NCBI RefSeq assembly: GCF_002233675.1 | Contig: NZ_NMUQ01000001.1 | Span: 189,021 to 253,020, forward strand | Direction: 5' to 3' | Origin: Paenibacillus herberti | Lineage (GTDB): Bacteria > Bacillota > Bacilli > Paenibacillales > Paenibacillaceae | DNA: 64,000 bases | Part shown: piece after piece, positions 1 to 64,000 of the stretch | Layout: each line of letters starts with the position of its first letter | Position numbering within the stretch: position 1 is the stretch's first letter | Notes under the pieces: model-generated | The model's input: the letters and a program-made list of their open reading frames with translations, nothing else | The model's database searches: none | Told to the model about the DNA's origin: nothing | Made by a program: the position numbers and the translations under genes

Positions 1-681
1 GCCTGCATCATCGTTGAGCCAATCGCCGGCAATATGGGTGTCGTGCCGCCGCTGCCTGGCTTCTTGCAAGGACTGCGCGACGTGACTACGCAGTATGGCA
101 GCCTTTTGATTTTTGATGAAGTGATGACTGGCTTCCGTGTTCACTACAACTGCGCGCAAGGGTTGTATGACATTACACCGGATTTGACCTGCCTCGGTAA
201 AGTTATCGGCGGTGGGCTTCCGGTCGGAGCCTACGGCGGACGCCGCGATATTATGGAGCGTATGGCTCCAGCGGGACCGATTTATCAGGCGGGTACGCTT
301 TCGGGCAATCCGCTGGCGATGACGGCGGGTTATACAACCCTCAGCCTGCTGACTCCAGAGACATATGAGCTGCTGGAGCGCCTCTCCGTGCGCTTGCAGG
401 CAGGTTTTGAGGATAATGCACGTGAGCTTGGCATTCCGGTTACGATCAACCGTGTTGGTTCCATGGTATGTCCGTTCTTCAGCGAGACGCATGTGATCAA
501 TTTTGATACGGCTCAGCTTAGCGATCTCGGTCGGTTCCGCGCTTATTTTGGCTCCATGCTCCAGCTTGGAGTGAGCATTGCTCCTTCGCAATATGAGGGT
601 ATGTTCGTGTCAGCGGCACATACGCCAGAGCTGATTGACCGTACGATCGAGGCGAACCGCGAAGCGCTGAGACGACTGTAG
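1..681 (+). CDS. hemL: Glutamate-1-semialdehyde 2,1-aminomutase, C-terminal half (5' end outside window)
   Basis: PLP enzyme that converts glutamate-1-semialdehyde to 5-aminolevulinate, the first committed intermediate of cytosolic tetrapyrrole synthesis. The reading frame is open from base 1 and ends at TAG 679-681, giving about 226 residues, roughly the C-terminal half of a family member of about 430. Visible class III aminotransferase features are the cofactor segment [11 protein letters not shown] and the lysine-bearing [16 protein letters not shown], whose Lys forms the Schiff base. In Bacilli hemL ends the hemAXCDBL operon next to spoVID, and the same order holds here with one gene between them. 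The start and upstream hem genes are not visible. Identity is secure from motifs and context. Confidence 0.95.
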
Positions 682-685
682 CCGC

Positions 686-1795
686 ATGGCGACCGTTAAT
701 GTGTTGAATATGGAGGGAGCGTGCCGCCGGGGTGAATGGCTGCATGTTCCGCTTCTCCCGGATGCGGAGGCTATTGGGCTTAGACCAGGACTTCATGCGC
801 ATGAGGTCAGGCTGCGGCTGCTGGAGCTCGGTATATGGCCTGCAAAATGGCTCGGAGCTCTGCTCTCCACCGGCGGTATTCGGTGGGGAGGGGAGCCGGG
901 GGAAGAGCCGGCTCTGATGGTAAGGATTTTTCCGGCGGCCGATGCGGCCGCCGATCCTTTGTTGCGCCGCGCCCGCGCCCTGCTGGCGGGGAACGGCGGT
1001 AGCTATGCAACGGCATGGCCGGAGGTGCTGTACGAGGACGACTGGTGCCTCGTACTGAGCAAGCCGGCCGGCTTGCCGGTGCATGGTAGTGGAGCTCCTC
1101 CCGGGCATGGATCGGGAGGGATTAGCGGTGCGCCGGCTGGAGCGCGGCGCGAAGGTTTTGCCCCCGCCGCCGCTGGGAAGCGGCGGGTTGGCGCTGGGGA
1201 TGCGGCGCTCGCGCCGGCAACGCTGGACGAGGCCGCGGCTTGCCTTTGCTTGGCGGCAGGAGATCCGTTGCTGGTCCGGCATGTGCATCGGCTCGACGAT
1301 GATACCTCCGGGCCGGTTCTTTACACGAAGAACGACCTGGCTCAGCAGGTGCTCGATGCGGCGATGCGGGACAAAACGATCGGTAGGATTTACTGGGCGG
1401 CCGTGCAAGGCGTTCCACGCCCCTCTTCAGGCGTCATCAACGCTGATATCGGCCGCGACCGGCATCACCCGTCGCGCCGCCGCGTTTCCCCGGGTGGCGA
1501 TCACGCTGTCACCCGCTACCAAGTGCTGGATGCATGGGGAAAAGCGGCACTGGTCGAGTTAGAACTGGAAACAGGGCGCACGCATCAAATTCGCGTTCAT
1601 ATGAGCCATGCCGGCCACCCGTTGATCGGCGACGCTCTTTACGGCGGCTCGACGCAGCTGTTGCAGCGTCAGGCGCTGCATGGAAGGCGGCTGGAGTTCC
1701 GCCACCCGTGGAGCGGGCTGGCGATAGCCGTCGATTGCCCTCTACCAACTGATATGGCCCAACTGCTCCAGCACCTGAGTGGCTCGCGTGGATAG
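686..1795 (+). CDS. RluA-family 23S rRNA/tRNA pseudouridine synthase with internal low-complexity insertion
   Basis: Predicted cytosolic RNA pseudouridine synthase. The RluA signature HRLDDDTSG (residues about 201-209) carries the catalytic Asp, and the later GRTHQIRVHM and GHPLIGDALYGG blocks are typical. The family's LSKPAGLPVHG block is at about 124-134. Between it and HRLD lies a Gly/Ala/Arg-rich stretch (about 135-178) that shorter RluA enzymes lack. The ATG lies 4 bases after the hemL stop with no clear Shine-Dalgarno, so translation may be coupled to hemL. A strong terminator follows at 1829-1876. The target uridine cannot be deduced. The insert is in frame and keeps both flanking motifs, so the gene is probably functional. 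Confidence 0.88.
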   Translation: MATVNVLNMEGACRRGEWLHVPLLPDAEAIGLRPGLHAHEVRLRLLELGIWPAKWLGALLSTGGIRWGGEPGEEPALMVRIFPAADAAADPLLRRARALLAGNGGSYATAWPEVLYEDDWCLVLSKPAGLPVHGSGAPPGHGSGGISGAPAGARREGFAPAAAGKRRVGAGDAALAPATLDEAAACLCLAAGDPLLVRHVHRLDDDTSGPVLYTKNDLAQQVLDAAMRDKTIGRIYWAAVQGVPRPSSGVINADIGRDRHHPSRRRVSPGGDHAVTRYQVLDAWGKAALVELELETGRTHQIRVHMSHAGHPLIGDALYGGSTQLLQRQALHGRRLEFRHPWSGLAIAVDCPLPTDMAQLLQHLSGSRG

Positions 1796-1828
1796 CCCCA
1801 CTTGGCCCGAATGTCCTTGAGAAACAAT

Positions 1829-1876
1829 GATGCCCAAAAAGACAGTTTAACCCTGTCTTTTGGGCATCTTTTTTTG
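1829..1876 (+). terminator. Rho-independent terminator closing the hem cluster
   Basis: A near-perfect inverted repeat (GATGCCCAAAAAGACAG paired with CTGTCTTTTGGGCATC around a short AT loop) is followed by a run of T. It separates the hem and RluA genes from spoVID. Confidence 0.93.
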
Positions 1877-1926
1877 TTTTCAGTGACACTGTCATCCCGG
1901 TCTCTTGCGGCTTATATGGCAAAGTA

Positions 1927-1956
1927 GTCATGTCCCCCGCATCCCAGCCATATAGA
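1927..1956 (+). promoter_or_regulatory. Candidate sigma-E promoter for spoVID
   Basis: GTCATGTC, 14 bases, CATATAGA resembles the sigma-E pattern GKMATATW-N13/14-CATACAMT as I recall it. The start of transcription would fall about 45-50 bases before the spoVID GTG. spoVID is sigma-E controlled in B. subtilis. The match is imperfect in both boxes. Confidence 0.4.
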
Positions 1957-2011
1957 TGGTAGGGAGTAAACCTATTTGCCCAAGCATTAGCAAGGGAAGG
2001 GAGGCTTTAGC

Positions 2012-3670
2012 GTGAGCGAACAATCGCAAGGGCTGCGCTTTGACGTTTATGAGCGCGTGCATTTGCCAGAAGAAGTCGCTGGAATTGAGGAGCTGGAAGA
2101 GATTGAGCTTGTCCCCCGCATCCAGGTCATCCAGCAGGGGGAGCAGGCCATTCTGCGGGGCCAGCTGCTGCTCAGCGGCGTGTATCGGACTGCGGATCGT
2201 GCGGAGGCTGCGCAATCGATGGAGCATCAGATTCCGGTCGAAATTACGCTTCCAATGAACCGCATTGAGAGTCTGGAGGATATTTCGGTTGAGATCGACA
2301 ACTTTGATGTTGATCTGCTATCCTCCCGTACACTCAATATTACAGGAGTGCTTTCGCTGACTGGCATCCGTGTCGAGGCTGTAGACGAGGAAACGGCACA
2401 GTGGCAGGAGGAGCCTTATACGGTTGTTCATCGCCAAGAGGCTCAGCCTCAAGCGACCGGTGACATCTCCACGTTCCGTTACTTGGAGCTTGATCAGGAG
2501 GATGAGGAGGAGCAGTCGGCATTCAGAGTAGAAGAAGCTGAAACCGAAGCTGAAACTCAAACTGAAACTGAAACTCAAACTCAAACTCAAACTGAAGTCA
2601 ACGCCGAGGCTCCCTCCTCGTTTCCCACGTTCGAGACAGCATACGAATATCGTGCTGCACCTTCCTCGACTTTTGAGGAGCAGATCGATCCGATGGAAGC
2701 GGCACAGAATCAGCCCTATGATTATGCGGCGGGTTGGACGCAGCTAGGATCAGTCCGTGCGGAGGCGGATGAGGACGGGCAGGATAGCTTTCCGGCTGCT
2801 GTACCTTCGTATTTAGCGCCGTTGCAGCCGCTTGAAAATACGGGGGAAGCCCAGTTAGATCGCGATCGTGCCTTCTCCTCCCTCGTCGGTATGGCTGGCA
2901 GCAGTTCTACGGTTGAGGCGATAGAGGCACAGGAGGAAGAGGCGGAGGCGGCAGCAGTACTCTATGGACGCCCGCAAGGCTCGCAGGAGCCAGAAGCTAC
3001 CCAGCGGCCAGAAGCTGTCCAACAGCCAGAAGCTATCCAGCGGATAGAAGCTACCCAGAGGACAGAAGCTATCCAGCGGATAAAAGCTACCCAGAGGACA
3101 GAAGCTGTCCAGCAGCCAGAAACCATCCAACAGCCAGAAGCTGTCCAGCGGCCAGAAGCTGTCGAGGCGGGGGCTCGACAGCCAGAGGCACTGCACCGGC
3201 CGGAGGCCACATCAGGAGAGGCAGATTCCAGCGCCACCTTCGCGGCAGCACTGCAGGAAGCATCCGAGCCTCAGCAGGAGCCGGAACAGCAGGAAAAGCA
3301 GGAGCTGCGTATAGCCGTTGGCTCCAAGCGCAGCCCGGCACCGGCTGTAACGGAGAACGGCGACGGATTGACCTCGCTCATCGGCACGAGCCGCCGCGAA
3401 AGGGAGCAGCGCCAGGCTGCTGAACGTACTCGCCAACAGCAGGAAGCGCAAACTGCCGCTCCGGTGGAAGATGTTGAATGGCAATCGATGTTCCTTGGAA
3501 GGGCCAGCGAGGAGAACTCTTTCCGTAAGGTCAGGATGTGCATTGTGCAGCGGGAGGAGACGCTTGAGCTCATTGCGGACCGTTATCAGCTTCAAACGAG
3601 GGAGATCGCTCTCCATAACCGTTTGGCCGACGGGAGCATCTCTGAAGGTCAAGTGCTTTATATCCCTTGA
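2012..3670 (+). CDS. spoVID: Stage VI sporulation protein D, coat encasement protein with C-terminal LysM
   Basis: SpoVID acts in the mother cell, driving encasement of the forespore by coat proteins and working with SafA. The N-terminal 125 residues or so (LRFDVYERVHLPEE, then a predicted beta-rich section) match the SpoVID N-domain. The middle is acidic and repetitive: a Thr/Glu/Gln tract near 176-195 and ten 6-residue Gln/Pro/Glu/Ala repeats near 325-384. The last 45 residues form a LysM-like domain ending EGQVLYIP. Length is 552 aa, close to the B. subtilis protein. The GTG start has a GGGAGG-type ribosome site upstream. Position between hemL and valS agrees with B. subtilis; ysxE is absent. 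The repeats are probably a variable linker. Confidence 0.92.
   Translation: MSEQSQGLRFDVYERVHLPEEVAGIEELEEIELVPRIQVIQQGEQAILRGQLLLSGVYRTADRAEAAQSMEHQIPVEITLPMNRIESLEDISVEIDNFDVDLLSSRTLNITGVLSLTGIRVEAVDEETAQWQEEPYTVVHRQEAQPQATGDISTFRYLELDQEDEEEQSAFRVEEAETEAETQTETETQTQTQTEVNAEAPSSFPTFETAYEYRAAPSSTFEEQIDPMEAAQNQPYDYAAGWTQLGSVRAEADEDGQDSFPAAVPSYLAPLQPLENTGEAQLDRDRAFSSLVGMAGSSSTVEAIEAQEEEAEAAAVLYGRPQGSQEPEATQRPEAVQQPEAIQRIEATQRTEAIQRIKATQRTEAVQQPETIQQPEAVQRPEAVEAGARQPEALHRPEATSGEADSSATFAAALQEASEPQQEPEQQEKQELRIAVGSKRSPAPAVTENGDGLTSLIGTSRREREQRQAAERTRQQQEAQTAAPVEDVEWQSMFLGRASEENSFRKVRMCIVQREETLELIADRYQLQTREIALHNRLADGSISEGQVLYIP
2537..2596 (+). repeat. Hexanucleotide microsatellite inside spoVID
   Basis: Runs of the hexamers GAAACT and CAAACT encode an alternating Thr-Gln/Thr-Glu tract. 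The 6-base unit keeps the reading frame, so copy-number change would alter only linker length. Confidence 0.85.
2984..3163 (+). repeat. Ten 18-bp tandem repeats inside spoVID
   Basis: The consensus is close to CAGCGGCCAGAAGCTGTC, encoding Gln-x-x-Glu-Ala-x. Ten adjacent units are in frame with spoVID and differ at a few positions, mainly in the third residue. Confidence 0.85.
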
Positions 3671-3773
3671 CGTCAGCAGGCCGTAATTATGTTGGATGCG
3701 GAAGCTTGAATCCGCAGTACATGTCATAAGGCACACCCAGGCGCCTGCTGTCCCAGGCCCGGCTGATTTTATA

Positions 3774-3807
3774 CACGCCCCCCGGTTCATCGGAGGGGCG
3801 TTTTTTC
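3774..3807 (+). terminator. Terminator after spoVID
   Basis: A GC-rich stem (ACGCCCC with GGGGCGT, short loop) is followed by TTTTTT. It isolates spoVID from the orphan gene that follows. Confidence 0.88.
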
Positions 3808-3892
3808 TATTAGAAAATGAAGAGACTAGGGCAATTGCTAGTGTCATTTCTTTATAGAATCTCATCTACTGAATGAAAGGAGGCGGCTATCA

Positions 3893-4330
3893 ATGAGTAT
3901 TTATCTGATTTTGTTCATCTTGCTGGTTATCGTGATTTGTACCTTTGGGCCTTTTGATCGTGTACCGGATCAGCAGTCAACTTCCATCGCATCAACCAAG
4001 GGATTCGACGTTATCAACGAAACAAGCAACTTAACTTTAATTGCTACATCCATTTCAGGAAGATTCCAATCTTCCTTTCCTCCTCTGGTCAATATACCTG
4101 CGGGAGGAAGGGATCATTTCGAAGTAATACGAGAAGCTTTTTCCAGAAACTCAGCCTTCGTCAGCTACAATGCTGTCCATGCAGACAACAGGCGAGTAGG
4201 GACAATTGACATTGAGTTCGTATCCTATAACCTTATTTCCGGCGGAATCTTTGCTACGCTAATTGGACCGATATCCTATTCGAAAAATTTCTCAGGAACC
4301 GCTATATATATCGCTAATAAAGATTTATAA
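3893..4330 (+). CDS. Orphan membrane-anchored protein, possible aegerolysin/ET79-like beta-sandwich
   Basis: I do not firmly recognise this 145-aa protein. It starts with one hydrophobic helix (about residues 2-19, a membrane anchor or uncleaved signal), followed by an all-beta-looking domain. The order N-x-T...LTL...ISG-x-F...FPP...IPAGG...F...FVSYNAV resembles the pattern of small pore-forming/crystal proteins of the aegerolysin and ET79 type. This is a pattern inference only. The ATG has an excellent AAAGGAGG site 9 bases upstream, so translation is likely. Base composition is clearly more AT-rich than the flanking genes, and the gene sits where B. subtilis has ysxE. Both points suggest acquisition. 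It is a single-gene unit between two terminators. Confidence 0.6.
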   Translation: MSIYLILFILLVIVICTFGPFDRVPDQQSTSIASTKGFDVINETSNLTLIATSISGRFQSSFPPLVNIPAGGRDHFEVIREAFSRNSAFVSYNAVHADNRRVGTIDIEFVSYNLISGGIFATLIGPISYSKNFSGTAIYIANKDL

Positions 4331-4348
4331 AAAACGAATCTTTGGTTA

Positions 4349-4465
4349 GGGCTCTATCAGCGGCCAGAACCATCATGCCGCAAATCGCCCGACTGACGGC
4401 GAGTGTCAATCGTCATTGGATGGATGCCGGCGGGTTTACGTGGCGACATAGAGCCCGCCTTTTTT
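4349..4465 (+). terminator. Large hairpin and terminator after the orphan gene
   Basis: GGGCTCTAT (4349-4357) is exactly complementary to ATAGAGCCC (4448-4456), and an overlapping GGCGGG/CCCGCC stem (4429-4459) precedes TTTTTT. The long pairing and the shorter GC stem share bases and are mutually exclusive. It most simply ends the orphan transcript. Confidence 0.55.
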
Positions 4466-4561
4466 GTGTCTTGCTTTACGGTCCGGGTAGGTTTCTCCGT
4501 TTCTTAAGCTTCAATGCCTCATGGTGATGCCATAAGAAGTTGTAGGACAAGCCCGGTTAAG

Positions 4562-4590
4562 TTGACTCAGACGCGGAACAACGGTAAACT
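4562..4590 (+). promoter_or_regulatory. Sigma-A promoter of the valS T-box transcript
   Basis: TTGACT, 17 bases, TAAACT. The predicted start near 4597 lies just before the T-box Stem I. Confidence 0.75.
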
Positions 4591-4599
4591 AGAACTGAT

Positions 4600-4897
4600 T
4601 ATTTGCCAACATTCTCTCAAACAACGAGGATGGGGAAGAGTGCTTCTGGCGCCTACAGAGAGCAGACCGTATTCGCTGGAAAGTCTGCAGGCCGCATAAG
4701 TCGCACAGGTCGCCCCGGAGTTGCGCTGGTCATTCCTCTTTTGCGTTTATCACGCATGGGGACAGCCATTGCCGGCAGCAGCCGTTATCATGCGCCAAAG
4801 TGCCGCCCCGGACTCCGTCCGCGTGCGGAACAAAGGTGGTACCGCGGAAGCTTTAGCCTTTCGTCCTTTGCTATACAAGGGACGGAAGGCTTTTTTG
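4600..4897 (+). promoter_or_regulatory. T-box riboswitch leader of valS
   Basis: The leader contains the conserved T-box AAGGTGGTACCGCGG at 4833-4847 and an intrinsic terminator at 4856-4897 (GCCTTTCGTCC paired with GGACGGAAGGC, then six T). Uncharged tRNA stabilises the antiterminator and allows transcription of the synthetase gene. The bulge TGGT would pair with ACCA, fitting a tRNA with discriminator A. Stem I is approximated by GAGGA near 4629 with TCCTC near 4734. Just before the closing strand is GTC followed by A (4729-4731), a plausible valine specifier. The specifier is inferred by eye from stem position; the T-box and terminator are certain. Confidence 0.9.
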
Positions 4898-4996
4898 TAG
4901 GCAAAGGGGTCGATTTGCGGGCAAATTTCTCAACTTAATTATCTATCTATTATCGATCTATGTTAGATCTATCCCATCTCACAAACGAGGGTGAAT

Positions 4997-7666
4997 ATGC
5001 CAATGTCAGAGCAGCAGCATACGACGACCGAAATGCCAACAACCTACGATCCCCGCAGCGCCGAGCAGAAAAGCACGGATCTGTGGAATAAAGGAGGCTT
5101 TTTCAAAGCCGGACGTCTTCCGGAAGCGAAGCCTTACACGATCGTCATCCCGCCGCCGAACGTAACGGGCATGCTCCATATCGGACATGCGCTGGACTTT
5201 ACGCTGCAGGATATTATGATTCGCACGAAGCGCATGCAGGGCTTCGACGCCCTGTGGCTGCCTGGCACCGATCATGCGGGCATCGCGACTCAGACACGAG
5301 TGGAACAGAAGCTGCGCGAGAGCGGCGTGACCCGTCATGACCTTGGACGCGAGAAGTTCCTGGAGCAAGTATGGGAATGGAAGGACATGTATGCCAATAC
5401 GATTCGCAGCCAATGGGGCAAAATAGGCCTCTCGCTGGATTACTCCCGTGAACGTTTTACACTCGACGAGGGTTTGTCCACAGCGGTTCGTGAAGTATTC
5501 GTCCGCCTGTACGAAAAAGGTCTGATCTATCGCGGCGCGAAAATCATCAACTGGGACCCTGCGGCGCGCACGGCGCTTTCGGATATCGAGGTAGAACATA
5601 AGGAAGTTAACGGCCATCTGTACCATCTCCAGTATCCGCTTGCGGATGGCAGCGGCCATGTGACGGTTGCGACTACCCGTCCGGAAACGATGCTCGGCGA
5701 TACCGCCGTTGCCGTTCATCCTGAAGACGAGCGCTATAGTGCCCTTATCGGCAAAATGCTCGTGCTGCCGGTTATCGGCCGCGAAATTCCAATCATCGCT
5801 GACGAGTACGTCGAGAAGGACTTCGGCTCCGGTGCGGTCAAAATCACTCCTGCGCATGATCCTAACGACTTCGAAGTTGGTCAGCGCCACGATTTGCCGC
5901 AAATTATCGTCATGGACGAAAGTGGCGTCATGAACGATGAAGCCGGCCCGTATAAAGGAATGGATCGTGCCGATGCGCGCAAAAAGCTCGTTGCCGATCT
6001 CAATGAGAGCGGTGTACTCGTTAACATCGAGGATCATGTGCATCAAGTCGGACATAGCGAGCGCAGCGGTGCTGTTGTAGAACCGTACTTGTCGACACAG
6101 TGGTTCGTGGCGATGAAGCCGCTCGCCGACCGTGCGATCAAAGATCAGAAGTCCGGAGAAGGCGTAAACTTTGTGCCCGATCGTTTCGAAAAAACGTACC
6201 TCAACTGGATCGAGAACGTACGCGACTGGTGTATTTCCCGCCAGCTGTGGTGGGGTCATCGCATTCCGGCCTGGTACTGTGACGCTTGCGGCACGATTCA
6301 TGTAGCCCGCGAGGATATGGAGTCCTGCCCGGATTGCAGCGGCGAGCTGCGTCAGGACAACGACGTACTGGACACTTGGTTCAGCTCTGCTCTCTGGCCA
6401 TTTTCCACGCTTGGCTGGCCGGATGTGGAAAGTGAAGACTTCAAACGCTACTATCCGAACGACTTACTCGTCACAGGATATGACATCATCTACTTCTGGG
6501 TGGCGCGCATGATCTTTACCGGACTTGAGTTTACGGACCAAATTCCGTTCAAGGATGTGCTCATGCACGGTTTGGTCCGCGACGCCAATGGCCTGAAGAT
6601 GTCTAAGTCGCTCGGCAACGGCGTTGATCCGCTCGACATCATCGAGCAGTACGGAGCGGACGCGATGCGCTTCATGCTTTCCACGGGCAGCACGCCGGGG
6701 CAAGATTTGCGCTTCCGTCTTGAAAAAGTTGAACAGGCACGTAACTTTGCTAACAAGATTTGGAACGCTTCGCGTTTCGCGCTCATGAACTTGGAAGGCT
6801 TCAGCTATGAGGATATCGACATTACCGTTAAGCTCGGCACGGCCGATCGCTGGATTTTGCATCGTCTCAATGAGACGGCCCGTGATGTGACGCGTCTGAT
6901 CGACACCTACGATTTTGGTGAAACCGGTCGTCTGCTTTATAACTTCATTTGGGACGATCTATGCGATTGGTACATTGAGGTTGCTAAGCTGAATCTGTAC
7001 GGCGGTGATGCCGAGTCCAAAAAAGCGACGCAATCGGTGCTCGCCTATGTGCTTGACCGCACACAGCGCCTGATCCATCCGTTCATGCCGTTCATCAGTG
7101 AAGAAATCTGGCAGCATCTGCCGCATGAAGGCGAGAGCATCTCGATCGCGGCCTGGCCGCAGTTCGATGCCGCTCTGGAAGCTCCGGATGCAGTACGTGA
7201 GATGGAGCTGCTGATGAGCACGATCCGTTCGGTTCGTAATATCCGCGCAGAGGTTAACGTGCCGATGAGCAAAAAAATCGAGCTGCAAATCAAGCCGTCC
7301 GGCTCGGAGCAGCTGGCGATTTTACAGGCGAATGAAGAGCTGCTGCGCCGCTTTGCTGGCACATCCTCGCTTGTCATCGATCCGGCGCTGGCCGCTCCTG
7401 ATAAGGCGATGACGGCTATCGTAACCGGCGCGGAGCTGTACCTGCCGCTGGCAGGGCTGATCGACATCGAGCAGGAAATTGCTCGTTTGAACAAAGAAGC
7501 CGGCGTGCTGCGCTCCGAAGTTGAACGAGTCGACAAAAAGCTGTCCAACGAGGGCTTTGTTGCCAAAGCTCCTGCCAAAGTCATCGAAGAAGAAAAAGCT
7601 AAACAGGCGGACTACCAGGCTAAGCTGGACAAGGTGCTGGCCCGGATTGAGGAGTTGCGGGGCTAA
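4997..7666 (+). CDS. valS: Valyl-tRNA synthetase
   Basis: Class I aminoacyl-tRNA synthetase that charges tRNA-Val with valine in the cytosol, with editing of threonine. The HIGH motif is in [10 protein letters not shown] (residues about 61-64) and KMSKS in [11 protein letters not shown] (about 533-538). The editing insertion ([13 protein letters not shown]) and a C-terminal coiled coil of about 70 residues are present. Length near 889 aa is normal. The frame is open from GTG 4991, but that codon overlaps the ribosome site GAGGGTG, so ATG 4997 (6 bases after GAGG) is preferred; ATG 5003 is possible. Expression is controlled by the upstream T-box. The stop overlaps the folC start (TAATG), so the two are translationally coupled. 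Confidence 0.97.
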
Positions 7667-9054
7667 TGAATATAGCAGCCAATAACGATAATCGGTCCGC
7701 TGTTCCAGGCGGACTGGCAACTTACGGGGAAGCAAGGGACTGGATCGAAAGCCTCATCAGCTTCGGCGTCCGTCCAGGCATGGAACGCATCCAACTGCTA
7801 ATGGAACGGCTCGGCCATCCAGAGCGGCGACTGCGCTTCATCCATGTTGCCGGTACGAACGGCAAAGGCTCGGTCTGTGCTTATCTGACCGAAACGCTCG
7901 TGCGCGGCGGCTACGACACGGGGACATTCACGTCCCCGTTCATTACCAAGTTCACGAACCGTTTCCGTTATAACGGACAGGATATCGATGAGGATACGCT
8001 GCTCCGGCTGTCCAACGAGTTGAAACCGCTCGTGGATGAAATTGCCGCGACGGAGCTTGGCTCTCCAACGATGTTCGAGGTGTCGACGGCGCTGGCGATC
8101 TTGTATTTTGCCAAAGTGACTTATCCCGACTATGTTGTCTGGGAGACGGGAATGGGCGGGCGTCTGGATGTGACCAATATCGTCACGCCGGTCCTCTCTA
8201 TTATCACAAACGTTGGGCATGACCATATGGATATGCTGGGTGACTCCATCACTGCAATCGCGCGCGAAAAAGCGGGCATCATTAAGCCCGGCGTTCCAGT
8301 TGTCAGTACAGTGGAAGATCCTGAGGCGCTTGAGATCATTCGCGAGGCGGCGCATCTCTCGAAGTCTACGCTTTATCAGCTCGGCGAGCAGTTTAGTGAA
8401 ACGCTGATTGAGGCTTCGGAGTCCAAGCAAAGCTTTACCTTCAAGGGAATGTTCAGTGAGATCAACTCTCTTTCCTTGAGTCTTGGCGGAGCGCATCAGC
8501 GCAAAAACGCCGCAGCTGCCGTCATGGCGCTGGAAGTGCTGCGCCAGTACAACGCGCTGCTCATCGACGATGAGCAATTGCAGGACGGACTCCTGTTGGC
8601 ACAGTGGCCGGGACGCCTGGAGATGGTGCGGCAAGAGCCGCGGCTGCTGCTCGACGGGGCGCATAATCCCGAAGGAGCCGAGTCGCTGGCAACTGCCCTG
8701 CGGGAGGTTTATACCCATGATCGGCTCCATGTCATGATCGGAATGCTGGAGAATAAGAATCACCGTGACGTACTTCGGCATATACTCCCTATAGTGGATA
8801 CTTTTGTTGTTACACAGCCAGCATTCCGCAAGGCGAAGTCTGCTTCTGCCTTGGCTGAGCTGGCTCGAGAAATGTCCGAGGAACTGGGCGTATCGCCCGA
8901 AATCATTACGGAGCCTGATTGGAAAGAGGCGCTTCGCCGCTTGGAGCAGGCTGCCGCCCCCGGAGACCTGCCGGTTGTAACCGGCACGCTTTATCTTATT
9001 GCCGATGTCCGCGCTTATGTGCTTGGGCTGCCGGAATCTGAAAAAGGTTGGTGA
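7666..9054 (+). CDS. folC: Bifunctional folylpolyglutamate synthase / dihydrofolate synthase
   Basis: ATP-dependent Mur-ligase-fold enzyme that adds glutamate to dihydropteroate and to folates, giving polyglutamated cofactors retained in the cell. The P-loop GTNGKGS is at residues 63-69. The Mg-site region and DGAHNPEG in the C-terminal domain are recognisable. Length is 462 aa, normal for the family. The ATG overlaps the valS stop by one base and follows it in B. subtilis too. Its end overlaps the open frame leading into murC, so valS-folC-murC is probably one operon under the T-box. Confidence 0.95.
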   Translation: MNIAANNDNRSAVPGGLATYGEARDWIESLISFGVRPGMERIQLLMERLGHPERRLRFIHVAGTNGKGSVCAYLTETLVRGGYDTGTFTSPFITKFTNRFRYNGQDIDEDTLLRLSNELKPLVDEIAATELGSPTMFEVSTALAILYFAKVTYPDYVVWETGMGGRLDVTNIVTPVLSIITNVGHDHMDMLGDSITAIAREKAGIIKPGVPVVSTVEDPEALEIIREAAHLSKSTLYQLGEQFSETLIEASESKQSFTFKGMFSEINSLSLSLGGAHQRKNAAAAVMALEVLRQYNALLIDDEQLQDGLLLAQWPGRLEMVRQEPRLLLDGAHNPEGAESLATALREVYTHDRLHVMIGMLENKNHRDVLRHILPIVDTFVVTQPAFRKAKSASALAELAREMSEELGVSPEIITEPDWKEALRRLEQAAAPGDLPVVTGTLYLIADVRAYVLGLPESEKGW

Positions 9055-9059
9055 CCGTC

Positions 9060-10475
9060 ATGACGACGACAGCAGAACATGTTCATTTTATCGGAATAGG
9101 CGGCTACGGCATGAGCGCGATCGCGCGCGTCATGCTTGAGCTCGGTTACAAAGTGACGGGCTCAGACGTTGCGCGAGCAGAGCTTACAGAGAAGCTTGTT
9201 AAAAAAGGCGCGGAAATCCATATTGGCCATGACGCTAAATATGTCAATGGTGCCGATCTGGTCGTATACAGCACGGCTCTACCTAGGGATAACGTTGAGC
9301 GCCGTGCGGCGGAAGAATTGAAAATCCCGGTGTTGCATCGCTCCCAGATGCTGGCTCGTTTGATGAATGCCGGCAAGGGTGTAGCCGTTGCAGGCGCCCA
9401 CGGCAAAACGACGACCTCCTCCATGATCGCGCTTGTTATGGAAAGCTGCGGTGCGGACCCGACTTATATTATCGGCGGAGAGATCGTCAATGTCGGCACA
9501 AACGCCAAGGCTGGAAAAGGCGAATATGTGGTAGCCGAGGCGGATGAGAGCGACGGTTCGTTCTTGCATTATCATCCTGCCATCGCGGTTGTGACGAATA
9601 TCGAGCCGGATCATCTGGAGAACTACGACGGCAACTTTGAAAACTTGAAGTCCGCCTATGTTCAGTTCCTCTCCCAGGTGAAAGAAGACGGTCGCGCTGT
9701 AGTATGTATTGATGATCCGATCGTTCAGGAGTTGCTGCCGCGCGCGGCGAGTGCACTGCCTGCGGAGCGGCTTCTCACCTATGGCATCGACAACGACATT
9801 GCGGAATTCAGTGCCTCCAACCTCGTACTTGGTGATCGCAAAGTAACCTTCACCCTGTCGCGCTCCGGCCAGGAACTTGGCATCGTGCAGCTGTCTGTAC
9901 CGGGTCGCCATAACGTCTATAATGCGATAGCAACGCTCATCACCTGCATGGAGGCCGGCATTCCATTCGGCTCTGCGGCTGCTGCGATCAAAGAGTTTAT
10001 CGGAGCGAAGCGCCGTTTCCAGGTTCTTGGCGATGTGAATGAAATTCTTGTTATCGACGATTATGCGCATCATCCCACCGAGATTCAGGCGACGATCAGC
10101 GCCGCTAAGGCGACCGGTAAGCGCATTGTGGCTGTGTTCCAGCCTCAGCGCTATACGCGCACCTTTTTCCTGCTTGAGCAGTTCAGTCGCGCCTTCAGCG
10201 AGGCGGATGAGGTCATCATTACCGACATCTTCTCCCCTGCTGGTGAAAAAGAGATCGAAGGCGTCAATTCCCGCCGCCTCGTAGAGATGATCTTGAAAAA
10301 CAGCAATCCGAATACCTCCTATATCCCAACTAAGGAGGAAGTTCAGACGGAGCTGGCTACACGCATTGCTCCGGGTGACCTGGTTCTCACAATGGGAGCC
10401 GGTGACATTTGGAAAGTGGGCGACGGTCTAGCGAGTCTGCTGCGCGAGCGTCATGAGGGAGGCACGCCTTCCTGA
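9060..10475 (+). CDS. murC: UDP-N-acetylmuramate--L-alanine ligase
   Basis: ATP-dependent ligase that adds the first amino acid, L-Ala, to UDP-MurNAc in cytosolic peptidoglycan precursor synthesis. The N-terminal Rossmann motif GIGGYGMSAIA, the ATP loop GAHGKTTTSSM, the NIEPDHLENYDG segment and DDYAHHPTEI define MurC. Length is about 471 aa. The frame is open from TTG 9048, but ATG 9060 fits a GGTGA site 5 bases upstream and gives the usual N-terminus. It is adjacent to folC, while in B. subtilis murC is elsewhere. A hairpin at 10492-10541 follows. Confidence 0.95.
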   Translation: MTTTAEHVHFIGIGGYGMSAIARVMLELGYKVTGSDVARAELTEKLVKKGAEIHIGHDAKYVNGADLVVYSTALPRDNVERRAAEELKIPVLHRSQMLARLMNAGKGVAVAGAHGKTTTSSMIALVMESCGADPTYIIGGEIVNVGTNAKAGKGEYVVAEADESDGSFLHYHPAIAVVTNIEPDHLENYDGNFENLKSAYVQFLSQVKEDGRAVVCIDDPIVQELLPRAASALPAERLLTYGIDNDIAEFSASNLVLGDRKVTFTLSRSGQELGIVQLSVPGRHNVYNAIATLITCMEAGIPFGSAAAAIKEFIGAKRRFQVLGDVNEILVIDDYAHHPTEIQATISAAKATGKRIVAVFQPQRYTRTFFLLEQFSRAFSEADEVIITDIFSPAGEKEIEGVNSRRLVEMILKNSNPNTSYIPTKEEVQTELATRIAPGDLVLTMGAGDIWKVGDGLASLLRERHEGGTPS

Positions 10476-10491
10476 TCCGCTTTATAGAATA

Positions 10492-10541
10492 AAAGAACCG
10501 CCGCTTGAGGGCTTCTGGCCCGCAAGCGGCGGTTCTTTCGT
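10492..10541 (+). terminator. Terminator after murC
   Basis: A 16-bp inverted repeat (AAAGAACCGCCGCTTG with CAAGCGGCGGTTCTTT) is followed by an imperfect T tract, CGTTTG. The stem is very strong and the T run weak. Confidence 0.8.
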
Positions 10542-10578
10542 TTGTCCGCTGGCCTCTCAACTCTCTTTTCCTATCTAG

Positions 10579-10608
10579 GTCATATATACTTCGCTAGTCT
10601 CATAGAGT
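10579..10608 (+). promoter_or_regulatory. Candidate sigma-E promoter of the spoIIB homologue
   Basis: GTCATATA matches every position of the recalled sigma-E -35 consensus GKMATATW. After exactly 14 bases, CATAGAGT matches 6 of 8 positions of CATACAMT. It is the best sporulation-type promoter in the window and sits 37 bases before the ATG. Confidence 0.6.
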
Positions 10609-10645
10609 AGATTATGATCCCAGTTAAACAAGGAGAGGAATAACG

Positions 10646-12172
10646 ATGACTAAAGCCCGTGTAACGTACCGTCCCGATGGAAACGGCAAGTTGGTGCAGG
10701 AAGGAAGTACCAACTCTTCTCTGAATGTGAGGACTGCTGTCCAGGCATCTATGTCGGTTGGTCCGGCCGCCGGCAGCGGCGACCGGCATGCGGAAACGGA
10801 GCTGTCAGCGCTGCAGTTTACCGAGGAGTACAAGCCCTGGAGCAGTCCGTTTCAGGATTCGATAGATGAGCTGGAACTGCTGATCCGCGAAGAAAACGGG
10901 GGGAGCGCAGAGGCCGATCATAAGGAAGCCACCCCACAGGAAATGCGGCCGGACGGCATGTACGGAGATGCCAGCGACGAGGAAACGCGGTCCGTCGGCA
11001 AGTATGGGGAAGCGATTTACGAGGAAGCGCGGCAGATCGGCAAGTATGGAGAAGCAATCTATGACGATGCGCTGATGTATGCGGAAGAATACAACGAGGA
11101 TGCATTGTATCTTCACAATTATAGCGAGGCCCAGCATGGAGAAGTTGAGCTTAACCCGCGGAAACATTCCCAGTCGGAGCTATGGGAGCCAGACCGAATT
11201 TCTCATAATGGGCCAATTCTGGAGCTTGAAGCAGCTCGTCCTGCCCGTCGCAGGGGCGCGATTCTTGCTTCCATTACAGGGAAATCAGGCGAGCGTAGCC
11301 AGGGTCCATCCTGGCTGATGGTACTGATTTCGGTAGTCGGCGCGATTGTTACAGGAGCGGTGTTCGGCTACTTTACGCTGACAATGTTCGCCGGTGGCAG
11401 TCTGATCTCTGGCAGCGATTCAGGAGCAAGCGTCAATATAGGTGGTGTACAGTCCGTAGAGGAGAATGGGTTAGCAACAGCTCCTGCATCGTCTGGTCCT
11501 GTCAAGCAGGGTACAGTTCAAGAGGCTAAGCCGGTTGCAGCAGCATGGCCGGCTCAGTCTTATCAACTGCTGCAATATGGCGTGTTCTCCTCCAAACCCA
11601 GCGCGGAAACAGCGGCTGCGGATCTGAAGGAAGCTGGGTTCGCCTCGGCGCTCGGTTATACAGGAGCTGATTACCGGGTGTATGCCGGGCTGGCAATCGA
11701 CCAAAAAGGCGCAAAAGCTTTGCAGGATAAGCTCACTGGAGCTGAGGTGTACATCAAGGAAGTCAAGCTGCCAAGTGTAGCGCAGCTTATTTTCACAGGA
11801 AGTGCAGAGGCAGCCCGCAGCTTCGACGCTCGCAGCAGCGAGCTGATCCGCTCTTTGGAAGGTCTCTCGGCGGCGCAGCTTGTGTTGGATAAGCCAGCCC
11901 CGGTCGGGGCTCAGGCGATGTCGGCTTGGAACACCAAGCTTGAAGCTTGGCTCAAGGAGGCTTCAAGCTTCGGCGCCGGCGTTTCCGGCAAGGCAGAGAA
12001 GGCAGCAGCCGGTACGCTGGTGAAAGCTTTCGAGGGTGCATCGAAGGCGATGAACACTTATAACAAGGCGCCTTCCATGAACAAATTGTGGGCCGTTCAG
12101 AGTAAGTTGATCGAGGCAATGTTAGCTCAGCGAGAGCTGCGCCAGGCAGCGATTTCAGGCGCCAAGGGCTGA
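10646..12172 (+). CDS. spoIIB: SpoIIB-like SPOR-domain membrane protein
   Basis: Predicted septal protein of early sporulation. In B. subtilis SpoIIB is a bitopic membrane protein that helps dissolve septal peptidoglycan and localise SpoIID/M/P at the start of engulfment. The 508-aa protein has a long acidic cytosolic region with a short internal duplication (KYGEAIYEEA / KYGEAIYDDA, about 119-142), one transmembrane helix (about 222-249), and a SPOR-type peptidoglycan-binding domain (about 300-370, YQLLQYGVFSSKPSAETAAA). The C-terminal 130 residues are helical and Ala-rich. Sequence identity to B. subtilis is not obvious by eye, so the name rests on architecture, the folC-to-maf position and a sigma-E-like promoter. 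ATG 10646 has AAGGAGAGG upstream. Confidence 0.75.
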   Translation: MTKARVTYRPDGNGKLVQEGSTNSSLNVRTAVQASMSVGPAAGSGDRHAETELSALQFTEEYKPWSSPFQDSIDELELLIREENGGSAEADHKEATPQEMRPDGMYGDASDEETRSVGKYGEAIYEEARQIGKYGEAIYDDALMYAEEYNEDALYLHNYSEAQHGEVELNPRKHSQSELWEPDRISHNGPILELEAARPARRRGAILASITGKSGERSQGPSWLMVLISVVGAIVTGAVFGYFTLTMFAGGSLISGSDSGASVNIGGVQSVEENGLATAPASSGPVKQGTVQEAKPVAAAWPAQSYQLLQYGVFSSKPSAETAAADLKEAGFASALGYTGADYRVYAGLAIDQKGAKALQDKLTGAEVYIKEVKLPSVAQLIFTGSAEAARSFDARSSELIRSLEGLSAAQLVLDKPAPVGAQAMSAWNTKLEAWLKEASSFGAGVSGKAEKAAAGTLVKAFEGASKAMNTYNKAPSMNKLWAVQSKLIEAMLAQRELRQAAISGAKG

Positions 12173-12213
12173 ATCCGAATTATGGCGGCGCTCGTCTCCC
12201 CATCGTCTTCGCG

Positions 12214-12242
12214 TTGCTTGAAGAGGTCGCTTCCCTTATAAT
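12214..12242 (+). promoter_or_regulatory. Sigma-A promoter before the DUF4321 gene
   Basis: TTGCTT, 17 bases, TATAAT, 36 bases before the ATG. It probably drives the DUF4321 gene and maf. Confidence 0.72.
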
Positions 12243-12278
12243 GGGACAAGATTTGGACCCTGGACGGAGGCGTGACAG

Positions 12279-12521
12279 ATGAAAAAAAACGGATGGACGC
12301 TCCTTTTGTTCGCGGTGTTAGGGCTGCTCGCGGGCGCATTGGCAGACCGATGGCTGAAGGAGGTCCCGTCGTTGTCGGCGCTGACCCGTTCGGCTGAGCT
12401 GCAATGGAGCCCGGCTGCCGATTTGGGCGTGCTTAGCTACAGTCTGGATTTGACGCTGAACTTCAGCATCGTCAGTCTAGTATGTCTTGTACTGGCCTTT
12501 TGGCTGTACCGAAAGCTGTAG
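12279..12521 (+). CDS. DUF4321-family small membrane protein
   Basis: An 80-aa protein with two predicted membrane helices (about 5-22 and 57-77) joined by an outside loop. The N-terminal LLLFAVLGLLAGALADRWL and the C-terminal SLVCLVLAFWLYRKL fit the Firmicute DUF4321 family, usually found just before maf. Function is unknown. ATG 12279 lies 8 bases after GGAGG, and a good vegetative promoter precedes it. Confidence 0.8.
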   Translation: MKKNGWTLLLFAVLGLLAGALADRWLKEVPSLSALTRSAELQWSPAADLGVLSYSLDLTLNFSIVSLVCLVLAFWLYRKL

Positions 12522-12562
12522 CTTTGAGCTGGAACGGATTCAAGAAGAGGAGATAAATTAAC

Positions 12563-13420
12563 TTGCAGATGAATGTTGATCAACTACCTAACTGCCTTGT
12601 ACTGGCTTCTTCTTCCCCGAGAAGAAGGGAGCTCGTCGGTGCGCTGCGGCTGCCGATCCCGATTGAGGTTTTGGCAACGGACACAGATGAGACGGTGTGC
12701 CCCGAGCTGAATCCGAGGATGATCGTCGCGGAGCTCAGTCTACGCAAGGCTGTTGCTGCGGCTCAGCAGCTCTCCAGAGAGTCGCATCCGAGCCATGGGA
12801 CCCTTGTACTCGGCGGGGATACGATCGTTGTACTTGATGGCGAAGTGCTTGGCAAACCGCTGGATGCTGAGGACGCGCGGCAGACGCTGCGGCGCTTGAG
12901 CGGTCGTGCACACGAAGTTTACAGCGGCGTGAGCTTGCTGTTTGTCCCCGAAAGCGACCAAGGTGTTCAAGAGCAGCTTGCTCAGTTGGCAACACCGGCA
13001 TTTTCTGCTGGTGATGGCACCGAGGTGCCTGCCGGACTCCTCGATATAGCCGACAAGTCTGCCCGGCTCCTCGATGGCGCCGCTATCAACCGCGTACCCG
13101 TTTGGGGAGCAGAGGAGCTGCTTGGCGACATTGGGCGCTGGCGCGTCGCTGCGGCTGGCAGCAGTCCGCTGGCAGCGACGGGTTATACACGCAGTGAGGT
13201 ACGCTTCCGTGAGCTGAGCGAGGAGGAGATCTCTGCCTATGTAGCAACAGGCGATCCGCTGGATAAAGCAGGAAGTTACGGTGTGCAAGGTTTGGGCTCC
13301 GTGCTGATCGAGAAGATCGAGGGCGATTTTTACAGTGTGATGGGACTGCCGCTTGCCTTGCTCTACCAGATGCTGTTGCCGTTCGGAGTCAGCCCGCTGC
13401 GCCAAGGAATTGAACGCTAA
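12563..13420 (+). CDS. maf: Maf-family nucleotide pyrophosphatase with large internal insertion
   Basis: Maf proteins hydrolyse non-canonical or UTP/dTTP-type nucleotides to monophosphates and affect septum formation. LASSSPRRREL (residues 14-24), GGDTIVVLDGEVLGKP (84-99), HEVYSGV and DKAGSYGVQG are all present. Most Maf proteins are about 190 aa; this one is 285 because residues about 127-207 form an extra Ala/Gly/Asp-rich segment between the two halves of the fold. The start is TTG 12563, 10 bases after AGGAG; the in-frame ATG 12569 is less well placed. It precedes radC as in B. subtilis. Catalytic motifs flank the insert intact, so activity is likely. Confidence 0.92.
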   Translation: MQMNVDQLPNCLVLASSSPRRRELVGALRLPIPIEVLATDTDETVCPELNPRMIVAELSLRKAVAAAQQLSRESHPSHGTLVLGGDTIVVLDGEVLGKPLDAEDARQTLRRLSGRAHEVYSGVSLLFVPESDQGVQEQLAQLATPAFSAGDGTEVPAGLLDIADKSARLLDGAAINRVPVWGAEELLGDIGRWRVAAAGSSPLAATGYTRSEVRFRELSEEEISAYVATGDPLDKAGSYGVQGLGSVLIEKIEGDFYSVMGLPLALLYQMLLPFGVSPLRQGIER

Positions 13421-13470
13421 AAATAGCTTTATTGCTTAGTTATGCTGTTCTGTCAAAAAAATTCTTTCCA

Positions 13471-13499
13471 TCCATTCCTCTCTGGAATGGACTTTTTTT
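13471..13499 (+). terminator. Terminator after maf
   Basis: TCCATTCC pairs with GGAATGGA across a 5-base loop and is followed by C and seven T. Confidence 0.9.
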
Positions 13500-13615
13500 A
13501 TCTCTAAATCGTCACATAGGAAGAGAATAAGAGGAAGCTCGAAAATTGGAGGAGATTATACCGGGGATTGATGGTAAACTTAAATGAATATTGAGGCAAA
13601 GGCGGTTGTCCATCG

Positions 13616-14302
13616 ATGTCGGAACCCATTTCGCTTAAAAAGTGGCCGGAGGAGGAGCGCCCCCGGGAAAGGATGCTGCAATACGGTGCCGAGGCGCTAA
13701 GTCATGCTGAACTGCTGGCCATACTGCTGCGCACCGGTACTCCGAAGGAGACGGCTGTGCATTTGGCTTCACGTATCCTGCAGCAATCCGGTAGCCTGCG
13801 TGGGCTGGTCGACATGGGCCACAGCGATTTAATCCGCATCAAGGGCATCGGACCTGCTAAAGCGTTGCAAATTCGTGCCGGCATTGAGCTTGGGCGACGA
13901 TTGGCACGAAGCCGACAGGCTGAGGCCGTGATCGTACGCCGTCCGCAAGATGCCGCTGATTATCTCATGGAGGATTTGCGTTATTTGAAGGTAGAGCACT
14001 TTGTCTGCCTTTTCCTTAATACGAAGAACCATATCGTTGCTCGCGAAACACTGTCCGTCGGTACGTTGAACGCCTCACTTGTTCATCCTCGTGAGGTATT
14101 TCGAGCCGCCATACGCCACGGATGTGCCTCGATTATTTGCGCTCACAACCATCCGAGCGGTGATCCCACGCCAAGTCCCGAGGACGAGGCGCTTACGCGC
14201 AGGCTTCAGGAGGCGGGAGAACTGGTCGGCATTGAGGTGCTGGATCATATTGTCATTGGCGAAGGACGCTTTATCAGTTTGAAGGAACAAGGCTTAATGT
14301 AA
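13616..14302 (+). CDS. radC: RadC/YsxA family JAMM protein
   Basis: RadC-family protein. The historical DNA-repair label is not well supported, and the biochemical role is uncertain. The N-terminal helix-hairpin-helix region (LIRIKGIGPAKALQI) suggests DNA contact. The C-terminal JAMM/MPN zinc site is intact: HNH followed ten residues later by Asp in HNHPSGDPTPSPED. Length is 228 aa, normal for the family. The ATG at 13616 follows AAAGGCGG at an 11-base distance. Its final codons contain the -35 box and spacer of the mreB promoter. Position between maf and mreB is conserved in Bacilli. Confidence 0.93.
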   Translation: MSEPISLKKWPEEERPRERMLQYGAEALSHAELLAILLRTGTPKETAVHLASRILQQSGSLRGLVDMGHSDLIRIKGIGPAKALQIRAGIELGRRLARSRQAEAVIVRRPQDAADYLMEDLRYLKVEHFVCLFLNTKNHIVARETLSVGTLNASLVHPREVFRAAIRHGCASIICAHNHPSGDPTPSPEDEALTRRLQEAGELVGIEVLDHIVIGEGRFISLKEQGLM

Positions 14303-14308
14303 TATAAT
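14279..14308 (+). promoter_or_regulatory. Sigma-A promoter of mreB overlapping the radC end
   Basis: TTGAAG, 18 bases, TATAAT. The -35 lies inside radC and the -10 just after its stop codon, so mreBCD can be transcribed independently. Confidence 0.65.
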
Positions 14309-14345
14309 AAATAGGATTGCCGCATTTTAGAAGGGAGTATTAACG

Positions 14346-15371
14346 ATGTTCGGAGTTTCAAAGGATTTGGGGATTGACCTTGGTACAGCCAATACGCTGG
14401 TTTATGTAAAAGGAAAAGGAATTGCCGTCAGGGAGCCGTCCGTGGTTGCCCTTCGTACAGATACAAAAACAATAGAAGCCGTCGGGGAACAGGCCAAAAG
14501 AATGATCGGCCGCACGCCGGGCAACATCCGCGCTGTCCGTCCAATGAAGGACGGCGTTATTGCTGACTTTGAGACAACTGCAACGATGATTAAATATTTC
14601 ATCCGCCAGGCGCAGAAGCAGCGCTCGCTGTTCCCGCGCCATCCTAACGTGATGGTCTGCGTTCCTTGCGGTATCACATCCGTAGAAAAACGGGCTGTCG
14701 AGGATGCAACCAAGCAAGCGGGAGCGCGCGAAGCTTACACGATCGAGGAGCCTTTTGCAGCTGCAATTGGTGCTGATCTGCCTGTATGGGAGCCGACCGG
14801 CAGCATGGTCGTTGACATCGGCGGCGGCACGACTGAGGTTGCCGTCATTTCGCTTGGCGGCATCGTGACGAGCCGTTCCGTGCGGATCGCCGGTGACGAG
14901 ATGGATGAGGCGATCATCCAGTACATCAAGCGTTTGTACAATTTGATGATCGGTGAGCGTACGTCCGAGCAGCTGAAGATGGAGATCGGTTCCGCGATGC
15001 AGCTGGAGCAACCGATTACGATGGAGATTCGCGGTCGCGACCTGGTAACGGGTTTGCCGAAGACGCTTTCCATCACATCGGAAGAAATTACCGAGGCTCT
15101 GACTGATACGATCTCGGCAATTGTCGAAGCAGTCAAAATTACCTTGGAAAAATGCCCGCCGGAGCTGTCTGCAGATATTATGGACCGTGGCATCGTGCTG
15201 ACTGGTGGCGGAGCTTTGCTGCGCAACTTGGACAAGCTGCTTTCCCGTGAGACCGGCATGCCGGTCATCGTGGCGGAAAATCCGCTTGACTGTGTGGCCA
15301 TTGGAACAGGCCGCGCTCTGGAGAACATTCATCTTTTCAAAACTAAAGGCAGCTCCAGGTCGAGAAGATAA
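14346..15371 (+). CDS. mreB: Rod-shape determining actin homologue MreB
   Basis: Bacterial actin that forms short membrane-bound filaments and orients the elongasome that inserts sidewall peptidoglycan. The phosphate-1 loop [10 protein letters not shown], the phosphate-2 block [18 protein letters not shown] and the adenosine motif [11 protein letters not shown] are clear. Length is 341 aa. ATG 14346 follows AGAAGGGAG. It is first in a mreBCD-minCD-rodA run that joins elongation and division-site genes. Confidence 0.97.
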
Positions 15372-15400
15372 CGGCGTATGAGCTGAATTAAGACGGGCGG

Positions 15401-16267
15401 GTGGACCATTTGTTTAAGCAATTGCGGAACAGGCGGCTCTTCGTCCTCATGATCAGCTTCATTCTCTTCATTGCGGTTATCGGTTACTCCATCAGCTCCC
15501 GGGCGGGGCTGACGGTGCCGGAGAAGTTCCTGAGGGATACGACCGCATACGTACAACAATGGTTCTACAAGCCCGCTGGCTATATAGCGGGCTTGTTCCA
15601 GGATATCGGCAACCTGCGTTCCGTATATGAGGAGAATGAGCAGCTGCGCATGACGGCAGCCGCTTACGCGCGCGAAAAGGTGGAGTACAACCTGATCCAG
15701 CAGCAGAATGAACGGCTGCAGGCGAAACTGAATTTCACCGAGGAACAAAAGAAGATGTACGATTATAAATACTTAATCGCTCAAGTCGTAGCAGTAAGCC
15801 CTGATGCTTTTAACCGTACGATGACGATTAATTTGGGTACGCGGGAAGGCCTGCGTGAACGGATGGCCGTGACTACGGAGGATGGGATGATCGGCTTCGT
15901 GAGTGAGGTGTCGGAGCTGACTTCAACGGTAATGCCCATTACAAGTTTGAATGACGAGGAATCAGGCATATCGGTTACCGTGCTTGGCAAGCAAAATCAA
16001 TCCTTCGGTATTCTGTCCGGGTACAACTCCGAGACGGAACATATGCTGATGACGAAAATTGCTGCCAATGATCCCATTAAAAAGCATGACATCGTCATCA
16101 CTTCCGGTCTAGGCAACATCTATCCAAGAGGCATGGTCATCGGCAAGGTCGACAGCATTCAGGACAGCGACATCGGTTTGACAAGGACTGCGAATATCAA
16201 GCTTTCCGCTAATTTTGATCATCTGAACGAAGTATTCGTCGTGCAGACCCCAGGAGCATCCCAATGA
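15401..16267 (+). CDS. mreC: Rod-shape determining protein MreC
   Basis: Bitopic membrane scaffold linking MreB filaments to extracellular cell-wall synthases. One N-terminal membrane helix (about 13-29) is followed by a coiled coil (about 65-115) and a beta-barrel pair typical of MreC (LGTREGLRERMAV, GLGNIYPRGMVIGKV). Length is 288 aa. The frame opens at GTG 15401, but its GGGCGG is very close, so TTG 15410 with GGGTGG 5 bases upstream is an alternative start. Its TGA overlaps the mreD ATG (ATGA). Confidence 0.93.
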   Translation: MDHLFKQLRNRRLFVLMISFILFIAVIGYSISSRAGLTVPEKFLRDTTAYVQQWFYKPAGYIAGLFQDIGNLRSVYEENEQLRMTAAAYAREKVEYNLIQQQNERLQAKLNFTEEQKKMYDYKYLIAQVVAVSPDAFNRTMTINLGTREGLRERMAVTTEDGMIGFVSEVSELTSTVMPITSLNDEESGISVTVLGKQNQSFGILSGYNSETEHMLMTKIAANDPIKKHDIVITSGLGNIYPRGMVIGKVDSIQDSDIGLTRTANIKLSANFDHLNEVFVVQTPGASQ

Positions 16268-16788
16268 GAATGCCGGGGATGGTTCTGCTCATTTATCTTG
16301 TTTTTATCTTGCAGACGAGTTTATTTCCCTGGCTCGTTCCGGCCGCTTTTTCGGAACGGCTCATACCTCACTTTACTTTTGTCATTATTATGTACGCAGC
16401 GCTATACCATAGCCGCCATTCCGCCTTGCTGCTCGGCGTAGGGTTCGGTATGTTGCAGGATGTCGTGTTCCGCGGCCATCTGCTTGGACTGCATGCCTAT
16501 ACGATGGGGTTGATTGCCTATTTTGCCGGCTTGCTGCTTGGGGGTCGGAGGTTGACGATGCTTTCGGCATTGGCGATTACGACGATGGCGTCCCTTCTGT
16601 ATGATTTGGCTATTTATTATGTATACGAAGTGTTCCGCTTTACTTCCGATCCGCTTGCCTTCGTGCTTCAAAAACAGATATTCCCAAGCCTGTTCCTGCA
16701 GCTTGTGTTCGCTCTAGCGGTCTATATTCCGATGCGCCGATGGTTCGAGGGCATGACGAGGGCAAGGCCGAAGCCGAGCAGCGAATAG
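16264..16788 (+). CDS. mreD: Rod-shape determining protein MreD
   Basis: Integral membrane partner of MreC in the elongasome. The 174-aa sequence is almost entirely hydrophobic, with about five predicted membrane helices and the family's GFGMLQDVVFRG segment after the third. It overlaps mreC by four bases and is therefore coupled to it. MreD sequences diverge quickly, so the call relies on topology and position. Confidence 0.92.
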   Translation: MRMPGMVLLIYLVFILQTSLFPWLVPAAFSERLIPHFTFVIIMYAALYHSRHSALLLGVGFGMLQDVVFRGHLLGLHAYTMGLIAYFAGLLLGGRRLTMLSALAITTMASLLYDLAIYYVYEVFRFTSDPLAFVLQKQIFPSLFLQLVFALAVYIPMRRWFEGMTRARPKPSSE

Positions 16789-16848
16789 CTTGCGGGAGAA
16801 GGATTCGAGCTGCTCGGGAACGAACTTTATCGTCAAGGAGGGACGGGA

Positions 16849-17511
16849 GTGACCGACAAACAGCATATTACGATTAAGGGAGTCAGGGACGGTCTCATCT
16901 TCCTCTTTGACGATAAATGCGAATTCGCTGAGCTCATGAATGAGCTTCAATACAAGCTTGAGAAATCCCACCAGCAACTGCTGTCCGGGCCTTTGGTACA
17001 TGTTCATGTGAAGTTAGGAGCCCGCCCGACTACGGATGAGGACAAGGATCAGATCCGCAGCGTCATCCGTCAACGTGGGAATTTACTCGTTCAGACGATT
17101 GAATCGGAGGCGCCGGAGCCGGAAGAGGCTGGCGCCTCGGAGGCGTTCAAGATGATGACCGGAACGATCCGCTCAGGCCAGACGGTGGAGCATGACGGCA
17201 GTCTACTGCTGTTAGGTGATCTGAATCCTGGCGGTACCTTGCGCTGTACGGGAGATATTTATGTGCTGGGAGCGCTGCGCGGCATGGCTCATGCCGGCAT
17301 TGCCGGACGCATTGATGCCATTATAGCTGCTTCCCAGCTGCGTCCGACGCAGCTGCGGATTGCAGAAGTCATCAGTCGCCCTCCAGAGGAATGGATGAGC
17401 GCAGATGCCTCCATGGAGTATGCGTATTTGGAGGACGGACGGATGCAAATTGACAAGATGAACCAGCTCGTGCGCATGCGCAAGGAACCGATGCTGTTCA
17501 AAGGGGTGTAG
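16849..17511 (+). CDS. minC: Septum site-determining protein MinC
   Basis: Inhibitor of FtsZ polymerisation that, recruited by MinD, blocks division at the poles. The N-terminal domain (to about 105) is followed by an acidic linker (EAPEPEEAGASE) and a C-terminal beta-helix (IRSGQTVEHDGSLLLLGDLN...GDIYVLGALRGMAHAG). Length is 220 aa. GTG 16849 is preceded by AAGGAGGG at 6 bases. It is followed at once by minD, as in B. subtilis. Confidence 0.95.
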   Translation: MTDKQHITIKGVRDGLIFLFDDKCEFAELMNELQYKLEKSHQQLLSGPLVHVHVKLGARPTTDEDKDQIRSVIRQRGNLLVQTIESEAPEPEEAGASEAFKMMTGTIRSGQTVEHDGSLLLLGDLNPGGTLRCTGDIYVLGALRGMAHAGIAGRIDAIIAASQLRPTQLRIAEVISRPPEEWMSADASMEYAYLEDGRMQIDKMNQLVRMRKEPMLFKGV

Positions 17512-17516
17512 AGGGC

Positions 17517-18308
17517 ATGGGAGAAGCAATCGTCATCACATCAGGCAAAGGCGGCGTCGGCAAGACGACGACCTCCGCCAATCTGGGCACCGCCCTGGCT
17601 CTGCTAGGCAAGAAGGTCGCGATGGTGGATACCGATATCGGCTTGCGCAATCTCGATGTCGTGATGGGGCTGGAAAACCGGATCATTTATGATCTAGTAG
17701 ATGTAGCGGAGGGACGGGTGCGGCTGCAGCAGGCGCTCGTTAAGGATAAACGCTTTGAGGATCTGAGCATGTTGCCTGCTGCCCAGACGAAAGATAAGTC
17801 TGCGGTTACGCCGGAGCAGGTACGGGATATCATTCTAGAGCTCAAAAAAGAATTCGATTATGTCATTATTGATTGCCCCGCGGGCATCGAGCAAGGGTTC
17901 CGCAATGCGGTAGCCGGCGCAGACCGGGCGATTGTCGTCACAACACCGGAAAACGCGGCCGTAAGAGACGCGGACAGGGTAATCGGCTTGCTGGAGGGCT
18001 CTCAGATTCCAGCCAAGTTAATCATCAACCGGATTCGCCATTCCATGGTCAAAAGCGGAGATATGTTGGACATCGACGACATCTGTCAGGTGCTGGCAAT
18101 CGATTTGCTCGGCATCGTTCCTGATGACGAACATGTTATCAAGGCTGCCAACGCCGGCGAGCCAACGGTGATGAATCCCAACTCCAAGGCAGCAATTGCG
18201 TATCGGAATATTGCGCGTCGTATTTTGGGAGACATGGTTCCGCTCATGCAATTGGAGGACAAGCCGGGACGTTTCCGCATGCTGCGCAAGTTTTTAGGGA
18301 TAGGGTAG
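17517..18308 (+). CDS. minD: Septum site-determining ATPase MinD
   Basis: Membrane-cycling ParA-type ATPase that positions MinC. The deviant Walker A KGGVGKTT is at residues about 11-18, DTDIGLRNLDVVMG forms the switch region, and IIDCPAG is the Walker B. The C-terminus (FRMLRKFLGIG) is the amphipathic membrane-targeting helix. Length is 263 aa. The ATG lies 8 bases after AAGGGGTG inside the end of minC, so translation is linked to it. Confidence 0.97.
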   Translation: MGEAIVITSGKGGVGKTTTSANLGTALALLGKKVAMVDTDIGLRNLDVVMGLENRIIYDLVDVAEGRVRLQQALVKDKRFEDLSMLPAAQTKDKSAVTPEQVRDIILELKKEFDYVIIDCPAGIEQGFRNAVAGADRAIVVTTPENAAVRDADRVIGLLEGSQIPAKLIINRIRHSMVKSGDMLDIDDICQVLAIDLLGIVPDDEHVIKAANAGEPTVMNPNSKAAIAYRNIARRILGDMVPLMQLEDKPGRFRMLRKFLGIG

Positions 18309-18317
18309 GAGACTGAA

Positions 18318-19466
18318 GTGATCAACAAACTCAAAAAAATGGATATCGGCATCCTGACCCTGCTGTTTTGTTTCATGGCGATCAGTTCCATTTTGTTGTA
18401 TAGCGTAGGCACCGCAGATCCTGACTACGCGAGCTCCTACAAAAGAACGATCCTATTTTACGGACTCGGCTTTGTCGTACTCATCTTCATGACATTGGTC
18501 GACTACCGGATTATTCTCAAATTTTGGATTTATATCTATGCGGTGGGCATCATCCTGCTCGTTGCGGTTAGGATGTTCGGCTCTACCGTAAACGGTGCCA
18601 CGGGATGGTTCAAAATTACTGAAACGCTTTCCTTCCAGCCCGCTGAGGCAGCCAAGATGGTATTGATCATTGCGGTAGCCTATATGATGGGGCAACGGCA
18701 AGGTGAAAAGCTGCTGTTCACGAAGGATCTAATCCCGATTGCGGCCGTTGCGAGCTTGCCCTTCCTGCTCGTGCTGACCCAGCCGGACCTTGGCAACGCC
18801 ATTATTTATTTGGTCATTGTGCTTGGTATGCTCTGGATCGGCAATGTGAAGTATTCACATGCCCTGCTTGGCCTTGCCGTCGTAATTGGTGCACTGACGC
18901 TTTTTATTACTCTGTTTACGTCCTACAATGCCGAAATCAAGGATTTCGCGGAGAAGAAGAATGTAAATCATTGGTATGAGCGCATCAATACATTCGTAGA
19001 CCCGGATAGTGCCGATCCCGATGCGAAATACCAGTCGCGTAACGCGCGTATTGCGGTCGGCAGCGGCGGTCTGACCGGGGATGGCTTCCTTGAGGGAGAC
19101 TCCAAAAATCGCGGTGTTGTGCCGTATACGTATTCTGACTCGATATTTACCGTAGTCGGTGAGGAATTCGGCTTCCAGGGCTCGGCCGTGCTGTTGCTGT
19201 TATACTTCCTGCTCATCTATCGGATGATCATGATTGCGTTCCAATGTTTTGATCTGCGAGGAGCCTTCATCATTATCGGGATCGTATCCATGTATGTGTT
19301 CCAAGTGTTCCAGAACGTCGGAATGATGATTGGGATCATGCCGATCACTGGCATTACGCTCCCGTTCGTCAGTTATGGCGGCACGTCGCTGCTGCTGAAT
19401 ATGATGTGTATTGGACTTGTGTTCAGCATCAAGGCGCATCAGGAGCGGTATCAGTTGGAGCATTAG
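18318..19466 (+). CDS. rodA: SEDS-family peptidoglycan polymerase RodA/FtsW
   Basis: Polytopic glycosyltransferase that polymerises lipid II with a partner class B PBP. The signature regions are FQPAEAAKMVLIIAVAYMM, the catalytic-loop QPDLGNAIIY, and the C-terminal MPITGITLPFVSYGG. About ten membrane helices are predicted in 382 aa. GTG 18318 follows GTAGGAGA at 6 bases. The mre/min neighbourhood favours RodA over the division FtsW or sporulation SpoVE, but sequence alone does not separate them with certainty. Confidence 0.87.
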   Translation: MINKLKKMDIGILTLLFCFMAISSILLYSVGTADPDYASSYKRTILFYGLGFVVLIFMTLVDYRIILKFWIYIYAVGIILLVAVRMFGSTVNGATGWFKITETLSFQPAEAAKMVLIIAVAYMMGQRQGEKLLFTKDLIPIAAVASLPFLLVLTQPDLGNAIIYLVIVLGMLWIGNVKYSHALLGLAVVIGALTLFITLFTSYNAEIKDFAEKKNVNHWYERINTFVDPDSADPDAKYQSRNARIAVGSGGLTGDGFLEGDSKNRGVVPYTYSDSIFTVVGEEFGFQGSAVLLLLYFLLIYRMIMIAFQCFDLRGAFIIIGIVSMYVFQVFQNVGMMIGIMPITGITLPFVSYGGTSLLLNMMCIGLVFSIKAHQERYQLEH

Positions 19467-19592
19467 CAGAGGGCGCCGGGAACAGGGCCCAGGAGGATTT
19501 TTGTACCGAGAATATTGATTAAGTGGCTCATTAAGTATTGTCAATACCGAAAAAAGGGTATAGAGGTTATATCAACAAGCGTACTATATAAT

Positions 19593-19756
19593 GAGAACGC
19601 GCAAAGTTCTCGTCAACCTATGATGGGAAGCAAGGAAGAGAGCGCCGGCCAGCGCCCTCTCCTGCACAGTCTCACTGTAGGTGGAGCCCTCCATCTTAAT
19701 TAGGGCAGAGAGTAACCCGTCAGGCCTGTCAACCTGTGGCGGGTTACTTTTGTTTA
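19593..19756 (+). ncRNA. Candidate structured plus-strand RNA, possible antisense antitoxin
   Basis: The gap between rodA and spoIVFA has no convincing plus-strand gene but a series of hairpins: GAGAAC/GTTCTC at 19593-19611, a GAGAGCGC/GCGCCCTCTC stem at 19638-19661, ACAGT/ACTGT near 19666-19678, GCCCT/AGGGC near 19686-19706, and the terminator at 19711-19756. TATAAT lies at 19587-19592, but its -35 is poor. A start near 19599 would fall inside the first hairpin and give an RNA of about 158 nt, converging on the minus-strand toxin-like ORF. That geometry fits type I antitoxin RNAs, but promoter and expression are unproven. Confidence 0.4.
19711..19756 (+). terminator. Terminator in the rodA-spoIVFA gap
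   Basis: AGTAACCCG pairs exactly with CGGGTTACT across a 20-base loop, followed by TTTGTTT. It may end rodA transcription and/or the candidate small RNA. Confidence 0.8.
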
Positions 19757-19760
19757 TCGA

Positions 19761-19829
19761 TTAAGTCAGGGTCGCCAGCAGAAAACTACCGAATGCGATC
19801 CGTGACATGATCAATTGGAAAGTATCCAT
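19761..19829 (-). CDS. Very short hydrophobic peptide resembling BsrE/TxpA-type (Hol_Tox) type I toxin
   Basis: The 22-codon ORF on the minus strand encodes a peptide beginning MDTFQLIM and continuing IAFGSFLLATLT. From memory, B. subtilis BsrE begins MSTFQALM and continues AIGSFIIALLT, so spacing and most positions agree. Members of this family are membrane-acting toxins controlled by antisense RNA. The ribosome site GAAGGAGGG is excellent, 6 bases before ATG 19829; an in-frame ATG at 19835 abuts it and is less likely. The peptide stops right after the core hydrophobic stretch and lacks the charged tail of the model toxins, so it could be a minimal or decayed toxin. No strong minus-strand promoter was found. 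Confidence 0.5.
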   Translation of the reverse strand: MDTFQLIMSRIAFGSFLLATLT

Positions 19830-19833
19830 AGGC

Positions 19834-19854
19834 ATCCCTCCTTCCCAGAGGGAT
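19834..19854 (-). promoter_or_regulatory. Hairpin sequestering the toxin-like ribosome-binding site
   Basis: On the minus strand ATCCCTC and GAGGGAT form a 7-bp stem around a 7-base loop. The second arm and loop contain the GAAGGAGGG ribosome site of the 22-codon ORF, so initiation would be suppressed in the folded mRNA. Such sequestration is common in type I toxin messages. Confidence 0.55.
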
Positions 19855-19897
19855 TTCCACCACAAGTCCAGCAGTACTGGACAATTATTCCAACAAG

Positions 19898-19933
19898 ACC
19901 GAGCCTCCGTATACGGTGGGCTCTTTTTATTTT
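19898..19933 (+). terminator. Second plus-strand terminator before spoIVFA
   Basis: GAGCC-T-CCG and CGG-T-GGCTC form a stem with a TATA loop, followed by TTTTTATTTT. A plus-strand transcript ending here would lie antisense to the whole toxin-like ORF. Confidence 0.72.
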
Positions 19934-20009
19934 GCCCGAAAAAAGGGAGTCGAATGATAGAAATGGGGGCGAGTCGCAACTGCTAGAGTCCGACACAACT
20001 TCAACTGCC

Positions 20010-20039
20010 TGCATACTTGGATAAGCCCTCTCATAAAGA
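20010..20039 (+). promoter_or_regulatory. Candidate sigma-E promoter of spoIVFAB
   Basis: TGCATACT, 14 bases, CATAAAGA is a partial match to the sigma-E pattern at the correct spacing, about 50 bases before spoIVFA. The B. subtilis spoIVF operon is sigma-E dependent. Confidence 0.42.
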
Positions 20040-20092
20040 TAAAACAAGCCTTTCCGCTGCTAGCGGAGCGGGGGAAAGAAGGAGGGAACGGG

Positions 20093-21322
20093 ATGAGAGG
20101 AGATCAAGGACGGACGTCCTGGTCGACAGGCTGGGGAAAAAAGCAGGACAAGGCGGCTCGAGAGTGGGGCAGCAGCAATCGCGAGCGCAGACAGGAGCGC
20201 ATCCGTAAGCTGAACGAGCAGCTCAGCGAAGCCGCACAGGAGCAGCTACCGCAAGCTCGCAATACGGAGCAGCGCCGCCGGGACGCCGCTTCCGTCGCTC
20301 CTGCAGAGCGGAGCAGCCGGCTGGCGCCAGCGAGCGCCAATGGAGATGTTGAACGGAATCGGCTCGCCGGTTCCAAGTCAGGCCGAAAGGGCAACACGGC
20401 CGATTCTGCACAAAGCCCTGGGCATGAGGCAGAAGGGCCTTATGGGACGAGAGTATACCGTCCCAACGCGCCGGCCGAATGGGAGCAGCCACTGGACGGT
20501 ACTTGGCTCGAGGCTTGGCCACAGCCTGTAGAGAAGGACCCGGAGCTGGAATGGAAAAACAGTCCAAATCCTTGGAGAAGGTTGGAGGAGGCCACAGGTA
20601 ACAAAAGTCGGGGCAGCAGAATTGGCGGCGCTGGCCATTCCAGAATGGACGGAACCGCAGGCTCTGGAGGCGGCGGAGGTGGAATTCCAGGCGGCGGTCT
20701 TGGAAATCGGATCTTCAAGGGATTCTCCCGTAGACTACTCATTTCCACCGCCCTTTTCGCAGCCGTATGGGGCATGTTCCAGATGGACGGTACAGCCGCT
20801 CGCCATGGCCAAGCTCTTGTGCGCGAGGCGTTGTCCAAGCCGATGAATATGGCTGCAATCGCAGGCTGGTACGAAGGGCTGTTTGGCGCACCGCCCTCCT
20901 TTATTCCGGGATTCGGCAACTCCAACGATACACAACCCGTCTCAGCGAAGACGGAGCGGGCGGCAGCAGCTCCAGTGGAGGGTGGCAGCGTTGTCCGCAG
21001 CTTCGCGGAGCTGTTAGGTGGCGTGGAGATATCCGGTCAACCGGGGGCCGAGGTCCGGGCGGCAGAGGAAGGCCGAGTGCTGCTCGTTTCAGCTGAGGAT
21101 GCGAAGGGACCGACCGTTGTCTTGCAGCATGCCAATGGACGGACAACCTATTACGCCCAGCTAGGAGAGGCTAGTGTGGCGCAGAACGATTGGGTTCAGG
21201 CAGGAGAGGCGATCGGCAGATTGGGTGGCGCCGCTCAGGGGAGCGATATAGCGATATTGTATTTCGCGGTGAAGGAACAGGACCAATATATCGATCCGGC
21301 GGAAGTGGTTCCGCTTGATTAA
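20093..21322 (+). CDS. spoIVFA: SpoIVFA-like regulator of the pro-sigma-K processing complex
   Basis: SpoIVFA anchors SpoIVFB and BofA in the outer forespore membrane and holds the protease inactive until a forespore signal arrives. The protein is 409 aa against about 264 in B. subtilis, because the N-terminal 210 residues are long, charged and Gln/Arg-rich. One membrane helix (about 222-238, LLISTALFAAVWGMF) precedes a lumenal region ending in a LytM/M23 fold (about 325-405). The usual zinc-binding His residues of active M23 enzymes are not seen, as expected for this non-enzymatic regulator. ATG 20093 follows AAGGAGGG. The end overlaps spoIVFB by 8 bases. Confidence 0.85.
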   Translation: MRGDQGRTSWSTGWGKKQDKAAREWGSSNRERRQERIRKLNEQLSEAAQEQLPQARNTEQRRRDAASVAPAERSSRLAPASANGDVERNRLAGSKSGRKGNTADSAQSPGHEAEGPYGTRVYRPNAPAEWEQPLDGTWLEAWPQPVEKDPELEWKNSPNPWRRLEEATGNKSRGSRIGGAGHSRMDGTAGSGGGGGGIPGGGLGNRIFKGFSRRLLISTALFAAVWGMFQMDGTAARHGQALVREALSKPMNMAAIAGWYEGLFGAPPSFIPGFGNSNDTQPVSAKTERAAAAPVEGGSVVRSFAELLGGVEISGQPGAEVRAAEEGRVLLVSAEDAKGPTVVLQHANGRTTYYAQLGEASVAQNDWVQAGEAIGRLGGAAQGSDIAILYFAVKEQDQYIDPAEVVPLD

Positions 21323-22187
21323 TATCGGGGGCATTCGCTGGAGCCTGCATCCACTGCTAGCGGTTCTGATGCTGCTGTCTATTATGACCGGTTATATCGG
21401 CGAGCTGTTGACATTGTTCGTGCTCGTATTCGTCCACGAGCTCGGACATGCTGCAGCGGCGAATGGTTTTGGCTGGAAGGTGCTTGAGATCAAGCTTCTG
21501 CCTTTCGGCGGTGTGGCGGAGCTGGAGGAGAAACCGGGTGCACCGTCTTACGAGGAGGCTGTGATTGCGCTGGCTGGCCCTTTGCAGAACTTATGGATGG
21601 CGGGAGCTGCATGGGCTCTTGGGGCCGCTGGTTTAATGAATCCCCAGTGGTCTGATTACCTGATCCATGCCAATCTACTGCTGTTGGCGTTCAATATGCT
21701 GCCTATCTACCCTCTTGACGGAGGAAGGCTGCTTCGTTATATCTGTGGAATGCAGCTAAATTACTACGCGACGCTACGTTTCAGTGCCTGGACCGGAATG
21801 ATCTTCAGTGTGCTCATGATCGTTTTTGCGCTGCTGCCTCAGCTGGAGCATAGCGGAGGCATTCAGGCCAATCTGCTTGCGGTGGGCCTGTTTCTGTTTG
21901 CCGCCAATTTTACGTATCGTAAACAAATTCCGTTTCTGTTCATGCGTTTTTTAATGACTCGCGAGCGAGGCAGCAGAAGTAAAATCCGTGCCGGTTCAAG
22001 GGCAAGGCCCATCGTGGTAACTGGGCTCCATCCCGTGTGGACGACAGCTCGTTTGTTCCTTCGGGACCACTACCATTTGGTCTATGTGATGGAGGATCGC
22101 GGTCGCATCGTCGGCGTGCTGCCGGAACAGCGTGTCGTAGAAGGATATTTATCAGGAGATCGTGCAGTATCGGACCTTTTGAGGTAA
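21315..22187 (+). CDS. spoIVFB: Intramembrane zinc protease SpoIVFB
   Basis: Site-2-type metalloprotease that cleaves pro-sigma-K at the outer forespore membrane. The HExxH motif is in FVHELGHAAAANGFG (about 42-46) and the second metal-binding motif in LPIYPLDGGRLLR (Asp about 136). About six membrane helices are predicted, followed by a C-terminal CBS-type domain (about 230-290) that senses nucleotides in the family. Length is 290 aa. The start TTG 21315 lies within the end of spoIVFA, which explains the poor ribosome site. Confidence 0.93.
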   Translation: MINIGGIRWSLHPLLAVLMLLSIMTGYIGELLTLFVLVFVHELGHAAAANGFGWKVLEIKLLPFGGVAELEEKPGAPSYEEAVIALAGPLQNLWMAGAAWALGAAGLMNPQWSDYLIHANLLLLAFNMLPIYPLDGGRLLRYICGMQLNYYATLRFSAWTGMIFSVLMIVFALLPQLEHSGGIQANLLAVGLFLFAANFTYRKQIPFLFMRFLMTRERGSRSKIRAGSRARPIVVTGLHPVWTTARLFLRDHYHLVYVMEDRGRIVGVLPEQRVVEGYLSGDRAVSDLLR

Positions 22188-22239
22188 AATAAGATTCATC
22201 TTGGTCCGGCATGGGACCTTAAGGCGGGTGCCGGTACAA

Positions 22240-23514
22240 ATGAAAAAAGCGATGCTGATTCACGGCGATGGCGCCTTGCTGCAGACCGCAGTGCTGCAGG
22301 ATGGCCGCGCCGTGGAATTTTTTATGGAATCCGCCCAACAGGGCGGTTTGGTAGGCAATATGTACAAAGGGCGCGTCGTTAATGTGCTGCCCGGCATGCA
22401 GGCTGCATTTGTCGATATCGGACTGAGCAAAAATGCTTTTTTATATATCGATGAGCTTATTCATCCTGCGGCTGATCGGCAAGCGGACAAGCCCTCTATT
22501 ACGGAGCTTGTGCGCCCCGGACAAGAGCTGCTCGTTCAGGTCATCAAGGAGCCGATCGGGGGCAAGGGAGCGAGGGTGACAACTCATTTTTCGCTTCCGG
22601 GCCGCTGGCTGGTCTTTATGCCGGGTGCAGACTACGTTGGCGTATCCAAAAAGATCGCATCGGAGAGCGAGCGCAATCGGCTACGCTCGGTAGGCGAGGA
22701 GCTTCGTCGTCATAGTGAAGGCATCATTATGCGTACGGTAGCGGCAGGGGAGAGTGTCAATTCACTGCGCGGCGACCTGATGCAGCTGCGGGAATTATGG
22801 GAAGAGGTACATCGCAGAGGACGCGCAGCAAGGCCGCCTGAACCGGTTTTGCTGGAAGCTGCTCTGATGAGGCGTATATTCCGGGATACCTATACAGCAG
22901 GCATGGAAGTGTTAATTGATGACAAGGCCCGTTTCGCAGAAGCGCAGCAGCTGTTGCTTGAGCTGGCTCCGGGCAGCGAGAAACAGCTGAAGTTTTATGA
23001 TCTATCTGTGGAGCGCAAACCTCTCTTCGAGCGTTACGGCGTCACAGAGCAGCTGAACGCAGCGTTTCTGACAAGAGTGTGGCTGCCAAGCGGCGGTTAT
23101 CTCGTCTGGGAGAAGACGGAGGCGCTCACGATCATTGATGTCAATACGGGCAAGTTTATCGGCACGAGCGGGTTGGAGGACACGGTTTTTCGTACCAATA
23201 TGGAAGCGGCGCGCGAAATTTCCCGGTTGCTGCGGTTACGGGACGTTGGCGGCATCATCATCGTGGACTTCATTGATATGGAGGACAGCGGCAACCGCGA
23301 GAAGGTGCGCCATGAGCTGGATCAGGCCTCTCGCGACGATCGCAGCAAGTGTCAGATCCATGGCTGGACGAGGCTTGGACTGCTGGAAATTACCCGCAAA
23401 AAGACGAGGCGCAGCGTTGGTCCACAGCTCAGTGCCATCTGCGACAGCTGCGGCGGCAGTGGGCAGCGTTACATGGGCTTTGGCCGCGATGGCAAGCCGG
23501 TGCAACCAAAATAG
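22240..23514 (+). CDS. rng: Ribonuclease E/G family protein
   Basis: Endoribonuclease of the RNase E/G family, acting in rRNA maturation and mRNA decay. An S1-like domain (about 35-115) is followed by the DNase I-like catalytic region with the metal-binding aspartates in LTIIDVNTGKF and GIIIVDFIDM. A C-terminal CDSC pair fits the zinc-link cysteines. The frame opens upstream, but ATG 22240 gives the normal N-terminus, with AAGGCGGGTG as ribosome site; GTG 22228 is a weaker option. Length is 424 aa. The family is absent from B. subtilis, so this marks a lineage difference. It lies between spoIVFB and rplU. Confidence 0.92.
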   Translation: MKKAMLIHGDGALLQTAVLQDGRAVEFFMESAQQGGLVGNMYKGRVVNVLPGMQAAFVDIGLSKNAFLYIDELIHPAADRQADKPSITELVRPGQELLVQVIKEPIGGKGARVTTHFSLPGRWLVFMPGADYVGVSKKIASESERNRLRSVGEELRRHSEGIIMRTVAAGESVNSLRGDLMQLRELWEEVHRRGRAARPPEPVLLEAALMRRIFRDTYTAGMEVLIDDKARFAEAQQLLLELAPGSEKQLKFYDLSVERKPLFERYGVTEQLNAAFLTRVWLPSGGYLVWEKTEALTIIDVNTGKFIGTSGLEDTVFRTNMEAAREISRLLRLRDVGGIIIVDFIDMEDSGNREKVRHELDQASRDDRSKCQIHGWTRLGLLEITRKKTRRSVGPQLSAICDSCGGSGQRYMGFGRDGKPVQPK

Positions 23515-23515
23515 C

Positions 23516-23544
23516 TTGATTGGACTCACTGCCTATGCTACAAT
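23516..23544 (+). promoter_or_regulatory. Sigma-A promoter of the rplU operon
   Basis: TTGATT, 17 bases, TACAAT, immediately after rng. Transcription would start near 23551. Confidence 0.75.
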
Positions 23545-23550
23545 GTCTTG

Positions 23551-23672
23551 GTGTATGTCTCCCGAGAGACATTCATGGTACCGCACGGGACGGGTTTCTA
23601 CCAAGCATCGGACATGCTTTTTCGGCTGTCCGTCACCCAATCTCGGCGAGTCTTCGACTACAAGGAGGTGCA
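23551..23672 (+). promoter_or_regulatory. Probable ribosomal protein L21 leader
   Basis: About 120 bases of untranslated sequence with GTCTCCCGAGAGAC and CATCGGACATG...GGCTGTCCG type hairpins precede rplU. Firmicute rplU operons carry an autoregulatory L21 leader here. Assignment is by position and folding potential; I cannot align it to the family model. Confidence 0.5.
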
Positions 23673-23678
23673 CCATCC

Positions 23679-23990
23679 ATGTTCGCAATTATTGAAACAG
23701 GCGGCAAGCAATACAAAGTTCAGCAAGGCGATGTTCTCTACATTGAGAAGCTGAACGTCGGCGAAGGCGAGAGCGTGACTTTTGATCGCGTCCTGGCCGT
23801 ATCTAAAGACGGAGGTCTCGTGACCGGTTCCCCGATGGTTGCTGGAGCTACAGTTTCCGGCAAAATCGAGAAACACGGCCGCGGCCAAAAGATCGTCGTT
23901 TACAAATACAAGCCGAAAAAGAACTACAAACGCAAGCAAGGCCACCGTCAGCCGTACACGAAAGTAACGATCGAAAGCATCCAAGCGTAA
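23679..23990 (+). CDS. rplU: 50S ribosomal protein L21
   Basis: Binds 23S rRNA in the large subunit. The 103-aa protein begins [18 protein letters not shown] and ends with the basic [17 protein letters not shown] segment, both diagnostic of L21. ATG 23679 follows AAGGAGGTG at a good distance. It is first in the conserved rplU-prp-rpmA operon. Confidence 0.98.
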
Positions 23991-24004
23991 GCTTGAATTA
24001 GCCC

Positions 24005-24340
24005 ATGATTGTCATTACTTTCATCCGGCGCTCTGGTGACCGGCACATCGTGAGCTTCTCCGTGGAGGGGCATGCACGATATGCTAAGGCAGGCAAAGAT
24101 ATTGTATGCGCGGGTGTTTCCGCCGTTACGGTGGGCACCGTTAATGCTATTGAAGTGCTGACGGGAGTCGAGCTTCCGGCAAGTATGAAAAATGGATGGC
24201 TCCAGTCGGATATTCCAGAGCAGACTAGCTCCGAGGTTAACGCCAAGCTGCAGCTGCTTTTGGAATCCATGAAGGTCATGCTGGAAGGGATTGCGGAATC
24301 CTACAGCGCTAATGTGACCCTCAAGGAACAATTCAAGTAA
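24005..24340 (+). CDS. prp: Ribosomal-processing cysteine protease Prp
   Basis: Cysteine protease (YsxB family) that removes the N-terminal extension of ribosomal protein L27 before ribosome assembly. The catalytic His and Cys are in VEGHARYAKAGKDIVCAGVS, spaced as in the family. Length is 111 aa. There is no clear ribosome site before ATG 24005, so translation probably depends on termination at rplU 15 bases upstream. The L27 encoded next door carries the matching cleavage motif, which supports function. Confidence 0.95.
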   Translation: MIVITFIRRSGDRHIVSFSVEGHARYAKAGKDIVCAGVSAVTVGTVNAIEVLTGVELPASMKNGWLQSDIPEQTSSEVNAKLQLLLESMKVMLEGIAESYSANVTLKEQFK

Positions 24341-24358
24341 GGAAGGGAGGACTCCAAC

Positions 24359-24670
24359 ATGTTGAAACTGAATCTTCAATTGTTCGCATCCAAAAAGGGT
24401 GTAGGCTCCACGAGGAACGGACGCGATAGCCAATCGAAGCGCCTTGGCGCTAAACGTGCGGACGGACAAACCGTATTGGCGGGTAACATTCTTTACCGTC
24501 AACGCGGCACGAAAATCCACCCGGGCAACAACGTAGGCATCGGTAAAGATGACACGTTGTTTGCAAAGATCGACGGCGTTGTTAAGTTTGAACGTTGGGG
24601 ACGCGACCGTAAAAAAGTCAGCGTATACCCAGTTGATCTGGCTCCGGTAGCTGCAGCAGTAGAAGCTTAA
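24359..24670 (+). CDS. rpmA: 50S ribosomal protein L27, with Prp-cleaved N-terminal extension
   Basis: Reaches the peptidyl transferase centre of the 50S subunit. The 103-aa precursor starts [18 protein letters not shown]. The extension through LQLFA is the Firmicute-type leader removed by Prp, exposing the mature N-terminus. RHRGTK-like [10 protein letters not shown] and the basic core confirm L27. GGAAGGGAGG precedes the ATG by 8 bases. A strong terminator follows. Confidence 0.98.
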
Positions 24671-24686
24671 GACCAAAGACATGCGA

Positions 24687-24718
24687 CCCGGCCTGATTCG
24701 AGCAGGCCGGGTTTTTTT
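24687..24718 (+). terminator. Terminator of the rplU operon
   Basis: CCCGGCCTG pairs with CAGGCCGGG across 7 bases and is followed by seven T. Confidence 0.95.
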
Positions 24719-24871
24719 GATTAAATCTTTACCTTGCGGGGATATTATTCTCGTATTTCCAATGCATACAGACGTCGCCAGTGTCGATGAAGCTATATTG
24801 TTTGTATGCTGGAAGTTGAATGCAGCGTAAAAGCCGTCAGGCATCCTTAAGGTAGAAAGTGGGATTGACGT

Positions 24872-25606
24872 ATGAATCGCATCCAATCGGCCAAGCTGTA
24901 TGCAGCGGGCTCTATTCTGCTGCCTGCAGCAGTCGTGATCATTCGGCCTTCCTTGCTGTGGACGCATCTGCTGTTCCTAATTTGGGTAGCGGTCGCGGCT
25001 GCTGCCTGGGTCCGTTTGGACCAACAGCAGCATCGACAGCAGCTGAAGAGGAGCCTGGCCTCGATGCAGCAGGCTTCCATCCAGACGCTCAATCATCATC
25101 GGCATGACTGGATGAACGACCTACAGGTGCTTTACGGTTATATCCGAATGAACAAGCCAGAACGGGCAGTAGCCAGCGTGGAGAGAATCCGCGACAAAAT
25201 GATGCTTGAGAGCAAAATTTCCAAGCTAGGTTGCCCGGCGCTCACCGCTTATTTGCAGTCTTTCCGCACGCTCACTCAGTCCATCGTACTTGAGGTCGAC
25301 ATCGAGGACAATCTGTCGATGGAAGAGCTGAGCGCAGATCGCGATGACGCGGCAGAGGCATTAATAGAAGTGATCAATGCCTATCGCTTCAGCATCAAGC
25401 CTAGCGGGGGAGACCCCGCATTGCTGAAGCTTCGGCTTTCCCGTGGCAGCGGAGAGCTTTTGGTAGAGCTGGAATTTACCGGCGAGCTGATGAACGAGGC
25501 TGAACTAATAGACAAATTGGAGCAGCGCCTACGCGGAACCCCGCTACAGGCTCACAGCTTGCAGCAGCATCGCCATGTTCTGCTGAAGGCCCCGCTCTGC
25601 GCATAG
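24872..25606 (+). CDS. spo0B: Spo0B-type sporulation phosphotransferase with N-terminal membrane anchor
   Basis: Phosphorelay protein that passes phosphate from Spo0F to Spo0A at sporulation onset. The His-box NHHRHDWMNDLQVLYGYI (about 73-90) carries the phospho-acceptor His, followed by a helical hairpin dimerisation domain and a degenerate kinase-like C-domain. Unlike the soluble B. subtilis protein, the first 48 residues contain two hydrophobic helices, so this form is probably membrane-attached. Length is 244 aa. The ribosome site before ATG 24872 is weak. It lies between rpmA and obg as in B. subtilis, and obg starts 16 bases after its stop. Confidence 0.87.
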   Translation: MNRIQSAKLYAAGSILLPAAVVIIRPSLLWTHLLFLIWVAVAAAAWVRLDQQQHRQQLKRSLASMQQASIQTLNHHRHDWMNDLQVLYGYIRMNKPERAVASVERIRDKMMLESKISKLGCPALTAYLQSFRTLTQSIVLEVDIEDNLSMEELSADRDDAAEALIEVINAYRFSIKPSGGDPALLKLRLSRGSGELLVELEFTGELMNEAELIDKLEQRLRGTPLQAHSLQQHRHVLLKAPLCA

Positions 25607-25622
25607 ATGGAGGAAATGAATT

Positions 25623-26945
25623 ATGTTTGTCGATAAAGCCAAAATATTTGTTAAGGGCGGAGACGGGGGAGACGGTATCGTCTCCTTCCGCAGGGAGAAA
25701 TATGTCCCGGAGGGTGGACCTGCCGGTGGTGACGGAGGACGCGGCGGCAACGTCATTTTCCGTGTGGATGAAGGTCTTCGTACGCTGATGGACTTCCGTT
25801 ATCAGAAGCACTTTAAGGGAGATCGCGGCGAAAAGGGACGTCCGAAGACGATGCACGGCGCAGGTGCGGAAAACATGATCGTCCGCATTCCGCCAGGTAC
25901 GGTCATCATCGATGATGATACCGGTGAGATTGTCGGCGACTTGACCCGCCATGGCCAGGAGATCATCGTAGCCAAGGGCGGGCGCGGAGGACGCGGCAAC
26001 CCTCGTTTTGCTACGATTAACAACCCGGCTCCAGAAATCGCCGAGAAGGGCGAAGAAGGACAGGAACGCTGGCTCGTTATGGAGCTTAAGGTCATGGCCG
26101 ATGTTGGTCTGGTCGGCTTCCCGAGTGTCGGCAAGTCGACGCTGCTGTCCATCGTTTCGGCGGCTAAGCCGAAGATCGGCGCCTACCATTTTACGACGAT
26201 TACGCCGAATCTTGGCGTCGTAGATGTGGAAGAGGGCCGCAGCTTCGTGATGGCGGATCTTCCGGGATTGATCGAAGGTGCGCATGAGGGCATTGGTCTC
26301 GGCCATGATTTTCTGCGCCATGTCGAGCGTACCCGGGTCATCGTCCATGTTGTGGACATGTCGGGCTCGGAAGAACGCGATCCATTCCAAGATTGGCTGA
26401 AAATCAACGAGGAGCTTGTGCTCTACAACCCCAAGCTGGCTGAGCGTCCTCAGATCATTGCTGCCAATAAGATGGATATGCCAGAGTCCGCGGCCAACCT
26501 GGAGAGTTTCCTTCAGCAACTGGCGGAGCATGAGAGCGAACACGAGTATGAAGTTTTGCCGATCTCCTCGCTCACCAAAGAGGGAATCCAGGAGCTGCTG
26601 TACAAAGCGGCTGCTGCGCTGGATACGATACCGGATGCACCAGAGCTTGAGGAAGTCAAAGAGGTTGAGGGACGCAAGATTTATCGCCACGCCGAGAAAG
26701 AAGAGACTCCTTTCCGTGTGTACAAGGAGAACGATTATTTCGTTGTGGAGAGCGAGTCTTTCGAGCGTCAAATCAAGCGGATTCACCTTACCTCGTACGA
26801 TGCTGTTATGCGCTTTGCGCGCATGTTGCGTAAGATGGGCGTTGATAGTGCCCTTCGCCAAATCGGAGCCAAAGATGGCGATACGGTGCACATCGGAGAT
26901 TTTACCTTTGAATTCTTCGAGGGCAGCGATTATATCCACGAGTAG
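25623..26945 (+). CDS. obg: Obg/CgtA GTPase
   Basis: Essential GTPase for 50S subunit assembly and stress/sporulation signalling. The N-terminal glycine-rich Obg fold (1-158; [16 protein letters not shown]), the G domain with [21 protein letters not shown] and NKMD, and a C-terminal OCT domain (about 345-430) are present. Length is 440 aa. ATG 25623 follows GGAGG. It is co-transcribed with spo0B, a linkage conserved in Bacilli. Confidence 0.97.
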
Positions 26946-27006
26946 AGATTTTTGGCTGCAGACGGGTGATATCCGCTCTTCTGCAGTCAAGCTTTTGTTA
27001 GGAGAA

Positions 27007-27031
27007 ACGGCCGGCGACGGCCGTTTTTTTT
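27007..27031 (+). terminator. Terminator after obg
   Basis: ACGGCCG and CGGCCGT form a tight stem followed by eight T. Confidence 0.92.
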
Positions 27032-27176
27032 GTTATCTGTACTCTTTCTTGAACAGAGATGGGAACGGTAAGTTTATGATAGGTAATAACTATAGAGATA
27101 TCAGATTATTATATTTAACTTCTATAGAATGGAGCGGTAAGATAAACCCACTAGGTCAAGGAGAGGGGCTTTTACG

Positions 27177-27848
27177 ATGAGGGATAGAGTCAAAGAGCAA
27201 TTTGAGCTTGCGGCAGCTAGTTATGATGAACAGAGGCGAGGGTTGATTCCTTGTTATGACGATTTTTACGGAAGCGCGATGTACGCGGCCTGGACGGATG
27301 CTTCCGAGCCTAGGATATTGGAGTTGGGAGCTGGAACGGGGCTTTTGTCCGGGATGTTTAGGCGGAAGTATCTTCAGGCAAACTTGACCTTAATGGACTT
27401 CAGCAGCAGCATGCTGGCGAAAGCGGAGCAACGCTTCCTGGATGACGTAAAGGTTCAACTGGTGGAGGGAGATATGACGCAGATGCTGCCGGAAGGCGAG
27501 TACGATCTGATCGTTTCTTCGCTGGCTATCCATCATTTAACCCATGAGAATAAAAAGAAGCTGTTCCGGCGTATTCGGCAAAACTTGGCTGCCGGGGGCA
27601 GGTTCGTCAATGCCGATCAGGCGGCTGCCGAATCGCCGTTGTTCGACGAGTTATACCGGCAGCAGTGGCTGAAGGAAATTTACGATGGCCGTGTGAGCAA
27701 AGAGGCCGCCGACGCATCCGTCAGGCGACGAGCGGAAGACATTAATGCCAAGGCGTCGGAGCAGTTGAAGTGGATGCGGGAAGCTGGCTTCAGCCATGCC
27801 GATTGTGTATATAAATTCCGAGAGTTCACCGTGTTCTGCGCGATGTGA
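27177..27848 (+). CDS. Class I SAM-dependent methyltransferase
   Basis: A 223-aa cytosolic methyltransferase of unknown substrate. Motif I is ILELGAGTGLLSG (about 46-58), an acidic MDFSSSML forms motif II, and LIVSSLAIHHL is the post-I/III region, close to the ubiE/Cyp8-type small-molecule methyltransferases. The ATG has GGAGAGGGG upstream. It stands alone between obg and pheB, which are neighbours in B. subtilis, and its AT-rich leader (27050-27150) differs from the surroundings. That suggests insertion into a conserved block. Confidence 0.82.
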   Translation: MRDRVKEQFELAAASYDEQRRGLIPCYDDFYGSAMYAAWTDASEPRILELGAGTGLLSGMFRRKYLQANLTLMDFSSSMLAKAEQRFLDDVKVQLVEGDMTQMLPEGEYDLIVSSLAIHHLTHENKKKLFRRIRQNLAAGGRFVNADQAAAESPLFDELYRQQWLKEIYDGRVSKEAADASVRRRAEDINAKASEQLKWMREAGFSHADCVYKFREFTVFCAM

Positions 27849-27871
27849 GGTTATGAGAGAAAGAAAAAGGC

Positions 27872-27901
27872 TTGCTGGCCGAAGCCGCCTTCCGGTATAA
27901 T
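27872..27901 (+). promoter_or_regulatory. Sigma-A promoter of the pheB-hom-thrB-pheA operon
   Basis: TTGCTG, 18 bases, TATAAT, 44 bases before pheB. Confidence 0.62.
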
Positions 27902-27945
27902 GTCCACTATAGGAATACAATTGTCTACCGTAGGAGGACGTAACC

Positions 27946-28383
27946 TTGACGGAGCGATACTATGTCGTTCGCGAGGATCTGTTGCCTGAGGCAATCGTCA
28001 AAACGATTGCGGTTAAGGAGATGCTGACCCGGGGCGAGTCGGCGACGATCCACGAGGCGGTAGAGCGTGTCGGGCTTTCTCGCAGCGCTTTTTATAAGTA
28101 CAGGGATGGTGTTATGACGCTAGGGGAGCTGGAGCGGGGTTCGATTATTACGATATCGATGGATCTGGAGCATCGCTCGGGCATCTTGTCCCATGTATTG
28201 GGACTTGTGGCGGCAAGAGGCGGCAACGTGCTGACGATCCATCAGAGTATCCCGCTGCAAGGCTACGCTAATGTGGTTATATCGGTTGATACGGCTCCGA
28301 TGAAGGGTGACCGCTTTGCTTTTCTTGACGAGCTGCGGTTGCAGCAAGGTGTAAAGCGCGCCGCTGTTGTTGGACAGGGCTGA
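27946..28383 (+). CDS. pheB: ACT domain-containing protein PheB
   Basis: Small ACT-domain protein encoded next to prephenate dehydratase in Bacilli, probably a regulator of aromatic or threonine-branch flux. Its biochemical activity is not established. An HTH-like N-terminus (EAVERVGLSRSAFYKYRDGV) is followed by an ACT fold (about 68-140; LSHVLGLVAARGGNVLTIHQ). Length is 145 aa. TTG 27946 has AGGAGG 8 bases upstream. It heads a four-gene run with small gaps or overlaps. Confidence 0.88.
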   Translation: MTERYYVVREDLLPEAIVKTIAVKEMLTRGESATIHEAVERVGLSRSAFYKYRDGVMTLGELERGSIITISMDLEHRSGILSHVLGLVAARGGNVLTIHQSIPLQGYANVVISVDTAPMKGDRFAFLDELRLQQGVKRAAVVGQG

Positions 28384-28417
28384 GTAGAAATAGTTGAACA
28401 TAGGGGATGAGAGTACA

Positions 28418-29704
28418 GTGAAACCAGTGAAAGTCGGCCTGCTTGGCCTTGGAACGGTAGGAACAGGTGTTGTGCGCATTGTAGAGGGGCATCAGGAGGA
28501 TCTGATGGGTCAGGTCGGATCGCCGATCGTCATCGAGAAGATACTGGTACAGAACGTTGAGAAGCTGCGGAATATTGATATCGACTCTTCGAAGCTTACG
28601 ACCGATCCATGGGAAATTATCCGTCATCCGGAAATTGACGTTATCGTTGAAGTTATGGGCGGCATCGAGACAACGAAGGAATATTTACTTGAGGCGCTCT
28701 CCCGCGGCAAACATGTCGTTACCGCTAACAAGGATCTGATGGCGCTGCATGGACGCGAGATTTTGGCCAAAGCGACCGAGAACCGTTGTGATGTTTTTTA
28801 TGAGGCGAGCGTAGCGGGCGGAATTCCGATTATCCGTACGCTGATCGAGGGTTTTTCCTCGGATCGCATCACTAAGATCATGGGCATCGTGAACGGCACG
28901 ACGAACTTTATTTTGACGAAGATGAGTCAGGAGGGAGCATCCTACGGCGATGTGCTCAAGGAAGCACAACAGCTCGGTTATGCTGAAGCTGACCCAACCT
29001 CCGATGTGGAAGGACTGGACGCCGCTCGCAAAATGACAATCCTCTCTCGTCTCGGTTTCCGTTCCGAGGTAGGACTGGAGGATGTCTCCGTTAAGGGGAT
29101 TTCCGGAGTGAGCAAAGAGGACATCGCCTATGCCAAGCGGCTCGGCTACGTGGTGAAGCTGCTCGGTATCGCCGAGCGCCAGGATGAATCCATCAGCGTC
29201 AGCGTGCAGCCGACGATGGTGAAGGCGACTCATCCGATTGCCTCGGTGAACGGCGTATTCAACGCGGTGTACGTGCACGGAGAAGCAGTCGGCGAAACGA
29301 TGTTCTATGGCGCTGGAGCCGGTGAGCTGCCGACGGCGACCTCAATCGTTGCGGACCTTGTCGCTGTTGTCAAAAACCTCAAGATTGGCGTCAATGGTCT
29401 GCATGGAGCGGGTGCTTATAAAGAGCGCGTGCTGAAAACTGACGAGCAGATCAACTCGAAATATTTCTTGCGCCTGCATGTAGCCGATCGCGCCGGGGTG
29501 CTTGCACGTATTACGCAAGTTTTTGCAGAGTATGAGGTAAGCCTCGAATCCGTCATCCAACAGCCGAATTCAGAGCTGCCGGAAGCCGAAATCATCGTGG
29601 TTACGCATAATGCAAGCAAGGCGGCGATGAACAAAGTGGTAGATGCGTTCCAGACGCTGGATGTCATCCAGAACGTCAAGAGCGTCTACCGGGTGGAAGG
29701 CTAA
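28418..29704 (+). CDS. hom: Homoserine dehydrogenase
   Basis: NAD(P)H-dependent reduction of aspartate semialdehyde to homoserine, the branch point to threonine and methionine. The Rossmann motif GLLGLGTVGTGVV is at the N-terminus, the substrate-binding GLDAARKMTILSRLGF and NGTTNFILTKM are central, and a C-terminal ACT domain (about 345-425) indicates feedback control. The frame opens at TTG 28394, but GTG 28418, 7 bases after GGGGATGAG, gives the normal start. The stop overlaps thrB (TAATG). Confidence 0.95.
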   Translation: MKPVKVGLLGLGTVGTGVVRIVEGHQEDLMGQVGSPIVIEKILVQNVEKLRNIDIDSSKLTTDPWEIIRHPEIDVIVEVMGGIETTKEYLLEALSRGKHVVTANKDLMALHGREILAKATENRCDVFYEASVAGGIPIIRTLIEGFSSDRITKIMGIVNGTTNFILTKMSQEGASYGDVLKEAQQLGYAEADPTSDVEGLDAARKMTILSRLGFRSEVGLEDVSVKGISGVSKEDIAYAKRLGYVVKLLGIAERQDESISVSVQPTMVKATHPIASVNGVFNAVYVHGEAVGETMFYGAGAGELPTATSIVADLVAVVKNLKIGVNGLHGAGAYKERVLKTDEQINSKYFLRLHVADRAGVLARITQVFAEYEVSLESVIQQPNSELPEAEIIVVTHNASKAAMNKVVDAFQTLDVIQNVKSVYRVEG

Positions 29705-30675
29705 TGGGCATGACAAGCGTGCTGGTAAGAGTCCCGGCCAGCACGGCCAATCTTGGACCGGGCTTCGACAGCCTGGGCATGGCTCTCTCCCTATATGCAT
29801 GGGTGGATATGCGCCCCAGCAGCAGCACGGTCATTCGTCTGCACGGGGACGGGCTAGATGGTATCCCGACCGACAAGAGCAATTTGCTCTACAAGGTAGC
29901 TGGGCTCCTTTATGAGGAAGCTGGGCTGGATATGCCGGAGCTTGAGATCAATATGTACAGTGAAATCCCGCTGGCCCGTGGGCTGGGAAGCAGCGCTAGC
30001 GCTATCGTCGGCGCACTTGTCGCCGCGAATGAGCTGGCAGGGTGCCCTCTGGATCGGGAGGGCCTGCTGCAGTTGGCGACCCGTCTTGAGGGGCATCCCG
30101 ACAATGTTGGAGCCTCGCTGTTCGGCGGCCTGATCGTTGCCGCTTGGGACGGCAGCCGCGCAGATCTCATCCGGCTGGAACCACCGGAGCAACTGCAAGC
30201 GATTGTGGCCATTCCTCGTTTTCAGCTCGAAACGGAGAAGGCGCGTCACGCGTTGCCGACCGAGCTGCCGATGGCGGACGCTGTGTTCAACATCGGGCGC
30301 ACTTCTTTGTTAGTGGCTGCTTTAGCATCCGGCAGGCTGGATCTTATCTCTCGCGCCATGCAGGATAGGCTGCATCAGCCTTACCGGGCGCCGCTTATTC
30401 CCGGCATGGCCGAAGTGCTGGCTGGAGCAGCGGATCATGGAGCGCTCGGGGCTGCGCTGAGTGGGGCGGGTCCGACACTACTGGCAGTGGTGGAAAAGGA
30501 CAGCCCGCGGCTTGCGGAACTTGAGGCCTTTTTGACTGAGACGCTGGGGGCTGCCGGTACAGATGCGGATCTGCTGCGGCTGAAGCCGGATCTGTATGGC
30601 CCTGTTATACTTGACGAGAACGAGGCGCCTTGGCTGGCGCCGCAAGGCAATCGCAAAGGAGATCTGCAGGCATGA
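29704..30675 (+). CDS. thrB: Homoserine kinase
   Basis: GHMP-family kinase that phosphorylates homoserine for threonine synthase. The N-terminal PASTANLGPGFDSLGMAL and the ATP loop PLARGLGSSASAIVGAL are diagnostic. Length is 323 aa. ATG 29704 overlaps the hom stop; ATG 29710 is an alternative. No thrC lies beside it. The TGA overlaps the pheA ATG, so translation of the three genes is chained. Confidence 0.95.
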   Translation: MGMTSVLVRVPASTANLGPGFDSLGMALSLYAWVDMRPSSSTVIRLHGDGLDGIPTDKSNLLYKVAGLLYEEAGLDMPELEINMYSEIPLARGLGSSASAIVGALVAANELAGCPLDREGLLQLATRLEGHPDNVGASLFGGLIVAAWDGSRADLIRLEPPEQLQAIVAIPRFQLETEKARHALPTELPMADAVFNIGRTSLLVAALASGRLDLISRAMQDRLHQPYRAPLIPGMAEVLAGAADHGALGAALSGAGPTLLAVVEKDSPRLAELEAFLTETLGAAGTDADLLRLKPDLYGPVILDENEAPWLAPQGNRKGDLQA

Positions 30676-31568
30676 CGAAAGTGGCATTGCTCCCCGTTGT
30701 TTCCACATCTGATGAGGCTGCGCGCAGCTTATGCGGCGAGAATGGGGCCGAAAGAGTTTATTACCCGATGATATCGGATGTATTTCTGTCGACGGTGGAT
30801 GGTAAAACGGACTACAGCGTCATTCCGATCGAGAATACGATTGAGGGTTCCGTTAACTTGCACATGGACTGGCTGCTGCACGAGGTGGATCTTCCGATTC
30901 AGGCGGAATGGATCTACCCGTCTCGCCAACAACTGATCGGACATAAGGCAGAGCTTGCCGGCGAGGACGGCAGTCCAGATTACAGCCGGATTGTCCGGGT
31001 GTTGAGCCATCCAGTTGCGATGGCTCAATGCCATACTTTTCTGCGCGCCCATTTGCAACATGCCGAGTGGGAGCATGTGAGCAGCACCGCTGAGGCGGTC
31101 AAAATCGTCAGCGAAAATCCTGGCCGCGGCTGGGCGGCCATCGGGCTCACTTTGGCCGCAGGTCATTACGGCCTCGACGTGCTGCGCCCTGGTGTAACGG
31201 ATCACGACAACAACTACACTCGCTTCCTGCTCGTTGGCAAGGAGCCGTTCACGTTGCGTGAATCCCCGGTTCGTAAAACTTCGATTCTCGTGACGCTTCC
31301 AGAGGACTTTCCTGGAGCGCTGCATCAGGTGCTGTCCGCTTTTGCTTGGCGGCGGATCAACCTGGCCCGCATCGAGTCGCGGCCGACCAAGAAACGGCTC
31401 GGGACGTATCATTTTGTCATCGATATTGAGATGGCACTTGATACAGTTCTGCTACCAGCCGCCCTGCAAGAGATCGAAGCGATCGGCTGCCAGGTTCGCG
31501 TGTTGGGATCGTACCCAAGCTTCGGCAGCACGGCGCCGGAATTGACGGGCACAAGCGAGAGCGAGTGA
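30672..31568 (+). CDS. pheA: Prephenate dehydratase with altered N-terminal motif
   Basis: Converts prephenate to phenylpyruvate in phenylalanine synthesis. The catalytic TRF motif is in NYTRFLLVG, and IPIENTIEGSV is the conserved substrate region. A C-terminal ACT domain (about 200-280) carries the ESRP motif for Phe feedback inhibition. The usual N-terminal LGPxGTFS-like glycine block is replaced by LLPVVSTSDEAA. Length is 298 aa. ATG 30672 overlaps thrB by four bases. A terminator follows. Confidence 0.9.
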   Translation: MTKVALLPVVSTSDEAARSLCGENGAERVYYPMISDVFLSTVDGKTDYSVIPIENTIEGSVNLHMDWLLHEVDLPIQAEWIYPSRQQLIGHKAELAGEDGSPDYSRIVRVLSHPVAMAQCHTFLRAHLQHAEWEHVSSTAEAVKIVSENPGRGWAAIGLTLAAGHYGLDVLRPGVTDHDNNYTRFLLVGKEPFTLRESPVRKTSILVTLPEDFPGALHQVLSAFAWRRINLARIESRPTKKRLGTYHFVIDIEMALDTVLLPAALQEIEAIGCQVRVLGSYPSFGSTAPELTGTSESE

Positions 31569-31606
31569 GCCTGAGTTTGGCTGGATCTATATAAGAACGT
31601 TCACCA

Positions 31607-31648
31607 AGAGATTGCACCGGAGAGAAAGACGCCGGGCAATCTCTTTTT
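31607..31648 (+). terminator. Terminator after pheA
   Basis: AGAGATTGC pairs exactly with GCAATCTCT across a 20-base loop, followed by TTTTC. Confidence 0.88.
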
Positions 31649-31692
31649 CATTTAACCTCTCGAAAATAGGAAAAAGGGGGCGCTGACGTTTG

Positions 31693-31833
31693 CGCTAAGC
31701 GCGCTCTGAGTTTCACTTTTCACTCGTCCATTGATTTAAACACCCCCTCATGCGTAACGGAACTGAGAAGCCTTATTTCAACAGAATGGCGGGTTTTCGA
31801 GGCGTAACGGAACTGAGAGACGCTAATTGAGGG
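31693..31833 (+). repeat. Dispersed intergenic repeat, copy 1
   Basis: About 140 bases contain two direct copies of GCGTAACGGAACTGAGA (31752-31768 and 31802-31818). A partial inverted copy (TTCTCAGTTCCGT near 31873-31885) follows just outside. The block from GCTAAGC to the GAGGG end recurs in reverse orientation at 44780-44909 with only scattered differences. It is non-coding on both strands. In the 31569-32207 gap it is accompanied only by the terminator before it and the palindrome after it. Confidence 0.85.
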
Positions 31834-31962
31834 TACTTCTCGGAAAAATCATCATTTTGGCTCATATAACGCTTCTCAGTTCCGTAAGGATGTGAGTGGA
31901 CAAGCTGAGCAGCGGTGATTTGATTTTCCCTAGTGTGGAAGCGAAACGATAGGAACTTTCAC

Positions 31963-32015
31963 AAAGGGGCTGTTCCAAAGTCACTCATTAGATGACTTAG
32001 GGACGGCCCTTTTTT
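31963..32015. repeat. Palindromic terminator-like repeat, copy 1
   Basis: AAGGGGCTGTTCC-AAAGTCA and TGACTT-AGGGACGGCCC form a long hairpin followed by six T. Its arms recur at 44978-45028. The symmetry means it could terminate in either direction. Confidence 0.8.
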
Positions 32016-32115
32016 GCTTTCAGCCGCATTATTTCGCTGAATAGTGGAGGGTTGCAGAGGCTTAATCGACGCGGGTGTACAAGTCGGGAGCTTGGTTTAT
32101 TTTGCAGAAAAAGGA

Positions 32116-32141
32116 GACAGACGCCTATTCGCTGCATACGA
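32116..32141 (+). promoter_or_regulatory. Candidate sporulation promoter of safA (sigma-K or sigma-E type -10)
   Basis: CATACGAT at 32134-32141 matches the sigma-E -10 at 7 of 8 positions and also the sigma-K CATAnnnT. An AC pair 16 bases upstream suits sigma-K, while no ATA-type sigma-E -35 is visible. Confidence 0.35.
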
Positions 32142-32207
32142 TCTAACAACGGGCAGAAGGCGGGATTCCACCGCTTTAGCAGCATGCGAAGAGGAGGGAG
32201 TCGGCAA

Positions 32208-34250
32208 GTGAAAATCCATATTGTCAAAAAGGGAGATACCCTTTACCTGATTGGCCAGAAATATGGGATGACGGTGGAGGAGCTGCAGAAGCTCAATCCT
32301 ACCCTTACAAATCCCCATAACCTGCTTATCGGCACGAAGGTGAAAGTTCCTTCTCCGGTAAGCAAGCCAGGAGCAGTGGAGCTGATCCACAAGTATAAGG
32401 TCAAGCTTGGAGATACGCTTTGGAAGCTTTCTAAGGCTTGGGGTGTATCGCTTCAAGAGCTCATCAAAGCTAATCCACAAATTTCTGATCCTGCGGTGTT
32501 AAAGGAAGGGGATACGGTCCATATTCCGAAGCCTTCGACGGTCGCTCCGTTGACCGCTCAGCACAAGGCGGAGCCGCATATGCTGCAAGGCGGCAAAAAG
32601 AATACGGCGCCTAAACCGAGCACAGAGACGAAAGTGGAAATTAAGCCGGAGCCACCAGTTGAGGTGGAAGTGGAAGTAGAAGTGGTAGTTGAACCCGAAG
32701 TGGTGGTCAAACCAGAAGTGATAGCTGAGCCTGTGCTTCCACCGCCCCCGGTGCTGCCCGAGGAAACGAAGGTGGTTATCAAACCGTCTTATGGAGCTCA
32801 ACAACCACAGCCGATGATGAAAAAAAGCTATGGCAAGCCGCTCGGTGAGGCTGTGCACCCGTTCAAACAGGAGAAGATTCCAGCTGTTGAGGCACTGTCA
32901 CCATTGTTCCAGTTGCCGAAAATGCCCGAGACCGCATCAGCTTGGCCGCCGCAACATGGCTATAGCACGGGATATTCGCAGGATATTCCCGGACTTGGCG
33001 GAGCCAATGCAGGTTCATACATGTATGGCTCGGTTGCGCCAAGTGCCGCTTCGGCCGGCTATGGCAGCCAGCCTTTAGTAGGCGGGGCTGGTGTTTATTC
33101 CAATTATGCCATGCCAGTCGCAGCAGGCGGTTATGGCACCGGGAATGTTGGCGGAATCGGAGGTTACGGCTCAGGTGTCGGAGGCAGCGGGGGTTATGGA
33201 GGAATGCAACAGTACGGCATGGTAAATCCAGCTGTGGCAGGAGTCGGCGATTATTACGGGGCTCCGGTAGCATGGCCGGCAAATAACGCAGCGGCAGACT
33301 GCTACCCTTGGGAGGCAGGTGCGCAGGCTAATCCTTACGCCGGAGCGCAGGATGGTTATGGCGGCATGGGATACGCCTCCGGAGGTTACATGGCCGGAAA
33401 CGTTGCCGACGCAGGCGGGTACGGCGCTTATGGTTCGCCGGTCGCGGCTCAGGCTCCAAGCTTTGCACAAACGCTGCCGGTACAGCAGTCTTACGGCTCG
33501 GTTCAAGCCGCTGAGATCAGCCCTGGCTTCAGTGGCTCTTACAGTTACGGAGGAGGGGGAACTTGGCAGCCAGAAGCAGCGCTGCCATCTTCTGTTGCCG
33601 GAATGTCGATGCAGGCCAATCCGGCTGGAATGCCGATGCAGGGTTATCCTACCGCGATGCCGACAATGGGCTACCCTGCTGCAATGCCGACACAGGGTTA
33701 CCCTGCTGCAATGCAGGCACAAGGTTATCCTGGCGGAATGCAGGCACAAGGTTATCCTGGCGGAATGCAGGCACAAGGTTATCCTGGCGGAATGCAGGCA
33801 CAAGGTTATCCTGGCGGAATGCCGACACAGGGTTACCCTGGCGGAATGCAGGCACAAGGCTATCCTGCCTGGGCTCCAGTAGGTGGGGCCGCTACTCAAG
33901 CATATGGCCAGCCTGGTTGGCCGGGACAAAACGCCACGCTTCATGCTGCGGGCGCCGGAATGGACGGTTATGGCAATCAGGCGGGCGGCGGTTATTCGGG
34001 ACAACTGAGTCCCGTTCAGGCTCAGCCATGCGGCTGCGGGGACCGCGAGAAGGGGGATAAAGATACGCAAACAGGCGATGAGGCGGCTGCTCCAATAGCT
34101 GGACTGACCGTCCAAGGGCCAGCGAAGTCAGCCAAAACGGGCAAAGCTCCCAAGCAGCGGAAGCCACCTAAAAAGGCGGTTATCCGCTCCGTCGCAAGGC
34201 CAACCGTACGTCAGTCGAAAGGCAGCTATCCCTGGATTAACCAGAACTAA
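32208..34250 (+). CDS. safA: SafA-like spore coat morphogenetic protein, LysM domains plus tandem repeats
   Basis: SafA organises the inner coat and binds the cortex and SpoVID. Two N-terminal LysM domains (about 1-47, HIVKKGDTLYLIGQKYGM; about 62-108, KYKVKLGDTLWKLSKAWG) are followed by a Glu/Val-rich acidic stretch (about 145-170) and a long Gly/Tyr/Pro/Met-rich region. This includes eight 9-residue repeats GYPxxMxxQ (about 479-550) and a basic C-terminus. GTG 32208 is chosen: GAGGAGGGAG lies 7 bases upstream and the LysM begins at once; the upstream open frame has no ribosome site. The length of 680 aa exceeds the roughly 390 of B. subtilis SafA, mainly through the repeat region. The location agrees with B. 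subtilis. Confidence 0.85.
   Translation: MKIHIVKKGDTLYLIGQKYGMTVEELQKLNPTLTNPHNLLIGTKVKVPSPVSKPGAVELIHKYKVKLGDTLWKLSKAWGVSLQELIKANPQISDPAVLKEGDTVHIPKPSTVAPLTAQHKAEPHMLQGGKKNTAPKPSTETKVEIKPEPPVEVEVEVEVVVEPEVVVKPEVIAEPVLPPPPVLPEETKVVIKPSYGAQQPQPMMKKSYGKPLGEAVHPFKQEKIPAVEALSPLFQLPKMPETASAWPPQHGYSTGYSQDIPGLGGANAGSYMYGSVAPSAASAGYGSQPLVGGAGVYSNYAMPVAAGGYGTGNVGGIGGYGSGVGGSGGYGGMQQYGMVNPAVAGVGDYYGAPVAWPANNAAADCYPWEAGAQANPYAGAQDGYGGMGYASGGYMAGNVADAGGYGAYGSPVAAQAPSFAQTLPVQQSYGSVQAAEISPGFSGSYSYGGGGTWQPEAALPSSVAGMSMQANPAGMPMQGYPTAMPTMGYPAAMPTQGYPAAMQAQGYPGGMQAQGYPGGMQAQGYPGGMQAQGYPGGMPTQGYPGGMQAQGYPAWAPVGGAATQAYGQPGWPGQNATLHAAGAGMDGYGNQAGGGYSGQLSPVQAQPCGCGDREKGDKDTQTGDEAAAPIAGLTVQGPAKSAKTGKAPKQRKPPKKAVIRSVARPTVRQSKGSYPWINQN
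33642..33857 (+). repeat. Eight 27-bp tandem repeats in safA
   Basis: Units like GGTTATCCTGGCGGAATG plus nine further bases encode GYPxxMxxQ. Three adjacent units (33723-33803) are identical, which suggests recent expansion. A ninth partial unit follows. Confidence 0.92.
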
Positions 34251-34272
34251 ACGGTCAAGATATAAAGAATAC

Positions 34273-34324
34273 AAGATGGAGCAGCGGGGCCGCAGGGCGG
34301 CTTTACTGCTCCATCTTCCTTTTA
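34273..34324 (+). terminator. Terminator after safA
   Basis: AAGATGGAGCAG pairs exactly with CTGCTCCATCTT across a GC-rich 21-base loop, followed by CCTTTT. Confidence 0.88.
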
Positions 34325-34337
34325 GAACGTTATGCAT

Positions 34338-34367
34338 GCATAATTCATCCAGTGCTCAGCCATACTA
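34338..34367 (+). promoter_or_regulatory. Sigma-G type promoter of bofC
   Basis: GCATA, 18 bases, CATACTA fits the forespore sigma-G pattern gmATR-N17/18-CATnmTA at every position. bofC is sigma-G dependent in B. subtilis. The predicted start (about 34374) lies before the ribosome site and supports ATG 34400. Confidence 0.65.
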
Positions 34368-34399
34368 TCGACAAAAGCGATGGGAAGGGTGATAGCCGG

Positions 34400-35050
34400 A
34401 TGCTCTTGTTGTTCAGTCTGTGGAACCTACTGAAGCGGAAGATGCTGCGGAAACCGCTCCGTCTCGCTTGCTCGCTTACGGCAGCAGTTGCGCTGCTGAC
34501 TTACGGTTTACCGGTTTATGCTGCAACCACCGAGGCCGCACCGGTTCTGACGTCCGCCACTGTCAATCCGTCGAGCAATGGCGGAGGAGCTGCTGCGTTT
34601 CTGCGCGAGGGCAAGGCTGCACCGGTTATTCTGAGGCGCAGCTATCTGTGCGGAGAGGAAACCCAGCCGCTTGGCACACTCTCTCCCGAGGACGTGCATC
34701 GTTTGCTGCTAGAACAGCCACGTTTGACAGCATCCGTCGAGGGAGATTCAGTAGTTTTATCGGAGCAGATCAATGATCTGTCCGACGCCTGCCGCCGCAG
34801 CGCGACGTTTGGTGTGGATAGCGGCGGTAGCCTTACTCTTTTTGAAGGCCCGCCCAAAGAAGAGAAGGTAATGAAGACGTTCTACCAGCTTGATCTACGG
34901 TATATGGAAAGCTCATTGCCCAAAGAGGAGCTGGACCGCCTGATGAGCGGCATCCGCGTACAAGACAAGGATGAATTCAACAGCATCCTATCGAGTTATG
35001 ACGATTATGCGCTAAGGACCAGTGAAGGCGCGATGCAGCGAACTTACTGA
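34400..35050 (+). CDS. bofC: BofC-like forespore intermembrane regulator of sigma-K processing
   Basis: BofC is exported from the forespore and inhibits the SpoIVB signalling protease, delaying pro-sigma-K cleavage. A signal peptide (about 15-40, LACSLTAAVALLTYGLPVYA) precedes a domain with IGVD-like FGVDSGGSLTLFEGPP and TFYQLDLRYMESSLP, the typical C-terminal BofC block. Length is 216 aa. The open frame extends upstream to 34352, but that codon lies before the likely sigma-G transcription start. ATG 34400 has GGGTGAT 7 bases upstream. The context (safA, ruv) agrees with B. subtilis. Confidence 0.85.
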   Translation: MLLLFSLWNLLKRKMLRKPLRLACSLTAAVALLTYGLPVYAATTEAAPVLTSATVNPSSNGGGAAAFLREGKAAPVILRRSYLCGEETQPLGTLSPEDVHRLLLEQPRLTASVEGDSVVLSEQINDLSDACRRSATFGVDSGGSLTLFEGPPKEEKVMKTFYQLDLRYMESSLPKEELDRLMSGIRVQDKDEFNSILSSYDDYALRTSEGAMQRTY

Positions 35051-35070
35051 ACTCTATACGAAAACTTTTT

Positions 35071-35104
35071 AGCCCCTCGTCTCCTTACGGAGCGGGGGCT
35101 TTTG
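35071..35104 (+). terminator. Terminator after bofC
   Basis: AGCCCC and GGGGCT enclose an inner TCTCC/GGAG-type pairing and are followed by TTT. The T tract is short, but one of eight lies just upstream of the stem. Confidence 0.7.
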
Positions 35105-35213
35105 GCTTTATAAGGCTATCCGCTTAAGCGGTAAAGGCGGCCGAATTGGCAAGCCGACGCTGGAAGCTCGGCGTACCTTGTCCGAAACGCTTGTTCTCAT
35201 GCGGGGGTTATCC

Positions 35214-35222
35214 TGTTATACT
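35214..35222 (+). promoter_or_regulatory. Extended -10 promoter of the ruv operon
   Basis: TGTTATACT is a TGn-extended -10. The -35 is weak. It lies about 80 bases before ruvC. No LexA box was recognised. Confidence 0.45.
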
Positions 35223-35295
35223 ATTAGAGTCTGTACCCCGGGCAACTGGGGTTATTTTGCTTTTATGCTAGTTTAAACTGCAAGGGGTGGCGCGG

Positions 35296-35799
35296 GTGCG
35301 TATTTTAGGGATTGACCCGGGCATTGCCATTGTCGGGTTCGGATTCATCGATAAGGACGGCAGTCGCTTGACACCCGTCCAGTACGGCTCAATCGAGACG
35401 AAGGCCGGCACTCCTCATGAGACGCGGCTCAAGCAGGTCTACGATTCCGCCTCGGCGCTCATGGACAAGTACAAGCCGGATTGCGTAGCGGTAGAGAAGC
35501 TTTTTTTCAACCGCAACGTGACGACGGCTTTTACGGTCGGCGAAGCACGGGGCGTTATTATTTTAGCAGCGGCGCAGCGCGACCTGCCCGTTAGCGAGTA
35601 CACGCCTATGCAAGTGAAGCAGGCGGTTGTCGGATACGGCAAGGCAGAGAAACGGCAGGTGCAGGAGATGGTCCGCATGTTCCTTAAGCTGGCTAAGATT
35701 CCTAAGCCCGATGACGTGGCCGATGCGCTTGCGGTAGCGGTCTGCCATGCGCATTTTTCTGTGTTGCAGACCAAATTGAACGAGGTGCGCCGAAAATGA
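35296..35799 (+). CDS. ruvC: Crossover junction endodeoxyribonuclease RuvC
   Basis: Resolves Holliday junctions with RuvAB. The acidic active site is visible as ILGIDPG (first Asp), AVEKLFF (Glu) and PDDVADALAVAVCH (two Asp). Length is 167 aa. GTG 35296 is preferred because AAGGGGTGG lies just upstream and gives the classic MRILGIDPG; GTG 35287 is also open. B. subtilis lacks RuvC and uses RecU, so this is a lineage marker. The TGA overlaps the ruvA ATG. Confidence 0.95.
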   Translation: MRILGIDPGIAIVGFGFIDKDGSRLTPVQYGSIETKAGTPHETRLKQVYDSASALMDKYKPDCVAVEKLFFNRNVTTAFTVGEARGVIILAAAQRDLPVSEYTPMQVKQAVVGYGKAEKRQVQEMVRMFLKLAKIPKPDDVADALAVAVCHAHFSVLQTKLNEVRRK

Positions 35800-36419
35800 T
35801 CGACTATGTAAAGGGTTATGTCGCCCATATTGAAGCAGATTGCGTTATTATCGACGTTCGCGATATTGGCTACCAGATTTTCACGCCGAATCCGTATGGA
35901 TTCGCACGCAGCGACGAGATGGTGACGGTGTACTGTCATCATCATGTGCGCGAGGATGCGGTGCAACTGTTCGGATTTCAGACGCGCGAGGAGCAGGCGC
36001 TGTTCCGTAAGCTGCTGGATGTATCCGGTATCGGGCCTCGCGTGGCGGTTGGCATTCTTGCCGGCGGCCGCCCAGAAGCGGTCATCGCCGCGATTCACCG
36101 CGAGGATCTGAGCTTCCTGATCCGTCTGCCGGGCATCGGCAAAAAAACCGCGCAGCGCATGATTCTGGATCTGAAAGACAAGCTCCAGCTGTCTGCGGCG
36201 GCGGTAGAACTGCAATGGGAAGCGGAGGCTGCCGGAGGCGTAGCCGTTCCGAGTGCTGGCACAGAGCAATGGAGCGAGGCGCGCGAGGCGCTTGCCGCGC
36301 TTGGATATACGGCAGCGGAGCTTGACCGCGCCTGGGCCGGCCTGGGCGGAGCCCAGCTGCCGGGCGAGACCGTGGACGCGCTGATGAAGCGCGCGCTGCA
36401 GCAGCTATTCAAGGGCTGA
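35796..36419 (+). CDS. ruvA: Holliday junction branch migration protein RuvA
   Basis: Tetrameric junction-binding subunit that loads RuvB. The N-terminal OB fold ([20 protein letters not shown]), the helix-hairpin-helix pairs ([31 protein letters not shown]) and the C-terminal RuvB-binding domain (about 160-207) are in order. Length is 207 aa. It overlaps ruvC by four bases. Confidence 0.97.
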
Positions 36420-36438
36420 GCGGAGAAGGAGGACACCT

Positions 36439-37440
36439 ATGGAGGACGAACGCATCATATCCGCCAATTTGATGATGGAGGACCAGGCAGCGGAGTACAG
36501 CTTGCGTCCCCGTTATTTATCGGAATATATCGGGCAGTCGCAGGTCAAGGAAAACCTCAAAGTATTTATCGAGGCAGCCAAGCTTCGCAAGGAAGCTCTT
36601 GACCATGTACTGCTGTACGGGCCCCCGGGCCTCGGCAAGACAACATTATCGAACATCATCGCCAATGAGCTTGGCGTCAATCTGCGCGTAACGTCGGGGC
36701 CGGCTATCGAGCGCCCAGGCGATCTCGCTGCTCTACTGACGAATTTGCAAGAGGGCGATGTGCTGTTCATTGACGAGATTCACCGGCTTAATCGCGCTGT
36801 CGAAGAGGTGCTTTATCCTGCGATGGAGGATTTTTGCCTGGATATAATGATCGGCAAGGGACCGAGCGCCCGCTCGGTGCGGCTGGATCTGCCGCCGTTT
36901 ACGCTGATTGGAGCGACGACGCGTGCGGGACTGCTCAGCGCACCGCTGCGCGACCGCTTTGGCGTTGTCAGTCGCTTGGAATATTACGGTACGGATGAGC
37001 TGGCATTCATCATTTCGCGCTCGTCCGAAATTTTGGATGTGCAAATGGTTGGCGAGGCGGCGCAAGAGATCGCGCTTCGGTCCAGGGGAACACCGCGTAT
37101 TGCCAACCGATTGCTGAAAAGGGTAAGAGACTTTGCCCAAGTACGCGGCGACGGAATCATTACGAGTGAGCTCGCGGAGCTTGCTCTTTCGCTCATCGCA
37201 GTTGATCCTCTCGGGCTCGACCGGATCGACCACAAAATGCTGCAGACGATGATCACGAATTATCGCGGAGGACCGGTCGGTCTGGACACGATCGCGGCGA
37301 CGATCGGCGAGGAAAGCCAGACGATTGAGGATGTGTATGAGCCGTATCTGATGCAGATCGGCTTCCTGCAGCGGACGTCACGTGGACGAGTGGCCACGCC
37401 GCTAGCGTATCGGCATCTCGGGCTGCCGATACCGGAGTAA
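36439..37440 (+). CDS. ruvB: Holliday junction branch migration ATPase RuvB
   Basis: AAA+ motor that drives branch migration. Walker [11 protein letters not shown] (about 61-70), Walker [10 protein letters not shown], sensor-1 GATTRAG and a C-terminal winged helix (about 255-330) are present. Length is 333 aa. GAAGGAGGACACCT precedes ATG 36439. It is third in ruvCAB. Confidence 0.98.
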
Positions 37441-37445
37441 CCGTT

Positions 37446-38000
37446 ATGGTAGGCAGGCGCAAGTGGGATTCCGGCGATCGATTTAACCGAGATGGAGATG
37501 ACGAGGCGGAACATGGAGTGGTCAAGCCGGAACTCGAGCCGGAGCTGACCGTCCTCTACGACGGCCAATGCCGGCTCTGTCTGGCTGCGGTAGACAGCTT
37601 GCAGCGGCTCAATCCGCGAGAACAATTGCGTTACACCGCTGTACAGCAGACAACAGCTGAAGAACTGAACTCGCTGTTTCGCGGCGAGCCGCCGGATGTG
37701 CTCAAGTTAATGGAACTTATTCATGTTGTAGATCGTCAAGGCCGTGTTCATAGCGGCAGCGATGCCATTATCCGGGCGATGCGCAGCGTGCGGGGATTCG
37801 GGCCTGCCGCGCTGTTGTACCGACTGCCGGGCATGAGCCGACTGGCCGACGCGCTGTACCGTTATGTAGCGGCGCGGCGTTATGATTGGTTCGGTTCCGC
37901 CGGTCAAGGATGCCAACCGGATCATTGCGACGCTGGACCTTTCGCCAAGCCGGATGACAGTTCCGGCAGCGGAGCTCCACCGAATGGCGGCAAGGGATGA
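37446..38000 (+). CDS. DCC-family (DUF393) thiol-disulfide oxidoreductase-like protein
   Basis: A 184-aa protein with a DCC-family core: TVLYDGQCRLCLAAVDSL (the D-G-x-C-x-x-C signature) followed by a helical region ending RYDWFG. The family has a thioredoxin-like CxxC, but its substrate is unknown. A 35-residue charged N-terminal extension precedes the core. ATG 37446 is 6 bases after the ruvB stop, with GGAG overlapping that stop. The C-terminal 25 residues are Gly/Pro-rich. Confidence 0.8.
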   Translation: MVGRRKWDSGDRFNRDGDDEAEHGVVKPELEPELTVLYDGQCRLCLAAVDSLQRLNPREQLRYTAVQQTTAEELNSLFRGEPPDVLKLMELIHVVDRQGRVHSGSDAIIRAMRSVRGFGPAALLYRLPGMSRLADALYRYVAARRYDWFGSAGQGCQPDHCDAGPFAKPDDSSGSGAPPNGGKG

Positions 38001-38106
38001 ACGGCCGATCCGTGCAGGTTGGAACAGGCCGGACCGCCACGGAAGAGGCTTTGTAATATGCAGCATTGACGCGACGCCACCTTTGTCCAAACGGAAGGAG
38101 ACGATG

Positions 38107-40218
38107 ATGACAAGAGCGAGAGGTTTCAAGGCAGCGATGGCGGCAGGACTTGGCACGGCTATGTTGGCGGGTTGTCTGTATCTACCGCCGAGTGCGGCGG
38201 CAGACGGCAGTACAAAGGACCAGCAGATTCGGGTTGGTATTTTCATCACGGTCCCGAACAAGTACACCCTATCGACGCCAGCGGCAACGCTGAGCTCAGC
38301 CGGCGGATTGCGCGTCGGCATCAAGCAGAACGAGTCAACAGGCCTGCTTGATTCTGTAACCGCAGGCGCTGAGATTAGATCGATGGCGGAAGGTTATTCG
38401 GTGCTGTTAGGCGAAAGCGCCGACTTCGCATCTGCGCTGGCCGTGTTCAAGGCTGTCAAGGCAGCTGGCGGCAATCCGGTGCTAGAGCCCATGAACCGTA
38501 GCTCCGGCAAGGTTTATCAAGTGGCGGAGGGAGCTTATGCTACGGCTTCCGCGGCAACATCTGCACTGACCAAATGGTCCCAGAACGCAACGGTCATGGC
38601 GTTCGGGGGAACGGCACTTCAATTGCGCGGACCGCTTCATCTGGAAACAGGCCCGTACGCGTCCGAACCGGAGGCGCTGGCAGTTGCCACCGTGTTCAGT
38701 GCTGCGGGAGTGGATACGTTTCTCGCGCTTCGTCCGGGAGGCAGCGGAGCTTCCTACTCCGTTATGGTAGGAGCCGCTGCGGACAACGCTGCTTTGGATG
38801 CAATCCGGCTTAAGCTGGCCGGAGTGGCAGAAGCGGCTGCACTGAAGCCAGCCCTTGCTGGAGGGTATCTTTTAAAGCGCCAGGAGCTGTCCGTCAGCCA
38901 GAAAGAAGGCTCATCTTCGGCACTCTACCAGGCTCCTACAAGCTCATTCGCTGTCGTTCAGCCTGCAGGCAGCGAACCCGTGAAACTTGCCGAGAGGTAT
39001 GGACGTACATATAGAGGTTATTTTGAAATCGGCAGTTATAACGGCGCTCTGTCCGTCATTAATGAAGTCAGCTTTGAGGAATATCTCTATTCGGTCGTCG
39101 GTGGGGAAATGCCGGGTTCCTGGCATGCGGAGGCGCTTAAGGCGCAGGCGGTGGCGGCCCGTTCGTACGCCCTTTCGCAGGGAACCTCTTTTGGCATCGC
39201 ACAGGTAGTTGATACAACGCTGAGCCAAGTCTATAATGGGACAAGTTCGGAAAAAGCGACGACGATTCAAGCCGTGGACGCAACAGAGGGAATGGTCATG
39301 CTGTCAGGCGGCAAGCCGGTCGAGGCGGTATTTTCCTCCAGCTCAGGCGGACAGACGGCTGATCCTTCCGAGGTGTGGGGTAACGCTGTACCTTATTTGA
39401 CCAGCGTCAGCAGCCCGGATGAATCATCGGAAAAAGGTTTGCTGGAGTGGCATCGTGTGCTGACCTCATCCGGCAAAACCGGCTTCGTTCGATCGGATAC
39501 GGTTACGCTAAATGGTGAGAACAATGCGGCTGGAGCCGCTTTCGCAGTCATAAAGTCTGATGATACGAATGTTCGCCTCTTACCGCTGGTTCAATCCGGC
39601 GTGAATTCGGTAGAGAAGCTAGGCACAGGAGCAAAGGTGACGGTTCTCGATACGGTTATTCAGTCCAACGAGATGAACTGGATGCGCGGACCGTTTACCT
39701 CTCAACAGCTGCTAGATGGGATGAAGGGCAAAACAACGAGTGCCGTTTCGGGCCCTGTGACTAGCCTGGAGGTTGGGCAGCGTGGTCCTTCCGGACGCGT
39801 CAAGCAGGTATTGGTCAATGGCAAAGCACTTCCGGTCAAAACACCGGATAGCTTGCGCGGAGCGCTCGGCGGCTTGCCGAGTACGCGATTCTGGATTGAG
39901 CCAGCCGGGGGGATGTCATTGCTCGGAGCGTCCGGAAGCGTCGGTTCCAAAGAGTCCGGTGCAGCCGTTGGAGTGTTAGGAGCGAACGGCGCCCGGTCCA
40001 CGTCCTCTGGCGGTGCATCGCTGAACGTCATGAGCGCCGGCGGTGTCATCCGGCCAGTTGCTGCATCCGCATCATGGATGATTCGCGGTACGGGCAATGG
40101 CCATGGTCTTGGCCTGTCGCAGTACGGCGCCAAAGCTCTTGCGGAGCAAGGGTATGATTACCAAAAGATTCTGAAATACTATTACAAAGAGATAGAACTC
40201 GTTAAGGACGGATACTGA
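38107..40218 (+). CDS. SpoIID/LytB domain protein, exported, with SPOR-like N-terminal region
   Basis: A predicted exported lytic transglycosylase or amidase activator of the SpoIID/LytB family, acting on peptidoglycan. The leader ([16 protein letters not shown]...) is a signal peptide with LAGC, so lipidation is possible. The N-terminal third (about 80-260) includes SPOR-like segments ([21 protein letters not shown]). The SpoIID core (about 300-470) shows [17 protein letters not shown], with the conserved Glu of the EMP motif, [12 protein letters not shown] and SSSSGGQT. The C-terminal 200 residues are Gly/Ser-rich, ending [21 protein letters not shown]-like. Length is about 703 aa, twice that of sporulation SpoIID. 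ATG 38107 sits 6 bases after GGAAGGAG. Confidence 0.87.
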
Positions 40219-40222
40219 TTCC

Positions 40223-41266
40223 ATGAATGTAGAACAGTACGATTTCAATTTACCAGACAAGCTTATTGCCCAAACTCCCCTTGCTGATCGCACGGCTTCA
40301 CGCCTGCTGACTCTGGACAAGGCTACAGGTGAGATTCGCGATCATGCTTTCCGCGATCTCAAGCAGTATTTGCAAGCAGGGGATACGCTAGTAGTTAATG
40401 ATACACGTGTCATCCCGGCCCGACTGCTCGGACTTAAGGAAGATACCGGCGCTAAGGCCGAGCTGCTGCTGTTGAAGCAGCTGCATGGCGACACCTGGGA
40501 GACGCTGGCCAAGCCAGCCAAAAAGCTGAAAGTCGGCGCAGTTATCGTTTTTGGCAGCGGTGAGGACGGCGAGCCATTGCTGCGTGCAGTTGTCGAGGAC
40601 GAGGGAGAGATGGGCGGACGCACGATTCGCTTCCAATACGACGGTATTTTCCAGGAGCTGCTCGATCGTCTTGGCGAAATGCCGCTCCCCCCTTATATTA
40701 AAGAGCGCCTGGATGACCGCGAGCGATACCAAACGGTTTACTCCCGTCAGTCCGGTTCGGCTGCTGCTCCGACTGCGGGACTACATTTTACCGAAGAGTT
40801 CTTGCAGGAGCTGCAAGAGATGGGCGTCGAAGTAGCGCCGCTCACGCTGCATGTCGGCCTCGGCACGTTCCGGCCGATTTCGGCGGATACAATCGAGGAG
40901 CATGTGATGCATTCCGAATATTACGAGCTGAGTGAGGCGACAGCGGCAAAGCTGCAGCAGACTCGTGAGCGCGGCGGCCGCATCGTGGCAGTCGGCACAA
41001 CCTCGGCTCGTACGCTCGAAACCGTGGCCAATCGTTTCCCGGACGGGCTGCAGGCTTGCAGCGGCTGGACCGATATTTTCATCTATCCGGGATACCAGTT
41101 CCGAGCCGTGGATGCGTTGCTGACCAATTTTCATCTACCTAAGTCAACCCTCGTCATGCTGGTCAGTGCGCTGGCCGGCCGCGATGCTGTATTAAACGCC
41201 TATAAGCATGCAGTCCGGGAGGAATACCGGTTCTTCAGCTTTGGCGATGCAATGTTTATCTATTAG
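40223..41266 (+). CDS. queA: S-adenosylmethionine:tRNA ribosyltransferase-isomerase
   Basis: Transfers and isomerises the ribosyl group of SAM onto preQ1-modified tRNA, forming epoxyqueuosine. The N-terminal [16 protein letters not shown] and the conserved [11 protein letters not shown] and GTTSARTLE blocks identify QueA. Length is 347 aa. ATG 40223 follows GGACGG at about 11 bases, only 4 bases after the preceding stop. It precedes tgt as in B. subtilis. Confidence 0.97.
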
Positions 41267-41293
41267 AATTATTTTCGAGGAATGGAAGAGTGA

Positions 41294-42430
<1,137 letters not shown>

Positions 42431-42460
42431 TCCGTAGAGTATACGAAAGGGGTTATTGTT

Positions 42461-42826
42461 ATGTTTTTAGCAACTGGCGGTGGAAGTGGAAGTCCTTGGG
42501 GGATGATTCTTCCATTCGTGCTTATGTTCGTGGTGTTCTATTTCCTGTTGATTCGTCCACAGCAGAAAAAACAGAAAGCCCGCAACGCTCTGCTAGGCTC
42601 TCTCAAGAAGGGTGACAGAATCTCCACGATTGGCGGCATGCATGGCACGATTACAGAGCTGACCGATGATACGGCTGTTCTGCGTGTCAACGATACGACC
42701 CGCATTACGTTTGAGCGCAGCGCCATCAACACGATTCTTCATAGTGCGCCAGCTCCGAGCGAGGTTAAAGCCGCTTCTGTAAAAGAAGAGAAAAGCGACA
42801 AAGTTGAGCCAGAAGGCACACTTTAA
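42461..42826 (+). CDS. yajC: Preprotein translocase accessory subunit YajC
   Basis: Single-span membrane protein that associates with SecDF-SecYEG. The N-terminal helix (ILPFVLMFVVFYFLLIRPQQKK, about 13-31) and cytosolic GDRISTIGGMHGTI match YajC. Length is 121 aa with an acidic/Lys-rich tail. ATG 42461 follows AAAGGGG. secDF lies 10 kb downstream after accessory insertions. Confidence 0.95.
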   Translation: MFLATGGGSGSPWGMILPFVLMFVVFYFLLIRPQQKKQKARNALLGSLKKGDRISTIGGMHGTITELTDDTAVLRVNDTTRITFERSAINTILHSAPAPSEVKAASVKEEKSDKVEPEGTL

Positions 42827-42840
42827 TCACTGTTTAGGAT

Positions 42841-42887
42841 AAGGAATGTTTCCTGGAAGGTACGCCTTTCACGATACATTCCTTTCG
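42841..42887 (+). terminator. First terminator after yajC
   Basis: AAGGAATGT pairs exactly with ACATTCCTT and is followed by TCGTTTT. Confidence 0.72.
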
Positions 42888-42891
42888 TTTT

Positions 42892-42934
42892 AAGAAGCCT
42901 GCCGCCCCATCTTGGGGTTGCAGGCTTCTTTTTC
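42892..42934. terminator. Second terminator, bidirectional, between yajC and the WYL gene
   Basis: AAGAAGCCTGC with GCAGGCTTCTT, plus an inner CCCC/GGGG pairing, is followed by TTTTTC. The mirror side also ends in A/T, so it can serve the converging WYL gene. Confidence 0.85.
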
Positions 42935-42969
42935 ATTGCATTGCTGCCGCTGCCTGTGCGGGACGGCTC

Positions 42970-44262
42970 TTAAGGCGCGTGTTGCAAGGCAGCTTCCAGC
43001 GCCAGCTCACGGACGCGCTGCCGCAGCTCTTGCGGCTCCAGCACGATGGCGCCGGGAACCAGTGAAAGAATCAATCCGGCGGCATAGTCTGCCGTATCGA
43101 ACTCCACCTCTCCCTGCAGCCAGCTGGCATCCGGGCAGCGGCACAGGCCCGCTCCTGCTACGGACTGCTCGCTAGGCTGCCTGCTGTCTGCAGCAGCAGT
43201 GGAGTGTTCGCCAGGCAGTCTGCTGTCTGCCGCAGCAGCAGTGGAGTGTTCGCCAGGCTGTCTGCTGTCTGCAGTAGTTACGGACTGCTCGCCGGCTTGA
43301 TAGTGACCCGCTGCAGTAGCGGATTCTCCGGCATCCCAGGCGGAGTCCGCCGCCCAGGGCCGAATTGTCGCTTCCGCGATGCGTACATACCGCATCCTTC
43401 GAAGCCGATCCAACGCATCCGGCGCGAGCAGCAGCCGACACTGGAACGGCTGCGGCAGCGTCATTCGGAAGCGCTCGAGCGAATCAGCCCACCAAGCGGC
43501 CAGCTCAAAGTCAGCCGGCCGTTTGAAGGAGCCGTCATCTAACTCTGCCTCGAGAATACGAGAGATGCGGAACGTTTTGCGCTGATTGGCAGTTGCGCGG
43601 ACCGGCTCTTGGTGATAGGGACTTTCCTCAGCAGATTCATCCTGCTCGATAGGATTGTGTACCGCATCTGTTCGCTCGTCCGCAATGAGGTACCAGGAGC
43701 TGCCCTTGAGCACGAGCGCTAGCGGCTCTGCAAGACGCCATTCCGCTGCTTTTCCGGTCACGGACACGCTCGCGATATCCCGGCTGCCATAGCGCAAGCG
43801 AAGCATGCGGTCTTGCAGCACTGCCTCCATGAGCAAGCTCAAATAGGGATGTTCCTGCTGCGCAGAATGCCAGTCCGCACCGTCCATTAGCAGTCTGGAC
43901 TGAAGACCTTCAGCATGCGGCAGGGCAGCATGTGGATGCGCTGCGCGCAGCTTGAGCAATGCACTGTCCAAAGTGGAGGACCAGCCGAGATCATGGGCGG
44001 CCCGGCTCTGTGAAGCCAATAACAGCGCCTTCCACTCGTCAACATTTAGCCCGGTCAGACGGGTTCGATAACCGTCCATCAATCGCCAGCCGCCGCTGTT
44101 GCCGCGCTCAGAGAGGACGGGTACGCCAGCCGCGCTGAGTGCATCCATATCCCGATGGATAGTCCGCTCGGATACCTCTAATCGTCGGGCTAGCTCCTTT
44201 GAGTTAAGCTTGCCTTCGGCTTGCAACAGAAGCAGCAGCTCCAGCAGACGTTCTCCCTTCAT
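42970..44262 (-). CDS. HTH-WYL domain transcriptional regulator with tandem-repeat insertion
   Basis: Predicted ligand-responsive regulator. An N-terminal HTH (about 14-55, KLNSKELARRLEVSERTIHRDM) is followed by a WYL domain (about 165-215, with RYGSRD and SWYLIADE) and a C-terminal extension domain. Residues about 318-375 are a low-complexity insertion of 13-14-residue repeats (ADSRQPGEHSTAA). The 430-aa length exceeds the usual 300-330 for this reason. The ATG has AAGGAGGAGAG just upstream. A perfect palindrome 56 bases before the start is a likely autoregulatory operator. It is absent from this position in B. subtilis and is part of an accessory insertion. Confidence 0.87.
   Translation of the reverse strand: MKGERLLELLLLLQAEGKLNSKELARRLEVSERTIHRDMDALSAAGVPVLSERGNSGGWRLMDGYRTRLTGLNVDEWKALLLASQSRAAHDLGWSSTLDSALLKLRAAHPHAALPHAEGLQSRLLMDGADWHSAQQEHPYLSLLMEAVLQDRMLRLRYGSRDIASVSVTGKAAEWRLAEPLALVLKGSSWYLIADERTDAVHNPIEQDESAEESPYHQEPVRATANQRKTFRISRILEAELDDGSFKRPADFELAAWWADSLERFRMTLPQPFQCRLLLAPDALDRLRRMRYVRIAEATIRPWAADSAWDAGESATAAGHYQAGEQSVTTADSRQPGEHSTAAAADSRLPGEHSTAAADSRQPSEQSVAGAGLCRCPDASWLQGEVEFDTADYAAGLILSLVPGAIVLEPQELRQRVRELALEAALQHAP
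43160..43295 (-). repeat. 39-42 bp repeats within the WYL gene
   Basis: Two full near-identical units and a diverged flanking unit share GCTGTCTGC and GTGTTCGCCAGGC. All are in frame and encode Ala/Asp/Ser-Arg-Gln/Leu-Pro-Gly-Glu repeats. Confidence 0.8.
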
Positions 44263-44317
44263 GATCTCTCCTCCTTAACAGCCCATACTGTTCGTTTATT
44301 TGCTCCAGTATAACTTA

Positions 44318-44344
44318 TTTATATGACAGTGACTGTCATATAAA
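44318..44344. promoter_or_regulatory. Palindromic operator upstream of the WYL regulator
   Basis: TTTATATGACAG and CTGTCATATAAA are exact reverse complements separated by TGA. On the minus strand it overlaps the -35 zone of a TATACT -10, so a bound dimer would repress the gene. Confidence 0.65.
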
Positions 44345-44449
44345 CAAAGTGCCGTCGAGTGACACCGTTATTCCAACGGACAATGGCCCTTAGTTTGTGA
44401 GCAAGGCGTTTGGAGAAATGAACGAATCCCTCCGAAAACGTCCAACTTG

Positions 44450-44725
44450 AATGCCTGTATCGAGTCGTTCCATGCCACGTTGGAGCGCTAGTTATTGAGT
44501 AAGGAGCGCTTTGCTACGTATGAAGAGGCGTTTCAGGCCGTGGATTCGTTCATGGATTTCTACAACCACCGCAAGATGCACCAGAGCTTAGGAAAGCGAT
44601 CCCCAGCCGAGTTCATGCAATGGATTGCCGAAACAATCCAGATGTATCCTCGTACAAACGGGCCCGATGAGCGTATTTGCGAAAAAAAGGAAGCTATACT
44701 TCGATTCAAACCTATTTCGCCCTGA
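44450..44725 (+). pseudogene. Relic of an IS3-family transposase (integrase core C-terminus)
   Basis: The frame reads NACIESFHATLER, an in-frame TAG at 44489-44491, then LLSKERFATYEEAFQAV and DFYNHRKMHQSLGKRSPAEF, the C-terminal end of IS3/IS150-type DDE transposases. Upstream sequence (44400-44449) is frame-shifted and degraded, and no N-terminal part, OrfA or terminal inverted repeats were found. The last 76 codons are open from TTG 44495 but lack catalytic residues except the terminal region. It marks an old insertion between yajC and yrzE. Confidence 0.85.
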
Positions 44726-44779
44726 ACTCTCCAGAATTAGGGGGGCCAGCCCGAGAAATGATGAAATTCCCGCGAAATG

Positions 44780-44909
44780 CCCTCAGTAGCGTCTCTCAGA
44801 TCCGTTACGCCTCGAAAACTCCATTTTGTTGAAATAAGTCTTCTCAGATCCGTTACGCATGGAGGAAGGTGTTTGAATTAATGGACGAATGAAACTCGGA
44901 GCGCTTAGC
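44780..44909 (-). repeat. Dispersed intergenic repeat, copy 2 (inverted)
   Basis: The reverse complement matches 31693-31833, including two GCGTAACGGATCTGAGA units (44794-44810 and 44842-44858), each with the same A-to-T change relative to copy 1. The shared change shows within-copy homogenisation. Confidence 0.85.
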
Positions 44910-44977
44910 TTGACCATTCATATATCGAAAACGATGCAGCGCCATCAGCCTATAGGGTACTAGAGGCCTAAATAACT

Positions 44978-45028
44978 AAGGGGCCGTCCCTAAGTCATCT
45001 AAAGATGACTTTTGGGACGGCCCCTTTT
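44978..45028. repeat. Palindromic terminator-like repeat, copy 2
   Basis: AAGGGGCCGTCCC-TAAGTCATCT and AGATGACTT-TTGGGACGGCCCC form a hairpin of about 22 bp followed by TTTT. It probably ends the converging PAP2 gene and is the sister of 31963-32015. Confidence 0.85.
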
Positions 45029-45039
45029 CAAAACCTAAA

Positions 45040-45861
45040 TCAAGTACGTACAGAAGGAACTCGTTCACGTACCGTTTTAAGATCAGCGAGTCGGTAAGCC
45101 AATGCCACCGCGAAGGTAGCGAGGACGAGACCGCCAAGCATATCTGTCAGCCAGTGGATGCCCATATAGAAAATGCTGAAAATTATAATAGCGGCGTTGA
45201 TGCCGGCAAACCACGCCCAACGTTTGTTACCGGAGCGAGCTGCGAGCAGCGCCATCGTCACCGAGATGGATGTGTGCAGACTAGGCAAGCAGTTATCCAA
45301 ACCTGACAACCCTCTGTACATCGTTTCAAAGGCAGGGAACGCTTCCAGCATGTAGAACTTCACGTTCGGATCATGAGCCCATACCTCGTTGACTGGGAGG
45401 AACAGATAAAACGGGATCGCGACCAAGTAATTAATCATAACCGCATAACATACTGCAGTGAATTGTCGGCCGCTGCGATCCTGGTACATGTATATGGCAA
45501 GCGAGGCAACAAGTACGGATTGGAACACGACAATATAAAAGAAGGCCAGAAATGGCGTCAGCCAGGGCGCGTAAAACAACTGCTGAAAGCCCTCGACGAA
45601 TCCGCCTTCGAAGCGCTGTACGACATGTGTAAAATCCGGAGGCGGGTTCATCATTTTCTCCAGCTTGAGTTCAAACTTGTTCAGAAACAAAATTCCGAGC
45701 AAGGAAGCGAACAACAGCAGAAAGCGCCGATTAGTTGTTAAATTGCGTATGAGCATCCAAACAACCTTCAGAGGATTGCCACCGATGCCAAAGCCAATCA
45801 GCACAATGGATGTTAATACCGTATACAGAGTAATTTGATTCATGGAATAGAAGATAGCCAT
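45040..45861 (-). CDS. PAP2-superfamily membrane phosphatase
   Basis: A 273-aa polytopic protein with about six to seven helices. The type 2 phosphatidic acid phosphatase motifs are LPSLHTSISVTM (PSxH) and YMGIHWLTDMLGGL (His and Asp of the third motif). It probably dephosphorylates an undecaprenyl or phosphatidyl lipid or a related isoprenoid phosphate at the outer face; the exact substrate is unknown. The family also contains inositol-phosphorylceramide synthase-like members. ATG 45861 follows AGGGGGAAG. It is a single-gene unit in the accessory insertion. Confidence 0.85.
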   Translation of the reverse strand: MAIFYSMNQITLYTVLTSIVLIGFGIGGNPLKVVWMLIRNLTTNRRFLLLFASLLGILFLNKFELKLEKMMNPPPDFTHVVQRFEGGFVEGFQQLFYAPWLTPFLAFFYIVVFQSVLVASLAIYMYQDRSGRQFTAVCYAVMINYLVAIPFYLFLPVNEVWAHDPNVKFYMLEAFPAFETMYRGLSGLDNCLPSLHTSISVTMALLAARSGNKRWAWFAGINAAIIIFSIFYMGIHWLTDMLGGLVLATFAVALAYRLADLKTVRERVPSVRT

Positions 45862-45978
45862 TATACTTCCCCCTAAAGGTCAACCTGATGCGTCATCCGA
45901 AAGTCGGGAGCCGACGAATGAACGGAACAAGTATAGCATAACAGCTTGATATTTACACGATTCTCATTTAATGCCAGA

Positions 45979-46368
45979 TTATTTGCGCAAATTCACACCG
46001 ACCATGCCGCCAAGAGCTCCCGCCAGAGTGACGATAAGAAACATGATTCCCGTCCGTGCGCTCATACCCGCATCAGCAGCCAGAAAGCTGATCATGAGCA
46101 CCATTAGGCCATAAATCACGCCAAGTGCTCCACCGTGATACCAGCCCTTGGCGCGACTGCGTTTGCCAGAGGTGAAACCGCCGCACAGGGCTGCTGTGCC
46201 GTGAATGCCGAGCGACCATGCTGGTAATGAATTTTCGCTGAGATTGCCCCCGTAAAGCAGCAGTGACATCAGCAGCGCTCCAAGCGAGAGCCAGAGGCTC
46301 GCGGAAACTATTCCAGCAAGCATCGGAGAACTGAGGTGCATTTTCGGCACGCTTTTGATCGAATTCAT
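45979..46368 (-). CDS. yrzE: TIGR04086/YrzE-family membrane protein
   Basis: A 129-aa protein with four predicted membrane helices and the family core WSLGIHGTAALCGGFTSGKR. Function is unknown. The frame is open further upstream, but ATG 46368 (MNSIKSVPKM) has GGAGGGTGAT 4-8 bases before it and begins where homologues begin. B. subtilis has yrzE between yajC and yrbG; here the order is kept but strand and neighbours differ. Confidence 0.82.
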   Translation of the reverse strand: MNSIKSVPKMHLSSPMLAGIVSASLWLSLGALLMSLLLYGGNLSENSLPAWSLGIHGTAALCGGFTSGKRSRAKGWYHGGALGVIYGLMVLMISFLAADAGMSARTGIMFLIVTLAGALGGMVGVNLRK

Positions 46369-46573
46369 GGGAATCACCCTCCATCGATTGTTTACTTGTT
46401 TGTCTACTCCACCATATGGTGAAGCCGGGGGAATTAGTACAGGCGCTCCTGAGCTTCCCGGTATGAGGAGGAATTGGCAACATTTCAACGACTGCTAATG
46501 CGCATGGACGCGCGGAAGAAAGCCGACAATACCCCTTGATGAGGGCAGTGCCCGAGAGGGAGGCGTGATAGTT

Positions 46574-47365
46574 ATGGAATTCGGAACGCTCCTGCTGCGT
46601 ACCGTTCTGATCTACTTTGTCGTGTTCCTGATCATGCGCATGATGGGGAAAAGGGAAATCGGCAAAATGAGCGTATTTGACGTCGTGATCTCTTTCATGA
46701 TCGCCGAAATTGCCGTGCTCGTCATTGAGGATACGGATAGGCCGATGCTGGATGGCATCGTACCGATGGTGGCCTTAATGGCGATTCAAGTATTGATTGC
46801 GTTTATTAGCATGAAAAATCGCCGTATTCGGCTTCTGTTTGACGGCAAGCCAAGCGTCATTATCGAGAAAGGCAAGCTCAATCAGAATGAGATGAGAAAG
46901 CAGCGTTATAATCTCGACGATTTGCTGCAGCAGCTCCGGGAAAACCAAGTCGCTCGGGTATCCGACGTCGAGTTCGCAATTTTGGAAACGAGCGGCAAGC
47001 TGTCGGTGTTTGAAAAGGATCAAGAGGAAAGCAGTAACAGCAACGATGGCAGTAAAACGGATCCCTCGTCAATTGAAAAAGGGAGCTCGATGAAGAGCAT
47101 GCCCGAGGGCCAAGATGAGAGCGGGACTAGGGGAGGAGCACGGGTAAAAATGGAACTGCCGGTCAGCTACCGCTTCGAGGCACTCCCGATCCCAATTATC
47201 ATGGATGGCAAGGTGCAAGACCAGAGCCTGGAGAAGCTTGGCAAGAACCGCTTCTGGTTAAAGCAGCAGCTGCGCAAGTTCAATGTGTCGGACTATAAAC
47301 AGGTGTTTTTCTGCTCAGTGGATCACAAGGGTGAGTTATTCGTTGATGCCAACAACAAAAAGTAA
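46574..47365 (+). CDS. yrbG: DUF421 (YetF/YrbG-type) membrane protein
   Basis: A 263-aa protein with three N-terminal membrane helices and the family signature RMMGKREIGKMSVFDVVISFMIAEIAV (about 20-46), then a cytosolic DUF421 alpha/beta domain (QRYNLDDLLQQLRENQVA...DVEFAILETSGKLSV). A hydrophilic Ser/Asp/Lys linker (about 152-190) precedes a second small domain. Family function is uncertain. ATG 46574 is 10 bases after GGGAGG, while GTG 46565 is too close. It is next to spoVB as in B. subtilis. Confidence 0.87.
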   Translation: MEFGTLLLRTVLIYFVVFLIMRMMGKREIGKMSVFDVVISFMIAEIAVLVIEDTDRPMLDGIVPMVALMAIQVLIAFISMKNRRIRLLFDGKPSVIIEKGKLNQNEMRKQRYNLDDLLQQLRENQVARVSDVEFAILETSGKLSVFEKDQEESSNSNDGSKTDPSSIEKGSSMKSMPEGQDESGTRGGARVKMELPVSYRFEALPIPIIMDGKVQDQSLEKLGKNRFWLKQQLRKFNVSDYKQVFFCSVDHKGELFVDANNKK

Positions 47366-47389
47366 GCAGCCGACCACGGCTGCTTTTTT
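47365..47389. terminator. Terminator between yrbG and spoVB (convergent)
   Basis: AGCAGCC and GGCTGCT enclose a 6-base loop and are followed by six T. The reverse strand also has a T-rich flank. Confidence 0.85.
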
Positions 47390-47396
47390 GGCATGT

Positions 47397-49073
47397 TTAA
47401 AACCAACGCCCGATTCCGGGTATCCGTTGCAGGTCATGGCGGTCAATGATGCCCATTATTGCCATGAGCAGGATATAGATTAATGCGCTCGTAGCACAGG
47501 CTACAAGCAGCCCGATCCACTCCAGCGTCAGCGGATGATGCGACATGATCCAGCGGCAAGCGGCTCCCATAATAATCATCGCTGCTCCTACTTTGATAAA
47601 GTCTGGCAGCTTCATGCGGTAGCCGGAGATACGAAGCACGCTGATTCCGTGCAGCAGCGTCACGAGAATGTAGTTGACCGTAATAGCGATGACGGCTCCA
47701 TAAATGCCGAGCTCTGGCCGCGATGTCAGCTCCACGATCAGAAAGAGCTTGACGGCGGCGCCGACCATCGTATTCATAAGGGCGATGCCAGGTTTGTCGA
47801 GCGCCTGCAACGTCGCCTGCAGGGGACCTTGCAAGTAGATGAAGATGCCTGCCGGAGCGAGCAGCGCGAGCAGCGGCGCGATCTCCGCATGATTGTAGAG
47901 CAGACGGACGAGAGGTTCGGCCAACAAACCCATGATGACGACAAATGGTGCACCGCAGACAAGAGAGAGCCGGAGCGATTGATGAAGCCGCTTGTGGATG
48001 GCGGCCCGGTCGCCTCTCGCCGCAGCAGATGAAAGCGAAGGAATGAGTGAGACGGACAGTGAGTAAGTTAGCGCCGTAGGCAACAGGATCAGAGGGAGAA
48101 TCATGCCTTGCAGTGCTCCGTACTGGGCTGTGGCGGCGCCGATAGCGATACCGGCTGTGGCCAGGCTGCGGACAGTCAGAATCGATTCCACCAAGTAGGA
48201 GAGCGAACCGACCAGTCTGCTGCCTGTAATCGGCATAGATAAGCGAAGCAGCCTTCGCAATAAGGGAGCGCGACGGCCGCGATGTTTAGCCTCTACCGGT
48301 TTCAGTGGCACCGATCCGCTTGATTTTACTCCTGGCGCGGGGAGGTTCACTTTCAGTACGGCCGTTGTTCCCAAATTCAGTAAGTCGCCTGTGGCCAGAT
48401 CAGCGCCAGGTCCATCCTGCGGATCTGCCGGCCGATAGTCCCGTCGATCCTTCCGGGCATGGACAAGCATGACGGCCAATGCTGCCACTTCGCCAAGGAC
48501 GGTTCCCATCATCGCTCCTGCGGCAGCCCACTGTAAGCCCATCGGCAGCAGCAGTGCGGCCAGCGTCAGCTGAGCGGCAATACGCAGAATCGTTTCCACG
48601 ACCTGAGACTGCGCCGTCGGAATCATATTTTGCCTACCTTGGAAGTAGCCGCGATAAACGGAGGAAATACCAATAATGAGCAGCATAGGTGTCATGACGA
48701 GAAATGCTTCGTATACCCTGGGGTCGGTCAGTACTCTCGTTGTAATCCACTTCGCACTGACGAGCATCGTTCCGGTCATTAACAGCGCAAGGGTGATCGT
48801 GAGGCCCATCGCCGTCCGGAAAATTTGCCTGACCTTGTTGCTGTCTCCCTGTGACTCGGCCTCGGCGACCCATTTGGCGACCGCGACTGGAATGCCACCC
48901 GTTATAAGTGTCAGCAGCACGCCGAGGAAAGGATAACAGAGCTGGTAAAGGCCGACTCCCTCCGCGCCGATAACACGCGGGAGCGCAATGCGCGGGACGA
49001 AGCCGAGAATTCGATTGATGACTCCTGCCGCTAGCAGAATCATCGCTCCTTTAATGAATGTTTGTTTCGTCAT
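47397..49073 (-). CDS. spoVB: Stage V sporulation protein B (MurJ/MATE-type flippase)
   Basis: Polytopic protein of the oligosaccharidyl-lipid exporter superfamily, needed in the mother cell for spore cortex synthesis, probably flipping lipid-linked precursors. About 14 helices are predicted in 558 aa. GVGLYQLCYPFLGVLLTLITGGIPVAVAKWV near residues 40-70 is typical of SpoVB. A hydrophilic loop of about 65 residues (235-300, between helices 6 and 7) makes it longer than the 518 aa of B. subtilis. ATG 49073 follows AGGAAGG. The divergent comN homologue matches the B. subtilis neighbourhood. Confidence 0.92.
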   Translation of the reverse strand: MTKQTFIKGAMILLAAGVINRILGFVPRIALPRVIGAEGVGLYQLCYPFLGVLLTLITGGIPVAVAKWVAEAESQGDSNKVRQIFRTAMGLTITLALLMTGTMLVSAKWITTRVLTDPRVYEAFLVMTPMLLIIGISSVYRGYFQGRQNMIPTAQSQVVETILRIAAQLTLAALLLPMGLQWAAAGAMMGTVLGEVAALAVMLVHARKDRRDYRPADPQDGPGADLATGDLLNLGTTAVLKVNLPAPGVKSSGSVPLKPVEAKHRGRRAPLLRRLLRLSMPITGSRLVGSLSYLVESILTVRSLATAGIAIGAATAQYGALQGMILPLILLPTALTYSLSVSLIPSLSSAAARGDRAAIHKRLHQSLRLSLVCGAPFVVIMGLLAEPLVRLLYNHAEIAPLLALLAPAGIFIYLQGPLQATLQALDKPGIALMNTMVGAAVKLFLIVELTSRPELGIYGAVIAITVNYILVTLLHGISVLRISGYRMKLPDFIKVGAAMIIMGAACRWIMSHHPLTLEWIGLLVACATSALIYILLMAIMGIIDRHDLQRIPGIGRWF

Positions 49074-49151
49074 AGCAACCTTCCTTTTCCGCATCCGATA
49101 TCGGCTCCGCCAGGCGCCGCAAGGGGCAGCACAGAGCACGTCCGTATTAGC

Positions 49152-49182
49152 AGTTTATGCGACAGTGGGTAGGGGGCATGTC
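49152..49182 (-). promoter_or_regulatory. Candidate sigma-E promoter of spoVB
   Basis: On the minus strand CATAAACT matches the sigma-E -10 at 7 of 8 positions. GACATGCC lies 15 bases upstream as a weak -35. spoVB is sigma-E dependent in B. subtilis. Confidence 0.35.
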
Positions 49183-49296
49183 TGTCTTTTTCGGCGGAAG
49201 ATATCTCGGTGGGCAGGAATTGGCGTCCCTGTGTCGAAGGAGTTGAGCAGAGCAACGGCTGGAAGTTACGAGCAGCATAGGGAGGCGGCAGGCCGG

Positions 49297-49590
49297 ATGA
49301 CGGAGGTTTGGGATACAGTGGAATATGGAGCGGACTTAACGGAAGATGAGATTATCATTGAACTGTTCTCCCTTTGCGAAAGCAAGGCGGAGGAGTTTCG
49401 GTGGATCGGTTATGAATCAGTCGTGGCGCAAGATATATGGGATTGTGTGAAGTCGAAATATAAGAAAAGCGGGGACCCGCTTTTGCATCGGCTGGTAAAC
49501 GATATTTTGTCGCTCAAGCCGCAGCAACTGATGAACTATTTGACGATGAGCGCGTGGCAGGCGCCTAGCCTTAATGGCGAGTTTAATTAA
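49297..49590 (+). CDS. comN: ComN-type post-transcriptional regulator (YrzD family)
   Basis: A 97-aa acidic helical protein with the family features ELFSLCESKAEEFRWIGYE and DIWDCVKSKYKK. In B. subtilis ComN controls comE mRNA and interacts with DivIVA at poles. ATG 49297 has GGGAGG about 11 bases before it. The frame is open far upstream, but that region is the spoVB start and shows no conserved coding. Divergent from spoVB, as in B. subtilis. Confidence 0.8.
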   Translation: MTEVWDTVEYGADLTEDEIIIELFSLCESKAEEFRWIGYESVVAQDIWDCVKSKYKKSGDPLLHRLVNDILSLKPQQLMNYLTMSAWQAPSLNGEFN

Positions 49591-49593
49591 AGG

Positions 49594-49640
49594 AAAAAGG
49601 TACAGTTCCTCAACAAAGCTGAGGCGACTGTACCTTTTTC
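49594..49640. terminator. Bidirectional terminator between comN and the sulfatase
   Basis: AAAAAGGTACAGT pairs exactly with ACTGTACCTTTTT, with an inner CTCA/TGAG stem. T runs flank it on both strands, serving the two converging genes. Confidence 0.95.
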
Positions 49641-49675
49641 TGTAAATGGGCTATGCAACCTTACAAGAGAGCAGT

Positions 49676-51211
49676 CTAAGCTCCGGAAACTCGCGGCATC
49701 GGCATCGATTCTTTGCCAAGCTCGGCCCAAACATACTTCAGAAGCAGCTCTGACTTGAGACTTGCTGTTGCCGGATCATCCCATAAGTTGTTCAACTCTT
49801 GAGGATCCTCTTGCAAATCGAAAATTTCACCATACGTCTGGTTGTAATAAACCGTGATTTTGTAGCGCGAGTCCACATAGGTTTTTTGGTGGATTGTCGT
49901 TGGTTCATGTCTGAACTCGCAAATCGCATGATCTCTGGCCTTTCCGGATTCGCCTAGCCAAACCTTTTTCTGATCGACGCCGGTCATCGCATATGGGATC
50001 CCAATATCGCAGAACGACAAAAATGTAGGAGCCAGATCGACCAGAGATTGAATGGCTTCGCTACTCTGACCTGCAGGAATATGGCCTGGGTAACGGGCGA
50101 TAAACGGAAGTTTGATCAAATCCTCGTAGTGGAAGCCGCCTTTAGCCTGCAAGCCATGCTGACCGAAGAAATGGCCGTGATCCGTTGTGAACACAACGAT
50201 GGTGTTGTCTGCAATTCCAAGCTCATCAAGCTTGTCTAAAATGTGGCCAATATATTTGTCCATCATGGTGACCATTCCATAATAAACGCCGACCAGCTTT
50301 TTCTTATCATAATCCGTTAGTTTTGGCTGATGGCCGTATTCATAGTAGTTATGCGAACGATAGCCATGAATGCCTTTACCGGTTTCGGCTAAATCAGAGA
50401 AGTCTGGTTTATCCTCTTGCGTCTTGGCAAAATGCGGCGGGTTCTTGTCATGCTCACCTGGAACCATCGTTGGAATCGTCAGCTGATCCGGGTCGTACAT
50501 GGAATCCCATGGCTCCGGAACTAAGTATTCGGGATGAGGGTCGAAGAAGCTCGACCATAGGAAGAAGCTTTCGTCATTTGATTGATATTGCTCAAGCAAG
50601 GCGTTTGTGCGTTCTGCAATCCACGTATTGTAATGGAATTCCTCCGGGATCGGCCAGGTGTACATTTGGGTTCGGTCCATCGTGCCGGTAGGCGGCAGGA
50701 AGTAGTCCCGCCAGTTGTCGCAACCCTTTTCCTCCAGCCATAATGCGTAATGCTGCCCTACATGAGCTTCATTCACATGGTTCCTGGCCAGTTCTACATG
50801 ATTGAAGCCGTAGAAGTTTTCTTTATAATTTTTCCAGAATTCTAGATCCTGCAGGACAGGGTAGGCTTCCAGGGAAGGAAATTCCTCGGTTGAGCTAAGT
50901 GGCTGAAAATGTGCCTTCCCCACCAGTGCAGTCTGGTAACCAGCTGCTAAAAAATCCTCCCCTACTGTATGGCGATCCTCCATCAACTTGGTACCTAGCG
51001 TCCAAGCGCCATGCTGGCTCGGATACATGCCGGTAATGATCGACGCGCGGGTTGGTGTACAGGTCGGATTAGGGCAGTAAGCCCGATTAAATGTAGTCCC
51101 TTGGCGCACAAGCCGATCCAGATTAGGTGTATGGATCTCGCTATTAAAAGCGCCAATAGTGTCCCAGTGCTGCTGATCGCTCGTAATCAAGAGAACATTA
51201 GGTTTTTTCAT
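49676..51211 (-). CDS. Sulfatase-family (alkaline phosphatase superfamily) hydrolase
   Basis: A 511-aa enzyme predicted to hydrolyse sulfate or phosphonate esters. The N-terminal metal site is in LLITSDQQHWDT. The maturation motif C-x-P-x-R appears as PTCTPTRASIITG (about residues 51-55), whose Cys would become formylglycine. The second metal site is in VVFTTDHGHFFGQHG. There is no signal peptide, so it acts in the cytosol on imported substrate. The closest patterns are choline- or arylsulfatase-like, but the substrate is unknown. It is divergent from an AraC regulator that likely controls it; no transporter or formylglycine-generating enzyme lies nearby. Confidence 0.88.
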   Translation of the reverse strand: MKKPNVLLITSDQQHWDTIGAFNSEIHTPNLDRLVRQGTTFNRAYCPNPTCTPTRASIITGMYPSQHGAWTLGTKLMEDRHTVGEDFLAAGYQTALVGKAHFQPLSSTEEFPSLEAYPVLQDLEFWKNYKENFYGFNHVELARNHVNEAHVGQHYALWLEEKGCDNWRDYFLPPTGTMDRTQMYTWPIPEEFHYNTWIAERTNALLEQYQSNDESFFLWSSFFDPHPEYLVPEPWDSMYDPDQLTIPTMVPGEHDKNPPHFAKTQEDKPDFSDLAETGKGIHGYRSHNYYEYGHQPKLTDYDKKKLVGVYYGMVTMMDKYIGHILDKLDELGIADNTIVVFTTDHGHFFGQHGLQAKGGFHYEDLIKLPFIARYPGHIPAGQSSEAIQSLVDLAPTFLSFCDIGIPYAMTGVDQKKVWLGESGKARDHAICEFRHEPTTIHQKTYVDSRYKITVYYNQTYGEIFDLQEDPQELNNLWDDPATASLKSELLLKYVWAELGKESMPMPRVSGA

Positions 51212-51324
51212 TTGTCCGCCTCCTCCATTCGATTATAAAAAAAGGGGTATTCGCGGGGAATGGCAAATTGTATGATGAATTTATCATTTTGTTTGATTTC
51301 TTGAAATTACGAATGGAGTGAGGA

Positions 51325-52194
51325 ATGATGCTGGAATATGATATTGAGTTTGCTGAGTTCCTCTATTATTCCCCTACAGAAATGGACATAGAGGGCCCTT
51401 TCTGGTTGTTAAGAGCAGGGCATGGCATCGCCAAGCCGGGCTATCGGGTCGGGCCGCGGAGAATTGAATGTTATAGTATTCATTTTGTCAGGGAAGGCAG
51501 TCTCGTTGTAGAGAGCGGCGGGAAGCGAACGGTGCTGCAAGCCGGAGATGTTTTTTGCATGTATCCCAACCGGACCTATGTGTATTACAGAGAAAATGAT
51601 CGGGACACACTTCAGCTCGCATGGCTGAGATTCGATGGACCGGGAATGGAGGGGTTGCTGGCATACGCAGGTTTTAAGCCGGAGGCGCCATGTCGAAGGG
51701 GTAAATGGAATGCCCAGCTTCAGGTAATGATCGAGGGTATTTTTGAAGAGCTGAGGGCGGAAGGGCGAGATCCAATTGCAACATGTCTGGAGCTCAAAAG
51801 CATGTTGTACCGGTTTTTTTCGTATTTCATTCAACTTGGTGAAGCACCTGAAAGGGACCAAACCGTGAAAAAGGGCTCGATTGCTCATTCCATGGACTAT
51901 ATCAAGCTGCATGCGACAGAAGGCATCACGGTGCAACAGGTTGCGAACTTTGCGGGATTGAACCGTACTTATTTCTCCACTATATTTACGAAGTCCGCAG
52001 GAATTTCGCCAACAGATTATATTGCCAATGTAAAAATGAATAAAGCAAAGGAAATGCTGCTGACCACATCGGCTTCCGTCACTGAAATCGCCTATTCTCT
52101 CGGTTATCCGACGCTGTTTGCGTTCACGCGAGCTTTCAAGAACTACCATTCATTGTCTCCATCCAGCTACCGAAAGCAGAACAACTCTCAATAA
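51325..52194 (+). CDS. AraC-family transcriptional regulator
   Basis: A 289-aa regulator with an N-terminal cupin-like ligand domain (about 25-110) and a C-terminal pair of HTHs (about 190-287; TVQQVANFAGLNRTYFSTIFTKSAG, then AYSLGYPTLFAFTRAFKNY). ATG 51325 follows GGAG at 6 bases; ATG 51328 is equally possible. Its divergent position next to the sulfatase suggests it activates that gene in response to a sugar or ester. The 113-bp shared control region is AT-rich and contains TGAT...ATCA dyads. The sulfatase-AraC pair interrupts comN-secD. Confidence 0.88.
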   Translation: MMLEYDIEFAEFLYYSPTEMDIEGPFWLLRAGHGIAKPGYRVGPRRIECYSIHFVREGSLVVESGGKRTVLQAGDVFCMYPNRTYVYYRENDRDTLQLAWLRFDGPGMEGLLAYAGFKPEAPCRRGKWNAQLQVMIEGIFEELRAEGRDPIATCLELKSMLYRFFSYFIQLGEAPERDQTVKKGSIAHSMDYIKLHATEGITVQQVANFAGLNRTYFSTIFTKSAGISPTDYIANVKMNKAKEMLLTTSASVTEIAYSLGYPTLFAFTRAFKNYHSLSPSSYRKQNNSQ

Positions 52195-52231
52195 AAAGAG
52201 TCTAAAGATAGGACTTAAATTTCGTTTCATT

Positions 52232-52260
52232 TTGACTCCATTTTTACGCATCGCTATAAT
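52232..52260 (+). promoter_or_regulatory. Sigma-A promoter of secDF
   Basis: TTGACT, 17 bases, TATAAT, a near-consensus vegetative promoter, 38 bases before secD. Confidence 0.87.
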
Positions 52261-52297
52261 AGATATGATTGAGAACTTAAGGGGGAACATCAGGCAT

Positions 52298-53572
52298 ATG
52301 AAACGGATGCTCGCATTCCTGCTCATTGTCGTCGTAAGCTTAGGCGTCATTGGTGCAACAAGTCCCGCCCTATTTGAAAAATCAAGGTTAGGCCTAGATC
52401 TCAGGGGCGGATTTGAGATTCTGTACCAGGCTACGCCATTGTACGAAGGCGGCAGTGTAACGAAGGAATCGTTGAATGAAACGGCTAAGAGCCTTGAGAA
52501 ACGGGTGAACCAGAACGGCGCCTCGGAGCCGGAGGTTACTACGGAAGGGTCGGACCGGATCCGCATTCGTATTGCCGACATGGCGGAAGACAAGGAAGCT
52601 GAGTTGCGCGAGACGCTTGTGAAGCCAGCCAATCTGACATTCCGCAGTATGCGTGGCTGCGCCGACGATGCAGGCTACTGCAAAATCGAGCTGACCGGCC
52701 AGGACTTCCAGGAGAACGGCGCTTCCGTTCAGCAGGATGGATTGAATCAGTTTGTTATCGCTATTAAGCTCAAGGATGCTTCAAAGTTTGCTGAGGTTAC
52801 CCGCGAGGTGGCCAAGCTGGCATCGACAGGTAAAAATGCTCTCGCGATCTATTTGGATGACGAACAGATTTCGGCTCCTGCAGTAAGCGGGGAAATCCCT
52901 AGCAGCGAAGCTTCCATTACGGGTACTTTCACCCGCGAAGAAGCGATGGAACTGCGTGATACGATTAACCTAGGCGCTCTTCCGCTGAAGCTGGAGGTCA
53001 AGTATAGCCAGTCTGTGGGCGCGACGCTGGGCAAGCAATCGCTCCAAGATACCATTTTTGCCGGTTTAATCGGCACGGTATTCATCGTCCTATTCATGCT
53101 TGTTTTTTATCGTATTCCTGGACTCGCGGCAAGCGTGTCGCTGATCATTTATACGTGGCTGCTGCTTGCGGCGCATATCGCGCTTGACGCGACGTTGACG
53201 CTGCCCGGCATCGCGGCATTCATCCTCGGTATCGGTATCGCCGTTGATGCGAATATCATTACTGCGGAGCGGATTAAGGAAGAGCTGCGCAACGGCAAGA
53301 GCCTGCTCAGCGCGTTCCGCGCTGGCTCCAAAACGTCACTGCGGACGATTATCGACTCCCACGTCACGACGATTATTGCATCGCTCGTATTGTTCTTTAT
53401 CGGGGTTGGCTCGGTCAAAGGCTTTGCGATTACGCTGTTGCTTAGCGTACTGATCAGCCTTATATCCAATGTGTTGGTTTCCCGATACTTGCTCTGGCTT
53501 ATGATCAAGAGCGGCTTGTTCGTCAAACCGGGCTATTATGGCGTAAAGGAGAGTGAGATTCGTGCACTCTAA
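52298..53572 (+). CDS. secD: Protein translocase subunit SecD
   Basis: Membrane protein that uses proton motive force to aid Sec export. The signature GLDLRGGFEILYQ follows the first helix, and a lumenal P1 domain (about 45-240) precedes five C-terminal helices with GIAVDANIITAERIKEEL. Length is 424 aa. ATG 52298 is chosen because AAGGGGG precedes it and the promoter excludes the longer frame. B. subtilis has a fused SecDF, while here secD and secF are separate overlapping genes. Confidence 0.95.
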   Translation: MKRMLAFLLIVVVSLGVIGATSPALFEKSRLGLDLRGGFEILYQATPLYEGGSVTKESLNETAKSLEKRVNQNGASEPEVTTEGSDRIRIRIADMAEDKEAELRETLVKPANLTFRSMRGCADDAGYCKIELTGQDFQENGASVQQDGLNQFVIAIKLKDASKFAEVTREVAKLASTGKNALAIYLDDEQISAPAVSGEIPSSEASITGTFTREEAMELRDTINLGALPLKLEVKYSQSVGATLGKQSLQDTIFAGLIGTVFIVLFMLVFYRIPGLAASVSLIIYTWLLLAAHIALDATLTLPGIAAFILGIGIAVDANIITAERIKEELRNGKSLLSAFRAGSKTSLRTIIDSHVTTIIASLVLFFIGVGSVKGFAITLLLSVLISLISNVLVSRYLLWLMIKSGLFVKPGYYGVKESEIRAL

Positions 53573-54482
53573 GGAATCCCGGATTGACTTTGTCCGTTAC
53601 AGCAAGTATTTTTATATTTTTGCTATCGTTGTCACGCTTGCTGGTATCATCTCGCTGGCGACGCTCGGCCTCAATTATGGCGTAGACTTTAAGTCAGGTT
53701 CCAGCGTTGACGTGCAATCGACTAAAAATTTAGAGGGCCAGCGCGCTCAGATTGAGACGTTCCTCACTGAAGGCGAGTACGGCAAGCATAATCCGCCGAC
53801 CTTTGGCCAGGATCGGATGACGATCCGCTTTGATGAGGTACTTTCCCAAACGCAAGAAAATAAGCTTAAAACCGATCTTAAAACGAAGTTCGATCCGAGT
53901 TCGTCTGTCGAGGTAAATACCGTCGACGTTGAAATTGCTCGTGAGATGCAATGGAATGCTTTGAAGGCGATGATTGTTGCCAGCGTTGCGATCGTCATTT
54001 ACATGGCAATCCGTTTTGAATGGCGCTTTGGCTTCGCGGCGGTTGTCTCGCTCGTTCATGATGCCTTCCTTGTCATCAGCATTTTCTCGGTGTTTCGACT
54101 GGAGGTCAACTTGCCCTTCATCGTCGCCGTTCTGACCATCATTGGTTATTCGATTAATGATACGATCGTTATTTTTGACCGGATCCGCGAAAATCTGCGT
54201 TTTGCCAAAGTTAAGTCTGACGATGACTTGCGTAAGCTGGTCAACGACAGCGTATGGCAGACGATGACCCGCTCGATCAACACAGCAATTACCGTGTTGT
54301 TCGCCGCCGCGGCGCTTTACGTCTTCGGTAGTGAGTCGATTCGTCTGTTCTCGCTCGCCATGCTGATCGGCCTGGTCTGCGGAGCGTATTCCTCCATCTT
54401 CATCGCAAGCCCACTGTGGCTGCTCTTGAAGAAGAAGTCTAAGCAGAAGCAGCTGCCTACGGGCAACCCAACTGCTTCTTAG
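53562..54482 (+). CDS. secF: Protein translocase subunit SecF
   Basis: Partner of SecD, with six helices. GVDFKSGSSVDVQ is the SecF equivalent of the SecD signature, and GYSINDTIVIFDRIREN lies in helix 4. GTG 53562 is 10 bases after AAAGGAG, while GTG 53553 almost touches it and is less likely. The start overlaps the secD stop, so the subunits are translated together. Length is about 306 aa. Confidence 0.95.
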   Translation: MHSKESRIDFVRYSKYFYIFAIVVTLAGIISLATLGLNYGVDFKSGSSVDVQSTKNLEGQRAQIETFLTEGEYGKHNPPTFGQDRMTIRFDEVLSQTQENKLKTDLKTKFDPSSSVEVNTVDVEIAREMQWNALKAMIVASVAIVIYMAIRFEWRFGFAAVVSLVHDAFLVISIFSVFRLEVNLPFIVAVLTIIGYSINDTIVIFDRIRENLRFAKVKSDDDLRKLVNDSVWQTMTRSINTAITVLFAAAALYVFGSESIRLFSLAMLIGLVCGAYSSIFIASPLWLLLKKKSKQKQLPTGNPTAS

Positions 54483-54497
54483 TCAGGAGGCGGCCAA

Positions 54498-55385
54498 ATG
54501 GCTATTAACCGGCAGCCCGCTGCTGTCGCTGGCATGAGGGAACCGCTTATCCATGTGGGGCTCGCGCTGGTTAAAGGAGCGTCGGGTGCATTGCTTGGAA
54601 GCACTGCAGTGCTCTCCGATGCTTTCCGTTCTGCTGGAGACGCATGCGGCAGTTATCTGTCGCATAGCGAGACTGCAGCGCGGCGGCCTCGCCGCTTCAA
54701 GCTTGGGGGCGGAGAGCATGCGCCAGCTTATCTATTTTCCATTCTGCTCATGCTCATCGGTCTGGAAGTCGCGATGCTTGCAGTCCAGAATATGCTGTCA
54801 TCACTAGACGAGTATCCGAGATGGCCAGCTGCATTTGCCGTGCCGATATGCCTCGCGCTGAGACTATGGCTGATACGCGGCGCAGTACCTGCAACGGAAT
54901 GGCTGTCTTCGCTAATCGCGGCTGCCGGGGCTGGTGCGGCATGGGCGGGTGGCGAACGCGGCATTGAGTGGATGCTGTATATGGATCCGCTGGCTTCCGC
55001 ATTCATCGGCATCATCATCGTATGCAAGGGCTACGGACTTATTATGCAATCTGGCAAGCAGAGGAGCGAGACTCGCGAGGTGGACAGCGAGCTGGCGGGA
55101 GATCTCATGGAGCTCATCCAGCGTGTTGATGGCGTTGTGACTGTAGAGGCTGCCCATCCTTCGAATAGCGGTGGAAAGCTGACAGCGGATATCGTCATCA
55201 GCGTCAATCCACGCATTTCAGTGCTGGAAGGCGCCGAAATCGCGCGCCGTGTGAAGCTGCTGGTTCAGAAACGGTTCTTGCAGATCGTTGAAGTCAAAAT
55301 TTGTGTAGAGCCTTACAATCCCGGCTATCCATACAAATCCAATCATGATCCCAACCAGGATCATATTCCGACATTATTACAATAA
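54498..55385 (+). CDS. CDF-like cation transporter with altered metal sites
   Basis: A 295-aa membrane protein of cation diffusion facilitator type: KGASGALLGSTAVLSDAFRSAGD aligns with the family's second helix, four or more helices follow, and a C-terminal cytosolic ferredoxin-like domain (about 205-290) resembles the CDF dimerisation domain. The usual D-x-x-H-x-x-x-D of helix 2 reads DAFRSAGD, with His replaced by Arg. The HxxxD of helix 5 is absent (PATEWLSSLI). It may bind a different ion or have lost transport. ATG 54498 follows GGAGG. It is 15 bases after secF. Confidence 0.78.
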   Translation: MAINRQPAAVAGMREPLIHVGLALVKGASGALLGSTAVLSDAFRSAGDACGSYLSHSETAARRPRRFKLGGGEHAPAYLFSILLMLIGLEVAMLAVQNMLSSLDEYPRWPAAFAVPICLALRLWLIRGAVPATEWLSSLIAAAGAGAAWAGGERGIEWMLYMDPLASAFIGIIIVCKGYGLIMQSGKQRSETREVDSELAGDLMELIQRVDGVVTVEAAHPSNSGGKLTADIVISVNPRISVLEGAEIARRVKLLVQKRFLQIVEVKICVEPYNPGYPYKSNHDPNQDHIPTLLQ

Positions 55386-55397
55386 TCAGGTAAGTTG

Positions 55398-55426
55398 ACG
55401 CTGCCGCCTTTAGCGGCAGCGTTTGT
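55398..55426 (+). terminator. Hairpin between the CDF-like gene and recJ
   Basis: ACGCTGCCGC pairs with GCGGCAGCGT across a 5-base loop, followed by TTGTTG. The weak T tract may allow read-through to recJ. Confidence 0.6.
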
Positions 55427-55448
55427 TGCGGAAGGAAGGTGACAGCTC

Positions 55449-57875
55449 TTGATACCGTCCAGAACCCGGTGGAGCATAGAGACGCTGGACAGGAGCGGAG
55501 AGGAAATGGCAGCGACGTTATCTGCTGAGCTCGGCTTATCCTCGCTGGCTGCTCGATTGCTCGTGCTGCGGGGACAGAGTACGCCGCAGACGGCGACTCA
55601 ATTCCTCAGTGCAGGAGTTGAGGGGCTGCATGATCCTTACTTGCTGCTCGGTATGGAAGCGGCAGTTAAGCGTATCCGGCTGGCGGTGGAGCATGATGAG
55701 AAGGTGCTCGTGTACGGTGATTATGACGCTGACGGTGTATCTTCAACTTCGCTGATGCTTCATCTGTTCCGTGAGCTCCGCTTGCGGCATGATTATTACA
55801 TTCCGCATCGCATGAAGGAAGGCTACGGAATGAATATTGCTGCGGTGGAGCAGGCGGCTGCAGATGGTTTCTCGCTGATTGTGACGGTAGACAACGGCAT
55901 CAGCGCGGTGGAGCAGATCGCCCATGCCAGGTCGCTTGGCCTGTCCGTTGTTGTGACGGATCATCATGAGCCGCCGGATATTTTGCCGGAAGCAGATGCC
56001 ATCGTTAATCCCAAGCAGCGGGGTTGTCCCTACCCGTTCAAAGGGCTGGCTGGTGCAGGAGTTGCCTTCAAGCTCGCTCAAGCGCTGCTTGGACGGGCGC
56101 CGCTGGAATGGAGCGACATCGCAGCGCTGGGCACAATAGCGGATCTCATGCCGCTTACAGACGAGAATCGAATTCTCGTGCGCTGCGGCCTGCAAACGAT
56201 GCAGCGTGCAACGCGTCCTGGCTTCCAGGCGCTTGCTGAGGTGAGCGGGACGGCCATCGAAACGGTGAGCGCCTCTGATATCGGCTTCCAAATGGGACCG
56301 AGAATCAATGCGGCGGGCCGCTTGGAGCATGCCGGCACCGCTGTGCAGCTTTTAATTTCAGAGGATGTCATGGAAGCGGCTCGGTTAGCTACTGGTCTAG
56401 ATCAACTTAACATTCAGCGCCGCGCGGTTGTAGAAGAGATTACGAAGGCAGCCGAAGCGGCCTGGGAGGAACGCTGCCGTCGCGCAAATGCGGCAGGAGA
56501 GCCGCATCCAGGCGTTATCGTCCTAGCGGGCGCTGGATGGAACCCTGGTGTCATTGGGATTGTAGCTTCCAAGCTGCTGGAGCGGCATTATCGCCCCGCC
56601 GTGCTGCTTGGGCTGGATGAGAGCACAGGCCTGTGCAAAGGTTCCGCTCGCTCTATTCCCGGTTATGACCTATATGAAGCTCTGCGAACATGCAGCCATC
56701 TGATGGAGCATTATGGCGGACACGCGGCTGCGGCTGGTATGACGCTGAAACATGAACATCTGGAAGCATTGGAGCAGGGGTTGTGTGTAGAAGCGGCGCG
56801 CCAGCTGAAGCCGGAGGATTACGTAGCGGTCAGCAAAATTGATCTGGTATGCAGTCCTGCGGAAGCAACGTTGCAGACGATTCAAGAGCTGTCACGGCTG
56901 GAGCCGTTCGGCAGCGGCAATCCGGTGCCAAAGGTTCTGGTGCAAGCTTCGCAACTGGCGGAGCTCAGGACAATAGGCAAAGGAAACACGCATCTGAAGC
57001 TGACTCTTGGAGGCCGGGGAGACTCGTCCTCGCTGGATGCAATCGGCTTCGGACTCGGCGAGCTGGCGGAGGGGCTCTCCGGCAGTAGCTCGGCTGATGT
57101 GGTCGGCGAGCTTAGCGTTAATGAGTGGAACGGCAAGCGAAGGGCGCAGCTGATGATCCGCGATTTGCGTGTTAGCGAGCCGAGGGTATACGATATGCGT
57201 GGTAATAGAGATCCTATTGCTATGCTGCTTCGTTTGCAGGAACGTCTTCTGAAAGAAGGCTCATCAGTCGCAGTTGTCGGTTCAGAGCGAGCGCTGCCGC
57301 CACAGCTGCATCAGCAATCGGCAGCTGCAGGATCGAGTGGAATGAAGGGCTCAGTCATTCAAGTTTATCATCCAGCTCATCTGCCGGCTGACGGTTTCAG
57401 CTGTCGCGAGCTCGTGCTGCTGGAGCATCCAGCCTCATGGACGGACTTGCAGCATTCCATCGAACAATCGCCGGAGATCGCTGCTCTGCACTTGTTGTTC
57501 CGCCGGAATCGCTCTGACGAACAGATAGATTGGATAGAGAGAAAGCGCATGGTTGACCTATACGGTTGGCTCAAGCGGCTCAGCCCTCTCCCAGGCACAA
57601 GTACGGAGGCTGCAAAACGGCTCTCCGCGCAAGCGGGCTGTCCGCCCGATGCAGCGCTGCTTGCCCTGAACGTTTTTGCAGAGCTGGACTTCATCCGACT
57701 GGATACAGAAGGCTGGACAGTGAACAGTACTCCCGCCAAGCGGGACTTGTCCGAATCGACTTCCTACAAGAAGGCGATTCAAGAGCAAGAACTGGCTGTT
57801 TTACTTCACGGTGAGAGCGATCCGATCCGTCACTGGTTAGGGCAATTTCCTGGGCGACAGCATGTTATAGCTTAA
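55449..57875 (+). CDS. recJ: Single-strand-specific 5'-3' exonuclease RecJ
   Basis: DHH-family nuclease for recombination and mismatch repair. Motif I VYGDYDADGVSSTS (about 86-99), the DHH motif VVTDHHEPPD, the DHHA1 domain (GGHAAAAGM) and an OB fold are present, followed by the long C-terminal domain of Firmicute RecJ. Length is 808 aa. TTG 55449 follows GGAAGGTGAC at about 8 bases. It heads recJ-apt-relA-dtd as in B. subtilis. Confidence 0.95.
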   Translation: MIPSRTRWSIETLDRSGEEMAATLSAELGLSSLAARLLVLRGQSTPQTATQFLSAGVEGLHDPYLLLGMEAAVKRIRLAVEHDEKVLVYGDYDADGVSSTSLMLHLFRELRLRHDYYIPHRMKEGYGMNIAAVEQAAADGFSLIVTVDNGISAVEQIAHARSLGLSVVVTDHHEPPDILPEADAIVNPKQRGCPYPFKGLAGAGVAFKLAQALLGRAPLEWSDIAALGTIADLMPLTDENRILVRCGLQTMQRATRPGFQALAEVSGTAIETVSASDIGFQMGPRINAAGRLEHAGTAVQLLISEDVMEAARLATGLDQLNIQRRAVVEEITKAAEAAWEERCRRANAAGEPHPGVIVLAGAGWNPGVIGIVASKLLERHYRPAVLLGLDESTGLCKGSARSIPGYDLYEALRTCSHLMEHYGGHAAAAGMTLKHEHLEALEQGLCVEAARQLKPEDYVAVSKIDLVCSPAEATLQTIQELSRLEPFGSGNPVPKVLVQASQLAELRTIGKGNTHLKLTLGGRGDSSSLDAIGFGLGELAEGLSGSSSADVVGELSVNEWNGKRRAQLMIRDLRVSEPRVYDMRGNRDPIAMLLRLQERLLKEGSSVAVVGSERALPPQLHQQSAAAGSSGMKGSVIQVYHPAHLPADGFSCRELVLLEHPASWTDLQHSIEQSPEIAALHLLFRRNRSDEQIDWIERKRMVDLYGWLKRLSPLPGTSTEAAKRLSAQAGCPPDAALLALNVFAELDFIRLDTEGWTVNSTPAKRDLSESTSYKKAIQEQELAVLLHGESDPIRHWLGQFPGRQHVIA

Positions 57876-57905
57876 TTAAAGAAGGACCAAAGGAGATTAT
57901 TAATT

Positions 57906-58418
57906 ATGAACTACAAAGACTATATTCGCGTTATCGAGGATTTCCCTCAACCAGGTATTCGTTTCAAGGACATCACAACCTTGCTTGGCAACGGTGAAGT
58001 ATACCGCTCTGCCATTGAAGATATGAAAGTGGCACTGAAAGACAAGGAAATCGACCTTATCGCTGGACCTGAGGCTCGCGGCTTCGTCATTGGCGCACCG
58101 CTTGCGCTTGCGCTCGGAGTTGGCTTCGTGCCGATCCGCAAAAGCGGCAAGCTGCCTGGGGAAACCGTAGAAGCATCTTATGATCTGGAATACGGCAAAG
58201 ACAAATTGGCCGTCCACAAGGATGCAATCAAACCAGGACAGCGCGTGCTCATCGCTGATGATCTGCTGGCAACCGGCGGTACGATCGCCACGACGATGAA
58301 CCTGATCCGCCAGTTAGGCGGAGAAGTAGTTGGCGCGTCCTTCCTGATCGAGCTGTCATACCTGAACGGCCATGAAAAGCTGGATGGAATCGACGTTTTC
58401 TCGCTCATTAAATATTAA
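57906..58418 (+). CDS. apt: Adenine phosphoribosyltransferase
   Basis: Salvages adenine with PRPP to AMP. The PRPP-binding motif [17 protein letters not shown] (about 115-131) and [14 protein letters not shown] identify APRT. Length is 170 aa. ATG 57906 follows AAAGGAGATT. It neighbours relA, linking purine salvage to (p)ppGpp metabolism. A terminator follows. Confidence 0.98.
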
Positions 58419-58440
58419 TTATTTCTCAGGAAATAATGGA

Positions 58441-58479
58441 AGACAGGTTCGGGCGTTCCGTCCGTCCTGTCTTTTTTTG
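58441..58479 (+). terminator. Terminator after apt
   Basis: AGACAGG pairs with CCTGTCT, with an inner GGGCG/CGTCC-like pairing, followed by seven T. Confidence 0.9.
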
Positions 58480-58551
58480 TACTTTTATTTATTGCAGAAT
58501 TTCTTCTTTCGCAGGGTGACGGAGCCTTCAACAGCGCGTGAACCGTGGAAG

Positions 58552-58581
58552 TTGACGGACGCTGCACAATGGAGGCATAAT
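58552..58581 (+). promoter_or_regulatory. Sigma-A promoter of relA
   Basis: TTGACG, 18 bases, CATAAT, 80 bases before the ATG. Confidence 0.65.
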
Positions 58582-58660
58582 AGGAGTTAAACCAATTTTC
58601 GTAGGTACTGGGACACGGCTGGAGTCGAATCCTGACACTCAAGGATGGAAAGGAAGTTTC

Positions 58661-60838
58661 ATGGGCATAGACCAACTACTCGCTAAGGCGTCGACTTATA
58701 TGAAGGATCAGGATCTGGCCAGAATCCGAGAGGCCTACGAGTTTGCAGACCAGGCCCATCATGGCCAGGTACGCAAGTCCGGAGAGCCCTACATCCTCCA
58801 TCCAGTGGCCGTGGCTGAGATTCTTGTAAACATGCAGATGGATGTGACCTCGATCATTGCAGCGCTGCTGCATGATGTCGTTGAGGACACGACCGTTGAG
58901 GTCGAGCAGGTACGAGCTCGCTTCGGCGATACCTGCGCTATGCTGGTCGATGGCCTGACCAAGCTGGAGAAGATCAAGTTCCGCTCCAAAGAGGAGCATC
59001 AAAACGAGAATTATCGTAAAATGTTCGTCGCGATGGCACAAGATATCCGAGTCATTCTAATTAAGCTTGCCGACAGGCTGCACAATATGCGCACGCTCAA
59101 GTTCCAATCGGAGGAAGCGCAGCGACGTATCGCTTATGAGACGCTGGAGATTTTCTGTCCAATCGCGCATCGGTTAGGCATTTCCGCCATCAAGTGGGAG
59201 ATGGAAGACGTCGCCCTGCGTTATCTCAATCCGCAGCAATACTATCGGATCGCCAACCTGATGAAGAAAAAACGCGCCGAGCGTGAGGACTTCATTTTCC
59301 AGGTTATTGGGCGAATCACCGAGAAGATTGAGGAAATGGGTATTGAAGGCGACATTTCCGGCAGGCCCAAGCATATTTACAGCATCTATCGCAAGATGAC
59401 GATGCGCAACAAACAGTTCAATGAAATTTATGATTTGATGGCGATCCGCATCATCGTGGACAACATCAAGGACTGTTACGCCACTCTTGGCATCATCCAC
59501 ACGCTGTGGAAGCCGATGCCTGGTCGTTTCAAAGACTACGTGGCTATGCCTAAGGCTAACATGTATCAGTCGCTGCATACGACGGTTGTTGGACCGAACG
59601 GGGAGCCGACCGAGGTGCAGATCCGCACTTGGGACATGCATCGGACGAGTGAATACGGCGTTGCCGCGCACTGGGCTTACAAAGAAGGTACCGTCCCGAC
59701 AGGTAATATTGAAGACAAGATGAGTTGGTTCCGCGAAATTCTGGAGCTTCAGAACGAGGCAGAGGACGCCTCTGAATTCATGGAATCGCTCAAGATGGAC
59801 TTTTTCTCCGATCTTGTATTTGTGTTTACGCCCAAGGGAGAGGTCATCGAGTTGCCCGCCGGGTCCGTGCCGCTCGACTTCGCTTATCGGATTCATACGG
59901 AAGTTGGCAACCGCACAATTGGAGCCAAGGTCAATGGACGTATTGTACCGCTTGATCATAAGCTGAAAACCGGCGATATCGTCGAAATTCTTACTTCCAA
60001 GCACTCTTATGGACCAAGCCAAGACTGGGTGAAAATCACCAAGTCCTCCCATGCGCGCACCAAGATCAAGCAATGGTTCAAAAAAGAGCGCCGCGAGGAA
60101 AATGTCATCAAAGGTCGGGAAGCGCTGGAGCGCGAGCTGAAACGTCTCGGACTGGAGCCTTCGGCCTGGATGACAGAGGACAAGCTGATGGAAGCCGCTG
60201 CCAAGTTTACCTTCCACGATCCCGAGGATATGATGTCTGCCATCGGCTTTGGCGGCATTACCGCTGCTCAGATTTGCACCAAGCTGACAGAGAAAATGCG
60301 CCGAGAAGCCGAGGCTGCTCAGCAGATCGAGCTGACGAGCGAGCCAGTGGAGGTTAAATCTCCGGGAACTCGCAAAAAAGCGGCTACTGGCGGAGTTACC
60401 GTTAAGGGAATCGATAACTTGCTAGTGCGTTTTGCCCGCTGCTGCAATCCGGTTCCGGGCGACGACATCGTCGGCTACATCACGCGTGGACGCGGCATCA
60501 GCGTCCATCGCCGGGATTGCACGAACATTCCTTATGAAGGCGATAGAGAAGATACGGAACGCGTGATCGAGGTTGAGTGGGAGGAGCTTGCGGAATCCAA
60601 CTACAGCGTAGACATCGAGATTACCGGTTACGATCATCGCGGCCTGCTTAACGAAGTGCTTCAGGCGGTATCGGAGTCCAAGACGAACATATCTGCTGTG
60701 ACGGGACGGACCGGACGCAACAAGATGGTCATCATCCACATGACGATCCTCATCCGCAATATTGAGCATCTGCAGTCGGTGGTCGACAAGATCAAGCGCG
60801 TAAAGGATATTTATTCGGTACAGCGCATCATGCAGTAG
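58661..60838 (+). CDS. relA: Bifunctional (p)ppGpp synthetase/hydrolase Rel
   Basis: Makes and degrades (p)ppGpp in the stringent response. The HD hydrolase domain (HPVAVAEIL, LLHDVVEDT) appears intact. The synthetase (about 230-345; YDLMAIRIIV), TGS (about 390-450; VFVFTPKGEVIELPAG), a zinc-finger/helical region with RCCNPVPGDDIVGYI and a C-terminal ACT domain (about 650-725) follow. Length is 725 aa. ATG 58661 has GGAAAGGAAG upstream. Confidence 0.97.
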   Translation: MGIDQLLAKASTYMKDQDLARIREAYEFADQAHHGQVRKSGEPYILHPVAVAEILVNMQMDVTSIIAALLHDVVEDTTVEVEQVRARFGDTCAMLVDGLTKLEKIKFRSKEEHQNENYRKMFVAMAQDIRVILIKLADRLHNMRTLKFQSEEAQRRIAYETLEIFCPIAHRLGISAIKWEMEDVALRYLNPQQYYRIANLMKKKRAEREDFIFQVIGRITEKIEEMGIEGDISGRPKHIYSIYRKMTMRNKQFNEIYDLMAIRIIVDNIKDCYATLGIIHTLWKPMPGRFKDYVAMPKANMYQSLHTTVVGPNGEPTEVQIRTWDMHRTSEYGVAAHWAYKEGTVPTGNIEDKMSWFREILELQNEAEDASEFMESLKMDFFSDLVFVFTPKGEVIELPAGSVPLDFAYRIHTEVGNRTIGAKVNGRIVPLDHKLKTGDIVEILTSKHSYGPSQDWVKITKSSHARTKIKQWFKKERREENVIKGREALERELKRLGLEPSAWMTEDKLMEAAAKFTFHDPEDMMSAIGFGGITAAQICTKLTEKMRREAEAAQQIELTSEPVEVKSPGTRKKAATGGVTVKGIDNLLVRFARCCNPVPGDDIVGYITRGRGISVHRRDCTNIPYEGDREDTERVIEVEWEELAESNYSVDIEITGYDHRGLLNEVLQAVSESKTNISAVTGRTGRNKMVIIHMTILIRNIEHLQSVVDKIKRVKDIYSVQRIMQ

Positions 60839-60853
60839 GAAGGGGAAGAGGTA

Positions 60854-61297
60854 GTGAAGGTGGTTGTACAGCGCTGTTCCTCGGCAGAGGTAACGGTAGA
60901 GGGAACCTCGACAGGACGTATCGGGCGTGGGCTTATGCTGCTCGTGGGCTTGACCCATGAGGACGAAGAGGCGGATATTCGCTGGATGGCCGATAAGATC
61001 GCGAATTTGCGTATTTTTGAGGATGAATCCCGTAAAATGAATCTGTCGGTGCGCGATGCAGAAGGTGAAATTCTGTCGGTGTCACAGTTCACGCTGTACG
61101 GAGATGCCCGCAAGGGGCGTCGTCCTAACTTCATGGCCGCTGCCCGCCCTGAGCAGGCAGAGCCGATGTACGAGGCGTTCAACGACGCTCTGCGAGCATC
61201 TGGGCTCAAGGTGGAGACCGGACGTTTCGGAGCGATGATGGATGTATCTCTCGTCAACGACGGACCGGTCACGCTTATTCTCGACAGCAAAGCTTAA
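60854..61297 (+). CDS. dtd: D-aminoacyl-tRNA deacylase
   Basis: Removes D-amino acids mischarged on tRNA. The conserved VSQFTLYGD and the Gly-cisPro loop NDGPVT are present. Length is 147 aa. GTG 60854 follows GGGGAAGAGG and begins VKVVVQRC, like MRVVVQR in homologues. It is 15 bases after relA and probably co-transcribed. Confidence 0.97.
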
Positions 61298-61387
61298 GTT
61301 GCAAGCAACAAAGGGTATGCAAGCATCAAAGCTTAATTTGCAAGCATCAAAGGGTATGCAAGCATCAAAGCATAATTTGCGAGCAGC
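61291..61387 (+). repeat. 39-bp tandem repeat after dtd (about 2.5 copies)
   Basis: Two units of 39 bases (AGCTTAAKTTGCAAGCA then TCAAAGGGTATGCAAGCATCAA-like, 61291-61329 and 61330-61368) and a partial third follow without gaps. Each unit itself holds two related GCAAGCA-CAAAG half-units. The first unit includes the dtd stop codon. Confidence 0.85.
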
Positions 61388-61499
61388 CGCGCTCGGCGTA
61401 TTAAGTTCGGCCCAGCGTGGCAACACTACTTATCGAAATGAATTTGCGGCATCCGCTGTCAGGAGCGAATAGCTGAATTCTCGAAAGGAAGTGTAGGTC

Positions 61500-61676
61500 A
61501 TGCGAGTGGGACGCAAGGATTTGAAGCTGAGCGGAGCTTCCCGCAGACTGCTTCTGGCTGATCGGCGCGAGGCGCTGCTGCTGGAGGATCTCGAAGAGGA
61601 TCTGGAGTTCGCTGAGGATTGGGCATGCTCCGGGCCGATGATGCGCAAGGAACGCGGCGAGAATGAGGGCGAATGA
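61500..61676 (+). CDS. Small charged hypothetical protein, 58 aa
   Basis: An ATG with AAAGGAAGTG at a good distance opens a 58-codon frame. The product starts MRVGRKDLKLSGASRRLLL, has a Leu/Glu/Asp-rich helix (EALLLEDLEEDLEFAED) and a basic tail. No family is recognised. It has no signal peptide or membrane helix. The ribosome site, codon use like the neighbours and a downstream terminator (61771) support a real gene, but conservation is unknown. Confidence 0.5.
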   Translation: MRVGRKDLKLSGASRRLLLADRREALLLEDLEEDLEFAEDWACSGPMMRKERGENEGE

Positions 61677-61770
61677 CTTTGTCATCCAACTGTAATCTGA
61701 GCGGAATGCTCCCTTAACATAATGGGGATATACTTGTACTCGACCCCCTTTTTAATAGGAACACCTTGAT

Positions 61771-61799
61771 GCCCGGACGCTGTCCGGGCTACTTTTTTT
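61771..61799 (+). terminator. Terminator before the hisS promoter
   Basis: GCCCGGAC pairs exactly with GTCCGGGC across three bases, followed by TAC and seven T. Confidence 0.93.
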
Positions 61800-61819
61800 G
61801 AATGGCTGCGGTGGGTTCC

Positions 61820-61848
61820 TTGACTTGCATCCTTTAGCGCGGTAGAAT
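61820..61848 (+). promoter_or_regulatory. Sigma-A promoter of the hisS-aspS T-box operon
   Basis: TTGACT, 17 bases, TAGAAT, with transcription predicted from about 61855. Confidence 0.82.
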
Positions 61849-61854
61849 GATGAC

Positions 61855-62141
61855 AATTCACACATATGGTTTTGATGATGGGAACAAGTACTTCAGCGTA
61901 CATACTCAGAGAGAGACGTCGTTTCGGCTGCAAGCGTCTTTATGGTGACTGGAGGAACGACATCCCGGAGAACATTCGGCGAACCGACTGCAGTAGCCGC
62001 ATGCGCATGGCGGGCGTTAACCGCATTGAAGCGGATCAGCGAGGGAGATTATTCCTGCGTTATCCGGAATCAGGGTGGCACCACGGGAGATACAGCTCTC
62101 GTCCCTGGCGATTTCTTATCGCCGGCGACGGGAGCTTTTTG
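61855..62141 (+). promoter_or_regulatory. T-box riboswitch leader of hisS-aspS, apparent Asp specifier
   Basis: The T-box AGGGTGGCACCACGGG is at 62072-62087, followed by a terminator at 62094-62141 (AGCTC...TGGCGA with TCGCC...GAGCT, then TTTTT). Stem I is visible: GGGA (61880-61883) then AGTA (61887-61890) on the 5' side, and GAC-A-TCCC (61959-61966) on the 3' side. The codon in the specifier position is GAC, an Asp codon; no CAC/CAT His codon is there. The T-box bulge TGGC would pair with a G discriminator, which fits tRNA-Asp and not tRNA-His (discriminator C). Uncharged tRNA-Asp is therefore the likely inducer. Confidence 0.87.
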
Positions 62142-62198
62142 CGTCTCGGCGAACTGATTTTAGCATTGAAGGAACGATGAATAGACAGGAGGTACATT

Positions 62199-63449
62199 AT
62201 GGGATTCCAAAAAATGCCGGGTACACAGGATCTGCTGCCCGGTTCAGTAGAACGTTGGCAATTCGTAGAAGGCAAGGCGAGAGAAATTTGTCGCCGCTTT
62301 AATTTCCGCGAGATCCGCACGCCGATCTTCGAATCGACGGATCTGTTCCGCCGCGGCGTCGGCGAGACGACAGATATTGTGGAGAAGGAGATGTACACCT
62401 TCGAGGATCGCGGCGGGCGCAGCCTGACGCTACGTCCTGAGGGCACTGCAGGCGCCGTGCGCGCCTATGTGGAAAATAAGCTGTACGGCGAGCCGGATCT
62501 GACCAAGCTGTATTACATTGGTTCAATGTTCCGCTATGAGCGGCAGCAGGCAGGCCGTTACAGACAATTCCACCAATTCGGCGTGGAGGCTCTAGGCTCG
62601 GCTGAACCGGCGTTGGACGCGGAAGTCATCGCACTTGGTTATACGTTTTACACGGAAGTTGGACTTAGAGGCGTAAGAGTGGAAATCAACTCCGTCGGCA
62701 CGCCGGCCGTAAGGGCTGCATTCCGAGCGAAGTTGCTGGAATTCTTGGAGCCGAAGCGTTCGATTTTGTGCAAAGACTGCCAATCGCGAATGGATCGCAA
62801 CCCGCTGCGCGTGCTGGACTGCAAGGTGGACCAGCAGCATTTTGAGGGTGCACCGTCCATTCTGGACAGCCTTGACGAAGAGTGCACCGTACACTTCGAG
62901 AAAGTGAAGGCTTATCTCACGGATATGAATATTCCGTATGAGATCAATTCCCGCCTTGTGCGCGGATTGGATTATTATACGCACACTGCTTTTGAATTCA
63001 AAGCAGAAGGAATTGGCGCCATCGATACGATCGGCGGAGGCGGCCGCTACAATGGCCTTGTCGGCGATATCGGCGGCCCAGACCAGCCAGGGGTTGGCTT
63101 TGGCCTTGGCATTGAGCGGACTGTAATGATTCTGGAGCATCAGCAGGGAGCAGAATCAGTGGCGCAGCCACTGGATGTGTACCTCGTTGCACTCGGTGAG
63201 GCGGCGGAAGTGGAAGTATCCCGCCAGCTGAATGTGTTGCGGATGGCGGGCTTGTCCGCTGACCGCGACTACCAGGGCCGCAAGATGAAAGCGCAGATGA
63301 AGTCGGCGGATCGTTTTGCCGCTCGTTTTACCGGAATTCTAGGCGATGACGAGCTGGCTTTGGGACAGATTGCGCTGAAGCGCATGGACACTGGCGAGCA
63401 GCGTATGGTGTCGCTGGCGGAGCTGGCTGCGGCGATTAAGGGCGAATAG
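62199..63449 (+). CDS. hisS: Histidyl-tRNA synthetase
   Basis: Class II synthetase for His. Motif 2 ([21 protein letters not shown]), the His-specific [15 protein letters not shown] and motif 3-like [10 protein letters not shown] with GFGLGIER are clear, followed by the anticodon-binding domain. Length is 416 aa. ATG 62199 follows AGGAGGTAC. It is first in hisS-aspS under the T-box. Confidence 0.97.
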
Positions 63450-63476
63450 TTACTATCGATAAGGAGTGGAAATGTA

Positions 63477-64000
63477 TGAGTGAAATTATCCATTGCGGAC
63501 GCCTGAGTAAGGCGGATGTTGGTAAGACGGTTGAATTGAAGGGCTGGGTGCAGCGTCGTCGTGACCTTGGAGGCGTGCTGTTCATCGATTTGCGCGACCG
63601 CACGGGCATTGTACAAATCGTGTTCAACCCGGACTTCTCCGGCGATGCGCTTGCTATTGCTGACCGCGCTCGCAGCGAGTTCGTGCTTGCTGTTAAAGGC
63701 AAAGTGGTTGAGCGTGAAGCAGAAACCCGCAACCCGAATTTGGCGACTGGCGAAGTTGAAGTTCGCATCACCGAGATCGAAGTGTTGAATGCGGCTAAAA
63801 CGCCTCCTTTTCCAATTGAGGATGGCATCGAAGTGGACGAGTCGCTCCGCCTGAAATACCGTTATCTCGACCTGCGTCGTCCAGAGATGCAGCGTACGCT
63901 GCTGCTTCGCTCCAAAGCGGCGAAAATTTTCCGCGACTTCCTTGATGGCGAGCAATTTGTTGAGGTGGAAACACCGATTCTGACGAAAAGCACGCCGGAA
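63477..64000 (+). CDS. aspS: Aspartyl-tRNA synthetase, N-terminal part (cut by window end)
   Basis: Class II synthetase for Asp. The first 174 residues are visible: the OB-fold anticodon-binding domain ([20 protein letters not shown]) and the start of the catalytic domain with motif 1 ([10 protein letters not shown], then [17 protein letters not shown]). ATG 63477 has AAGGAGTGG upstream, 27 bases after hisS. The catalytic motifs 2 and 3 lie outside the window. Confidence 0.97.

What the first reader, a model, noticed from the sequence alone, without database searches (positions are those of the whole stretch)
19761..19829. Unannotated BsrE/TxpA-like type I toxin ORF between rodA and spoIVFA
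A 22-codon minus-strand ORF with a near-ideal ribosome site encodes a hydrophobic peptide whose MxTFQxxM...GSFxxAxLT layout agrees, from memory, with BsrE and related Hol_Tox peptides. Standard gene finders miss ORFs this short. It lacks the charged tail, so it may be a minimal toxin or a decaying one.
Basis: partly seen in the sequence, partly recalled or inferred. Interest (0 to 1): 0.75.

Follow-up and report, generated by a model that had tools for sequence, protein, structure and literature searches.

The report
Decaying prophage-derived type I toxin locus
A tiny bacterial gene between a cell-shape gene and a sporulation gene looks like a worn-down copy of a small membrane toxin, normally held in check by an antisense RNA and often carried by phages; it is of a well-known kind, caught in the middle of decay.

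Summary
The 22-codon minus-strand ORF is real and not a chance ORF. The 364 bp around it are 80% identical to an intact unit in a prophage of the same genome (E 1e-79), whose 28-aa peptide passes Pfam Hol_Tox (44.2 bits, cut-off 23.3). The window peptide does not pass (13.6 bits). It ends early through a one-base frame difference near its end; the sequence for the charged tail is still there in another frame. Arg10 and Thr20 occur in none of 18 full-length relatives (16 distinct). The rest of a BsrE-like type I toxin-antitoxin locus is recognisable: -10, ribosome site, folded mRNA of about 250 nt, candidate convergent antisense RNA. In the genus 5 of 8 genomes hold this unit or remains of it between rodA and spoIVFA: one intact (P. 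pasadenensis), one truncated (window), three relics. One sister species has a 40-kb prophage in the rodA 3' end and two keep integrase relics there. Verdict: a prophage-derived Hol_Tox locus in decay. Its antisense RNA might still act against the prophage toxin; that is untested.

The parts
19761..19829 (-). truncated toxin ORF, 22 codons, MDTFQLIMSRIAFGSFLLATLT
19835..19845 (-). ribosome-binding site GGAAGGAGGGA
   Evidence: sequence; AAAGGAGG or AAGGAGG-like site in the other aligned units
19884..19889 (-). candidate toxin -10 (AATAAT, preceded by TGG); TATAAT in the paralogue L005 and the orthologue L043
   Evidence: the consensus scan did not list it
19631..19882 (-). inferred toxin mRNA, about 250 nt, with 5'-3' closing helix and 3' stem-loop
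   Evidence: ends inferred from motifs, no transcript data
19633..19663 (-). candidate toxin mRNA terminator stem-loop (weak U tail in the window copy)
   Evidence: not listed by the scan
19587..19592 (+). candidate antitoxin -10, TATAAT
   Evidence: a -10-like hexamer 13-44 nt beyond the toxin RNA end in 8 of 8 units, exact TATAAT in 5 of 8; at least 5 of 6 matches in 8 of 8 against 1.7 expected, exact in 5 of 8 against 0.18 expected; -35 poor (2 of 6 matches)
19599..19755 (+). inferred antisense (antitoxin) RNA, about 157 nt, convergent with the toxin mRNA and complementary to it over 125 nt
   Evidence: ends inferred
19712..19755 (+). GTAACCC...GGGTTAC hairpin with T-rich tail: candidate antitoxin terminator; in intact copies it contains the toxin stop codon
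   Evidence: helices 9 and 10: 98.6% and 97.5% of cells paired
19901..19933 (+). second hairpin plus T run upstream of the toxin promoter, pointing away from the toxin
   Evidence: sequence; also upstream of the toxin in L005, L044, L060
19954..19993 (+). frameshifted remnant of the start of a neighbouring prophage gene
   Evidence: 85% identity over 62 bp (window 19932-19993) to prophage locus L040, E 2e-14; for the open frame in L002

Best explanation
The ORF is the toxin gene of a BsrE/BsrH-like (Hol_Tox) type I toxin-antitoxin locus that came from a prophage and is now decaying. Shown by sequence: homology, site, frame difference, shared anatomy, association of intact copies with prophages. 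Inferred: in intact copies a folded mRNA of about 250 nt makes a 28-aa membrane peptide, and a convergent antisense RNA pairs with its 3' half and promotes its decay, as described for txpA/RatA and bsrG/SR4 and, from recall, bsrE/SR5. In the window copy the peptide has lost its charged tail and carries an arginine in the membrane stretch, so it is most likely harmless or nearly so. The antisense half is still recognisable. The unit was probably left by, or recombined from, a prophage that used the rodA 3' end as attachment site.
For: 80% DNA identity over 364 bp to the intact unit L002, which sits among virion and lysis genes in this genome. The intact orthologue lies at the same junction in G004, whose contig length (274,335) equals that of a Paenibacillus pasadenensis DSM 19293 record found with the same peptide. 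Relics at the same site in G001, G003, G007. In G001 an element of about 39.6 kb with a tyrosine integrase (PHROG integrase 6e-73) splits the junction, with a 145-bp rodA duplication at 95% identity (about 20.6 kb of the element read); it carries its own intact copy. Integrase relics beside rodA in G003 and G006. A piece of a prophage gene is still attached to the window unit. RNA structure: 91.5% of cells paired against 40-52% in slid controls.
Against: The window peptide fails the Pfam cut-off (13.6 of 23.3 bits); NCBIfam lists nothing for it; Rfam gave 3 matches at E 6-9, all far under their gathering scores. pN/pS of the window copy against 6 relatives (0.25-0.55) overlaps that among intact copies (0-0.57), so relaxed selection is not shown. 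Covariation is modest: the score is reached by 16 of 500 shuffles, but pairs with changes on both sides (6) by 86 of 500, and the structure slid by +1 has 8 such pairs; the structure was derived from 7 of the 8 rows. No integrase relic beside rodA in the window genome. By eye the 3' part of the unit looks more like the G004 junction copy than the prophage copies, so vertical inheritance with later recombination is possible. No transcript data.
Confidence: 0.82

Rival explanations
1. Minimal toxin: the 22-aa peptide without the tail is still made and still toxic, and the antisense RNA still controls it.
For: Promoter-like motif, ribosome site, mRNA fold and antisense half are retained; pN/pS not raised; PMC6562991 (passages) notes truncated variants of other toxins (YonT, YoyJ), mainly with the membrane domain kept.
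Against: Arg10 and Thr20 at positions that are hydrophobic (10) or leucine (20) in 18 of 18 full-length relatives, and mean hydropathy 1.61 against 1.88-2.44; the same unit has decayed at this site in three sister species.
Confidence: 0.12
2. Orphan antitoxin: the toxin half is dead, and the antisense RNA is kept because it silences the homologous toxin mRNA of the resident prophage (anti-addiction by RNA).
For: Predicted duplex of the window antisense RNA with the prophage toxin mRNA -191 kcal/mol, against -281 with its own mRNA, -96 mean and -118 minimum for 100 shuffles, -95 and -91 for two other Hol_Tox loci of the genome. In G001 the junction keeps only the 3' and antisense part while the adjacent prophage has an intact toxin. 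The G003 and G007 junctions lost that part, and no intact toxin of this subtype was found in those two genomes.
Against: Four decayed junctions are too few. G007 keeps the antisense half at another broken copy (L014/L060) without any intact toxin of the subtype found. Similar pairing follows from shared descent alone. The prophage copy has its own candidate antisense RNA.
Confidence: 0.1
3. Assembly or sequencing error: the gene is really intact.
For: The frame difference rests on one assembly; I saw no second strain of this species.
Against: Arg10, Thr20, Leu6 and the changed -10 do not depend on the frame difference.
Confidence: 0.06
4. Chance ORF in a spacer.
For: Short; Pfam score under cut-off.
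Against: Homology at DNA and protein level.
Confidence: 0.01

Closest known systems
bsrE/SR5 (and bsrH) of Bacillus subtilis; BsrE on plasmid pBS72
   Same: Peptide of about 30 aa with a TFQ start and an ALLTY + charged tail in the closest intact relatives and in the pBS72 peptide; such systems are carried by prophages and plasmids (PMC6562991, passages). A convergent antisense RNA at the toxin mRNA 3' end is described there for txpA/RatA and bsrG/SR4; for bsrE/SR5 I recall it.
   Different: The window copy stops after 22 residues, has Arg10 and Thr20, and lies at a chromosomal junction; no expression data. The pBS72 record holds 2 matching places, and its annotated gene starts 27 bp after the start I translated.
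Pfam PF16935 Hol_Tox / 'putative holin-like toxin'
   Same: The intact paralogue passes (44.2 bits) and the G004 orthologue peptide is identical to it; 223 of 295 family genomes have a match over the cut-off, 2 of 14 control genomes.
   Different: The window peptide scores 13.6 bits, under the cut-off of 23.3.
NCBIfam NF052249 ComI (competence inhibitor)
   Same: The intact paralogue matches at E 3.4e-6 over residues 1-27.
   Different: 26.7 bits against a cut-off of 55; the window peptide is not listed.
Prophage Hol_Tox genes, e.g. Paenibacillus phage Vegas VEGAS_33
   Same: 67.9% identity to the intact paralogue over 28 residues; an integrase gene lies close by, with four annotated genes between.
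   Different: Another phage and setting; annotated as hypothetical protein.

Membership tests
Hol_Tox (PF16935) | score over the curated cut-off, 23.3 bits | tested here: not met
   window peptide 13.6 bits; its intact paralogue 44.2
Hol_Tox (PF16935) | common descent with family members | tested here: met
   80% DNA identity over 364 bp to L002; HMM without the window copy E 4e-8
BsrE-like type I toxin-antitoxin locus | short peptide with one membrane stretch | tested here: inconclusive
   17-residue mean hydropathy 1.61, lowest of the 19 compared, with a charged residue inside
BsrE-like type I toxin-antitoxin locus | charged C-terminal tail (feature recalled; seen in the relatives) | tested here: not met
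   absent from the window ORF, present in the intact relatives
BsrE-like type I toxin-antitoxin locus | antisense RNA gene converging on the toxin mRNA 3' end | tested here: inconclusive
   promoter-like -10 in 8 of 8 units, above shuffles, in a region chosen after looking and in related units; hairpin in 8 of 8; no transcript data
BsrE-like type I toxin-antitoxin locus | folded toxin mRNA with 5'-3' long-range pairing (feature recalled) | tested here: met
   by prediction only
BsrE-like type I toxin-antitoxin locus | toxicity on overexpression, rescue by antisense RNA | not testable with these tools
   needs a bench test
Prophage remnant at the rodA 3' end | attachment duplication or integrase relic beside rodA | tested here: inconclusive
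   duplication and integrase in G001, integrase relics in G003 and G006, none in the window genome

The most novel reading that the evidence does not exclude
The toxin half of this relic is dead, but its antisense RNA survives as a chromosomal, RNA-based anti-addiction gene that silences the homologous toxin of the genome's own prophage, so that the host could lose that prophage without being poisoned.
Probability: 0.1. Interest if true: 0.6.

Novelty: new member of a known kind. Interest (0 to 1): 0.3.

Why it matters
It gives a natural decay series of one type I toxin-antitoxin unit at one chromosomal site: intact, frameshifted, and several kinds of remnant in sister species, with intact copies on prophages. 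That makes it possible to ask which half of such a locus is lost first, and whether a left-over antisense RNA can protect a host from a prophage toxin. It also shows how a curated score cut-off can miss a decayed member whose DNA makes its origin plain.

Tried and rejected
NCBIfam and Rfam searches of the window peptide and region gave nothing useful. The promoter/terminator scan was not above chance by itself: 1 promoter-like and 1 terminator-like site, 0.6 and 0.7 expected. Direct tblastn of the 22-aa peptide in phages, limit E 10, found 4 records at E 4. pN/pS on 22 codons did not separate decay from constraint. L010 (window 29587-29634, 11.9 bits) seems to lie inside a coding frame of the other strand (my reading) and was taken as chance. 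L008 (14.8 bits) was printed and not pursued. The A3 model score of the window copy (55.5 bits) is circular, because the window copy is one of its four rows; I rely on the 20-row model. Paper searches 'Paenibacillus, rodA, prophage, attachment site' and 'type I toxin, Paenibacillus, antisense RNA' listed 2 papers each, none on this locus by title and abstract start; a search with six terms on degenerate or orphan antitoxins, at least five required, listed none. A ComI search listed 8 papers, none opened. PMC6070908 was seen in passages only and adds only that a P. larvae phage table lists a putative holin-like toxin.

Full report
Observation. The minus strand of 19761-19829 encodes MDTFQLIMSRIAFGSFLLATLT, with GGAAGGAGGGA just before the start codon. 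In the whole window 3 ATG-started ORFs of 20-60 codons have both a ribosome site and a 17-residue stretch of mean hydropathy 1.6 or more; 20 block-shuffled copies have 0.4 on average (the threshold was set after this peptide's 1.61 was known). The ORF lies between rodA (ends 19466) and spoIVFA (starts 20093); these names are a reading of the proteins, not an annotation.

Family. Pfam Hol_Tox matches the window peptide only weakly (13.6 bits, cut-off 23.3). In the same genome four other places pass the cut-off. One of them, L002/L005, is the closest: its 28-aa peptide scores 44.2 bits, and the DNA around it is 80% identical to the window over 364 bp, E 1e-79. An HMM from 20 relatives, window copy left out, finds the window peptide at E 4e-8 among 982 peptides. 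A peptide of plasmid pBS72, on which PMC6562991 places a BsrE (passages read), is 11 of 22 identical. So descent from a BsrE-like Hol_Tox gene is shown; membership by score is not.

What is broken. Against seven aligned copies (six intact, L060 broken) the window unit differs by one base in length near the end of the hydrophobic stretch, so the frame ends early and the sequence for the charged tail stands in another frame. Arg10 and Thr20 occur in none of the 18 full-length 28-aa relatives (16 distinct), where position 10 is M, L, I or V and position 20 is L; none of the 18 has a charged residue in positions 6-21. Two of the 20 relatives are longer and were left out of this count. The -10 reads AATAAT, against TATAAT in L005 and L043. 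Against decay, pN/pS of the window copy (0.25-0.55 against 6 relatives) is not clearly higher than among intact copies (0-0.57).

Anatomy. The minus-strand unit has a TGG-AATAAT motif, a ribosome site, and a predicted transcript of about 250 nt whose 5' leader pairs with its 3' part. In 8 units 91.5% of cells of a structure derived from 7 of them pair, against 40-52% when slid. The covariation score is reached by 16 of 500 shuffles; pairs with changes on both sides (6) by 86 of 500, and the +1 slide has 8, so covariation is weak support. On the plus strand a -10-like hexamer lies 13-44 nt outside the toxin RNA end in 8 of 8 units, exact TATAAT in 5 of 8 including the window. Shuffles give 1.7 units with at least 5 of 6 matches (8 observed) and 0.18 exact (5 observed); the region was chosen after looking and the units are related. 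The -35 is poor. The GTAACCC hairpin with a T-rich tail contains the toxin stop codon in intact copies. This predicts a 157-nt antisense RNA at 19599-19755 with 125 nt complementary to the toxin mRNA. PMC6562991 (passages) describes pairing at the 3' ends for txpA/RatA and bsrG/SR4, and RNase III cuts near the bsrE stop codon; that bsrE/SR5 overlaps in the same way I recall. All transcript ends here are inferred from motifs.

Where it came from. At the rodA-spoIVFA junction of the 8 genus genomes held: intact in G004, whose contig length equals that of the P. pasadenensis DSM 19293 record; truncated in the window genome; relics in G001 (3' and antisense part), G003 (decayed ORF and promoter side) and G007 (promoter side); nothing seen in G002, G005, G006. 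The 1.5 kb after rodA in 11 genomes outside the genus gave no HMM match (in 4 of these 11, L030, L031, L035 and L037, no spoIVFA was detected in the locus). In G001 the junction is split by an element of about 39.6 kb that has a tyrosine integrase next to rodA and ends with a 145-bp copy of the rodA 3' end, 95% identical (about 20.6 kb of it read). That element carries its own intact toxin unit near a 1478-aa phage gene; the prophage of the window genome has a 1482-aa gene of similar start at the same place. G003 and G006 keep integrase remnants beside rodA; the window genome has none. The window unit still carries a frameshifted start of the neighbouring prophage gene, 85% over 62 bp. I take this as a prophage-derived unit; whether excision left an end behind or recombination brought it I cannot tell.

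Distribution. Hol_Tox: 225 of 295 family genomes at E 0.001 (223 over the cut-off), 2 of 14 controls. DNA like the L005 unit: 60 of 394 family genomes at E 0.001. Of the 30 loci fetched there, from 30 of those 60 genomes, 7 showed no full-length ATG-started frame by eye (L111, L116, L121, L123, L124, L132, L135), so decay of such toxins seems common. Relatives of the intact paralogue are encoded in 65 of 50,697 phage records (E limit 0.01) and 439 of 72,556 plasmid records (E limit 0.1).

Orphan antitoxin idea. The window antisense RNA is predicted to pair with the prophage toxin mRNA at -191 kcal/mol (own mRNA -281; 100 shuffles mean -96, minimum -118; two other Hol_Tox loci -95 and -91). The G001 junction keeps only the 3' and antisense part beside a prophage with an intact toxin. 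The G003 and G007 junctions lost it, and no intact toxin of this subtype was found in those genomes. But G007 keeps the antisense half at another broken copy (L060). Four junctions prove nothing; I give this 0.1. Whether RNA antitoxins have been shown to act as anti-addiction genes I did not settle; one search and passages of PMC10305079 describe the effect for type II systems.

Verdict. Ordinary in kind: a decaying, prophage-derived member by descent of the BsrE/Hol_Tox type I toxin-antitoxin family. The interest lies in the decay series at one site and in the testable fate of the antisense RNA.

Noticed in passing
G001, L038 and L039 (contig C1 about 3536595-3576527): An element of about 39.6 kb is inserted in the 3' end of rodA with a 145-bp duplication; the rodA 3' end looks like a recurrent attachment site in this genus (integrase relics in G003 and G006).
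   Followed up: partly
L003 (own genome C1:45292-45346): A remnant of the same hairpin region, 84% identical over about 55 bp, without a toxin frame, beside a 160-aa gene that looks like an ImmA/IrrE-type protein (my reading).
   Followed up: no
L014/L041 (G007 C1:1177550-1177835): A further broken copy of the toxin unit away from rodA, with promoter motif and antisense half retained.
   Followed up: partly
L005 against L043: The first 66 bp of the toxin ORF are identical between the window genome's prophage and the G004 junction, although the window's own junction copy has diverged: a sign of recent transfer or conversion.
   Followed up: no
L007 (own genome C7:1040966-1041046): A copy of a second Hol_Tox subtype in this genome that seems, by eye, to have lost its start.
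   Followed up: no
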